A stretch of DNA of 42,231 nt. Origin: Pseudomonadota bacterium. GTDB lineage: Bacteria > Pseudomonadota > Gammaproteobacteria > Burkholderiales > Sulfuriferulaceae. A program made the translations under genes and the position numbers. The stretch covers positions 1 through 42,231 of the forward strand of contig JAJZUW010000005.1 in the NCBI GenBank assembly GCA_021845925.1, read 5' to 3'. Below, one piece after another: positions 1 through 42,231 of this stretch; within the stretch, counting starts at the first letter, position 1, and each line of letters starts with the position of its first letter. Under the pieces are notes generated by a model, which saw nothing but the letters and a program-made list of their open reading frames with translations, made no database searches and was not told where the DNA came from.

Positions 1-240
1 GCAGATGGAGGCAGCGCGCAGGCACAAGATTCCATCATTCCACGCACAGACACAAGACTCTGTCATTCCGCGCGCAGTCGCGGAATCCACAAATCCGGTT
101 CACTCTTGCATGAAAGGGATGGATTCTGCGACTGCGCTTCGCTTCGCGCAGAATGACGCAGATGGAGGTTCCTCGTAGAATAACGCAGATGGCATCTCTC
201 TGCAGACTGACCGACTGATTCTGTTTCGGGGTGACAAATC
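1..240. repeat. Dispersed palindromic repeats upstream of petA
   Basis: There is no credible gene between 1 and 377. Positions 62-101 hold a copy of a repeat whose core is an 8-bp palindrome, ATTCCGCG...CGCGGAAT, with a 6-nt centre. Positions 121-157 hold a second type with arms ATTCTGCG...CGCAGAAT. Read on the minus strand, 121-157 is identical over 37 nt to 34143-34179, and 62-98 matches 25102-25138. Shorter related pieces (GCAGATGGAGG, near 1, 158 and 187) lie between them. Positions 241-365 are AT-rich and must hold the petA promoter and leader, but I could not fix a -35/-10 pair. The reading frame across this block on the minus strand is a by-product of the repeats. Confidence 0.75.
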
Positions 241-377
241 CCTCTGATCGTATGATGAATTCATCGTCGTTACCGATTGCGTCGGTCAACAATACAGAAA
301 ATTAGTTTTTTATTTTGTCGAAAAATGGTTAAAATATTAAGGTTTTTAAGTCGGCGTAATCTTTTATGGGGATTGAT

Positions 378-974
378 ATGATGAATCAGCAAGTGGATCG
401 CAGCAAGCGCCGCTTCCTCGTGGCTGCCACATCTGTGGTGGGCGGGGCCGCAGGCGTCGTGGCAGTGACGCCATTCGTGTTGAGCATGCTGCCCAGCGAA
501 CGTGCCAAGGCAGCCGGCGCTCCTGTCGAGGTGGATATCAGCAAGGTCGAGCCGGGCATGCAGCTGGCTGTGGCCTGGCAGGGCAAACCGGTCTGGGTGG
601 TTAACCGCACGCCTGCCATGCTGGAAAAATTGCCAGGTCTGGCTGATCGTCTGGTTGATCCCAACTGTGACGTTCCCCAGCAGCCAGAATACTGCAAGAA
701 TATCTACCGTGCCATCAAGAAGGAATATCTGGTGGTTGTCGGTATCTGTACTCACCTGGGCTGCTCGCCGACCTATCGTCCGGAACTCGGCCCCGCCGAC
801 CTTGGCGCCGACTGGCCAGGTGGCTGGTTCTGCCCATGTCATGGTTCCCGTTACGATCTGTCCGCACGGGTATTCAAGAATGTTCCTGCTCCAATGAACA
901 TGCTGGTTCCCCCGCACTACTACAAAACCGACACAGTGATTCTGGTCGGTGAAGACAAGAAGAAAGGAGCCTGA
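378..974 (+). CDS. petA: Ubiquinol-cytochrome c reductase, Rieske iron-sulfur subunit
   Basis: This is the Rieske [2Fe-2S] subunit of the cytochrome bc1 complex, which passes electrons from ubiquinol at the Qo site to cytochrome c1. The 198-residue protein has an N-terminal twin-arginine type signal/anchor (SKRRFL followed by a hydrophobic stretch). The cluster-binding boxes CTHLGC (C124, H126, C129) and CPCHGS (C152, C154, H155) are intact. In-frame ATGs lie at 366, 378 and 381. I chose 378 because GGGGA at 368-372 is well spaced as a ribosome binding site; 381 is nearly as good. It is the first gene of petABC, three bases before petB. Identification is secure; only the start is uncertain. 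Confidence 0.96.
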   Translation: MMNQQVDRSKRRFLVAATSVVGGAAGVVAVTPFVLSMLPSERAKAAGAPVEVDISKVEPGMQLAVAWQGKPVWVVNRTPAMLEKLPGLADRLVDPNCDVPQQPEYCKNIYRAIKKEYLVVVGICTHLGCSPTYRPELGPADLGADWPGGWFCPCHGSRYDLSARVFKNVPAPMNMLVPPHYYKTDTVILVGEDKKKGA

Positions 975-977
975 TCC

Positions 978-2201
978 ATGAGTGCGATGCAAAAGCTGGT
1001 AGGCTGGGTAGATGATCGCTTCCCGTTGACCTCGACGTGGAAAGCCCATCTGTCCGAATATTACGCGCCGAAGAATTTCAATTTCTGGTATTTCTTCGGT
1101 TCGCTGGCGCTGATGATGCTGGTTCTGCAAATCGTCACCGGCATTTTCCTGACCATGAACTACAAGCCGGATGCTGAGCTGGCGTTCGGTTCCGTGCAGT
1201 ACATCATGCGCGATGTGTCGTGGGGCTGGCTGATCCGTTACATGCACTCCACTGGCGCATCGATGTTCTTCGTGGTGGTTTACCTGCACATGTTCCGTGG
1301 CCTGATTTACGGCTCTTTCCGCAAGCCGCGCGAACTGGTATGGATCTTCGGCATGATGATCTATCTGGCGCTGATGGCCGAAGCATTCATGGGCTACCTG
1401 CTGCCATGGGGTCAGATGTCGTTCTGGGGTGCCCAGGTGATCATTTCGCTGTTTGGCGCAATTCCGGTGATCGGTAACGATCTGAGCACCTGGATCCGCG
1501 GCGACTTCGTCGTGTCCGATGCAACCCTGAACCGCTTTTTTGCGTTCCACGTGATTGCACTGCCGCTGGTTCTGCTCGGTCTGGTGGTTGCCCATATCAT
1601 TGCCCTGCATGAAGTGGGATCCAACAATCCGGAAGGTATCGAGATCAAGAAGGTCAAGGATCCGGTTACCCACATTCCGCTGGATGGCATTCCTTTCCAC
1701 CCGTACTACACGGTGAAGGATATTGTCGGCGTGGTGGTGTTCCTGATGGTGTTCTCGGCTATCCTGTTCTTCAGTCCGGAAATGGGTGGCTGGTTCCTCG
1801 AACCGAACAACTTCATCCCAGCCAATCCGCTGAAAACACCGCCTGAAATCGTGCCGCTGTGGTATTTCACCCCGTTCTATGCCATTTTGCGCGCCATTCC
1901 GAGCAAGTTCGGTGGTGTTGTGGCGATGGGTGCGGCAGTGATGATCATGGCATTCCTGCCATGGCTTGACCGTGCCAAGGTGAAATCCATCCGCTATCGT
2001 GGTCCCATCTTCAAAATCGCGCTGGTGCTGTTTGTCATCGCCTTCATTGGACTGGGTTACCTGGGTACCAAGCCTCCGACACCGGAACGTACCCTGTTTG
2101 CCCGTATGTTTGCCGTGGTGTACTTCGCATTTTTCGTGCTGATGCCTGTGTATACCTCGATCGACAAGACCAAACCCGTGCCAGAAAGGATCCCGGAATA
2201 A
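978..2201 (+). CDS. petB: Ubiquinol-cytochrome c reductase, cytochrome b subunit
   Basis: This is the 407-residue multi-helix membrane core of the bc1 complex, carrying hemes bL and bH and the Qo and Qi quinone sites. Heme-ligand histidines are visible in helix 2 (MHSTGAS...YLHMFRG) and helix 4 (FAFHVIALP...VVAHIIALHE), followed by the conserved GSNNPEG loop. The Qo motif, PEWY in most organisms, reads PLWY here (codons ccg-ctg-tgg-tat near 1855). Known beta/gamma-proteobacterial variants have a non-acidic residue at this position, so this is a variant and not damage. A strong ribosome binding site, AAGAAAGGAG, precedes the ATG. The stop overlaps the petC start by one base (TAATG), so the two are translationally coupled. 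Confidence 0.97.
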   Translation: MSAMQKLVGWVDDRFPLTSTWKAHLSEYYAPKNFNFWYFFGSLALMMLVLQIVTGIFLTMNYKPDAELAFGSVQYIMRDVSWGWLIRYMHSTGASMFFVVVYLHMFRGLIYGSFRKPRELVWIFGMMIYLALMAEAFMGYLLPWGQMSFWGAQVIISLFGAIPVIGNDLSTWIRGDFVVSDATLNRFFAFHVIALPLVLLGLVVAHIIALHEVGSNNPEGIEIKKVKDPVTHIPLDGIPFHPYYTVKDIVGVVVFLMVFSAILFFSPEMGGWFLEPNNFIPANPLKTPPEIVPLWYFTPFYAILRAIPSKFGGVVAMGAAVMIMAFLPWLDRAKVKSIRYRGPIFKIALVLFVIAFIGLGYLGTKPPTPERTLFARMFAVVYFAFFVLMPVYTSIDKTKPVPERIPE

Positions 2202-2911
2202 TGAAAAAGTTTCTGCTTGCCTTGCTGTTCCTGCCTCTGACAGCTATGGCTTCCGATGAGGTATATCTGGATCATGCGCCGGTCAATCTGGACAATTACG
2301 CTTCCATCCAGCGTGGTGCGCGGCTGTTCACCAACTACTGTCTCAGTTGCCACAGCGCCGATTACATGCGCTACAACAAGCTGGAAGACGTTGGCCTGAC
2401 TCCTGACCAGATCAAGAACAACCTGATTTTCGTCGATGGCAAGAAGGTGGGCGATACCATGACCATCGCCATGCGCCCGGATGATGCCAAGAAATGGTTT
2501 GGCTCTGCGCCACCAGATCTGTCTGTGATCACCCGTTCGCGTTCGCCGGATTGGGTTTACACCTATCTGCGCAGCTTCTACGCAGATCCTACTCGTCCGA
2601 CCGGTTGGAACAATACGGTGTTCGACAAGGTGGCCATGCCTAACGTCCTCTGGTCGTTGCAGGGTAAGCAGGTTCTGAAGAAGGCTGGCGAAGATGGTGC
2701 CAAGCCGGAATTCGAACTTGCCGAACCAGGCAAACTGACTCCGGACCAATATGACGCAGCCGTCGGCGACCTGGTCAACTACCTGACCTGGATGGCCGAA
2801 CCCAACAAGCTGCAGCGTATGGAAATTGGTGTTTATGTGCTGGTCTTCCTTGGTCTGTTCTTTGTGCTGACCTATTTCCTGAAGAAGGAATACTGGAAAG
2901 ACGTTCACTGA
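2201..2911 (+). CDS. petC: Ubiquinol-cytochrome c reductase, cytochrome c1 subunit
   Basis: This 236-residue cytochrome c1 takes electrons from the Rieske protein and passes them to soluble cytochrome c. It has an Sec-type signal peptide (MKKFLLALLFLPLTAMAS), a single covalent heme site CLSCH near residue 48, the distal methionine in an AMPNVLW segment, and a C-terminal transmembrane anchor (VYVLVFLGLFFVLTYFL) followed by basic residues. Length fits the single-heme beta-proteobacterial family. It ends the pet operon: the hairpin terminator at 2965-3006 follows 54 bases after the stop. Confidence 0.97.
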   Translation: MKKFLLALLFLPLTAMASDEVYLDHAPVNLDNYASIQRGARLFTNYCLSCHSADYMRYNKLEDVGLTPDQIKNNLIFVDGKKVGDTMTIAMRPDDAKKWFGSAPPDLSVITRSRSPDWVYTYLRSFYADPTRPTGWNNTVFDKVAMPNVLWSLQGKQVLKKAGEDGAKPEFELAEPGKLTPDQYDAAVGDLVNYLTWMAEPNKLQRMEIGVYVLVFLGLFFVLTYFLKKEYWKDVH

Positions 2912-2964
2912 GCAGTGACTTAAGGTTGGTGCCACTGACATCCTGGCCAGCAATGGCCGGGAAC

Positions 2965-3006
2965 CTGCGAAATGTCGGATTTTCCGGCATTTCGCAGTTC
3001 TGTTTT
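2965..3006 (+). terminator. Rho-independent terminator of petABC
   Basis: Arms at 2965-2974 (CTGCGAAATG) and 2988-2997 (CATTTCGCAG) pair perfectly. The stem continues inward through a T-G wobble and CGGA/TCCG, leaving a 3-nt TTT loop. TTCTGTTTTT follows. This is one of the strongest hairpins in the window and separates the bc1 operon from sspA. Confidence 0.9.
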
Positions 3007-3033
3007 TCAGGCGCCAGCCAGTTGTATTTTTGG

Positions 3034-3052
3034 GCCGACGGTTTCCGTCGGC
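3034..3052 (+). other. Hairpin in the sspA leader
   Basis: GCCGACGG (3034-3041) and CCGTCGGC (3045-3052) form a perfect 8-bp stem with a 3-nt loop, 22 bases before the sspA start. No T-run follows, so it is not a terminator. It could be an mRNA-stability or translation element, or an upstream barrier; the sequence alone does not decide. Confidence 0.45.
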
Positions 3053-3074
3053 TACTTCGTTTCAGGTGCACATC

Positions 3075-3674
3075 ATGATGACTTTGTATTCTGGCAACAA
3101 CTGTCCTTACAGCCAGCGGTGCCGCATCGTTCTTTTCGAAAAGGGCATGGACTTCGAAATCATCGACGTTGATCTTCATAACAAACCCGAAGACCTGGCA
3201 TTGATGAATCCCTACAATCGCGTGCCCGTGCTCGTTGAACGCGACCTCGTGCTGTATGAGGCCAATATCATCAATGAATACATCGATGAGCGTTTTCCGC
3301 ATCCTCAGCTGATGCCGGCTGATCCGGTAATGCGTGCTCGCGCCAGATTGTTTCTGTTCACGTTCGAACAGGATCTGTTCAGCCACGTGAACCAGCTGGA
3401 ACATGGCACCAAGGCGACTGCCGACAAGGCAAGAATCAGCATTCGCGACAACCTGACGCAAATCGCGCCGATTTTTACCAAGCAGAAATTCATGCTGAAT
3501 GACGAATTTTCGATGCTGGATGTGGCCATTGCGCCGTTGTTGTGGCGTCTGGAATACTATGACATCCAGTTGCCCCGTCAAGCCGCCAGCCTGCTGAAAT
3601 ATGCAGAGCGCCTGTTCAGTCGCCCAGCGTTTATCGATGCGCTGACCCCTAACGAAAAAGCGATGCGCAAATAA
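3075..3674 (+). CDS. sspA: Stringent starvation protein A
   Basis: This is a glutathione-S-transferase-fold protein that binds RNA polymerase and modulates transcription in stationary phase and stress. The family generally lacks GST activity. The protein of about 199 residues begins MMTLYSG; a CPYSQRC segment follows, then the thioredoxin-like N-terminal domain (NPYNRVPVLVERDLVLYE) and the all-helical C-terminal domain. Start 3075 matches family N-termini; 3078 is the alternative and the upstream in-frame extension is not credible. The petABC-sspA-sspB order is typical of beta- and gamma-proteobacteria. sspB follows 11 bases downstream, so they are probably co-transcribed. Confidence 0.94.
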   Translation: MMTLYSGNNCPYSQRCRIVLFEKGMDFEIIDVDLHNKPEDLALMNPYNRVPVLVERDLVLYEANIINEYIDERFPHPQLMPADPVMRARARLFLFTFEQDLFSHVNQLEHGTKATADKARISIRDNLTQIAPIFTKQKFMLNDEFSMLDVAIAPLLWRLEYYDIQLPRQAASLLKYAERLFSRPAFIDALTPNEKAMRK

Positions 3675-3685
3675 GCGAGGACAGC

Positions 3686-4120
3686 ATGCAGCAGTCGGAT
3701 ACACAGGTCTCCACCAAACCCTATCTGTTGCGTGCTGTGTACGAATGGTGCGTAGATCAGGGATACACGCCGCATCTGCTGGTGCGTGCTGTTCCGGCGG
3801 CCCAGATTCCCCGCGAGTACGTCCGTGATGGTCAGATCGTGCTGAACATCTCGCCAAGCGCCAGCCATGGTCTGGTGATGGATAACCACTGGATACGCTT
3901 CGCAGCACGTTTCAATGGTGTATCCCGGCAAATAGAAGTACCGGTGGAAGCGGTGGGGGGGCTGTTTGCCCGCGAAAACGGTGAAGGCTTGTCGTTTCCG
4001 GTTGAGGATGTGGCTTCGGGTGAACAGTCCGGCAGCCAGGCACAGGAGGATGACACACCGCCTGAGCCGCCATCGGCGCCACCCCCCGGTGGCAAGCCAA
4101 AGCTGCAGATCGTCAAATAA
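3686..4120 (+). CDS. sspB: ClpXP protease specificity-enhancing factor SspB
   Basis: This 144-residue adaptor delivers ssrA-tagged, stalled-ribosome products to ClpXP. The N-terminal domain that binds the tag begins STKPYLLRAVYEWC and continues through NISPSASHGLVMDN and IRFAARFNG. A disordered acidic and proline-rich linker follows, then a short basic C-terminal tail (KPKLQIVK) matching the ClpX-docking peptide of the family. GCGAGGA just upstream of the ATG serves as ribosome binding site. It converges on ispH with nine bases between stops, and I see no separate terminator there. Confidence 0.94.
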   Translation: MQQSDTQVSTKPYLLRAVYEWCVDQGYTPHLLVRAVPAAQIPREYVRDGQIVLNISPSASHGLVMDNHWIRFAARFNGVSRQIEVPVEAVGGLFARENGEGLSFPVEDVASGEQSGSQAQEDDTPPEPPSAPPPGGKPKLQIVK

Positions 4121-4129
4121 GGACGGTCG

Positions 4130-5068
4130 TCAGGCTGGGTTATCCAGCAGGGCTTTTGGCAAAGGAAACGTCACTTTTTCTTCAATGCCGTGCAGTTCGC
4201 GAACCGATGAGGCGCCCATGGCGCCGAGCCGGGCAATGACTGCCTGCACCAGTACCTCCGGCGCTGATGCGCCAGCCGTGACGCCGATCTGTTGCTTGTT
4301 GACGAGCCATGACGGCTGGATCTGGCTGGCGTCGTCCACCATGTAGGCTTCGGTTCCCTGATTGACCGCCACTTCGCGTAACCGGTTGGAGTTGCTGCTG
4401 TTGGGAGAACCAACCACCAGTACCAGATCGCAGTTTGGCGCCATCGATTTCACCGCATCCTGTCTGTTTTGCGTTGCGTAGCAGATGTCGTCCTTCTTGG
4501 GGCCGACAATATGCGGAAAACGTTGTTTCAACGCTTCGATGACCAGAGCGGCATCATCGACCGACAGGGTGGTCTGTGTGACAAAGGCCAGCTTTTCCGG
4601 ATCCTGTACCGAAAGCCGGGCAACATCGGCAGGGGTTTCCACCAGATACATGCCCCCGCTGGATTGTCCCATCGTTCCTTCCACTTCTGGGTGCCCCTTG
4701 TGGCCGATCATGATGATTTCCATGCCTTTTTCGCGCATGCGCGACACTTCGAGATGGACTTTGGTTACTAGTGGACACGTGGCGTCGAAAACATGTAGAC
4801 CCAGCGATTCGGCTTGCGTGCGGACCGATTGCGGAACGCCATGGGCACTGAAAATCAGGGTGCTGCCCGGTGGAACATCAGCGAGGTCTTCGATGAAAAT
4901 GGCGCCCTTGGCCTTCAGGTCGTTGACGACAAACGTATTGTGCACCACTTCATGCCGGACATAGATAGGGGCGCCAAAACGCGTCAGCGCCTGTTCGACA
5001 ATGGCAATGGCCCGATCCACTCCGGCGCAGAATCCGCGCGGATTGGCTAGCATGATCGTGGTGGTCAT
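4130..5068 (-). CDS. ispH: 4-hydroxy-3-methylbut-2-enyl diphosphate reductase
   Basis: This iron-sulfur enzyme carries out the last step of the MEP pathway, converting HMBPP to IPP and DMAPP. The 312-residue protein starts [17 protein letters not shown]. Its three cluster cysteines lie in GFCAGV, DATCPLV and DDICYATQ, and the substrate-binding [10 protein letters not shown] segment is intact. The open frame runs farther upstream, but the start at 5068 gives the family length and overlaps the lspA stop in an ATGA arrangement. It is the last gene of ribF-ileS-lspA-ispH. The fkpB-type gene often found between lspA and ispH in other proteobacteria is absent. Confidence 0.96.
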
Positions 5069-5565
5069 GGATTGTCTCCCGAATGTGGTTGGGCAGTTGC
5101 CATCTTGCGGTTGCGCATGGCATCCCAGATCAGCAGTCCGGCACCCAGATCGATCGCCGAATCGGCAATGTTGAATGCGGGCCATGAAAAATGTCCGTAA
5201 TGCAGCCAGATGAAGTCGACCACATAGCCCAGCGTCACCCGGTCCAGCAGATTGCCAAGTGCTCCGCCCAGAATACAGCCCAGACCAAGACGGGCAAGCA
5301 GGCTGCTTTGTCCGCGCTGCAAAAGCCATAGGATGACAATGCTGGCGATCAGGGCTATTGCCATGAAAAATCCGCGCTGCCAGCCAGCCTGGTTGGCCAG
5401 CAGGCTGAAAGCGGCGCCGGTATTGCGCGCGTAAACCAGCGAAAACCAGTTGGTGATCGTCTGTTCATCGCCGGGAACGAACCGGCGCATGATCCAGAGT
5501 TTGCTGAGCTGGTCGAGAACCAGCACCAGCATGGACAGCATCAGTGCGAGACGCCGCTCAGACAT
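5065..5565 (-). CDS. lspA: Lipoprotein signal peptidase (signal peptidase II)
   Basis: This inner-membrane aspartyl protease cleaves signal peptides of lipoproteins after lipidation. The 166-residue protein has four hydrophobic segments and the family signatures VLDQLSKL near the N-terminus, [16 protein letters not shown] and FNIADSAI. The aspartates of the last two are the expected catalytic pair. The start at 5565 (MSERRLALM) overlaps the end of ileS by eight bases, and GGGAG lies just upstream inside ileS. It overlaps ispH by four bases, so translation of the three genes is probably coupled. Several predicted lipoproteins in this window would be substrates. Confidence 0.95.
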
Positions 5566-8335
5566 GGTGACGTGTCTCCCCTTGGCCAAACAGGTTGGCG
5601 TAGCAGCGACCGCACAATCCCGGGTGATCAGCATGCTGGCCAGTATCGGCGCAGTAATGCCAGCAGCGTTCGCATTTGGTGTACGGGCTTGCGCTGGCAG
5701 TGACATGCGTCACACCATCCGGCGACGGTTCTACGCGGGCTGCCGAGGTAATCAGGGCAAAGCGCAGTTCATCCGCCAGTGGCTGCAATGCGGCCAGATC
5801 ACCGCCACCGGCCTGAATGAGAACTTCGGCCTGCAGTGAAGCGCCAATCTGGCCTTCGCTGCGCAGCAGTTCCAGATGTTTGTGCACATCGGTCAGGACG
5901 CGCCGGATGGTCTGCCAGCGTTGTTGCAGTTCAGACGCATCTTCCGGTTGCGGGATCTGGTGCCAGAGATGCATGAAGACACTGTCGTCCGGATTGCCGG
6001 ACAGATGTTGCCAGACTTCTTCGCCGGTAAAGCTGAGCACTGGCGCCAGCAGCCGGGTCAGCGCGTGCGTGATGTGATACAACGCGTTTTGCGCAGAGCG
6101 GCGAGCATGCGATTGTTCCGCAGTGGTGTACAGCCTGTCCTTTAGAATGTCCAGGTAGAACCCCCCCAGGTCTTCCGAGCAGAAGCGGTGCAGCCATTGT
6201 ACGGCCGGATGGAATTCAAAGGCATCATAATGCTGGCAGGTGGCTTGCTGGAATTCGGTCAGCATGACCATGGCGTAGCGGTCGATTTCGACCCATTCGC
6301 TGACCGGCAGCGCATCGCGTTGCGGATCGAAGTCTGCAAGATTGGCCAGCAGAAAACGCAGGGTGTTGCGAATGCGCCGATAGCTGTCGGTCACGCGCTT
6401 GAGAATTTCTTCCGAGAGCGACATTTCGCCGGAATAGTCTGTCGATGCAACCCACAGGCGCAGCATGTCGGCGCCCAGTCGGTTGCAGATGTCCTGTGGT
6501 TCGATGCCGTTGCCACGAGACTTGGACATCTTGTGTCCGTTTTCATCGACCGTGAAACCGTGCGTCAGCAATGCGCGGTAAGGTGGCCGTCCATCCATGG
6601 CGCAGCCGGTCAGCATGCTGGACTGAAACCAGCCACGATGCTGGTCTGATCCTTCCAGATACAGATCAGCCGGCCAGCCGAGATCGGGGCGCTGGCGGAG
6701 AACTGCCGAGTGGGTGGTCCCGGAATCAAACCAGACATCCAGCGTATCGGTAATTTTGCGGTATTCACCCGCTTCCTTGCCAAGCCATGATTCGGCGCTA
6801 CCCGAAAACCAGGCCTCGATTCCGGTTTGCTCGACCTGTTGCGCCACTTCTTCGATCAGACGCAGACTGTCCGGGTGCAGCTGACCGGTGACCCGGTGCA
6901 CGAAGAGGGGCATTGGCACACCCCAGTTGCGCTGTCGGGAAATGCACCAGTCTGGCCGGTTCTGGATCATGGCGGTGAGTCTTGGCTGGCCCCAGGCCGG
7001 GTAGAAGGAAGTGGCTTCAATGGCCGACATGGCCTGTTCGCGCAATGTCTTTCCGGTAGCGCCGGGCTTGTCCATGCCAATGAACCATTGTGGCGTGGCG
7101 CGAAAAATGATCGGTGTCTTGTGTCGCCAGCAATGCGGGTAGCTGTGACGCAGTTTTGCCTGTGCCAGCAGCGCATCTGCATCCGTGAGCGCGGTCAGGA
7201 TGGCCGTGTTGGCCGTCCAGACGTCCATGCCGCCAACCAGCGGGACATGGGCAAAGAACTTGCCATCGTCGCCAACCGGATTGTCCACCGGCAACTGGTA
7301 GGCCAGACCTACCTGCCAGTCTTCGACACCGTGTGCCGGAGCGGTATGGACCAGTCCGGTGCCGGAATCCGCAGTGACGTGCTCACCACAGATGACAGGA
7401 ACCTGGCGGTCAAGAAACGGATGTTGCAGCAGCACATGTTCGAGTTGGCGGCCATGCGCCTGCCCGATGACCTCAACCGATTCGAAGCCATAACGCTTGA
7501 TGGCCGCCTCTGCGAGGTCGCGAGCCAGAATCAGCACCCCCTTCGGGGTCAGAACCAGGTCATAGACAAATTCCGGATGCACGCTGACGGCCTGATTGGC
7601 TGGCAGGGTCCAGGGTGTCGTGGTCCAGATGACCGCATACACCGGCTCCGGAATGTCCGGCAGGCCAAGGCGGGCATAGAAGGCGGAAGGATCGCTGACC
7701 CGAAATGCCACGTCAATGGCCGGAGATGTGCGGTCTTCGTACTCGACTTCGGCTTCGGCAAGGGCCGAACCGCATTCGATGCACCAGTGGACAGGCTTGG
7801 AGCCGGCATACAGGTAACCTTGTTCGAGGATTTTACCAAGCGCACGGATGATGCCGGCTTCGGTGGCAAAATCCATTGTTTTGTATGGGTTTTCCCAATC
7901 ACCCAGGATGCCGAGCCGAATGAAATCCTTGCGCTGGCGATCGACCTGGCTGGCGGCGTATTCCCGGCACAGCTCGCGAAAACGGGCCGGCGGAATGTTT
8001 TTGCCATGCTGTTTTTCGACCTGCAGTTCGATGGGCAGGCCGTGGCAATCCCAGCCAGGCACATACGGGGCATCAAAGCCGGCCAGGGTGCGTGCCTTGA
8101 CGATCACATCCTTCAGGATCTTGTTGACGGCGTGCCCCAGATGGATATCACCGTTTGCATAGGGAGGGCCATCGTGAAGAATGAAACGGGGCCGGCCAGC
8201 AGAGGCTTCACGGATCTTGCGGTAGCGGTGCGTGGCTTGCCAGTGGGCAACCTGGGCCGGTTCGCGTTTTGCCAGATCTCCCCGCATCGGGAAGGAAGTT
8301 TCGGGCAGGTTGAGTGTGGATTTGTAATCAGCCAT
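5558..8335 (-). CDS. ileS: Isoleucyl-tRNA synthetase
   Basis: This 925-residue class I aminoacyl-tRNA synthetase charges tRNA-Ile, with a CP1 editing domain against valine. Visible landmarks are the HIGH-type box ([10 protein letters not shown]), the KMSKS box ([10 protein letters not shown]), the anticodon-binding region, and a C-terminal zinc finger with cysteine pairs CERC and CGRC. Length and end match the bacterial zinc-finger type. It overlaps ribF upstream by eight bases and lspA downstream by eight bases. The long opposite-strand frame across 6827-8395 is a shadow of this gene. Confidence 0.97.
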
Positions 8336-9275
8336 AGGTCAATTCGGAAGAAAGGCGGTCGAAACAGGATCTTGCTTGCAGGATGTCCACGCTGATCTGG
8401 TGGCGCAGGGCGTCCAGGTCGGGGAATTTCTGCTCGTCGCGCAGCCTGGCCAGAAATTCCACATCCACGATTTTACCGTACAGATGCCCCTGGAAGTCGA
8501 GTATATGCGTTTCCAGTCTGGGTTGCAGGCCGTTTTGCAGCGTGGGGCGCATGCCGACATTGGCAACGCCCGGCAAAGGGGTGTCGCCCAATCCGTGGAC
8601 ATGCACAGCGAATACACCCGAAACCGGCAGCTTGCGGCGGTTCAGATTCAGGTTGGCGGTGGGAAAACCGAGCTGGCGGCCACGTTTGTCGCCGTGGACC
8701 ACGTGCCCGCTGATGCTGAACGGGCGACCGGCAAGTCGCCGCGCGCGCGCCAGGTCGCCAATGGCGAGAGCTTCGCGCAATGCGGTACTGGATACCCGTT
8801 CGCCATCACTCAATACACTGGTCATGGCATCCACGCTGTAACCCCGTTGTGCGCCCATCTCGCGCAACAGGGCAAAATCTCCCGTCCGGCGATGGCCAAA
8901 ACGGAAATCGTCGCCAATGAGCAGATGACGCATGCCAAGCCCTTGCAGCAGAACCTGGCTGACAAAGATGTCCGCAGGCATCGAAGCCAGCGACTGATTG
9001 AATGAGCAGATGTGCACATGGTCAATCCCGCAGGTGCGCATGACAGCAAGTTTGTCACGCAGACTGGACAGGCGTGCCGGAATGTCGTTACCGCCGAACC
9101 ACTCGCGCGGATGCGGTTCGAAGGTCACCGCAACCGATTCCAGGCTGTGCTGGCGTGCATACGCCGACAGCATGGACAACATGGCCTGGTGGCCCAGATG
9201 GACGCCGTCAAAATTACCCGCCGTGACTGCGGACGGACGTGTCAGGCAGGGGTGCAGGCCATGGGTGATGCGCAT
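8328..9275 (-). CDS. ribF: Bifunctional riboflavin kinase / FAD synthetase
   Basis: It converts riboflavin to FMN and FMN to FAD. The 315-residue protein has an N-terminal nucleotidyltransferase domain ([13 protein letters not shown], then [12 protein letters not shown]) and a C-terminal kinase domain with the GFPTANLNL signature. It is the first gene of the overlapping minus-strand operon ending at ispH. The region 9276-9419 lies between this gene and a divergent transporter gene and must hold both promoters. On the minus strand a TAGAAT hexamer about 38 bases upstream of the ATG could be a -10, but I could not find a convincing -35. Confidence 0.95.
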
Positions 9276-9419
9276 AATGCAGGATCGTGAAATAACAACC
9301 CGATTCTACCTGAATTGCTTCGGTTACAGGCATCCTTGCGTGCAATTGTCACGCAGTTCTGGCAGGATAGCGGCATTGCCCGGCGGCATGCAGCCGGATT
9401 GAACACAAGGAATGACCAC

Positions 9420-10370
9420 GTGAAAGCCACTGGTACACAGACCGACGAACACAGACGCGCTGCGGCAGCCAGCCGTAGCACCTGGGTCAGTGCGGCAGTT
9501 AATCTGGCCCTGAGTCTGCTGCAGATTCTGGTTGGCCTGACCGCGCGTTCTCAGGGTCTGGTGGCCGATGGCGTCCATTCGTTGTCCGACCTGACAGCGG
9601 ATTTTGTGGTGCTCGCAGCGACACGGCAGAGCCGCAAGGAAGCGGATGATACGCATCCCTACGGGCATCAGCGGTTTGAGACCGCAGCCTCGCTGGCGCT
9701 GGGTTTCCTGTTGCTTGCTGTGGGGCTAGGCATGCTGTCCAGTGCCTTGCACAAACTGATTGATCCGTCCAGCATTCCCCGCGTCAGCTTGCCAGCCCTG
9801 TGGGTGGCGATTGCTGCGCTGGTTGCCAAGGAAGGGTTGTTTCGTTACATGCTGGCGGTGGCAAAACAGGTGAAATCTAGCATGCTGGTGGCAAATGCCT
9901 GGCATGCGCGGTCCGATGCGGCCTCGTCGCTGGTGGTCGGGGTTGGCATTGTGGGCAATCTGGCTGGCTACCGGGTTCTCGATCCGGTGGCGGCGTTGAT
10001 TGTCGGTCTGATGATCGTGCGCATGGGCTGGGAATTTGGTTGGGATGCCCTGCAAGACCTGATGGATCGTGCGGCGGATGATCAGGAAGTCAATGCCATC
10101 CGCGATACCATGCTGGGTACGCCGGGCGTGCGTGGTGTCCACGATATCCGTACCCGCAAGATGGGAGACATGATCGTGGTGGATGCACACATTGAGGTGG
10201 ATGCCGACATCACCGTAGAAGCTGGTCACGATATTGCGGTGGCCGCCCGAGAACGGGTGTTCGAGCATCATCGCGTGCTGGATCTGCTGGCCCATATCGA
10301 CCCATGGCATCGACCCGATCGCGATCATTTGCGCCATGGCCCCGTCGTTGGGGAACCAGTGGACTCCTGA
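9420..10370 (+). CDS. Cation diffusion facilitator (CDF) family metal transporter
   Basis: This inner-membrane proton/metal antiporter of about 316 residues has a six-helix domain followed by a cytoplasmic domain with several histidines (RDTMLGTPGVRGVHDIRTRK...). The transport-site residues sit in TM2 as HSLSD and in TM5 as HARSD, an HD-HD site. E. coli YiiP/FieF has DD-HD. HD-HD is usual in zinc-preferring CDFs, so zinc is the likeliest substrate. The conserved HPYGHQRFE loop follows TM2. I chose the GTG at 9420 with AAGG upstream; an ATG at 9315 would add 35 non-hydrophobic residues with no family support. Confidence 0.88.
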   Translation: MKATGTQTDEHRRAAAASRSTWVSAAVNLALSLLQILVGLTARSQGLVADGVHSLSDLTADFVVLAATRQSRKEADDTHPYGHQRFETAASLALGFLLLAVGLGMLSSALHKLIDPSSIPRVSLPALWVAIAALVAKEGLFRYMLAVAKQVKSSMLVANAWHARSDAASSLVVGVGIVGNLAGYRVLDPVAALIVGLMIVRMGWEFGWDALQDLMDRAADDQEVNAIRDTMLGTPGVRGVHDIRTRKMGDMIVVDAHIEVDADITVEAGHDIAVAARERVFEHHRVLDLLAHIDPWHRPDRDHLRHGPVVGEPVDS

Positions 10371-10416
10371 AAGGGTCTGTATCGTATACTGACCCGCAAC
10401 TCCAGTCAGAAAGGCA

Positions 10417-10761
10417 ATGAACATGTCGCTTGTTTCGTTTTTCCGCAATTTACTGGTGGCCGGCACCGTGTTGTCGCTGGCCGGCTGTGCTGATGATCTG
10501 GTCAAGATCAGCCCGGGTTCCGAAAAGATCGTGGTTGCCCGACCCGATAACGTGACGTTTTGCAAACAGGTTGGCAGCGCACAGGTCAGTGTTCTGGCCA
10601 AAGTGGGCTTGTTCAGCCGCAGTACAGAGGCCATTGATGCCGATTTGAAGCAGTTGGGACGCAATGCAGCGGTGAGCCAGGGTGGTGACACGATCGTTGC
10701 CGAACCGACAACGGTTATCGGACAACGTACCTGGCTCATTTACCAGTGCCGTCATCCCTGA
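10417..10761 (+). CDS. Small lipoprotein, DUF4156-like
   Basis: The 114-residue protein has a lipoprotein signal peptide with lipobox LAGC (cleavage before Cys near residue 24). A small domain follows with CKQVGSAQVSV and a conserved-looking AAVSQGGDTIV segment and a final cysteine (YQCRHP). The pattern resembles the DUF4156/RcsF-like outer-membrane lipoproteins of proteobacteria; that assignment is from memory of the family and has moderate confidence. No enzymatic role can be inferred. The next gene follows after 14 bases with its ribosome binding site right after this stop, so the two are likely one operon. Confidence 0.72.
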   Translation: MNMSLVSFFRNLLVAGTVLSLAGCADDLVKISPGSEKIVVARPDNVTFCKQVGSAQVSVLAKVGLFSRSTEAIDADLKQLGRNAAVSQGGDTIVAEPTTVIGQRTWLIYQCRHP

Positions 10762-10775
10762 CAGGAGAAATCAAC

Positions 10776-11165
10776 ATGGATTACCAGATGGCGCAACAGC
10801 AGGCCATGCAGTTGCAGCAGCAGTACCAGACTATCATGCAACAGATGGAAGCCCTGTCTGCAAGAGTGCAGACGACTTCCCGCGACGAAATGACCGGCCG
10901 TGAAACCGCACTGGCCGTGCGCACGGCTGCCATGACCATACAGGCACAGCAGCAGTTGATGATGCAGATGATGCAGCAAATGGGCAATTACATCCAGATG
11001 CTGGAACAGCGCATGCAGACTCCGCAGCAGCAATATGCACCTCAACCCATGCAGGGCTGGTCGACTGGCGGCGGTTTATGGAGCAATATGGCCAGTGGAC
11101 TGGCATTTGGCGCCGGATTCGGCATTGCAGAAGACGTGGTCAGCGATATTTTTAACAACTTCTGA
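10776..11165 (+). CDS. Hypothetical Gln/Met-rich protein
   Basis: This protein of 129 residues is not recognised. Residues 1-95 are very rich in glutamine and methionine (MDYQMAQQQAMQLQQQYQ) and probably form a long helix or coiled coil. The C-terminal 30 residues are glycine-rich and apolar (SGLAFGAGFGIAEDVV), like a glycine-zipper helix. No signal peptide is visible. AGGAG lies 9 bases before the start. It shares a transcript with the upstream lipoprotein, and 11207-11226 is a likely terminator. Confidence 0.7.
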   Translation: MDYQMAQQQAMQLQQQYQTIMQQMEALSARVQTTSRDEMTGRETALAVRTAAMTIQAQQQLMMQMMQQMGNYIQMLEQRMQTPQQQYAPQPMQGWSTGGGLWSNMASGLAFGAGFGIAEDVVSDIFNNF

Positions 11166-11206
11166 GTGCTGTTGTCGGTCTGGCCGGGCTATGCGGATCC
11201 TGGGCA

Positions 11207-11226
11207 CTGAAACGGGACCGTTTCAG
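11207..11226. terminator. Hairpin between convergent genes
   Basis: CTGAAACGG (11207-11215) and CCGTTTCAG (11218-11226) are a perfect inverted repeat between the plus-strand gene ending at 11165 and the minus-strand gene whose stop codon (11223-11225) lies inside it. GAATTTTCC follows on the plus strand. It is a plausible terminator for the plus-strand pair, though the T-run is short. Confidence 0.5.
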
Positions 11227-12104
11227 GAATTTTCCAGGCGCAACTGGATGGCCTTGGCCGCGACAACGCCATCTGCCATGGCAGTGGCGCAGCTTGGGTG
11301 TTGCCGTCCGGCGACTTCGCCAATCGCATACAGATTGGTCACGCTGGTTTCGCAGCTGGCTGGTTCCGTACTGACGAAACCGCGCTGATCGATGCGCAGC
11401 AACCCATCCAGCGTAAAATCCAGTCTGGGCTCCCAGCCATACATCACCACAATCCGGTCAAAGCTCTGGCTGTTTACAGCAAGTTTGGGAGCGTCAACCT
11501 CGTAATCTCCGATGGTCATGGCGGCCGCTGGCACCAGCTTGCGAAACTGTTGTCGGGCATGCACCGATCTGGCAAACAGATGGACCGAACGTGCATGCCG
11601 GTCACGGATGAACAGGAAGTTTTCAAAGGCGTTGTCGCCGCCGCCAACAATGGCCACCCGGAGCCCTCGCCAATCATGCGCATGAACCCGGCTGCCAGGG
11701 CCGATCATGATCCTGTCGCTGGCCAGAATGCCGCCATCACGTGCCTTGACACCACTGGCAATCACAACATGACGGGTCTGCAACACGGAGACTCCGGATG
11801 GTGCAACACTTTCAACCAGATACTGATCGTGATAACGGCCGATCCTTGTCACGCGCTGGCTGGTTTTCAGACAAACCTGGCTGGCAAGCAATGTGGCCTG
11901 CATGTCTGCCGCCAACTGCTGGCCGCTGGGCTGGCCTGCCATGCAAACCATGCCGCTGAGCGGGTAGGGGTTGTCGCACAGCAGGCCACCTGCCTGCGGT
12001 TGTGCATCAATCACGCACGGTTCGTAACCAAGCTGTTTGAGCCAGAGGGCGCATTGGGCACCGGCCGGGCCTGCGCCAATGATGATTGCATCGTAGTGGT
12101 TCAT
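11223..12104 (-). CDS. Thioredoxin-reductase-like FAD/NAD(P)H oxidoreductase
   Basis: The 293-residue flavoprotein has the thioredoxin reductase layout. The N-terminal FAD-binding Rossmann motif is IIIGAGPAGAQCALWL, the NAD(P)H motif is VAIVGGGDNAFEN, and the C-terminal FAD segment is NLYAIGEVAG. The redox-active CxxC of true thioredoxin reductases is not present in the central domain. It is therefore closer to TrxR-like ferredoxin/flavodoxin-NADP reductases or related disulfide-independent enzymes, and its electron acceptor is unknown. It is a single gene, divergent from the CPBP gene and separated from it by 139 bases. Confidence 0.82.
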   Translation of the reverse strand: MNHYDAIIIGAGPAGAQCALWLKQLGYEPCVIDAQPQAGGLLCDNPYPLSGMVCMAGQPSGQQLAADMQATLLASQVCLKTSQRVTRIGRYHDQYLVESVAPSGVSVLQTRHVVIASGVKARDGGILASDRIMIGPGSRVHAHDWRGLRVAIVGGGDNAFENFLFIRDRHARSVHLFARSVHARQQFRKLVPAAAMTIGDYEVDAPKLAVNSQSFDRIVVMYGWEPRLDFTLDGLLRIDQRGFVSTEPASCETSVTNLYAIGEVAGRQHPSCATAMADGVVAAKAIQLRLENS

Positions 12105-12243
12105 GATGGCATGATCGGATAATGGGCAGCTGGAGCGACGTCATCATACCGCGTCCTGTTTGAGGTGTCCCGGACTCTGCACAACATTTTTCAGGATCGG
12201 CGCAATCCGGGTTATCCAATATCAATGACATTGCAGGATGCAT

Positions 12244-12879
12244 ATGAAGCCAAACTGGCGAGAAATATCCGAGTTTGTTCTGCTGTTCGTTGCCCTGCCA
12301 TTGTTTGCCGCCTGGCAGGGGCCGGTATTGCGCCGCTGGATCATTCCCGAACTCTGGCTGCTGACCCTGGTGTGCTGGTTTCTGTTTCGCCAGGACAGCC
12401 CGACAGCCTGGAAATACGGCTTTTGGCCACAATCCCCGCGTGAACTGCTGCGTATCCTGATATTGTTTGGTGTTGGGGCGCTGATCGTTCTGTTCGGGGT
12501 GGGTGTGGCGCAGCCAGCCATGCTGTTTTCATTTCCGCGCCAGCAGCCCTGGTTGTGGGGACTGGTTTTGTTGTTGTATCCTGCCATTTCGGCACTGGCA
12601 CAGGAATTTGTGTTTCGTGTTTTCCTGTTTCACCGCTACCGCCACCTGTGGCCCGGCACGATTCAGCGCGTGCTGGCGAGCGCAACGACATTTGGCATGG
12701 CACACCTGCTGTTGGGCAACTGGCAGGCCCCGGTGCTGAGCTTTGTTGGTGGCCTGATGTTTGCGACCACCTATGCGCGGACCGGATCATGGTTGCTGGT
12801 TACGCTGGAGCATGGTTTGTGGGGAGACTGGTTGTTTACCATCGGCCTCGGACGATATTTTTATGGCGGACATGCCTGA
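12244..12879 (+). CDS. CPBP family intramembrane protease homologue
   Basis: The 211-residue multi-pass membrane protein matches the CPBP (Abi/CAAX protease) family. The motif usually written EExxxR appears as QEFVFR, so the first glutamate is replaced by glutamine. The second motif is FGMAH and the third LEHGLWGDW. Loss of the first Glu may affect catalysis, although such variants occur in the family. The ATG at 12244 has CAGGA seven bases upstream; the ATG at 12238 is less well placed. The EI24 gene starts 20 bases downstream, suggesting an operon with the putative metalloprotease at 13660. Confidence 0.78.
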   Translation: MKPNWREISEFVLLFVALPLFAAWQGPVLRRWIIPELWLLTLVCWFLFRQDSPTAWKYGFWPQSPRELLRILILFGVGALIVLFGVGVAQPAMLFSFPRQQPWLWGLVLLLYPAISALAQEFVFRVFLFHRYRHLWPGTIQRVLASATTFGMAHLLLGNWQAPVLSFVGGLMFATTYARTGSWLLVTLEHGLWGDWLFTIGLGRYFYGGHA

Positions 12880-12898
12880 TGCCTGGTGGATCGTGTTC

Positions 12899-13633
12899 AT
12901 GCAAGACGTACTGAAGTCCCTGGTCGCCGCCAGCAAATCCCAGATGCATCCGCACATGCTGGCACTCATCTTCTGGCCGTTTGTTGCGTCTGTCCTGTTC
13001 TGGGGAACGCTGAGCTTCTTTTTCTGGCATGGCTGGCATCAGCTTCTGTCTGGCTGGATTGAGCACACCTCGCTGCAGGAATCTCTTGCCAGGGGATTTT
13101 TTGCCATACTGGCTGGCTATCTGGTTACGTTTGTACTGATCGTGTTTCTGGCGTCCGCGGTCTACATGACTTCCTTGCTGGTGACGTCGCTGATTGCCAT
13201 GCCGGTGATGGTGGCTTATGTGGCCAGGACCAGCTATCCAGGGCTGGTCCGGAAACATGGCGGAAGCCTGGCCGGTAGCTTGCTCAATTCACTGCTGGCT
13301 GTCAGCATTTTTCTGCTGGCCTGGCTGTTTGCCCTGCCTTTCTGGTTGTTTACTCCGCTGGCGCCGCTGGTGAGTCTGTTGCTGTCGGCGTATCTCTGTC
13401 AGCGCCTGTTTCGTTACGATGCGTTGAGCGAGCACGCAAGCCAGCAGGAATTCCGCCGTCTGCGACAGCAATCTTCCGGCAAGTTTTATCTGCTGGGGCT
13501 GATCACCGGCCTGCTTCAGTTTGTGCCTTTGCTGAACCTGATCGCGGTCACCTGGATCGGACTGGCATTTGTGCACCTTGGACTCGATGAACTGGCACAA
13601 TTGCGTGCCCGTGACCTTCGCGTCGGTGTCTGA
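12899..13633 (+). CDS. EI24 domain-containing membrane protein
   Basis: This multi-pass protein of 244 residues has at least four hydrophobic segments and a layout typical of bacterial EI24/CysZ-like proteins. These include the LLTSLIAMPVMVAYV-type region, a basic loop with the EFRRLRQQ segment, and a conserved C-terminal FVPLLNLIAVTWIGLAFVHL stretch. The function is not established; CysZ members transport sulfate, but nothing nearby points to sulfur metabolism. In-frame ATGs at 12863 and 12872 lie inside the preceding gene. I chose 12899, which follows the preceding stop and has GGTGGA six bases upstream. Confidence 0.75.
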   Translation: MQDVLKSLVAASKSQMHPHMLALIFWPFVASVLFWGTLSFFFWHGWHQLLSGWIEHTSLQESLARGFFAILAGYLVTFVLIVFLASAVYMTSLLVTSLIAMPVMVAYVARTSYPGLVRKHGGSLAGSLLNSLLAVSIFLLAWLFALPFWLFTPLAPLVSLLLSAYLCQRLFRYDALSEHASQQEFRRLRQQSSGKFYLLGLITGLLQFVPLLNLIAVTWIGLAFVHLGLDELAQLRARDLRVGV

Positions 13634-13659
13634 TTCGTTACTGCCGGGATGTATTGCTC

Positions 13660-14427
13660 ATGTTCAGGAAATTTCGAATTGTCGCGCTGCTGCTGTTGTT
13701 GCTGCTGGTGGCAGCCTCCACCGAATGGGAATCCTGGCTGGTCAGGCAGGCGAATATTCCGCTGGTGATCCACATTTATCCCGTCGTACAGGAAGATAAC
13801 CGTGAAATCCGGGAATATGTGCGTACGCTCAGCAGCAACGATTTTGAGGAAATCGCTGATTTCATGCAGCAGCAACGGGCGCGTTATCGATTGCACTCAA
13901 TTGCCCGTCCACGCATCAGTCTGGAACCTCCGCTTGACGAGGTCCCACCGGAATTCAACCCTGCCGGTGCCAGCATGCTGGACACCATTTTGTGGTCGCT
14001 ACGCATGCGCAAGTGGGTTGGTCAGCATGCCGGCTGGTTCAGCGGTCTTGGCGTGATCAAGCTGTTTGTCATCTATCATCCTGCCAGAGATGAATTGCCG
14101 CTCGAATCTTCCCTGGCCCTGCGTAAAGGCCTGATTGGCGTGGTGAATGCCTATGCGGTATCACGACAAAATGCCCAGAACAATATTGTGATCACCCACG
14201 AAATGCTGCATACCCTAGGTGCAACGGACAAATACGGACCGGATTTGCAGCCGCTATATCCGGATGGATTTGCCGATCCCAAGGCCGACCCCATCTATCC
14301 ACAATCCGATGCAGAAATCATGGCCGGCCGAATTCCGCTTTCGCCAACCCAATCCGTCATGCCCGCTTCGCTGGCCAATTGCCAGATTGGCACCAAAACC
14401 GCCTGGGAAATCGGTTGGGGGGAGTAA
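13660..14427 (+). CDS. Putative membrane-anchored zinc metalloprotease (HExxH), family unknown
   Basis: The 255-residue protein is not assigned to a known family. It has a single N-terminal hydrophobic segment (residues 5-19), so the rest should be periplasmic. Residues 180-190 read HEMLHTLGATD, an HExxHxxGxxD zinc-protease signature (H180, E181, H184, D190) as in metzincin-like and snapalysin-like enzymes. A methionine at 221 (AEIMAGR), downstream of the motif, could be a Met-turn. The earlier part (LVIHIYPVVQ, IKLFVIYHP) looks like beta strands of an alpha/beta fold. ATG 13660 follows the EI24 stop by 26 bases. Zinc binding is inferred from the motif only. Confidence 0.62.
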   Translation: MFRKFRIVALLLLLLLVAASTEWESWLVRQANIPLVIHIYPVVQEDNREIREYVRTLSSNDFEEIADFMQQQRARYRLHSIARPRISLEPPLDEVPPEFNPAGASMLDTILWSLRMRKWVGQHAGWFSGLGVIKLFVIYHPARDELPLESSLALRKGLIGVVNAYAVSRQNAQNNIVITHEMLHTLGATDKYGPDLQPLYPDGFADPKADPIYPQSDAEIMAGRIPLSPTQSVMPASLANCQIGTKTAWEIGWGE

Positions 14428-14477
14428 AAAACCGGACTGGTTTGATTGAGAGCGAAAAAACCTTTCAGTGATACCTT

Positions 14478-15026
14478 CTAGTGATTGATGCCCTGTTTTT
14501 TGACGTGAAGAACCTGTGCAAGCCGGTCAAGCAGCGTGATGAAGTTGTCCTGAATGGCTGATGTCTGGAGCTTGCGCATGCGCGTCTGGCCATTGAACAC
14601 ATCCTTGACTGCCAGTTCTTTCTCGGTGAGGATGTTGTCCGCCCAAATCCGTTTGCCCTGGTCATCTTTCAGCGTGTAGTGCACGAGCAAAGTCATTGTG
14701 TTGTCGAATGTGCCAGCCACATTCTGTGAAACGATTTCGCAGGACAACTGGTAACTTTTTCCGTTTGCCGCTGTGTCCACGCCGCTGTTGCGCAATGTCT
14801 GCTCCAGCGCCTGACGGAACTCGGCATTGCCAATCCTGCCCACATCCCAGGATCTGGTTTCCATCCCACCAGTGACCTGGGTTACCTGAATTGCAACGCC
14901 GCGCAGCGAGGCTTGTTCCAGTATGCTTTGCGGCACCATTTCGGTCGGCGGAGTGGGTGTCGCACACCCGGCAAGCAATGAGACAATCAGCAGGGTGGCC
15001 GGAGTGAAATAACGGAACCAGTTCAT
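14478..15026 (-). CDS. Hypothetical lipoprotein
   Basis: This 182-residue protein has a lipoprotein signal peptide ending in lipobox LAGC (Cys near residue 21). A mature domain of about 160 residues follows, with the segments SWDVGRIGNAEF, YQLSCEIVSQ and LLVHYTLKDD. No family is recognised with confidence. Its start overlaps the stop of the upstream gene at 15023 by four bases (ATGA), so the two are translationally coupled and probably act together in the envelope. A minor 5-bp hairpin lies at about 14430-14445, beyond its stop codon. Confidence 0.72.
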   Translation of the reverse strand: MNWFRYFTPATLLIVSLLAGCATPTPPTEMVPQSILEQASLRGVAIQVTQVTGGMETRSWDVGRIGNAEFRQALEQTLRNSGVDTAANGKSYQLSCEIVSQNVAGTFDNTMTLLVHYTLKDDQGKRIWADNILTEKELAVKDVFNGQTRMRKLQTSAIQDNFITLLDRLAQVLHVKKQGINH

Positions 15027-15571
15027 TTTTTTGCCCCTCCAGGTACAAGAATGCCGGCCAGCGTGTCAGCCAATTCTTTTGCCAGTTCCTTGTGGAAAGT
15101 GTCATCAGCGCCCAGTGTATAAAATCCGCCGGAGTCCAGGATGCGCGTGTCGATTACCTCGGCAACCACTGTCAGCGAGTGCTCGTCGAGCAATTGCACA
15201 CGCACTGTGCATTTGGCAGAGCCAGCGCCAAATCCCACCCAGCGTCCGGCCGCGCTACCCGTTTTGAATGAAGTCAGGCTCACCTTTGCGATCAATGTAT
15301 CGCCTTCCGGCTTTTGCTCGGGCTTCAGCAATACACCTTTGGCCATCAACTCTTGAATCAGTGAGTTCTGAATTTCATCAAGCCGAATTTGCGGGACTTG
15401 CTTGCCGGATTCATCGGCAACAGGCAGAACGTTGCTGATCAGCCTGCCTGTCAGATTGACCTCGTGATCGACCCATACAACCGGCTTGGTGTCGAAGCCC
15501 ATCGCGGCAAACGAAGCCATCGTGAGTAACACAAACAGGATCAGGGAATGGGCAGTCAGTTCGGGTTTCAT
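15023..15571 (-). CDS. Exported DUF4410-like protein
   Basis: The 182-residue protein has a hydrophobic N-terminal signal (ILFVLLTMASFAAMGF). The central segment GRWVGFGAGSAKCTVRVQLL is characteristic of the DUF4410 domain found in exported proteins of unknown function; this assignment is from motif memory. It starts the two-gene unit with the lipoprotein at 14478. A short AT-rich stretch upstream (15572-15640) presumably holds the promoter. No enzymatic residues can be pointed to. Confidence 0.7.
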   Translation of the reverse strand: MKPELTAHSLILFVLLTMASFAAMGFDTKPVVWVDHEVNLTGRLISNVLPVADESGKQVPQIRLDEIQNSLIQELMAKGVLLKPEQKPEGDTLIAKVSLTSFKTGSAAGRWVGFGAGSAKCTVRVQLLDEHSLTVVAEVIDTRILDSGGFYTLGADDTFHKELAKELADTLAGILVPGGAKK

Positions 15572-15744
15572 ATGTCAGCTATTTGTATGCTTTAGCGTAT
15601 GATAACCCCTTCTTGCTGCCATGCCAATTGTGAGCGGTAGCGTGAATCCCGAAATACGGATGATGCGTTTTATCTGTCGTTTTTGTCGAGGTCTGGTTTG
15701 TTGATGGTTGTCGATGTCGTCGCGGCGAATCTCGTCATCCAGCG

Positions 15745-16038
15745 ATGAAAGGGCAATGGATTGGATTCATCCGCTCAATCGGTAAGGTTGTCAGGCGGCT
15801 CATGTTGGCAGGCATGCCATTCCGGTGCTGCGAGCTATCAAAAGACATCGGGCAGATGTTGCACTGGGCCGAAAAACGCAAACTCTGGCGTGCTTTGCTG
15901 ATTGACGGTAATCCTGCCGATCTGGTGGACATCAAACAGCTTGTGCCGAATGGCTACACCAAAGAGCGAAAACAGCAACTAAGCATTGAGGAAATTATCA
16001 AGCTGAAATCGGTTCTCGAAACCATCACTCAAGATTAG
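15745..16038 (+). pseudogene. Tyrosine-recombinase (phage-type integrase) remnant
   Basis: This 97-codon frame resembles the core-binding domain of P4/phage-type integrases and the first residues of the catalytic domain. DIGQMLHWAEKRK, GNPADLV and the charged KERKQQLSIEEIIKLK stretch match the typical WAEKR...NPA...R.LS.EEI pattern. The frame then stops, so the whole catalytic domain with the R-H-R-Y tetrad is missing; the N-terminal arm-binding domain is missing too. It is best read as a decayed fragment of an integrated element. The upstream 15572-15744 shows no further recognisable coding piece. The tRNA-Arg island lies about 1.9 kb away. Confidence 0.5.
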
Positions 16039-16062
16039 GGTTGTTTGTTCCATGGACCGTAT

Positions 16063-16122
16063 CTTGCCGCTTGGATTACGGCAATCTGGACTGACCAGTC
16101 CGCATACCTGGTCTGGTCAGTC
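16063..16122. other. Two consecutive inverted repeats
   Basis: TTGCCG...CGGCAA (about 16063-16083) is followed by a perfect 10-bp inverted repeat, GACTGACCAG (16089-16098) and CTGGTCAGTC (16113-16122), separated by 14 bases. They lie between the integrase remnant and the 3' end of the autotransporter gene. Neither is followed by a clear T-run, so termination is possible but not shown. Confidence 0.4.
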
Positions 16123-16156
16123 TGACAGCAGTTGTAGAATTGATCTGATCCGGGAA

Positions 16157-17584
16157 TCAGAATCCCTTGACGTAACTGACAAGTGCGGTGGTTGTTGTGC
16201 TGAGGTACATGGCTTCCTGGCGGTAGACGAGTTGTGCGCTGATCAGCTGGGAGTTGCCAAGATCGTAAGAGGCACCAGCAGACGCAACACCGCGTGTTCT
16301 CAGGTAGTTGCCATTCATCGGAATGGGGGTCAGGCCCGGAATTCCGCTTGCGGTATATACCCCCATGCTCTCCGAAAGATCGGTTTCGACGCCCAGCGTT
16401 CCTGAGAGATCGACTTTGTGCGTCAGATGATCGATGAGAGAGATCCCGCCGAGTAACGTTGTGAACTGGTCGCGGACTGCATTGTAGGCAAGCGGCGTCG
16501 TGACACTGGTTGAAGCGTATTCTGTATAGCCGTTCAGAGTGAGATTGATATACCGCAGCCCGACATACGGCTTGAGCATCAGGTTTTTCCTGACATCGTA
16601 TCCTTCGCTGGCCGTGAGCTGGACGCCCTGGTCCGTCAGGGTGGTCATGCCGAAACCGGGTTCGGAGGAACCGATGGCCATGCGGGAGATGCCTGTATCG
16701 TGGAGCCCATAGCGGAACGCGGCACGCAGATTCAATCCGGCACCGGAATCATACTGCGTCCAGACGGCAAACAGGCCGACATCCGGTGTATTGCCATTGA
16801 CATTGACGCCGCCCGAATTGATGTTGCCGGCAAATTGGTCGACAAAGGCCCCGATGCGGGCATTGGGCTTCAGTCTGTAAGCCATTGTGACCACGCCGGA
16901 CGTGACTTGTGTATCGGTACCATCAACAGCCGAATAACGTCCCGACACCGAAACGCACATGCCGTGCTTGTCGAACAGGGCGCAGTCATAACTCAATCCA
17001 GGGTTCAGGTACGAACTGAACAGCGCAAACACGTTGTTCAGGTTCATTTGATTCAGACGGAGTGCTGCCAGCGTATCTGCGACCGAGGGGCCCAGCAGCG
17101 AATAAATGTCCGCCGCACTCAGCAGTTGCACGCTGCTGGAAGTTGTACAGCAGATCCCCCGGCCATTGTTCGCTGCATTGATGGCGCCATACAGTGATTG
17201 CGTCTGCCCCGGAGTTAGCACTACGCATTCGGTTGCGTTGCCTGCGCAGGGCTTGCCGAACATCGCGGTGGCTCCCTTGGTGGACAGAACGTAGACGTCG
17301 TTGGCGTTGGTCGTGATCAGCGCCAGGATCTGGCCCTGGGTATTGGTCAGGCCGATCGAGCCGGTCCAGTGGTATCCCGCGGATTGCCACGAAATGGTCG
17401 ATGGCGATCCGCTGGAAACGTTGCCGGTCAGCGTCTCGTTGTAAGAGCCATATATGCTGTCAAAGGTATTGATATTGAACAGGTTTTCGCCGCTGGCTAA
17501 ACTGGCGGATAGAGCGAAAACGGCAAGGAGCAGAAAGCGGAAAAAGCCCGTCCAGGCCCATGCCCATGCTTGGCGTGATTTCAT
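16157..17584 (-). CDS. Autotransporter-type outer-membrane beta-barrel protein
   Basis: The 475-residue exported protein has a signal peptide (FRFLLLAVFALSASLASGE), a passenger-like region of about 200 residues containing several cysteines (including a CC pair near residue 150), and a C-terminal region of about 260 residues made of alternating beta strands. It ends in VSYVKGF with a terminal aromatic residue, as outer-membrane barrels do. The barrel segment (RIGAFVDQFAG, GLNLRAAFRYG, LKPYVGLRYINL) matches the autotransporter barrel pattern. The passenger is short and has no recognised enzymatic or adhesin motif. GGGGAG lies 11 bases before the ATG. It has its own extended -10 promoter. Confidence 0.8.
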   Translation of the reverse strand: MKSRQAWAWAWTGFFRFLLLAVFALSASLASGENLFNINTFDSIYGSYNETLTGNVSSGSPSTISWQSAGYHWTGSIGLTNTQGQILALITTNANDVYVLSTKGATAMFGKPCAGNATECVVLTPGQTQSLYGAINAANNGRGICCTTSSSVQLLSAADIYSLLGPSVADTLAALRLNQMNLNNVFALFSSYLNPGLSYDCALFDKHGMCVSVSGRYSAVDGTDTQVTSGVVTMAYRLKPNARIGAFVDQFAGNINSGGVNVNGNTPDVGLFAVWTQYDSGAGLNLRAAFRYGLHDTGISRMAIGSSEPGFGMTTLTDQGVQLTASEGYDVRKNLMLKPYVGLRYINLTLNGYTEYASTSVTTPLAYNAVRDQFTTLLGGISLIDHLTHKVDLSGTLGVETDLSESMGVYTASGIPGLTPIPMNGNYLRTRGVASAGASYDLGNSQLISAQLVYRQEAMYLSTTTTALVSYVKGF

Positions 17585-17656
17585 TGCTGTGTTCTCCCCT
17601 GATGAAAATGATTGGACGAATGGAATTGTTGATTTTGTAAGTGAAATTTTTATGTC

Positions 17657-17665
17657 ATTATAGCA
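17657..17665 (-). promoter_or_regulatory. Extended -10 promoter of the autotransporter gene
   Basis: Read on the minus strand the sequence is TGCTATAAT: a perfect -10 hexamer with the TGn extension, about 75 bases upstream of the 17584 start and inside a very AT-rich stretch. The -35 region is weak, which an extended -10 can tolerate. Downstream AT-rich DNA forms a leader of about 65 bases. Confidence 0.6.
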
Positions 17666-17866
17666 AAATTTCTTTATAAATAAACAGAATATATTGCCAT
17701 TGATGGGTCTTGTGTTGCTTGCATAAATGTGCGCGGGTACAAGCCTTAACTGAGAGCCAATAGGTTAGCAACTTTACGGTAAGAACTGGGGGCGGTGGTT
17801 GCGAATCTGAGCACTCAGCAGCTGATTAGCAAATTTCTGTTGGACCCACAGAAGGCTGGAAACAAA

Positions 17867-17898
17867 AATGGCTTGCAACCGAAGAGTTGCAAGCCATT
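17867..17898 (-). terminator. Perfect 12-bp terminator hairpin next to the att copy
   Basis: AATGGCTTGCAA (17867-17878) and TTGCAAGCCATT (17887-17898) pair perfectly around an 8-nt loop. On the minus strand the stem ends in ATTTTTGTTT. It lies nine bases beyond the truncated tRNA copy, in the position and orientation expected for the original terminator of tRNA-Arg before the island was inserted. Confidence 0.75.
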
Positions 17899-17906
17899 GT
17901 TTTATC

Positions 17907-17949
17907 TGGCGCGCCCGAAGAGATTCGAACTCCTGACCCCTTGGTTCGT
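17907..17949. repeat. Distal attachment-site copy of the tRNA-Arg 3' end
   Basis: These 43 bases are identical to 19173-19215, the 3' part of tRNA-Arg(ACG) from CCA through the anticodon loop. After 17949 the similarity stops abruptly. The copy lacks the 5' half, so it is not a tRNA gene. A directly repeated tRNA 3' end is the classic product of site-specific integration. The rest of 17585-18120 has no gene; it holds the autotransporter promoter, the terminator, this copy, and about 170 bases of featureless AT-rich island DNA. Confidence 0.88.
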
Positions 17950-18120
17950 GGACGCGGTCTTGGCGTAAAATTTAATTTATTAAACAATCACTTGCAATGC
18001 TTGCCAACCGATTTAAACCAGTTTTGTCAAATGTGGCCTTGTTACATTTCGATCATGGCTGCCCAAGCCATATCATTCTTTGAGTCGACCAGCCAGTCGA
18101 GTCATCAGGTCCATGCGTTC

Positions 18121-18149
18121 TTGACTGTATCGCATAAGAGATACACAAT
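18121..18149 (+). promoter_or_regulatory. Promoter and candidate autoregulatory operator of the dinJ-yafQ unit
   Basis: TTGACT (18121-18126) and CACAAT (18144-18149) are spaced by 17 bases. Between them TGTATC (18126-18131) and GATACA (18140-18145) form an inverted repeat with an 8-nt centre, well placed for autoregulation by the ribbon-helix-helix antitoxin. The hexamers are imperfect and the operator is inferred from symmetry and position. Confidence 0.5.
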
Positions 18150-18170
18150 GGCAAAAAGGAGGGTTTGACC

Positions 18171-18449
18171 ATGTCCCGTTCCACGATGCTCCACGTTCGC
18201 GTGGATGATGTAACCAAGACCCAGGCAAGTGAAGCGCTGGCCGCTATGGGGTTGTCCGTGTCGGATGCGGTTCGCATCCTGCTCAAGCGCGTAGTCAACG
18301 ACCAGGCGTTCCCGCTGGAATTGAAGGTTCCCAATGCACAGACCCGCGCGGCGATGGAAGATGCCCGTGCGATGAGAAAGGCGCGCGCTGCTCGATTCGA
18401 ATCTGCGGATGCACTGATCGATGACCTCGGAAAAGTCCGCCAGCAGTAA
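18171..18449 (+). CDS. RelB/DinJ family antitoxin
   Basis: The 92-residue antitoxin binds and neutralises the YafQ-type toxin encoded next and, by family knowledge, represses its own operon through an N-terminal ribbon-helix-helix domain. Residues 4-45 carry the family pattern MLHVRVDDVTKTQA...MGLSVSDAVRILLKRVV, then the PLELKVPNAQT link and a charged helical C-terminus that wraps the toxin. The ATG at 18171 has AAGGAGGG at 18156-18163. The upstream in-frame TTG at 18165 is too close to that site. It overlaps the toxin gene by 29 bases. Confidence 0.9.
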   Translation: MSRSTMLHVRVDDVTKTQASEALAAMGLSVSDAVRILLKRVVNDQAFPLELKVPNAQTRAAMEDARAMRKARAARFESADALIDDLGKVRQQ

Positions 18450-18741
18450 ACGGGCCTCACCGCCCAAGGCTTGCGATTACACCAAGGCATTCCTCAAAGA
18501 TTGGGAACGCCTGTCTCGCTCAGGCCGCTACGACCTGCGACGACTGAAAGAGGCGATGCTGCTGCTCATCGCCAACGATGCACCTTTAGGGCCTGAATGG
18601 CTGGATCATCCCCTCAAGGGAGACTGGGCCGATCATCGCGAATGTCACATTGGCGGTGATTTCCTGCTGATCTACCAGTCGGAAGGCAACACCATCATCT
18701 TCGTACGCACAGGCTCGCATTCTGAATTGTTCGAGGAATGA
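18421..18741 (+). CDS. YafQ family (RelE superfamily) mRNA interferase toxin
   Basis: The 106-residue toxin is of the ribosome-dependent RNase type. Catalytic residues of E. coli YafQ (H50, H63, D67, H87, F91) align at a constant offset of 13 with H63 (LDHPL), H76 (ECHI), D80 (GDFLLIY), H100 and F104 (GSHSELF), so it should be active. The extra N-terminal residues come from the start at 18421, inside the antitoxin gene; a shorter start cannot be excluded. It overlaps the antitoxin by 29 bases, giving coupled translation with the antitoxin made first. Confidence 0.9.
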   Translation: MTSEKSASSKRASPPKACDYTKAFLKDWERLSRSGRYDLRRLKEAMLLLIANDAPLGPEWLDHPLKGDWADHRECHIGGDFLLIYQSEGNTIIFVRTGSHSELFEE

Positions 18742-18743
18742 AC

Positions 18744-18968
18744 ATGGCTATCGAAACGCTCCCCGAATTCACACGCCCCGCTCGCCGGCGCTGGAATTCC
18801 ATCTCTGCCGACATCCGCCAACGGCTGCTGGCGAATGTATGGTGTGGAAATTGCCGCCATGAAGTCACGATCACCAACTTCACCGGCGCGATCCGGGACG
18901 ATAACTTGCTCCTGGTTGGCAAATGCGCCGAATGCAAAGGTGATGTTGCACGGGTGATCGAGGGCTGA
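18744..18968 (+). CDS. Small zinc-ribbon protein coupled to the toxin gene
   Basis: This 74-residue protein has two CxxC pairs (WCGNC and KCAEC) about 23 residues apart, expected to bind one zinc ion, and a basic N-terminal part (RPARRRWNSI). No function is recognised. GAGGA at 18733-18737, inside the end of the toxin gene, favours ATG 18744. An ATG at 18738 overlaps the toxin stop (ATGA) but is too close to that site. Its tight linkage suggests a third component of the toxin-antitoxin unit, or simply a co-transferred passenger. Confidence 0.72.
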   Translation: MAIETLPEFTRPARRRWNSISADIRQRLLANVWCGNCRHEVTITNFTGAIRDDNLLLVGKCAECKGDVARVIEG

Positions 18969-19063
18969 TCTTCCCGGTCGGATGTCAAATTGCTCGATCA
19001 ATTCCCGCTGCGCCTCCAATCCACCGGCAACGGGTTACGCTGGAACCACAATAGGTTTGTAAA

Positions 19064-19118
19064 ACAGCGTGCAAAACTGACCAGGAAACCGGGGTAAACA
19101 GCGTGCAAAATTGACCAG
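19064..19118. repeat. Two 21-bp repeats, possible IS21-type transposon end
   Basis: Positions 19064-19084 and 19098-19118 differ at one base out of 21 (core GCGTGCAAAA then TGACCAG), with a period of 34. Multiple short terminal repeats containing a CAAAA-TGACC core are typical of IS21-family ends. No transposase is present, so this would be a solo end. The stretch 18969-19139 holds no gene. Confidence 0.5.
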
Positions 19119-19135
19119 CGCTACAATGCGCAAAA

Positions 19136-19165
19136 TGAAAAAGGGCCAGCCGAAGCTAACCCTTT
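19136..19165 (-). terminator. Terminator of tRNA-Arg inside the island
   Basis: On the minus strand, AAAGGGTTAGC, a TTCG loop and GCTGGCCCTTT form an 11-bp stem with two G-T wobbles, followed by TTTTCATTTT. It lies eight bases after the tRNA 3' end and now terminates tRNA-Arg. The likely original terminator is at 17867-17898, on the far side of the island. Confidence 0.8.
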
Positions 19166-19172
19166 GAATTTG

Positions 19173-19215
19173 TGGCGCGCCCGAAGAGATTCGAACTCCT
19201 GACCCCTTGGTTCGT
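19173..19215. repeat. Proximal attachment site within tRNA-Arg
   Basis: This is the 43-bp segment from CCA to the anticodon loop that recurs exactly at 17907-17949. It contains the T-arm, a usual recombination site for tyrosine integrases. The exact crossover point cannot be placed within the identity. Confidence 0.85.
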
Positions 19216-19249
19216 AGCCAAGTACTCTATCCAGCTGAGCTACGGGCGC
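19173..19249 (-). tRNA. tRNA-Arg (anticodon ACG)
   Basis: On the minus strand the gene folds as a full cloverleaf: acceptor GCGCCCG/CGGGCGC with discriminator G and encoded CCA (77 nt in all), anticodon stem CTTGG/CCAAG with loop CTACGAA giving anticodon ACG, and T-loop TTCGAAT. ACG (read as ICG after deamination) decodes CGU, CGC and CGA arginine codons. Its 3' 43 bases are duplicated at 17907-17949 and serve as the attachment site of the mini-island. The integration left the gene intact. Confidence 0.97.
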
Positions 19250-19271
19250 GTGCTGATCAATGAAGACCGGC

Positions 19272-19300
19272 ATCATATCATGTCTTTGGGAAGGGCTCAA
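19272..19300 (-). promoter_or_regulatory. Promoter of tRNA-Arg
   Basis: On the minus strand TTGAGC (19295-19300), a 17-base spacer and TATGAT (19272-19277) form a good sigma-70 promoter, followed by a GC-rich discriminator (GCCGG) typical of stringently controlled stable-RNA promoters. The start of transcription would be near 19265, about 16 bases before the tRNA. Confidence 0.65.
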
Positions 19301-19440
19301 GTGCTGGACATCTTTCTGTGTTACTGCGTCTGCGCAGACTGGTTTTGTCTCAGTCTGGCGCAAGGGCCCGATGCCTGTCTTCTGGCACAGAATTGTCAGA
19401 ATGTCTGGTTATACTGGCCCGATTGGCATGGGGGAAGGTG

Positions 19441-20349
19441 ATGCATTTCAGAAAACTGGTTGTGATGTGGCTGTTGTGTTTGTCAGCGCCGGCATTGGCC
19501 TGGGGGCCGGAAGGACATGCCATGATTGCGGATATGGCGGAAGCACATCTGACACCGCAAGCAAATGCGCTGGTGCTGCAGTTGCTGGCAGTCGAAGGCT
19601 ACCGCCATCTGGATCAGGTTTCTTCCTGGCCGGATGCCATTCGCAGCCAGCAACCGGATACCGGGCCCTGGCATTATGTGGACATACCCTTATACGCCGA
19701 GCAGTATAACGAGGTGCGCGATTGTCATTTTGACCAACATAATCAGCGCATTGATTCATTGACCTGTGTGGTGGACCAGTTGCCGAAATGGACGCGGGTA
19801 CTGGCTGATCCTGCACAGCCATTGGACCAACGGGAGGTTGCGCTGAAATGGGTGGTACATCTGATGGGGGATATCCACCAGCCTCTGCATGCGGAAGACG
19901 ACCATGACCGGGGTGGCAATGATGTCCGGCTGGATTGGTATGGTGCACACAGTAACCTGCATGCCGTCTGGGATCTGGGGGTGATTGAGCATCATTTTGG
20001 CTGGCATCTGGGGCCTGGTTACAGTTTTGATCATGATGCGGTGCGACAGCAGGCATTACGACTGGACGGCGAAATTGCATCCGAGCAACGGGTGATATGG
20101 GCTCCGTCTGGTGAACTTATACAGATCAATGACCGAACCATAGCCTGGGTGAATTACTCTCACCATCTTGCGTGTGCGGCGTACCGGCATCTGCCGCCGG
20201 TGTTCATGACCGGTTGGGAAGATCAGTATCAAAATTGGGCATGGCCTGTGATCCAGGATCAACTGAAGAGTGCGAGCGTACGCTTGGCACGTTTGCTAAA
20301 TGAAGTGGCAGCGCGTCAACCAGCCACTGCCGGCGTTAAATCCGAATGA
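19441..20349 (+). CDS. S1/P1-type nuclease (exported, zinc-dependent)
   Basis: This 302-residue secreted or periplasmic nuclease is of the S1/P1 family (single-stranded nucleic acid phosphodiesterase/3'-nucleotidase). The signal peptide of about 20 residues ends ALA, so the mature protein begins with W, a zinc ligand in the family, followed by a histidine six residues in (WGPEGH). Other zinc ligands are visible in SSWPDAIR, WHYVDIP, HLMGDIHQPLH and LHAVWD. A purine-rich ribosome binding site (GGGGGAAGG) precedes ATG 19441. The upstream in-frame extension lacks support. Its end overlaps the convergent GGDEF gene by 14 bases. Confidence 0.9.
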   Translation: MHFRKLVVMWLLCLSAPALAWGPEGHAMIADMAEAHLTPQANALVLQLLAVEGYRHLDQVSSWPDAIRSQQPDTGPWHYVDIPLYAEQYNEVRDCHFDQHNQRIDSLTCVVDQLPKWTRVLADPAQPLDQREVALKWVVHLMGDIHQPLHAEDDHDRGGNDVRLDWYGAHSNLHAVWDLGVIEHHFGWHLGPGYSFDHDAVRQQALRLDGEIASEQRVIWAPSGELIQINDRTIAWVNYSHHLACAAYRHLPPVFMTGWEDQYQNWAWPVIQDQLKSASVRLARLLNEVAARQPATAGVKSE

Positions 20350-22015
20350 ACGCGTGCTGGTTTTTTCCGGATGATTTGGCGCGATACATGGCGTTGTCGG
20401 CGCGGCGGATAACCTCGTCGCAGTCATTGTCGTTCATGAACAGGGTGATGCCAATGCTTGGACTGATCAGCCAGTCGTGGGATTCGAGCATATAGGGTTC
20501 GTTTAGCACCTGCAGGAGTTTGTCACCCATCAGTTCGCATTGCTGGCTGGCTATCGTGGCATCCTCGTCCAGATCGTTAACCAGCAGAATGAATTCGTCG
20601 CCACCAAACCGGGCGACAAAATCTTCTGCCCTGATGTGGGCGGCAAGGCGCAGGGCAACCTGTACCAATAGCATGTCACCAGCCTTGTGACCGTGGCTGT
20701 CATTCAGTTGTTTGAAATGGTCCAGATCAATAAAAAACAGCCCACCATGTCGTTGCTGTCGACGGGCCGATGACATAGCCTGTTCCAGGCGTTCCACCAG
20801 TGCGCGGCGGTTTGGCAATTGCGTCAGTGGGTCATGATAAGCCAGGCGGCTGACTTCCTGCATGGCATTGACACGTTGTTCCTCAAGGTTTTTGAGTTCT
20901 GTCAGGTCGCGAATGAAGACAAACAGTTCGTTGAGTTCCGCCACCATGCTGACAGTCACTTCGGCCGGCCAATAGCTGCCGTCCTTGCGGCGGTGCCAGG
21001 TTTCGAAGCGGTCAAACCCTTGCCGGCTCACCTGCTCGATGTGGTTGCGCGTGTCTTCCTCAAGCTCAATGGCGTCCAGTTGGCTGACGGTCATGTTGCG
21101 TAATTCGTCTTCGCTGTAACCGGACATGCGGCAGTATGCCGGGTTGACCACCTTCAATTGCTGGCTGTTTCCATCAACGACCCAGAAGCCATCGGGGGTG
21201 GTTTCGATGACTGAACGGTAACGCAGCTCGCGTTGGTAGAGTTCATGCATCTGGGAATGCCGTTCGCTGACATCGGCAATGCTGGCAATGACGGATGTGC
21301 CTTTATCGGTTTGAATCGGAGCCAGCCCGACTTCAACAATCAGGCTGCGGCCATCGCGCGTGATGGCTGTCAGGTCTCGTCCGTCTCCCATCTTGCGTGG
21401 TTCCGGATGAGTCATGAATGTTTCTCGATGCTGGATGTGCGCTTGATGCAGGGTTTCCGGCAGCAGCATTTCGACCGATTGTCCAATCAGTTCGCTGCGC
21501 AGATAGCCAAACATGTTTTCCATGCTGGCATTGCAGATTTCTATGATTCCATTCTTGTCGGCCATCAGGAGCGCAATGGGTGCGCTTTCGATGGCCTTGT
21601 GAAACAACATGCGTTCCTGTTCGATAGCAAACTGCATGAGTTTTCTGTTGGTGATGTCGTGCGCGATATGGCAGAGCCCGATCAGTTTGCCCTGTTCGGA
21701 ATGCACCAGAAACCGGCTCACCAAAAAACAGTGTGCCTGTCCATTGCGGTCATGCTGGGTGATTTCATGCTGTTGACTGGTGGCGTCGGGCATGTCCTGC
21801 CATGCCGGCAAGCCGGTAAACAGTGATTGTCTTGAGGCGGGTTTTGTCAGTGCCGCGAGAGGCAGGTCGAAGAATTCCACAGTGGCCTGATTAGCCAGCA
21901 CCATCCGGCTTTCTGTGTCCAGAAGATAGATCAGATCCTGATTGCCATCCAGAACGGCTTCCAGCAAACCGGCTGTGCTGACGTCATCTGGAAGCTGGGT
22001 GATGGATTTTTTCAT
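20336..22015 (-). CDS. PAS-PAS-PAS-GGDEF diguanylate cyclase
   Basis: The 559-residue protein has three predicted PAS domains (roughly residues 15-115, 135-250 and 260-375) followed by a GGDEF domain (about 390-559). It should make cyclic di-GMP from GTP in response to a PAS-sensed cue. The active site reads FGGDEF, and an RAED inhibitory-site motif lies exactly five residues before it, so product inhibition is expected. No transmembrane segment is seen, so it is probably cytoplasmic. It is a single gene, convergent with the nuclease. The sensed signal cannot be read from sequence. An HD-GYP protein with the opposite activity is at 29442. Confidence 0.93.
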   Translation of the reverse strand: MKKSITQLPDDVSTAGLLEAVLDGNQDLIYLLDTESRMVLANQATVEFFDLPLAALTKPASRQSLFTGLPAWQDMPDATSQQHEITQHDRNGQAHCFLVSRFLVHSEQGKLIGLCHIAHDITNRKLMQFAIEQERMLFHKAIESAPIALLMADKNGIIEICNASMENMFGYLRSELIGQSVEMLLPETLHQAHIQHRETFMTHPEPRKMGDGRDLTAITRDGRSLIVEVGLAPIQTDKGTSVIASIADVSERHSQMHELYQRELRYRSVIETTPDGFWVVDGNSQQLKVVNPAYCRMSGYSEDELRNMTVSQLDAIELEEDTRNHIEQVSRQGFDRFETWHRRKDGSYWPAEVTVSMVAELNELFVFIRDLTELKNLEEQRVNAMQEVSRLAYHDPLTQLPNRRALVERLEQAMSSARRQQRHGGLFFIDLDHFKQLNDSHGHKAGDMLLVQVALRLAAHIRAEDFVARFGGDEFILLVNDLDEDATIASQQCELMGDKLLQVLNEPYMLESHDWLISPSIGITLFMNDNDCDEVIRRADNAMYRAKSSGKNQHAFIRI

Positions 22016-22178
22016 GGACTGGGCTGCAGCACATGTGGCTGTTCAGGCTACCGTTATCAACTGGTGATTGCAAGCTGAATTTTGCGGCATGACCATCGGG
22101 TTGGGTAACTGTCAGAAGTGTCAGGCGATCGGGTGCGCCCGATTCAGGCGTGTTCTGGGTTCCAGGCGGGAGCAGGCG

Positions 22179-22631
22179 TCAGAGATACAGGCGTTCCAGC
22201 GCTCGTTCGTTCAGCTTGTGCAGTTTGTGGTGCAAGTCATCGCCCAGCAGTTCAATCACCCGTTCCTGGGCTTTTTGCCAGCATTCCTGGGCTGTTTTCT
22301 GTTTTTGTCTGCCGGCCGGAGTGGCACTGGCGATCCGGATGCGAGCATCGTGGCGCGAAGCATCTACGGTGACCCAGTCGTTGGTGATCAGTGGACGGAT
22401 ATTGCGGCTGAGAGTCGAGGCATCCAGACCAATCATGTCGGCAAGTTCGCCAAGCGCAATCGGACCAGAAAGCACAATTTGGGTCAGCAGGGTGAACTGG
22501 GTGGCCTTCAGCCCGGCTTTGGCCAGTTCGGCATCATAGTAACGGGACAATGCTCTCACCAGCTTTCGTACCTTGTAGTGGGTGCAAAGTTGTGGGTCCA
22601 GTGCGGAATGGTTCATTGGTGCCGGAATCAT
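22179..22631 (-). CDS. MarR family transcriptional regulator
   Basis: This 150-residue winged-helix regulator has the recognition helix in LGELADMIGLDASTLSRNI and the wing in DASRHDARIRIASATPAG, the typical MarR layout. It is divergent from the aliphatic amidase gene, with a palindrome between them, so it probably regulates itself and perhaps amiE. In Pseudomonas amiE is controlled by the antiterminator AmiR with AmiC instead. ATG 22631 and ATG 22616 are both possible starts, and neither has a clear ribosome binding site. Inducer unknown. The gap 22016-22178 to the GGDEF gene holds no gene. Confidence 0.88.
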   Translation of the reverse strand: MIPAPMNHSALDPQLCTHYKVRKLVRALSRYYDAELAKAGLKATQFTLLTQIVLSGPIALGELADMIGLDASTLSRNIRPLITNDWVTVDASRHDARIRIASATPAGRQKQKTAQECWQKAQERVIELLGDDLHHKLHKLNERALERLYL

Positions 22632-22649
22632 TGTAATGATCTTTTTATC

Positions 22650-22666
22650 TTATCATGAATTGATAA
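22650..22666. promoter_or_regulatory. Palindromic operator candidate for the MarR regulator
   Basis: TTATCA (22650-22655) and TGATAA (22661-22666) form a perfect inverted repeat with a 5-nt centre, 19 bases upstream of the MarR start and 130 bases upstream of amiE. Size, symmetry and AT-richness suit a MarR-family operator. Binding is inferred. Confidence 0.5.
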
Positions 22667-22795
22667 ATCATACGTAATCTGCTTGGTTATGTGTGTGTCG
22701 GATGGTATACGCCATCTGACGTATCCACAGGAAGATGCCCGAATTTTACGATGACTGGCAGGTCGTCATTTTTATTGGGCAAATGGAGGCGCAAG

Positions 22796-23824
22796 ATGTA
22801 CCACGGAGATATTTCTTCCAGCAAGGATACGGTCGGGGTGGCGGTGGTCAATTACAGGATGCCTCGCTTGCATACCAAAGCAGAAGTTCTGGACAATTGT
22901 CGCAAGATCGCGGACATGGTGAAGGGCATGAAACTCGGATTGCCGGGAATGGATCTGGTGATTTTTCCGGAATATTCCACGCACGGAATCATGTATGACG
23001 AACAGGAAATGTATGCCACGGCATCGACCATTCCCGGTGAAGAAACGGCCATTTTTGCCGAAGCCTGCCGGTCGGCGAATGTCTGGGGCGTGTTTTCCTT
23101 GACGGGAGAACGGCATGAAATGCATCCCGACAAGGCCCCATACAATACCTTGATTCTGATGAACAACCAGGGCGAGATCGTACAGAAATACCGCAAGATC
23201 ATGCCTTGGGTGCCAATTGAGGGTTGGTACCCCGGCGATCGCACCTATGTGTCGGACGGGCCCAAAGGTCTCAAAATCAGCCTGATTATCTGTGACGATG
23301 GCAATTATCCCGAGATCTGGCGCGATTGCGCCATGAAGGGTGCCGAACTCATCGTGCGTTGCCAGGGCTACATGTACCCGGCCAAGGAGCAGCAGGTTCT
23401 GATCGCCAAGGCCATGGCGTGGGCCAACAATAGTTATGTGGCGGTAGCAAACGCGGCGGGTTTCGATGGTGTGTATTCCTATTTCGGGCATTCGGCCATT
23501 ATCGGGTTTGACGGACGCACCCTGGGTGAGTGCGGCGAAGAAGAAAATGGTATTCAGTACGCCCAGTTGTCGGTATCCATGATTCGTGATGCACGACGCA
23601 ACATGCAGTCCGAAAACCATTTGTTCAAGCTGTTGCATCGCGGTTACACCGGCAAGATCAATTCTGGCGAAGATAACCGAGGTGTCGCGGCCTGCCCGTA
23701 TGAGTTTTATGCCAACTGGATCAGCGATCCCGAAGCCACTCGTGCAGCAGTTGAACGACTGACACGCCCCATGGTGGGCACACCAGAATGTCCGGTCCCG
23801 GGCATTCCGCATACGGATGGTTGA
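22796..23824 (+). CDS. amiE: Aliphatic amidase
   Basis: This 342-residue nitrilase-superfamily enzyme hydrolyses short-chain aliphatic amides to acids and ammonia. It aligns closely with the Pseudomonas aeruginosa enzyme from [20 protein letters not shown] onward. The catalytic triad falls at the same residue numbers: E59 (FPEYS), K134 (YRKI) and C166 (ICDDGN). The start at 22796 matches that family start and has GGAGG at 22785-22789; the longer open frame upstream is not coding. The paralogous formamidase AmiF is the alternative but the N-terminus fits AmiE better. Confidence 0.94.
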
Positions 23825-23909
23825 ATATAGTCATTTCGGGTTGCGGGACTGATATGCAACTGTCAGGGGTTTCCTCTACACTACAGAATCCGTTGACAAT
23901 CGGTTGAGC

Positions 23910-25070
23910 ATGATGTCTCGCAGACAAAGCAGGAAAATTGCCGGATTTTTGCTGGTTTTTTCTGGTGTCGTCACTCTGACGCACGTATTCCTGTATCAGC
24001 AGATGTTGTTCTGGTTCCAACCGGGCGCCGGCTTCCGCACGGCTCTGCTGGCTGGCCTGGGCGCGCTGGCAACACTGGTGCTGCTGATTTTGCCGTTGCG
24101 GCGCTGGTTGCCGCATCGCATGCTCAACCAGGTGTTGCTGGCCAATTATTTGTGGATGGGGTTCGGGCTGTTGCTGGTGACCTGTTTTCTGGCAGCCGAC
24201 CTGGTGTTGGGGCTGTTCTGGGTGTCAGGGCAATGGACATCGGCTTGGCAGCAAATGCTGGGAACCGGAGCTCTGAGCCTGGCCCTGTCGCTTGGTGCCT
24301 ATGCTCTGTGGAATGGGCAACGTCCGGTTCATGTTCGTCGCGTGACGGTTCGTCTGAAAAAATGGCCGGCATCGCTGGATGGCATGAAGCTGGTGCAATT
24401 GAGCGACATCCACATCGGCCCTATGCTGGGACGAGAATGGCTGCAACGTCTGGTCAGTCAGGTTAATGCTCTGGACGCAGACCTGGTGGCAATTACCGGT
24501 GATCTGGTGGATGGCAGCGTGTCTGATCTGGGTGAGCATGTTGAACCCTTGCGCGAATTGTATTCGCGCTTGGGCACCTATTTTGTGACGGGTAACCATG
24601 AGTATTATTCTGGCGTCACCGAATGGTGTGATTTCCTGGACGGGCTGGGTATCCACGTCTTGCGTAACCGCCATGTTGCCCTGACGATAGGCGAAGGCAA
24701 GTTTGAGCTGGCCGGTGTTGATGATCATGCCAGTCACCATTTTCCGGGAGAGGGAGCAGACCTGCAGGCCGCATTGCGAGGGCGTGATACATCTCTCCCG
24801 GTGATTCTGCTTGCCCATCAGCCTGTGGTGATGCACGATGCCGCTGCCCATGGTATCGACCTGCAGTTGTCCGGACACACCCACGGCGGTCGGTTGTGGC
24901 CATTCCGTTATCTGGTGTACTTGCAGCAGCCTGTTGCGCATGGCCTGTTTCAGCATGAATTGGGTGATCTGCAGCTGTATGTCAGCGCAGGAACCGGATT
25001 TTGGGGGCCACCGATGCGGCTGGGCACTCGAGCCGAGATCACATTGCTGACCTTGCACACGGCAGCATGA
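23910..25070 (+). CDS. Membrane-bound metallophosphoesterase (YaeI/YkuE-like)
   Basis: The 386-residue protein has about four N-terminal hydrophobic segments (residues 1-150) and a C-terminal calcineurin-like phosphoesterase domain. The metal-binding motifs are in order: SDIHIG, TGDLVDG, GNHEYY, an LLAHQP histidine and SGHTHGG. YaeI and YkuE relatives act on lipid or cell-wall-linked phosphodiesters, but the substrate here is unknown. ATGs at 23910 and 23913 are equally plausible starts, with no strong ribosome binding site. The gene ends just before the repeat block. Confidence 0.85.
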   Translation: MMSRRQSRKIAGFLLVFSGVVTLTHVFLYQQMLFWFQPGAGFRTALLAGLGALATLVLLILPLRRWLPHRMLNQVLLANYLWMGFGLLLVTCFLAADLVLGLFWVSGQWTSAWQQMLGTGALSLALSLGAYALWNGQRPVHVRRVTVRLKKWPASLDGMKLVQLSDIHIGPMLGREWLQRLVSQVNALDADLVAITGDLVDGSVSDLGEHVEPLRELYSRLGTYFVTGNHEYYSGVTEWCDFLDGLGIHVLRNRHVALTIGEGKFELAGVDDHASHHFPGEGADLQAALRGRDTSLPVILLAHQPVVMHDAAAHGIDLQLSGHTHGGRLWPFRYLVYLQQPVAHGLFQHELGDLQLYVSAGTGFWGPPMRLGTRAEITLLTLHTAA

Positions 25071-25101
25071 ATTCATCGTCGTGGTTATAACAAAGAGCGT
25101 G

Positions 25102-25138
25102 CCGGATTTGTGGATTCCGCGACTGCGCGCGGAATGAC
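25102..25138 (+). repeat. Dispersed palindromic repeat (ATTCCGCG type)
   Basis: This 37-bp copy contains ATTCCGCG-ACTGCG-CGCGGAAT preceded by CCGGATTTGTGG. It is the reverse complement of 62-98 and differs from 34029-34065 by one base. It stands at the head of the tandem array that follows. Confidence 0.8.
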
Positions 25139-25150
25139 GGGTTGCTCTCC

Positions 25151-25472
25151 CCGTCATTCGGGCGTTCCTGCCTCCCCGTCATTCGGGCGTTCCTGCCTCC
25201 CCGTCATTCGGGCGTTCCTGCCTCCCCGTCATTCGGGCGTTCCTGCCTCCCCGTCATTCGGGCGTTCCTGCCTCCCCGTCATTCTGCGCGGAGCGAAGCG
25301 GAGTCGCAGAATCTTCCTGCCTCCCCGTCATTCGGGCGTTCCTGCCTCCCCGTCATTCGGGCGTTCCTGCCTCCCCGTCATTCGGGCGTTCCTGCCTCCC
25401 CGTCATTCGGGCGTTCCTGCCTCCCCGTCATTCTGCGCGGAGCGAAGCGGAGTCGCAGAATCTTCCTGCCTC
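25151..25472 (+). repeat. Two-level tandem repeat array (25-bp and 49-bp units)
   Basis: Five exact 25-bp units (25151-25275), one 49-bp unit (25276-25324), four more 25-bp units (25325-25424) and a second 49-bp unit missing its last base (25425-25472) lie head to tail. Both units begin CCGTCATTC and end TTCCTGCCTCC. The long one contains the palindromic element with arms ATTCTGCG and CGCAGAAT; the short one has GGGCG in its place, as if the palindrome had been deleted before amplification. There are no spacers, so this is not CRISPR. The gap 25071-25646 contains no gene; 25473-25646 is the upstream region of the PRC-barrel gene. Confidence 0.92.
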
Positions 25473-25646
25473 ATCAAAGCAGACGATGAATCTCGGCTGA
25501 TACAGTGTTTCGTCAGATATCCTTGTTACCATTTCCGAAGAAACGGTAACAATCACATTGCCGTTTCGGGTTGGCTGCTGGCGTCTCATCCAGAGCGGCT
25601 CCGGCCATCCAGGTCGTGGCGTCTTTCATCATTCAGGAGATTGATC

Positions 25647-26051
25647 ATGTTAAAACACTGGGTCAGTGCATTGGGTTTTGTCAGTCTGGTTGTCGTGGGG
25701 CAGGTTGCCATGGCCGACCAGGTGGTCGGTACCGAAAATCTGGGGGTATCGGTTACCGAAGACCAGTTGGTGGCATTTGGTCGCAGTGTGACCAAGGAAG
25801 TGCTGCACAAGACGGTTTACAACGATCATCACCAGAAACTGGGCGTGATTGAAGACGTGATCCTGTCACCGGAAGATTCCGCCAGTTACGCGGTGGTCGA
25901 TATCGGCAGTTTCCTGGGTATTCCGCGACACCCGGTCCTGGTCAAGTTTGCCTTGCTCAAACACGACAAAAAAGATTACATCCTGCCTGGCGCCAGCAAG
26001 GATGCCATGAAACATTTGCCGAAGTTCCACTATAATCCAGCAGACAAGTAA
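25647..26051 (+). CDS. Exported PRC-barrel domain protein
   Basis: The 134-residue protein has a signal peptide (LGFVSLVVVGQVAMA) followed by a PRC-barrel-like domain (VLHKTVYNDHHQKLGVIEDVI, then YAVVDIGSFLGI). PRC-barrel proteins of this exported type are common in proteobacteria, but their role is unclear. CAGGAGA at 25634-25640 fixes the ATG at 25647. The reading frame stays open upstream through the tandem repeats, which is an artefact of repeat composition and not an N-terminal domain. Confidence 0.82.
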   Translation: MLKHWVSALGFVSLVVVGQVAMADQVVGTENLGVSVTEDQLVAFGRSVTKEVLHKTVYNDHHQKLGVIEDVILSPEDSASYAVVDIGSFLGIPRHPVLVKFALLKHDKKDYILPGASKDAMKHLPKFHYNPADK

Positions 26052-26143
26052 CCTGGCATAGCGTCGCGGCGATGCACGATCCCTGCCATGTAAGGGACGG
26101 TTCGTGTGTTGCCGGGCGGAAGCCCTGATCGGAGTGCGCTGGT

Positions 26144-27037
26144 ATGAATATCGGATTTATCGGTCTTGGCCGGATGGGTTCCGGCATGGCGGGGCGTCTG
26201 CTGGCAGCAGGACATGCTGTGACTGTTTTCAACCGCTCTTCTGGCAAGGCCGCCGCTTTGCAGGCTGCAGGAGCAAAAGTGGTTGACAGCCTGTCTGGCA
26301 TGGCCGGTGCAGAAGTGGTGTTTTCCATGCTGTCGGATGACAGGGCGGTCGAAGACATCGTGCTTGGCGAGTCGGGATTGCTGCAACAGCTGGCACCTGG
26401 TTCAGTGCATGTGTCATGCAGCACCATCAGCGTGGATTGCGCACGGCGCCTGGCGTCCGCACATGCGAGCAAACAGCAGCATTTCCTGTCGGCTCCGGTT
26501 TTTGGCCGACCTGATGCCGCAGCAGCCGGACGTTTGTTTCTGGTTGTGGCTGGTCCGGCCGAACAGATCACCGCACTGCAACCCCTGTTTGATGTGCTTG
26601 GCCAAAAGACATTTGTCATGGGAGAAGCCGCAGAATCGGCCAATCTGGTCAAGCTGAGCGGCAATTTCCTGCTGGCGTCGGTCATCGAATCGCTCGGTGA
26701 AGCCATGGCCCTGGTTGAAAAAGGTGGGGTGGACCGTCGCCAGTATCTGGAAATGCTGGTGTCATCGATTTTTGATGTGCCGGTTTACCGTAACTACGGT
26801 GCCATGGTGGCGGAAAGACGGTTTGATCCGGCTGGGTTTGCGGCTCGTCTTGGCCAGAAGGACATGCGACTGGTGCTGGCTGCAGCCGATGAGCTGGCGG
26901 TGCCATTGCCGTTTGCCAGTATTCTGCGTGACCGGTTTCTTGAACTGGCCGCGGCGGGCAAAGACCAGCTCGACTGGTCAGCGATTGGCAGTCTGGCTGC
27001 CCGTCACGCTGCCGGCAAGGATGATGCAGCCACATGA
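26144..27037 (+). CDS. NAD(P)-dependent beta-hydroxyacid dehydrogenase (HIBADH family)
   Basis: The 297-residue enzyme belongs to the 3-hydroxyisobutyrate/tartronate-semialdehyde reductase family, which oxidises beta-hydroxyacids or reduces the matching semialdehydes. The N-terminal Rossmann motif is GFIGLGRMGSGMAG. The substrate segment contains APVFGRPDAA, and the catalytic lysine lies in NLVKLSGNFL. The substrate cannot be told from sequence. An FNRSSGK segment at the end of strand 2 (Arg/Ser after Asn) favours NADP(H). The gene is alone on its strand segment, with no pathway partner nearby. Confidence 0.86.
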   Translation: MNIGFIGLGRMGSGMAGRLLAAGHAVTVFNRSSGKAAALQAAGAKVVDSLSGMAGAEVVFSMLSDDRAVEDIVLGESGLLQQLAPGSVHVSCSTISVDCARRLASAHASKQQHFLSAPVFGRPDAAAAGRLFLVVAGPAEQITALQPLFDVLGQKTFVMGEAAESANLVKLSGNFLLASVIESLGEAMALVEKGGVDRRQYLEMLVSSIFDVPVYRNYGAMVAERRFDPAGFAARLGQKDMRLVLAAADELAVPLPFASILRDRFLELAAAGKDQLDWSAIGSLAARHAAGKDDAAT

Positions 27038-27136
27038 GGCTGCAGGATTCGCCAGGAACCAAATCCGCTCCCGCGCATCGAAACCAGAACTGATGTTTTG
27101 AGGATGTTCTGTGTTGTCCTTTCAAGGAGAAAATTG

Positions 27137-27505
27137 ATGACGCGCAAATTCTGGTTGTCCGCTTCGCTTGCTGCCATCGGCATCATGTCGAGTGCCGGTG
27201 CGTTTGCCTGGACGCGGGTCGGCGTGTTTGTGGGCGCGCCGTGGCCATATTATTATCCATATGCCTACCCGTACCCTGCGCCTTATTATTACCCACAGCC
27301 AGTGGTGGTGCAGCAACTGCCGCCTCCGGTCTACGTTCAGCAGCCTGCCCAGATGGCGGCACCATCGGCACCTGCATCACAAGGTGGCATGTGGTATCAC
27401 TGTGCAAATCCAAAGGGATATTACCCTTACGTGCGGCAATGTCCTGGTGGCTGGAAGATGGTTGCACCGACACCATCGGCACCGTCAGGTCCACCGCCCA
27501 AATAA
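27137..27505 (+). CDS. Exported Tyr/Pro-rich protein with a C-terminal WYxC...YYPYV domain
   Basis: This 122-residue secreted protein has a signal peptide ending in GAFA, a low-complexity Tyr/Pro region (YYYPYAYPYPAPYYYPQP) and a short C-terminal module: MWYHC, GYYPYVRQC, PGGWKMV. The same module ends the glycine-rich protein at 28159, so the two are paralogous in that part. Two cysteines in the module may form a disulfide. AAGGAG lies eight bases before the ATG. No function is known. A bidirectional terminator follows at 27522. Confidence 0.75.
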   Translation: MTRKFWLSASLAAIGIMSSAGAFAWTRVGVFVGAPWPYYYPYAYPYPAPYYYPQPVVVQQLPPPVYVQQPAQMAAPSAPASQGGMWYHCANPKGYYPYVRQCPGGWKMVAPTPSAPSGPPPK

Positions 27506-27521
27506 CTTTGTTTCAGGCATG

Positions 27522-27566
27522 AAAAATCAACCAGCCCCGGTTGTTCCGGGAGCTGGCTGATTTGTT
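27522..27566. terminator. Bidirectional terminator
   Basis: Left arm 27524-27540 (AAATCAACCAGC...) and right arm 27546-27563 (...GCTGGCTGATTT) pair almost fully around a TTGTT loop, with one wobble and one bulge. T-rich DNA follows on the plus strand (TTTGTTTG) and TTTTT on the minus strand. It serves both the gene ending at 27505 and the convergent gene ending at 27592. Confidence 0.8.
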
Positions 27567-27591
27567 TGAAGGGGTTGATGTCTGCGCGGGA

Positions 27592-28119
27592 TCAGTCATC
27601 GCCGGGAGGCGCATAACCAGGCGGAGGTGGCGGCGGAGGGGTCATGACCGGCGGACGGTTTTGATACGTATTGCTGCGCATGGATTCGCCGCCGCGGACA
27701 GGAACCTGCTCGCCTTTGGCGTACATGCACTGCACGTAGGCATTGTCATACCGCTGCTGTGTGGTGTACTGGGCATTGCTCGAAGTGCCGGCCCCAATCA
27801 GGCCGCCAGCCAGCAATCCCACGCCGGCACCAGTACCAGCGGCTTCGTGGCCCCCCATGGCAGCGCCAGCCAGTGCACCAACCGCTGCACCTACAGCGGC
27901 ACTGCCCACTTCCGACTTGACGGCAGCATCATTGGCATTGGTGCCGCCAATCTGTTGCGAGGCGTACTGTCGGCAATCCATGTCGTCAATCCGGAACTGG
28001 TCAAACGATTTTCCGGCACCGGGCAAAGCCATGACACTGGGGCCGGTCGGCACAGTTGTACAGGCATCCAGCAACAGCAGGCTGGACATGGCAGCCAGTG
28101 AAATCCAGCGCAATTTCAT
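27592..28119 (-). CDS. Glycine-zipper lipoprotein
   Basis: The 175-residue protein has a lipoprotein-like signal (LLLLDAC, with an unusual Asp at -2), a conserved-looking segment SFDQFRIDDMDCRQYASQQIGG, a glycine zipper (VGAAVGALAGAAMGGHEAAG and following), a Tyr/Gln segment with a cysteine (YVQCMYAKG), and a proline-rich tail. Glycine-zipper lipoproteins of this type sit in the envelope and may span or pack against the outer membrane. It is the last of three minus-strand envelope genes (29299 to 27592), about 40 bases after its neighbour. Confidence 0.78.
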   Translation of the reverse strand: MKLRWISLAAMSSLLLLDACTTVPTGPSVMALPGAGKSFDQFRIDDMDCRQYASQQIGGTNANDAAVKSEVGSAAVGAAVGALAGAAMGGHEAAGTGAGVGLLAGGLIGAGTSSNAQYTTQQRYDNAYVQCMYAKGEQVPVRGGESMRSNTYQNRPPVMTPPPPPPPGYAPPGDD

Positions 28120-28158
28120 CTGATTCTCCTTGTGGATGATGGTTTCTGTCAGTTGTTG

Positions 28159-28629
28159 TCAGTTACCCGGTGCGTCTGGCGGAACGGCAGGAACTGCTCG
28201 CCAGGGTTCGGGACAGCTGGAAACATAAGGATAATATGCTCTGGCTGAATCGCAATAGTACCATGTGCCGACCGCAGGTTGCGCTGGCGCAGCAGGTGGC
28301 TGTTGCACAATGACAGGTTGCGGATATGCTGGATAATAATAAGGATCGGGTGCAGCGATGGCTGCGCCAATGGCTGCACCGGTCAGAAGGCCGGCGCCAA
28401 GACCCCAGCCCCAGTCGTCTCCCCAGGCGCCATGCCAGTTGCCGCGCCAGCCGCCGTCACCGCGCCAGCCACCATGCCAGCCGCCACCGCCATGCCAGCC
28501 ACCACCACCGTGCCAGCCGCCACCACCGTGCCAGCCGCCACCGCCCCAGGCCATGGCCGGACCACTGTTGAGGGCCAGGCCCAACATGAGGGCGCCGACC
28601 AGGGAGAGGCGGATGAAGGCTGTTTTCAT
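28159..28629 (-). CDS. Exported Gly/His/Trp-repeat protein with YYPYV domain
   Basis: This 156-residue secreted protein has a signal peptide ending in PAMA, then four near-perfect repeats of GGGGWHG followed by related RGDGGWRG and RGNWHGAWG units. A small glycine zipper (GLLTGAAIGAAIAAPD), a Tyr/Pro linker, and a C-terminal module shared with 27137 (TWYYC, AYYPYVSSC, PEPWRAV) complete it. The His/Trp/Gly repeats could bind metal, but that is speculation. AAGGA precedes the ATG at 28629. It lies 16 bases after the Spy/CpxP-like gene. Confidence 0.75.
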   Translation of the reverse strand: MKTAFIRLSLVGALMLGLALNSGPAMAWGGGGWHGGGGWHGGGGWHGGGGWHGGWRGDGGWRGNWHGAWGDDWGWGLGAGLLTGAAIGAAIAAPDPYYYPAYPQPVIVQQPPAAPAQPAVGTWYYCDSARAYYPYVSSCPEPWRAVPAVPPDAPGN

Positions 28630-28645
28630 GATGATGTTCCTTGAC

Positions 28646-29299
28646 TTAGCGGGCAGGGCTGGCAGACGTGCCAGCCGGGCCTTTGTGAGGGGCGGCCGCG
28701 AAAGGCATTGCCCCGGTGCCCGGACCACGCATGCGATTCATGCCGGTAGGATGGAAGCTGGTTGCGTGTTCCAGTCGCCAGAACAGGTCAAAAATGGTTT
28801 TTTGTTTCTGGTCGAGAGTTGCGTAGAACGGAATCGTATTTTTTTCTGCGGATTCAATCCTGTCCAGACGAGCCTGAACCATAGCCAGTTGGGTGCGAAG
28901 ACCATCTTCCTGTTGTTTCAGGCGTTCGGGTGTGCTGAGATCGATTTCTTGCGTGCGCATGCTTTCCCACCACTGCTGGTTGATGCGGCATTCTTCGGCA
29001 GATTGTCTGGTGACATCGTCACGCACCGCCTTGACCCAGGTTTTCCAGGCGGCGGTCTGGGATGATTGAAGATCGAGTTTTTCCTGCAGGCTGGCCAACC
29101 GGTTGTCCAGCAGGCTGAGCCGGTCTTCTGCAGCAAATGCACACGGGTCTTGTGTTGTTGTCCTGGCCGTTGTGGGTGATTTGTCATCGGCCTGCACGGT
29201 CATGGTGGTCATCAGACCAAGTGCCAGGGCAAGCAGTGGTAGTGACGCACGACGAAAACCAGCTGGTGCGGCATGCGTAACGGATTGATCATCAGGCAT
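28646..29299 (-). CDS. Spy/CpxP-like (LTXXQ motif) periplasmic protein
   Basis: The 217-residue exported protein has a hydrophobic signal region at residues 18-36 after a 17-residue N-terminal extension. The mature part is mostly helical and charged, and near the C-terminus ATLDQKQKTIFDLFWRL matches the LTXXQ-type motif of Spy/CpxP periplasmic chaperones and stress sensors. Two cysteines are present (DPCAFAAED and EECRINQ). The start at 29299 has GGGAG upstream; the longer upstream frame is not credible. It leads a three-gene envelope unit with 28159 and 27592. The 142-base gap to the HD-GYP gene has AACTTCC/GGAAGTT inverted arms. Confidence 0.72.
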   Translation of the reverse strand: MPDDQSVTHAAPAGFRRASLPLLALALGLMTTMTVQADDKSPTTARTTTQDPCAFAAEDRLSLLDNRLASLQEKLDLQSSQTAAWKTWVKAVRDDVTRQSAEECRINQQWWESMRTQEIDLSTPERLKQQEDGLRTQLAMVQARLDRIESAEKNTIPFYATLDQKQKTIFDLFWRLEHATSFHPTGMNRMRGPGTGAMPFAAAPHKGPAGTSASPAR

Positions 29300-29441
29300 G
29301 TGAGCTCCCTTATGTGTTTGCGTTGACAACCGTGAGGCGCAAAAAACTTCCTGACGGACAAACGGTGGACAGCCGGCTATACGGGAAGTTCCTTGTGAAG
29401 TTGTTGCCAGAACCCCATCCTCTGGCGCAGAAACTGACCGG

Positions 29442-30698
29442 TTAACCTGGCTTCTGGCTGTCCTGACCAACATAATAGCTGATGTTGGCGTTGGGGCTCA
29501 GATAGTTGCGCACTTCGGGAGCCAGTTTCGAAGGACGCAGGTTTTTTTCGATTTTCAGATCGGGTTCGTTTTCCAGCTGAATGATCAGTGCCTGGTCGCG
29601 AGGCACATCCGGATCATAGACCAGGATTTCCGGGCGCAATGGGTTGGCCGGATTGACTGAAAGCACGAGTCCAGGCATTTCATTGCTCAGCTGAACAATG
29701 CTGCCCGGCGGGTAAATCCCCAGCATGCGGATAAACGTTTGCAACATGACTGGATCAAGCTGGGCTTTGTGCTGTGCAAACATGCGCGACAGGGCCTCGG
29801 AAGGGGTCATGGCGCTGGCGCTATGCACAGGATTGCACAGGTTGTCATACATGTTGACGATCACCAGGACACGCGCCGGTCTGGAAATCTTCTCGCCAGA
29901 AAGCTTGTTCGGGTAACCACTGCCATCGAGATATTCGTGGTGTTGCAGAATCATGGCCAGTACTGCATCCGTGGCCCCCATCTTGCGGGCGAATGTGGCG
30001 CCGATCACGCCATGCTGCTGCAGCAGATGCCGTTCCGGGGCGGTAAGAGGTTCCTGTTTGGCGCGGATGCTGTAAGGCACTTCATTTTTGCCGACATCGT
30101 GCAGCATGGCTGCTATGCCAAGGTCGCGCGCTTCTGCCGGATCGAGGTTGATGGCGCGCGCCAGCATCATGCACAGCACAGTGACATTCAGCGAATGAAA
30201 ATAGATATCGTTGCCAAGTTTGCTGCCCATGGCATGAATCAGCAGATCACTTTTGGACAGGATGTCGGACAGCATCTGATCGACCAGACGGGTGGTGTCC
30301 TGATACGCCTGTTCTGGTTTGGCATGCAGGTTGCGCGTGATATTGCGCACAGTGTCTGCCGTGCGGATAAATTCGTGTTCCGTACGCGAAATGTTGTTGC
30401 GAATTTCGCGCAATTGCGCCATTCGCTGGCGCTTGATGGCAAATTGCTCATCGTTTTCGGGCGACGTGACGGGGGGCGGCGGTGTTTCGCTTGGTTTGGC
30501 CAGTGGTTGCGTATCGCTGCGACCGGGATCGTAGCGGAAGTTCTTGATGCCCAGCCTGCGTAGCGTATCCAGCTGGGCCTGATTCTTGATCTTGAACTGG
30601 TTGAACAGAAACGGATGGTTCATCCAGCCCCCTTCCAGATGGACATAGAGCCCGATGCAAAGGCGGTCAGAAGGGACAGATTCCAGGTCGGCAGGCAT
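29442..30698 (-). CDS. HD-GYP domain cyclic di-GMP phosphodiesterase
   Basis: The 418-residue protein has an N-terminal DUF3391-like region (residues 1-110), a helical linker, and an HD-GYP domain with intact signatures MLHDVGK and HHEYLDGSGYP. It should hydrolyse cyclic di-GMP to GMP. A C-terminal beta-rich tail of about 80 residues follows. ATG 30698 is used here; a GTG at 30719 would add seven residues, and neither has a clear ribosome binding site. It is a monocistronic gene, divergent from katG. With the diguanylate cyclase at 20336 it gives this window one predicted maker and one breaker of cyclic di-GMP. Confidence 0.92.
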   Translation of the reverse strand: MPADLESVPSDRLCIGLYVHLEGGWMNHPFLFNQFKIKNQAQLDTLRRLGIKNFRYDPGRSDTQPLAKPSETPPPPVTSPENDEQFAIKRQRMAQLREIRNNISRTEHEFIRTADTVRNITRNLHAKPEQAYQDTTRLVDQMLSDILSKSDLLIHAMGSKLGNDIYFHSLNVTVLCMMLARAINLDPAEARDLGIAAMLHDVGKNEVPYSIRAKQEPLTAPERHLLQQHGVIGATFARKMGATDAVLAMILQHHEYLDGSGYPNKLSGEKISRPARVLVIVNMYDNLCNPVHSASAMTPSEALSRMFAQHKAQLDPVMLQTFIRMLGIYPPGSIVQLSNEMPGLVLSVNPANPLRPEILVYDPDVPRDQALIIQLENEPDLKIEKNLRPSKLAPEVRNYLSPNANISYYVGQDSQKPG

Positions 30699-30861
30699 GG
30701 CAGAATTGAGCAAAGGCACAGGCCAAAGCAGCCTGCAGAGTCGATTCTACTGCTTGTGGCTGTTTTTTCAAGCTGTTTGTCAGGATTTCCCTATGGCATC
30801 GATTGATGGATTTCATTAGACAGGCCGTGCGCGGCCCGATAATGTAATGGCGAGGTGGTTG

Positions 30862-33190
<2,329 letters not shown>

Positions 33191-33220
33191 CGGGCAGGAA
33201 CGGCTGGCCGCCTGAGCAGA

Positions 33221-33766
33221 TCAGTTTGGGTGGCTGGCCGTGGTCCATTTTTTCAACGTATCCAGCGTGGTGCTGACATGCCCGGAGGGGTTCATGTTGC
33301 TGTAAACACCAATGATTTTGCCGTTGGGCGCAATCACATACGAGGTACGGCTGGCGTAATTGCTGAATACCGGCATGACAGCGCCATATGCCTTCATGAT
33401 GCTGCCATCCGTGTCGGCAGCAACCGGGAACTTGCTGCGGCATTCACTGACAGAAAATCGCTGCAGCTTTTCGATTGGGTCGTGCGATACGCCAATAACG
33501 CTGGCATGCAATGCCTTGTACTGATCAATGGCTTTTGCAAAATCGTGCGCCTCGGCCGTGCAACCTGGCGTGAATGCTGCCGGATAAAAATACAGTACCA
33601 CCGGCCCCTGTTTCAGCGCATTCTGCAAAGACCATGTTGACACCTTGCCTGCCATGGATGCCTGCGCAGTAAAATCCGGCGCCATATCACCCACCCGAAG
33701 TTCTGCCTGTGCACCCAGACTGACAAGGGCCAGACAGCCGGCCAGCCACTTTTTGATGTTCATCAT
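33221..33766 (-). CDS. Exported peroxiredoxin (AhpC/TSA, Bcp/PrxQ-like)
   Basis: The 181-residue thiol peroxidase has a signal peptide (WLAGCLALVSLGAQA), so it acts in the periplasm. The peroxidatic cysteine is in FTPGCTAEAH. The resolving cysteine five residues later, seen in many Bcp proteins, is absent; the other candidate is in SECRSKF. It could therefore be a 1-Cys or atypical 2-Cys enzyme. ATG 33766 and 33763 are both possible starts. The frame extends upstream into repeat DNA, which is not coding. Its reducing partner is not in the window. Confidence 0.87.
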   Translation of the reverse strand: MMNIKKWLAGCLALVSLGAQAELRVGDMAPDFTAQASMAGKVSTWSLQNALKQGPVVLYFYPAAFTPGCTAEAHDFAKAIDQYKALHASVIGVSHDPIEKLQRFSVSECRSKFPVAADTDGSIMKAYGAVMPVFSNYASRTSYVIAPNGKIIGVYSNMNPSGHVSTTLDTLKKWTTASHPN

Positions 33767-33842
33767 GACGGATTCCCGTAGCGAAAGTCGTGGACGTTGA
33801 TGGCGTAAGCCATGTTGCCGGAAAAGTATAACGCGGAATTTC

Positions 33843-34179
33843 TGGATTCCGCGACTACGCGCGGAATGACAATGCAGTGTGTGGAATGTGATCTCCGTCA
33901 TTCTGCACGGAGCTCCCTCTACGTCATTCTGCACGGAGCCCTCTACGTCATTCTGCGCGGCCCCTCCACGTCATTCTGCGCGGAGCGAAGCGCAGTCGCA
34001 GAATCTAAGCCTTTAACCCAGGCACTTACCGGATTTGTGGATTCCGCGACTACGCGCGGAATGACAATGCAGTGTGTGGAATGTGATCTCCGTCATTTTG
34101 CGCGACGCCCCCCCCTACGTCATTCTGCGCGGAGCCCTCTACGTCATTCTGCGCGAAGCGAAGCGCAGTCGCAGAATCC
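33843..34179 (+). repeat. Repeat block of the dispersed palindromic family
   Basis: A perfect 60-bp direct repeat occurs at 33843-33902 and 34038-34097, each copy starting with the ATTCCGCG...CGCGGAAT palindrome. Between and after them are ATTCTGCG...CGCAGAAT elements at 33970-34005 and 34143-34179, and several short CTACGTCATTCTGC units. The copy 34143-34179 equals the reverse complement of 121-157. The intergenic region 33767-34392 has no gene. Beyond the repeats, TATACT at 34344-34349 could be the -10 of the acyltransferase gene, without a clear -35. Confidence 0.88.
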
Positions 34180-34392
34180 ACATCCCGCCGCATCTTGTAT
34201 TAACAACACAAATCATCTGAGTTGCTTTCTTGCCAAAATCCCGCCAAACCCGTTTTCATGGACCGGAAAGTTGTACAATGGCCCCTCACACGTCATTCTC
34301 CGTACAGATGAAACCAGCCAGACAGATTTCAATCGCAATGCTTTATACTTGTTTTGTAACAATTTTTTCATCTTGCGTGGTGAGCTGAACGA

Positions 34393-35550
34393 ATGTTCGG
34401 TGTTGTGGTTGATCTGACCTGGGCTGCTGCGGCCATCGGTATGGCCTGGTTGACAGCAGGTGTTCTGATCAGGTGTTTTGGGGCACCAGCACCCATGGGA
34501 CGCTATCATTCGCTGGATGGATTGCGCGGCATGCTGGCGGTATCCGTGATGATTCACCATTCTGCCATCTGGTACGGCTATGCGACAACTGGCAACTGGT
34601 TGCTTCCGGGTTCTTCTGTCTACGCCGAGCTGGGACAGGGCAGCGTGCTCATGTTTTTCATGATTACCAGTTTCCTGTTTGTCAGCAAACTCATTCATGC
34701 GAAAGACGGTGTGGACTGGCTGCATATGCTCGTCTCGCGAATCATGCGACTGACGCCTTTATACTGGTTTGCCATGCTGTGCATGTTCTGCATGGTGGGC
34801 ATGCTGACCAGGTGGCAATTGCACGAACCTGCCGCATTGTTGTTCGATCAGGCTGAAGTCTGGCTTGGCTATACTGTTTCTGGTTTTCCAGATATCAATC
34901 ATCTGGCAAACACTGGCCATCTGGTGGCAGACGTTACCTGGACACTGGTTTACGAATGGATGTTTTATCTGGCTTTGCCGTTGCTGGCCTGGCTGATGGG
35001 GCGCAAGCCGGGATTGTTGCCACTACTGTTCAGCATACTGGTGTTGTGGTGGATGTTTGACCGGTGGCATCCGAATCTGCGCATGGTGGTCGTGTTTGTC
35101 ATGGGTGGATTGACTGCTGTTCTGGTTGCCCGAGCGGAATGGTTCAAATCGTTGACAGCCTCACAGGCTGCCAGTTGGCTGGTTCTGGCCGGTATTCTGG
35201 CTGTGCTGGCTCTGTTTCATTCGGCTTATGACACCTGGCCGACACTGATTTTGTGGACGTGTTTTACGCTCATCGCCGGAGGCAATTCCTTGTTCGGTTG
35301 GCTGGTCCATCCGGCCACCCGGCAACTGGGCGACCAGGCCTACAGCATTTATCTGCTGCATGGCATGACCTTGTACGCGATATTTCATGGCGCGCTTGGT
35401 GAAAAGCTGATGCAGACCTGGACATTTTCAACGTATTGGGTTGTGTTGCTGGGTATCGTGCCGATCGTGACAATGCTTTGTTATGTAACCTGGCGCTGGG
35501 TGGAACAAGGCGGCATGCGGTTGGCGAAAAGAGTAATGGCGGCGGGCTGA
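34393..35550 (+). CDS. Acyltransferase 3 family membrane protein (OafA/YrhL-like)
   Basis: This 385-residue multi-pass integral membrane protein has about ten hydrophobic segments. The family signature is at its N-terminal part (SLDGLRGMLAVSVMIHHSA), with a conserved RLTPLYWF segment and a C-terminal QLGDQAYSIYLLHG motif. Such enzymes O-acetylate or otherwise acylate surface polysaccharides. Its position just upstream of the polysaccharide genes fits a role in decorating the product. The 168 bases to the next gene (35551-35718) hold no supportable gene; a 32-codon frame at 35590 has nothing to support it. Confidence 0.88.
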   Translation: MFGVVVDLTWAAAAIGMAWLTAGVLIRCFGAPAPMGRYHSLDGLRGMLAVSVMIHHSAIWYGYATTGNWLLPGSSVYAELGQGSVLMFFMITSFLFVSKLIHAKDGVDWLHMLVSRIMRLTPLYWFAMLCMFCMVGMLTRWQLHEPAALLFDQAEVWLGYTVSGFPDINHLANTGHLVADVTWTLVYEWMFYLALPLLAWLMGRKPGLLPLLFSILVLWWMFDRWHPNLRMVVVFVMGGLTAVLVARAEWFKSLTASQAASWLVLAGILAVLALFHSAYDTWPTLILWTCFTLIAGGNSLFGWLVHPATRQLGDQAYSIYLLHGMTLYAIFHGALGEKLMQTWTFSTYWVVLLGIVPIVTMLCYVTWRWVEQGGMRLAKRVMAAG

Positions 35551-35718
35551 AACAAAGCCTATGTTGTGTAATAGGATTGTTACAATCTGATGAGCAATAC
35601 CATCATGACGGTGACTGCTATCTGCAGCAAGGTTATTTTCGGGAACAATTTGCTGAAAATGGCCTCCGAAGCGTTGTGCTGGAGGTGAACGAATGAACCA
35701 GATGGGTAAGGGATCGGT

Positions 35719-36537
35719 ATGAACAAGTATGAAAGAAAAATGCTCGATATCTTGAAACGTGGCCGGGATGAATTTGGTTACGTTGGTGTCAAGGCTGAAT
35801 TTGAAGCTGAAGGCACCCGCACAGACGAGATGCTGAGACTGGTTGAAATCTCACGCAAAGCTGGTGTGCAGATAGGGCTGAAAGTGGGGGGGTGTGAAGC
35901 CATGCGCGATCTGATGGAAAGTAAACAGATTGGTGTGGAATACATTATTGCACCCATGATCGAGAGCACTTACGCGCTCAGTAAGTTCATTGATGCCAAG
36001 AATGCTGTGTATTCGGATGACGAACAGAAAGATACTAAATTTTTGTTCAACCTGGAAACTCAATCCGCTTTTACAATCATGGATCAGTTGGTCGTGGCTG
36101 CAGCACAAAAAAACGGTGCAGATGGCATTGTCTTCGGCAGGGTCGATTTCAGTCTGTCGCGTGGGATTGGTCGAGATGCGATCAATACCAGAGAAGTGAC
36201 TGATTGCTGTCTTGCCACAGCGAAGGCGTGTCGAGAAAAGGGGCTTGAATTTGTCGTGGGTGGAGGCGTTTCAATTGATGCGCTGGCTGTAGTCGAAGAA
36301 ATTCGCGCAGAGCATTTATCCCGTTTTGAAACACGCAAGGTCATTTTTTCCGCTAGTGCAACAGAACATGTTGATTTGCGGACAGGTTTGCTTGAGGCCG
36401 TTCATTTTGAATTGCTGTGGTTGCTTAACAAGCGAGAATATTATGGGGCTATTATCAGAGAAGATGCGAAACGTATCGAAATGCTCGAATCGCGCTGGAA
36501 GGTACTTTCTGGCGAGGAACTGTCAAATCTGGTCTAG
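35719..36537 (+). CDS. HpcH/HpaI aldolase / citrate lyase superfamily protein
   Basis: The 272-residue TIM-barrel protein has the superfamily landmarks [31 protein letters not shown] (the usual PMVE position), FNLETQSAF and FGRVDFS. Members form or cleave carbon bonds between pyruvate, oxaloacetate or an acyl-CoA and a carbonyl compound, using a divalent metal bound by acidic residues such as those in MIES and RVDF. The substrate is unknown. AAGGGA lies about seven bases before the ATG. It heads a tight plus-strand run with an SDR, a DHQ-synthase-like cyclase, an epimerase and a glycosyltransferase-like gene, so a role in building a sugar precursor is likely. Confidence 0.78.
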
Positions 36538-36554
36538 AAGTGGGGAGTAGACAA

Positions 36555-37259
36555 ATGCCCGCATTGTTACTGCTTGGAGCCAGTGGTGCTATTGGTCAAG
36601 CTTTGGCAGGATATTTCAACATGCGTGGGTGGGCTGTTACTGGAATCGCGCGAGCCGAAAAACCTGAACTTGATACGCGGATAGACTGGAGATTTGCCGA
36701 TTTTTCTGTTGGCAATTTCCAAACGGATATTCTTGATAACCAACAGGGATGGGACGCTGTTTGTTGGGCGCAAGGAGCGAATTGTAACGATAATGTGCGC
36801 GATGTGGATATTGACGCCCATCTTGATTTGTATCGCGCCAATTGTGTTTATATTCTTAAATCGTTAAAACTGTTACTGGATCGCGACCAATTGGCTAGAC
36901 CGGCTCGTTTGTGCATCATTAGTTCAATCTGGCAGAAAATTGCCAGACAAAACAAGCTGTCCTATGGTATGACCAAGGCGGCATTGCAAGGATTGGTGCT
37001 GTCTGCAGCGGCCGATCTTGCCAGTGACGGGCATTTGATAAATGCTGTTTTGCCAGGAGCTCTGGATACAGAAATGACTCGAAATAATCTTTCTGCGCAG
37101 CAGATTTCCATGCTCGCCAATGCAACGCTGTTTGACCGTTTGCCCCAGTTATCGGATGTCGCGGGACTGGTTCATTTTTTGTGTTCGGATAGTAACACTG
37201 GCATTACCGGGCAATTTATTGCAGCTGATCTGGGTTTCAGTCATGTCCGTATCGTTTGA
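36555..37259 (+). CDS. Short-chain dehydrogenase/reductase
   Basis: The 234-residue SDR enzyme has cofactor motif LGASGAIGQAL, active-site serine in IISSIW (S123/S124), and Y137 and K141 in YGMTK. An Arg a short way after strand 2 (IAR) may favour NADP(H). It should oxidise or reduce a hydroxyl/keto group on the intermediate made by the neighbours. GGGGAG at 36542-36547 selects ATG 36555 over the GTG at 36540. Its end overlaps the cyclase gene by 17 bases, which suggests coupled translation. Confidence 0.85.
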   Translation: MPALLLLGASGAIGQALAGYFNMRGWAVTGIARAEKPELDTRIDWRFADFSVGNFQTDILDNQQGWDAVCWAQGANCNDNVRDVDIDAHLDLYRANCVYILKSLKLLLDRDQLARPARLCIISSIWQKIARQNKLSYGMTKAALQGLVLSAAADLASDGHLINAVLPGALDTEMTRNNLSAQQISMLANATLFDRLPQLSDVAGLVHFLCSDSNTGITGQFIAADLGFSHVRIV

Positions 37260-38343
37260 AATTACTTCGAGTATTCAGAACTATCGTGTTGAAATTGCCA
37301 ATGGTTTGATACGGAATTATCGGCCGGACACAACGGATTATGTGATTTTATGTGATGCATTTTTTGCATCGGCACTGTCTTTGGTGCATGATAAAGTCAT
37401 TCCAATACAAGTGTCCGAATCCGCCAAAGGCCTGGATCAAATTTCTTCAGTGATTGTTTCGCTTAAGGAAGTAGGTGCGCTCCGTAAAACCTTGCTCATT
37501 GCTGTTGGCGGTGGGGTGATCCAGGACATTGCAACATTCACATCTTCCATTTACATGCGCGGGATTCCGTGGATTTATTTGCCAACCACGTTACTAGGAA
37601 TGGTTGATTCTTGTATCGGAGGAAAATCTGCGATCAATGTTGGGAGTTATAAAAATCTCGTTGGTAATTTTTATCCGCCTGGGAAGATTCTGATTGATCC
37701 TGCAGCTGCCGAAACTTTAGGCCAGGAACAGCTCGTCGCTGGCTTGTGCGAGGCTGCGAAAATCTGTTATGCAAGAGGACGGGAAAGTTTTGCTGAATAC
37801 CTTCGACTGTATGGTTTGCATGACCAGAAACTTCTAGGTTTGCAGGCCATCATCGAACTCAGTTTACGCAGTAAAAAGTGGTTTATTGAAAAGGATGAAT
37901 TTGATCGCCAGGAACGTTTGCTGCTGAATTTCGGACATACGTTTGGTCACGCAATCGAAGGTGCTGCAGGTTATCGCATCAGTCACGGTGTGGCAGTTGG
38001 TGTTGGTATGTTGGCTGCCGTTTATCTGGCAGGGCTCTTGCATGGTGGATCATTGCCTGATCGCGCACAGCAATTGAGGACTCATATCCTGTCTTTGCTC
38101 AATGAATCGGCTGGTCTGACAGATGTTATGGTTTCTTTATCGCCATTAGAACTATTTGATCGATTCGAAGCAGACAAGAAGCACACGGATGTGTGTTATA
38201 CGCTAATTGGTTTGTCGGCTAGCGGAGATTTGCAATTGTTACAGCTGCCCAAACTGCCAGAAAGCCGCACTCTTATCAATCAGGTATTTGGCGAGATTGT
38301 GACAAACGAATTCTGGGAACGTGGTTTTTCTCCGCTGGAATGA
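37243..38343 (+). CDS. 3-dehydroquinate-synthase-like sugar phosphate cyclase
   Basis: The 366-residue protein has the DHQ synthase fold. Conserved positions include GGG at 89-91, the YMRG arginine, PTTLL, K128 in GGKSAIN, E170 and K173 in CEAAK, R225, H232 and H236 in NFGHTFGHA, H248, and DKK near residue 315. The zinc ligands (E170, H232 or H236, and H248) and the NAD site are retained. It departs from AroB at GGGVVGD (here GGGVIQD), NHPLGKN (here NVGSYKN) and HGEAV (here HGVAV). It is therefore likely an active cyclase for a substrate other than DAHP, rather than the housekeeping aroB. The ATG at 37243 lies in the SDR tail. Confidence 0.84.
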   Translation: MSVSFEITSSIQNYRVEIANGLIRNYRPDTTDYVILCDAFFASALSLVHDKVIPIQVSESAKGLDQISSVIVSLKEVGALRKTLLIAVGGGVIQDIATFTSSIYMRGIPWIYLPTTLLGMVDSCIGGKSAINVGSYKNLVGNFYPPGKILIDPAAAETLGQEQLVAGLCEAAKICYARGRESFAEYLRLYGLHDQKLLGLQAIIELSLRSKKWFIEKDEFDRQERLLLNFGHTFGHAIEGAAGYRISHGVAVGVGMLAAVYLAGLLHGGSLPDRAQQLRTHILSLLNESAGLTDVMVSLSPLELFDRFEADKKHTDVCYTLIGLSASGDLQLLQLPKLPESRTLINQVFGEIVTNEFWERGFSPLE

Positions 38344-38347
38344 ATGC

Positions 38348-39328
38348 ATGATCGGAAGAGCTGAAAAAATAGTGACTTCACTCTGCGACTGTGATGACAG
38401 ATTTGTCATTACAGGAGCAACCGGCTGGCTTGGTCAGGCCTTGCTTGCTCTGCTTTCGGAAACATGTGGAGAAGTGTTGGAGCAACGCGTCCTCTTGGGA
38501 GGTTCTGTATCACGGCAGATCACTGCTCCCGATGGCAGAAATTTTCCGGTGCACGCATTGGATGAATTGGTCCTGCATTTGGATGATCGGCCAGTGATGC
38601 TGTTTCATTTTGCTTTCTTGACAAAAGACAAGGTTGGCCGCTTGTCTGATACGAATTATGTTGCATATAATAAACAGATCGCGAGTGTTATTGGCGAACT
38701 GGCAACTAAAAGCTGCGTAAAGGGGATCGTGCTGGCTTCTTCAGGTGCTGTATATGATCATTTGGAAGAGAAATCTCGCGATGATTCAGCAAATCTGTAT
38801 GGTCGGCTGAAATTCGAAGACGAGCAATTGTTTGGCGATATTTGTGAGCGGCGTCGGATTCCGCTGGTTATTCCGCGCATATTCAACCTCGCTGGCCCGT
38901 ATATCAACAAGTTTCAATCTTATGCATTGTCGTCAATCATTGTCAACGTGTTGCGCGGACAGGCTGTTAATTTAAAGGCTTCGCACAAAGTCTGGCGATC
39001 TTATGTGCATGTGCGTGATGTATTGAAATTATCCCTATCGCTTTTGCAGGATAGGAATACAGGTACGTTGTTGTTCGACACAGCTGGTGAGGAAGTTGTC
39101 GAACTTGGTGAGCTGGCCTTAAGAACATGTTTAGAATTGGGCAGGCCAGATATCGGGATTAATCGACCTGAATTGGTCAGTACAACTGAGGATCGTTATG
39201 TTGGGGATGGAACACTTTTTCAACATTTGCTGAAAACTCACGGTATACAACCCAACTCATTGTCAACGCAGATACGTGATAGCGCAGAGTGGATTGCAGC
39301 AACGTTGGAAAGATCCAGTCATGGCTGA
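38348..39328 (+). CDS. NAD-dependent epimerase/dehydratase family protein
   Basis: This 326-residue extended SDR has cofactor motif ITGATGWLGQ, active-site SSGAVY (S131/S132), and catalytic Y151 and K155 (YGRLK). The middle and C-terminal parts (PRIFNLAGPYIN, then RSYVHVRDV) follow the nucleotide-sugar epimerase/dehydratase pattern. The first glycine motif lies at residues 23-29, after a 20-residue N-terminal extension. Substrate unknown. The start at 38348 follows the cyclase stop by four bases, and its last eight bases overlap the next gene. Confidence 0.84.
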   Translation: MIGRAEKIVTSLCDCDDRFVITGATGWLGQALLALLSETCGEVLEQRVLLGGSVSRQITAPDGRNFPVHALDELVLHLDDRPVMLFHFAFLTKDKVGRLSDTNYVAYNKQIASVIGELATKSCVKGIVLASSGAVYDHLEEKSRDDSANLYGRLKFEDEQLFGDICERRRIPLVIPRIFNLAGPYINKFQSYALSSIIVNVLRGQAVNLKASHKVWRSYVHVRDVLKLSLSLLQDRNTGTLLFDTAGEEVVELGELALRTCLELGRPDIGINRPELVSTTEDRYVGDGTLFQHLLKTHGIQPNSLSTQIRDSAEWIAATLERSSHG

Positions 39329-40445
39329 TTATGGACAGAAGTCCCCTTTGGAGGTGGGGGAAAGCCTGCTGGCAGAAGTGTCATGGTTACTGCCTGAAAA
39401 GAAGGGGCACTCATACTACCTGGTAGCACCTCGGTACACCCGCATGTCAGCCGGTATCAAGATCATGTATCTTCTATGTCATGCCTTGAATTCGCTGGGG
39501 CAGAGAGCGTATATGGTGACTAGGCCTTATACCCCGGCGAAGCTTGCCACAAATCCTGAATTAAATACCCCTTTGTTGACTAAATCGGTGTTTGATTATG
39601 ATTTTGAACAAGGGTTGACACCGATAGTAATCTATCCGGAAATTGTGGCCGGTAATCCACTGAATGCATCCGTTGTCGTGCGATATGTTATGAATGTGCC
39701 GGGGCTTCTGGGTGGAGAAACAACTTACGAAGAGTCGGAATACTGTATTGCATATTCTGCAGAATTGGCTCGTCAGGTTAAAAACTGCCGGATGAGCCTT
39801 TTTTTTCCTGCTTCTGATCCCCGAATCTATTATCCTGATCCTGGAATTAAGCGGAGTGGAGGATGTTTCTATGCTGCAAAGTATAGAAAATTTCACGGAG
39901 GAAAGCTTTTTCCCATTACAGATGGATGTATTGAAATAACCCGTGATGAAGCGAATTCACAGACAGCTGAACAGATAGCGGACATTTTTAGACGATCTGA
40001 AGTGTTCTATGCTTATGAAAATACCGCGTTGGCGATTGAGGCAGTGTTGTGTGGTTGCCCGGTTGTTTTTTTGCCAAACGATCATTTCAAGGACTTGATT
40101 GGAGTCGACGAACTTGGTCTGGATGGTATGGCATGGGGAAATTCTCCGTCAGAACTGGAACGGGCAAAAAATACTTTGACGAAAGGGCGTGAGCGCTATT
40201 TGAATTTGTTTTTACATGTCCGGGAAAAACTGGAAATTCTGATTTTAGAAACCCAAATCATGGCGGCAAAAAAGAAATATGAGAAGCGAATGAATATCCC
40301 TCAGTGTAATCCTCCAAACTTTCTTCTTCTGACAGGGATGCATTTGGAAACCATAAAAAATGTATATCATGACCTTGGTGCAAAGGAATTGGGAAGGACT
40401 GTTTTGAGAAAGATATTTTCAAAATTGAATGGACATCGCTCCTGA
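39321..40445 (+). CDS. Glycosyltransferase-like protein of a polysaccharide cluster
   Basis: The 374-residue protein is only loosely recognised. The N-terminal half contains SAGIKIMYLLCHALNSLG, a segment typical of GT-B glycosyltransferases, and the C-terminal part has YAYENTALAIEAVLCGCPVVFLP, like the donor-binding region of that class. Neither a full GT4 motif nor a signal peptide is visible. GGAAAG at 39307-39312 supports ATG 39321, which overlaps the epimerase end by eight bases. It likely transfers the sugar made by the preceding genes, but that is inference. Confidence 0.62.
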   Translation: MADYGQKSPLEVGESLLAEVSWLLPEKKGHSYYLVAPRYTRMSAGIKIMYLLCHALNSLGQRAYMVTRPYTPAKLATNPELNTPLLTKSVFDYDFEQGLTPIVIYPEIVAGNPLNASVVVRYVMNVPGLLGGETTYEESEYCIAYSAELARQVKNCRMSLFFPASDPRIYYPDPGIKRSGGCFYAAKYRKFHGGKLFPITDGCIEITRDEANSQTAEQIADIFRRSEVFYAYENTALAIEAVLCGCPVVFLPNDHFKDLIGVDELGLDGMAWGNSPSELERAKNTLTKGRERYLNLFLHVREKLEILILETQIMAAKKKYEKRMNIPQCNPPNFLLLTGMHLETIKNVYHDLGAKELGRTVLRKIFSKLNGHRS

Positions 40446-40569
40446 GGGGGTTAAGGTCTCTCTCATAAAGGATTGCTTGCGAAGAGCCGTTAAATTCCAG
40501 TTGATGGCTGTGGTGCTGGCAATCTGGTTGTTTTGTTTTCTGTTTTTCGATATTCAAGACGATGTTTAA
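40429..40569 (+). CDS. Possible small membrane protein (46 residues)
   Basis: A frame of 46 codons starts inside the end of the glycosyltransferase-like gene (17-base overlap) and ends seven bases before the convergent GT2 gene. It encodes a basic N-terminal part (KDCLRRAVKFQ) and one strong transmembrane segment (LMAVVLAIWLFCFLFF). It may be a real small gene, or the stump of a longer gene cut when the minus-strand glycosyltransferase arrived. No clear ribosome binding site. It covers most of the otherwise empty 40446-40575. Confidence 0.35.
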   Translation: MDIAPEGVKVSLIKDCLRRAVKFQLMAVVLAIWLFCFLFFDIQDDV

Positions 40570-40575
40570 TGGCCG

Positions 40576-41625
40576 TCAACGTCTTGTCCTGGAGTATATG
40601 TTCTTGATGGCGGGCAAGATGATGTTCCTTGCTGCTTTGATAAATGGATTGAATTTCATTTTTTTGATTGTTTCCGACTGTTTAATCAGGTCTGTAACAA
40701 GTTTGTTAAAGATTGCCGGATCGATTTTTTTTGATGAATTATTCATTTTGACCAGCTTGTTCAGCCATGTAATTATTTCATCAAATTCCTGGCGTGAAAT
40801 TGCATCAATAATTCCATCAGGCAATAGTCGAATCTTTGTGTGAATTTCTAGTTCGTGTTCCGTGAATGAAAATCCGAAGTGCGATAATGCCTGCCGTTTT
40901 AATTCTATTTCTTCCTTGCGTAATGCTTCCATATTTTTTGCGCCATCGCTTTCACTATGAATCCGATATGCGCAAAGTTCGTCCTGGATGTTATGGTATT
41001 TTATCTTTTCAATAAAATTTAAATTCGTCAGGTAGTCGTTTCCAAATTGAAATTTATTATAAAAGCCAAGACCGTGATTGTTGATTTGCTGTGTTCTGAA
41101 AGCGATTGCTGGTGAGTGCATAACCCACCAGAATACCAGGTTTGCTCGAATTTCTTCATGTTTTTCAGGCTTTTTGTGAATTGTTTCTGGTTTTGGTTTT
41201 GTTGATGTGCTTCTATCATGCCAGAAGGAGCGGTAGGCACAACTGCATGCCCCTAGTTCGGGATCGTTTTCAAAAGCATTTATTTGTTTTTCAAGCCTGT
41301 TTTTATAACTGATGTCATCAGAATGCTGCAAGGCAAAATATGGAGTTGTGATTTTTTTTACAAAGTCATCAATTCTGGCGGTTGGATGTACCCCGATATA
41401 GGAATGTAATGATATTCTTTCGTCACGAACTGCATATGCCTTCGCAATATCAATTGTTGCATCTTTTGAGCCTCCGTCCAAAATGGCTAGGTGAAGGTTT
41501 TGAACGGTTTGTTCAAGAATGCTTTCGATTGATTCAGCTAAAAATCTGGCGGAATTGTATGTTGGAATGATAACTGTTATTTTGTCATCTTCTTTCATGA
41601 TGGAAATACTTTCTGGTTTGATCAT
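40576..41625 (-). CDS. Family 2 glycosyltransferase
   Basis: This 349-residue GT-A fold glycosyltransferase has N-terminal ITVIIPTYNSARFLAESIES, a DGGSKDATI segment and the metal-binding SDD (LQHSDDISYKNR). The C-terminal region is Lys/Ile-rich and has no clear transmembrane helix. It transfers a nucleotide-activated sugar in surface polysaccharide assembly; donor unknown. ATG 41625 is chosen because AGGA lies seven bases upstream; frames to 41691 and 41598 are alternatives. It is the only minus-strand gene of the cluster and the most AT-rich: 40681-40740 has 18 G+C of 60, compared with 36 of 60 in the ileS stretch 7561-7620. This points to separate acquisition. Confidence 0.88.
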   Translation of the reverse strand: MIKPESISIMKEDDKITVIIPTYNSARFLAESIESILEQTVQNLHLAILDGGSKDATIDIAKAYAVRDERISLHSYIGVHPTARIDDFVKKITTPYFALQHSDDISYKNRLEKQINAFENDPELGACSCAYRSFWHDRSTSTKPKPETIHKKPEKHEEIRANLVFWWVMHSPAIAFRTQQINNHGLGFYNKFQFGNDYLTNLNFIEKIKYHNIQDELCAYRIHSESDGAKNMEALRKEEIELKRQALSHFGFSFTEHELEIHTKIRLLPDGIIDAISRQEFDEIITWLNKLVKMNNSSKKIDPAIFNKLVTDLIKQSETIKKMKFNPFIKAARNIILPAIKNIYSRTRR

Positions 41626-41820
41626 CAGGATTCCTGAAAATTGTACTGATCGTGCTTTCTGATCAAAGTGCATATGTGATTGTAATGACACAGAATTTTT
41701 TGCTCAGGACGCAAAAGTAGCGGGTCCTTCGTAGATGGGCTTGTTCAAATTTGTCGGGGAAGTTCTCTGTGTCCATTGTTCATGTAGAATGGCTGATTTA
41801 ATGTTGTGGTTGCTTAGGTT

Positions 41821-42231
41821 ATGAAATGTATCATTCTTGCCGGTGGGTTGGGTACTCGCTTAAGTGAAGAGACAACCTTGCGTCCCAAGCCTATGGTTGA
41901 AATTGGTGGTAAGCCTATCCTTTGGCACATCATGAAGCTGTATTCTCATCATGGACTGAATGAGTTCGTGATCTGCCTGGGATACAAGGGGTATGTCATC
42001 AAGGAATATTTTGCCAACTATTTCTTGCATACCTCCGATGTAACATTCGACATGGTTAACAATCGCATGGAAGTTCATCAGAACAACGCTGAGCCGTGGC
42101 GGGTAACCCTTGTAGACACTGGTGATCTGACGCAGACCGGCGGTCGTTTGCGACGGGTAAGGGATTACGTTGGCGATGATGTTTTTTGCATGACCTATGG
42201 CGATGGTGTTGGTAATATCGATATCACCAGC
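41821..42231 (+). CDS. rfbF: Glucose-1-phosphate cytidylyltransferase, 5' part
   Basis: The first 137 codons are present and the gene continues beyond the window. The enzyme makes CDP-glucose from CTP and glucose-1-phosphate, the entry to CDP-3,6-dideoxyhexoses such as abequose, tyvelose and ascarylose. The nucleotidyltransferase motif [13 protein letters not shown], then [16 protein letters not shown] and the metal-binding TYGDGVG are all visible and specific for the RfbF group. The ribosome binding site is weak (TTAGG). The upstream 41626-41820 holds its promoter and that of the divergent GT2 gene. Confidence 0.93.

Follow-up and report, generated by a model that had tools for sequence, protein, structure and literature searches.

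Gene content and organization of the locus

The window, by which we mean the whole 42,231-nucleotide stretch of DNA that was analysed, contains five same-strand genes between positions 35719 and 40445, referred to here as ALD, SDR, CYC, EPI and the fifth gene. Reading-frame coordinates and start positions bore out the layout given in the preliminary description, with a gap of 17 bases between ALD and SDR, an overlap of 17 between SDR and CYC, a gap of 4 between CYC and EPI and an overlap of 8 between EPI and the fifth gene. An acyltransferase-3 gene lying 168 bases upstream of ALD marks the edge of the locus, its own membership of which is uncertain. The genes of this region, including those located further along the contig, beyond the end of the window, are listed below.

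34393..35550, + strand: acyltransferase-3 family membrane protein, possible O-antigen acyltransferase (PF01757, 79.3 bits)
35719..36537, + strand: ALD, divergent HpcH/HpaI-fold aldolase (PF03328, 23.8 bits; predicted fold)
36555..37259, + strand, ATG at 36555: SDR-family reductase (PF13561, 78.9 bits)
37243..38343, + strand: CYC, putative DHQ-synthase-fold NAD-type phospholyase (PF01761, 120.5 bits; PF24621, 82 bits)
38348..39328, + strand: EPI, NAD-dependent epimerase/dehydratase-family protein (PF01370, 70.2 bits)
39321..40445, + strand: fifth gene, possible GT-B glycosyltransferase (no Pfam family)
40576..41691, - strand: GT2 glycosyltransferase, same polysaccharide region (PF00535, 77.7 bits)
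41821..42231, + strand: start of RfbF, glucose-1-phosphate cytidylyltransferase (gene runs to contig position 42591)
42585-43655, outside the window: RfbG (TIGR02622, 513.4 bits, cut-off 278.45)
43685-45016, outside the window: RfbH (NF011936, 749.4 bits, cut-off 423)
45059-46825, outside the window: YerE-like ThDP enzyme (best PDB match 8rph)

The proposal that the five genes form one functional unit is supported by the SDR-CYC pair, as both genes were present in 25 of 37 related loci and stood adjacent on one strand in 24 of these 25. As to its extent, all five genes were confirmed, but the pathway goes on downstream, with RfbF from position 41821 followed by RfbG, RfbH and the ThDP enzyme. 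RfbF (473.8 bits against TIGR02623, cut-off 300.25), RfbG and RfbH all exceed NCBIfam equivalog cut-offs. The ThDP enzyme scored 300 bits against 8rph, which is the YerE-like enzyme JanthE (PMC12188165), vs 198 bits for the next PDB match, and reached no NCBIfam acetolactate-synthase model (best 245 of 738). By sequence assignment, these four genes together constitute a CDP-3,6-dideoxyhexose 4-C-branching pathway, which supports the branched surface sugar suggested previously. Enzymes of the YerE class couple open-chain alpha-keto acids to CDP-4-keto-3,6-dideoxyhexose (PMC12247030), with ErwE and MMAR_2332 favouring hydroxylated alpha-keto acids as donors (PMC12247030, section 6).

For EPI, the sole PDB sequence match was MoeE5 (28.7 bits). 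The fifth gene had no Pfam match and no PDB match in profile searches, and its predicted model was of low confidence (pLDDT 55.5), with weak best matches that were mostly GT-B glycosyltransferases and nothing at E <= 0.001 in the structure search. Relatives of this gene occur in 8 of the 35 ALD loci described below, and one of six gave a weak PF00534 match (E 0.24). The earlier label 'glycosyltransferase-like' is thus plausible from the fold matches, but found no backing in the profile searches.

Assignment of the aldolase and the DHQ-synthase-like enzyme

The PF03328 score of ALD falls below the gathering cut-off of 25; a relative in the Mycobacterium genome G391 reached 37.7 bits. The predicted model of ALD (mean pLDDT 91.8) had as its top three PDB matches the HpcH/HpaI class II pyruvate aldolases 3qz6, 4b5w and 7et9 (TM 0.57-0.58, 13-15 % identity, E 6e-9 to 3e-8); pyruvate kinases came next and were similar on query-normalised TM. 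We assign ALD to the HpcH/HpaI fold on the basis of this predicted structure, the family score having fallen short. Furthermore, E113 and D143 were invariant in 21 aligned relatives (alignment A2, with rows L046 and L015 left out and six of nine known relatives included), and align with the HpaI stretches in which the metal ligands lie.

The best NCBIfam match of CYC was TIGR04425 (260.1 bits, cut-off 400), and the aroB model TIGR01357 gave 231.4 bits (cut-off 305), neither cut-off being passed. In our first tree, a branch with support of 100/99 splits 28 CYC rows from 11 AroB rows, and in the second, 30 CYC rows are separated from six AroB rows with support of 100/100. Tree 1 lacks the two AroB rows L047 and L048, as well as the CYC rows L054 and L056, which are second copies of L036 and L034, whilst tree 2 omits twelve rows, comprising near-copies and long-branch outgroups; its five rows labelled 'ctx_ii_CMP' include L115 and L117, where no CMP-transferase gene was seen. 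The trees contain no DOIS, and the CYC proteins of L037, L019 and L040 are absent from them; these three and that of L009 were checked by motif scan. Elsewhere, the genome encodes two DAHP synthases and an AroB of its own, the second PF01761 gene (G000:C9:120116-120454), which falls with AroB in the tree. On sequence grounds, CYC belongs to a separate clade that excludes AroB, and this separation, together with the presence of that aroB and the missed TIGR01357 cut-off, led us to reject a housekeeping AroB. The preliminary description had named a grouping with AroB in a genome with no other aroB as evidence against its model. As the window CYC shares 35.5 % identity with the G391 CYC (287 aa) vs 40.6 % with its own AroB (207 aa), raw identity is no closer to the former, and only the tree and signature residues set CYC apart from AroB.

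Six catalytic residues, K250, R264, N268, H271, H287 and K356 (A. nidulans numbering), were kept in 34 of 34 CYC rows (33 distinct) and a seventh, H275, in 33 of 34 (L043 has a gap), all seven being kept in the window CYC. An aligned EEVS-like protein has M at 250, A at 264, D at 268, P at 275 and W at 356. In ValA 4p53 and 5tpr, the alignment read by eye places M at 250, D or A at 268 and P at 275, such that the window CYC carries K, N and H where these solved sedoheptulose-type cyclases have M, D/A and P. A sedoheptulose 7-phosphate cyclase of the EEVS/DDGS type was rejected, the signature residues at 250, 268 and 275 disagreeing. The seven kept residues predict chemistry of the DHQ-synthase type, with a 3-deoxy-2-keto acid phosphate as substrate. 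The idea that ALD and CYC echo the first two shikimate steps is supported. As CYC retains every DHQ-synthase residue that was checked, ring closure remains compatible with the sequence.

Recurrence of the neighbourhood

The arrangement recurs widely, as the preliminary description required of its model. ALD was found, by sequence alone, in 35 loci of several phyla, accompanied by the ThDP enzyme in 26, RfbH in 26, RfbG in 24, SDR in 23, CYC in 23, EPI in 22 and RfbF in 21. Among the 21 ALD loci with at least 8 kb on each side, 18 had ThDP and 16 had CYC; the three loci lacking a flanking ThDP gene carry one elsewhere in the genome, and in three of the five lacking CYC it lies just outside, which brings the counts to 21 of 21 and 19 of 21, respectively. 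These counts are less independent than they look, since the loci include near-copies (L013/L014, L015/L016/L017, L025/L028, L032/L033, L038/L039 and the mycobacteria). ALD occurs without CYC in L018, L031 and L132 (20 kb), alongside RfbF and RfbG with no ThDP, SDR or CYC match within 31 kb on a Novosphingobium plasmid (L059), and without any partner in the 8.5 kb contig of L042. Plasmid records held few ALD relatives (three records). A CYC orthologue was present in six of 248 Mycobacterium-genus genomes, all six of which carry ALD.

Separately, relatives of the SDR-CYC pair were seen to adjoin CMP-ulosonate-synthetase-like genes, a placement that suggests a free 2-keto acid.

A proposed route to a long-branched sugar

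Our preferred reading, to which we assign a probability of roughly 60 %, is that the five genes would account for the half of a YerE-type pathway that makes the branch, the pathway as a whole yielding a long 4-C-branched CDP-sugar for incorporation into a surface polysaccharide. RfbF, RfbG and RfbH, whose families were assigned above and whose chemistry is known, would provide CDP-4-keto-3,6-dideoxyglucose, and ALD would condense pyruvate with a C4 aldehyde that is probably erythrose 4-phosphate; the adduct, a 3-deoxy-2-keto-heptonate 7-phosphate, would be epimeric with DAHP at C4. Using DHQ-synthase chemistry, with transient oxidation and phosphate elimination, CYC would then release an open-chain 3,7-dideoxy-2,6-diketo acid with no closure of a carbocycle, and SDR would reduce its 6-ketone to yield 2-keto-3,7-dideoxyheptonate. 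The ThDP enzyme, by the known chemistry of the YerE class, would decarboxylate this acid and transfer the resulting C6 acyl unit on to the keto-sugar at C4, and either EPI, in a YerF-like role, or SDR may reduce the branch ketone. The end product is predicted to be a C12 sugar resembling caryophyllose, of the 3,6-dideoxy-4-C-(tetrahydroxyhexyl)-hexose type, which the neighbouring glycosyltransferases would transfer. In terms of atoms, pyruvate + erythrose 4-phosphate - phosphate + 2H - CO2 + keto-sugar + 2H gives C12H24O8, which is caryophyllose.

Three other products were considered and set aside: plain yersiniose would render ALD, SDR and CYC superfluous; a literature search on bradyrhizose brought up no biosynthetic route; and the carbons of caryose have no obvious mapping on to this chemistry. 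A cyclitol-like or branched sugar made in this way had been described as new; sugars with caryophyllose-type 4-C branches are known, but we found no paper linking a DHQ-synthase homologue to long 4-C-branched sugars. Likewise, our searches returned no literature on TIGR04425 or on DHQ synthase in connection with caryophyllose and, judged by title, no paper on an aldolase and DHQS in O-antigen clusters.

A wider generalization is tentative, and we rate it at a little under even odds: the CYC clade may represent DHQ-synthase-fold enzymes turned non-carbocyclising phospholyases, which with SDR would convert DAHP-like 3-deoxy-2-ulosonate phosphates to terminally deoxygenated open-chain 2-keto acids. 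Aromatic amino acids and cyclitols being the other two, this would be a third use of the chemistry. The acid would serve as the ThDP acyl donor in making long-branched CDP-sugars (the window, caryophyllose), and relatives would use it as a CMP-activated ulosonic acid. If true, one could predict from sequence, by checking for SDR-CYC, whether the end of a branch is CH3 or CH2OH. Over 200 candidate YerE-type branching enzymes have been collected by gene clusters, the donor being unknown for most (PMC12247030).

Alternative explanations

The carbocyclic sugar or C7 cyclitol favoured in the preliminary description would have ALD and CYC form a quinate- or cyclitol-like ring, to be reduced by SDR and attached to the polysaccharide, with the ThDP enzyme making a separate branched sugar. 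DHQ-type ring closure needs nothing more than the catalytic positions that CYC keeps, and ring formation is the rule in DHQS-family enzymes, at least in the part of PMC4426668 consulted; a dehydroquinate-like ring, however, has no alpha-keto acid, and ALD accompanies the ThDP enzyme even without CYC (L018, L031), so that its product seems to feed that enzyme. The free 2-keto acid suggested by the CMP-ulosonate-synthetase-like neighbours also speaks against a ring, as do the M. marinum LOS sugars, which in the portion of PMC5706390 consulted include no cyclitol, though a matching locus carries SDR-CYC. Because CYC keeps K/N/H and the constant partner of ALD is a YerE-like ThDP enzyme, a carbocyclic product is disfavoured for the window, and we consider it unlikely.

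We regard a reversal of the order of steps as improbable. Here, CYC and SDR would turn erythrose 4-phosphate into a 4-deoxytetrose to which ALD then adds pyruvate, giving an identical final sugar with an unchanged atom balance, and ALD-ThDP loci without CYC would simply use another aldehyde; yet the kept K250, R264 and N268 point to a substrate with a keto-acid end, and acting on a C4 substrate would be atypical of the DHQ-synthase fold. Finally, that CYC serves as a spare or alternative AroB, with ALD a catabolic enzyme and both placed among sugar genes incidentally, is already largely refuted and very improbable: despite 231 bits to the aroB model and 40.6 % identity to AroB over 207 aa, CYC scores below the cut-off of 305 and forms its own clade (100/99 and 100/100), AroB and two DAHP synthases are present elsewhere, SDR is paired with CYC in 24 of 25 cases, and all six CYC-bearing genomes of the 248 from the genus Mycobacterium carry ALD.

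Comparison with known systems

CYC shares its fold and its DHQS-type residues with the sugar phosphate cyclase superfamily (DHQS, EEVS, DDGS, DOIS and aminoDHQS), but differs in having Q in GGGxxQD and C in DxCxGxK in 34 of 34 CYC rows, and in the open-chain release proposed for it under our preferred branch-making pathway. Full-score members of TIGR04425 ('AroB-related putative sugar phosphate phospholyase (cyclizing)') share the CYC clade; unlike the window, four such members examined have no nearby ALD or ThDP gene (of the six genomes scoring best against TIGR04425, four have none within 8.7-16 kb).

With the yersiniose pathway (YerE) and JanthE, the region shares the genes for the CDP-4-keto-3,6-dideoxyglucose acceptor and a YerE-class ThDP enzyme. 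YerE uses pyruvate and makes a two-carbon branch (PMC12247030), whereas here a longer acid would be assembled beforehand by ALD, CYC and SDR. In the erwiniose pathway, ErwE couples a 4-hydroxy-2-oxo acid, an aldol-type donor, by ThDP chemistry (PMC12247030), and we saw no DHQ-synthase homologue mentioned for it there.

A close parallel to the preferred reading is caryophyllose of the M. marinum LOS, whose published sugars, in the portion of PMC5706390 consulted, comprise caryophyllose and no cyclitol, and mutants in the MMAR_2331-2333 region are there reported to lack caryophyllose. We read the printed 'd-altro-1,3,4,5' of the same portion as making the two tetrose-derived centres D-erythro. 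The text searched of four further M. marinum LOS papers (PMC12395582, PMC4403928, PMC13354803 and PMC4703794) does not name the aldolase, nor does it identify CYC as a DHQ synthase. G391, from the same genus as M. asiaticum, has the order RfbG-RfbH, RfbF-GT-ThDP-ALD-SDR-CYC, plus EPI, and by sequence its GT-ThDP-ALD order fits the caryophyllose genes MMAR_2333-2332-2331; from the N-acyltransferase to ALD there are eight gene steps in G391, in our reading, vs ten by MMAR numbers. By this gene order, G391 is putatively M. marinum. An FGGY kinase lies next to CYC in seven of seven mycobacterial CYC genomes examined, G391 included, and is absent from the other loci examined, among them that of the window, such that the phosphorylated substrate may differ. 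Between the contig analysed here and G391, ALD is 58 % and ThDP 53 % identical, as against 30 % for SDR and 35.5 % for CYC. The G391 region shares RfbFGH, the YerE-like ThDP enzyme, ALD, SDR, CYC and EPI with the locus described here.

The five-gene unit and its extension past the window

The preliminary description had placed here five genes separated by gaps or overlaps of 17, −17, 4 and −8 bases; gene coordinates and start codons confirmed this and put all five on a single strand. A domain search found an acyltransferase gene upstream of ALD and gave the following for the unit (35719–40445):

35719–36537, + strand, ALD, divergent aldolase with a weak HpcH/HpaI match
36555–37259, + strand, SDR, SDR domain
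37243–38343, + strand, CYC, N- and C-terminal DHQ synthase domains
38348–39328, + strand, EPI, NAD-epimerase domain
39321–40445, + strand, fifth gene, possible glycosyltransferase to which the search assigned no family

The best NCBIfam match of CYC, TIGR04425 ('AroB-related putative sugar phosphate phospholyase, cyclizing'), reached 260 bits against a cut-off of 400, and the aroB model 231 bits against a cut-off of 305. Past the window the contig carries RfbF (start 41821), RfbG, RfbH, a 588-residue ThDP enzyme and then glycosyltransferases, with the three Rfb proteins passing their NCBIfam cut-offs (473.8 versus 300.25 bits, 513.4 versus 278.45 and 749.4 versus 423, respectively). The best PDB match of the ThDP enzyme was 8rph at 300 bits, followed by an acetolactate synthase at 198 bits; 8rph is JanthE, a YerE-like enzyme according to PMC12188165. 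Such enzymes, as described in PMC12247030, remove CO2 from an alpha-keto acid and transfer the remaining acyl unit to CDP-4-keto-3,6-dideoxyglucose; the donor of YerE itself is pyruvate, whilst for ErwE and MMAR_2332 the preferred donors are longer keto acids with hydroxyl groups, e.g. 4-hydroxy-2-oxo acids. A pyruvate aldolase would be the natural source of these longer acids. We assign the window locus to the YerE type with a probability of about 0.9, and ALD is quite probably the maker of the donor acid.

Recurrence of the gene set

The neighbourhood recurs in other genomes, a check that the preliminary description had proposed: one aldolase scan returned 35 ALD loci, in records whose titles name Proteobacteria, Actinobacteria, Acidobacteria and Elusimicrobiales, among others. 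Neighbouring genes were identified by tblastn, using queries taken from other loci only, and counted at ≥ 90 bits. Across all 35 loci, many of which end early at contig ends and some of which are near-copies, so that the counts are less independent than they appear, we found ThDP in 26, RfbH in 26, RfbG in 24, SDR in 23, CYC in 23, EPI in 22, RfbF in 21 and the fifth gene in 8. For the 21 loci with at least 8 kb on each side, the figures were RfbH 20, ThDP 18, RfbF 17, RfbG 16, SDR 16, CYC 16 and EPI 13. Three of these (L013, L014 and L045) have no ThDP gene in the flank and carry one elsewhere in the genome; of the five with no CYC in the flank, L021, L035 and L045 have it just past the flank, and L018 and L031 come from genomes with a single DHQ synthase gene. 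ALD is rare: a search of 150 relatives found it in 4, and one of 399 genomes from the order likewise in 4 (window's genome counted in both).

Three loci run against this pattern. Partner genes were not found in the 8.5 kb contig of L042, where ALD stands by itself. At L059, ALD is accompanied by RfbF and RfbG, with ThDP, SDR and CYC unmatched within 31 kb; these three genes (L059:13097–15777) lie on a Novosphingobium humi plasmid whose record is nearly unannotated. L132 has ALD, RfbF, RfbH and two ThDP genes, perhaps for two branch donors, and CYC was not found in 20 kb; the locus (L132:9679–16505) sits in a genome of the same order as the window's. Within the window's own genus, CYC is placed differently at L010:6184–8734 and scores 399.8 bits to TIGR04425 (cut-off 400). 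The ALD of this locus is 46 % identical to that of the window, and one genus thus holds two branches of the system.

CYC forms a clade apart from AroB

The housekeeping route for the DAHP synthase and DHQ synthase steps looks complete elsewhere in the window's genome, as this contains two DAHP synthase genes and, on contig C9, a second DHQ synthase gene, which clusters with AroB. In a phylogeny of 43 rows, CYC was split from AroB, including that of the window's genome, by a branch with 100/99 support, and the EEVS-like and aminoDHQS-like controls fell outside the CYC clade. A second tree with more relatives and fewer outgroups (30 rows versus 6 AroB) again set CYC apart (100/100). Counting against this reading of CYC, raw identity puts the window protein no nearer to a mycobacterial CYC, at 35.5 % over 287 aa, than to the AroB of the same genome, at 40.6 % over 207 aa.

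All 34 CYC rows share two signature residues, the Q of GGGxxQD and the C of DxCxGxK; in 11 AroB rows the first position is G or T and the second S or A. In a motif scan, eight further CYC loci or re-checks agreed with this signature. In A. nidulans numbering, the DHQ synthase positions K250, R264, N268, H271, H287 and K356 are retained in 34/34 rows and H275 in 33/34, with K197 substituted in three. The EEVS-like control has M250, A264, D268, P275 and W356, and in alignments read by eye ValA (4p53) and 5tpr both show M250 and P275, together with D or A at 268, and an R in ValA is aligned with 264. CYC is thus built like an enzyme with a 2-keto acid substrate. On a Streptomyces plasmid, L103:1851–6731 groups a ThDP enzyme, a DHQ-synthase-family gene, a BadF-type ATPase and an inositol-monophosphatase-family gene next to an NDP-sugar synthase and an adenylation-domain gene; its cyclase retains K250, R264, N268 and H275, yet lies outside the CYC clade.

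A second context of SDR and CYC

Full-score TIGR04425 members occur in 4 of 398 Pseudomonadota genomes, with two more genomes at 289–296 bits; the two lower scorers (L009 and L118) are ALD/ThDP loci, reached via CYC instead of ALD. At the full-score loci (L114–L117) and at L101, from the Mycobacterium genus, SDR–CYC is kept and a ThDP gene was not found in the stretch examined. The second context is seen at:

L101:2131–8326
L114:4227–9425
L116:4285–10423
L117:4573–8439

All four have a GmhA-like SIS isomerase and a Gfo/Idh oxidoreductase, L101 alone has an ordinary HpaI-type aldolase, and L101, L114 and L116 have a D-2-hydroxyacid dehydrogenase and a CMP-ulosonate-synthetase-like gene, which passes one KdsB subfamily cut-off in L114 and gives weak PseF-like matches in L116 and L101. 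Possibly, these genes make a deoxy-ulosonic acid that is activated with CMP. Within the CYC tree, loci of one context are interspersed with those of the other. The simplest SDR–CYC product that both ThDP enzymes and CMP-ulosonate synthetases could use would be a free 2-keto acid and not a carbocycle, a point that is suggestive only.

A proposed route to a caryophyllose-like sugar

PMC5706390 gives caryophyllose as 3,6-dideoxy-4-C-[D-altro-1,3,4,5-tetrahydroxyhexyl]-D-xylo-hexose. From this name, the branch has CH2 at 2', OH at 1', 3', 4' and 5', and CH3 at 6'. Caryophyllose also occurs in Trinickia caryophylli. We infer the reactions of ALD, CYC, SDR and EPI, their order and the final sugar as follows. 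Pyruvate and erythrose 4-phosphate would supply seven carbons, a phosphate elimination of the DHQ synthase type would leave CH3 at C7 and a ketone at C6, and SDR would return this ketone to a hydroxyl. The open-chain diketo acid from CYC would have the formula C7H10O6, which a dehydroquinate isomer shares, and the SDR product C7H12O6. Decarboxylation of the resulting 2-keto-3,7-dideoxyheptonate, addition to the C4 ketone and one reduction, for which EPI is a candidate, would give exactly the caryophyllose skeleton; by atom count the route balances to C12H24O8. Read with the Fischer rules, D-altro places 3', 4' and 5' on the same side. The centres derived from the tetrose then have the D-erythro configuration of erythrose 4-phosphate, and the aldol centre is opposite to that of DAHP. 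The CYC product would then be the C4 epimer of 3,7-dideoxy-D-threo-hepto-2,6-diulosonate, once proposed as a dehydroquinate precursor; an aldolase standing in for DAHP synthase has been engineered before. Were this mechanism true, ALD loci without SDR–CYC would make a branch ending in CH2OH, the terminus of the branch in gastriose, a sugar of M. gastri. We lean modestly towards CYC and SDR acting with an open-chain product.

Comparison with known systems

Long 4-C-branched CDP-sugars are already known; a DHQ-synthase-fold clade as branch builder was not found in the literature searched, which took in few subscription papers and not the dissertation that has been cited for sugars with longer branches. 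Computation shows the gene content of the locus, the clade and residues of CYC, the recurrence and the matching mycobacterial locus. Within the Mycobacterium genus, ALD was found in 4 of 198 genomes and a CYC orthologue (> 680 bits; next match 205) in 6 of 248 (G152, G153, G154, G188, G317 and G391), all six of which have ALD. G391 (6.45 Mb) carries RfbG and RfbH, then RfbF-GT-ThDP-ALD-SDR-CYC-FGGY kinase, with EPI ∼18 kb away. The kinase lies directly 3' of CYC in all seven of the mycobacterial genomes with CYC that were examined, whose phosphorylation step may be made locally, and at none of the other loci examined:

L094:15295–16572, FGGY-type kinase, with counterparts in G152, G153, G154, G155, G188 and G317

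MMAR_2333 of M. marinum encodes a GT-A glycosyltransferase (PMC4403928) and MMAR_2332 a YerE-like enzyme (PMC12247030), and mutants in 2331, 2332 and 2333 accumulate a precursor and are devoid of caryophyllose, as PMC5706390 reports. Counted up to the N-acyltransferase (2321), the number of genes in G391 and in M. marinum is not the same, the difference being two. The GT-ThDP-ALD order of G391 fits 2333-2332-2331, and we infer that G391 is M. marinum and its ALD is MMAR_2331.
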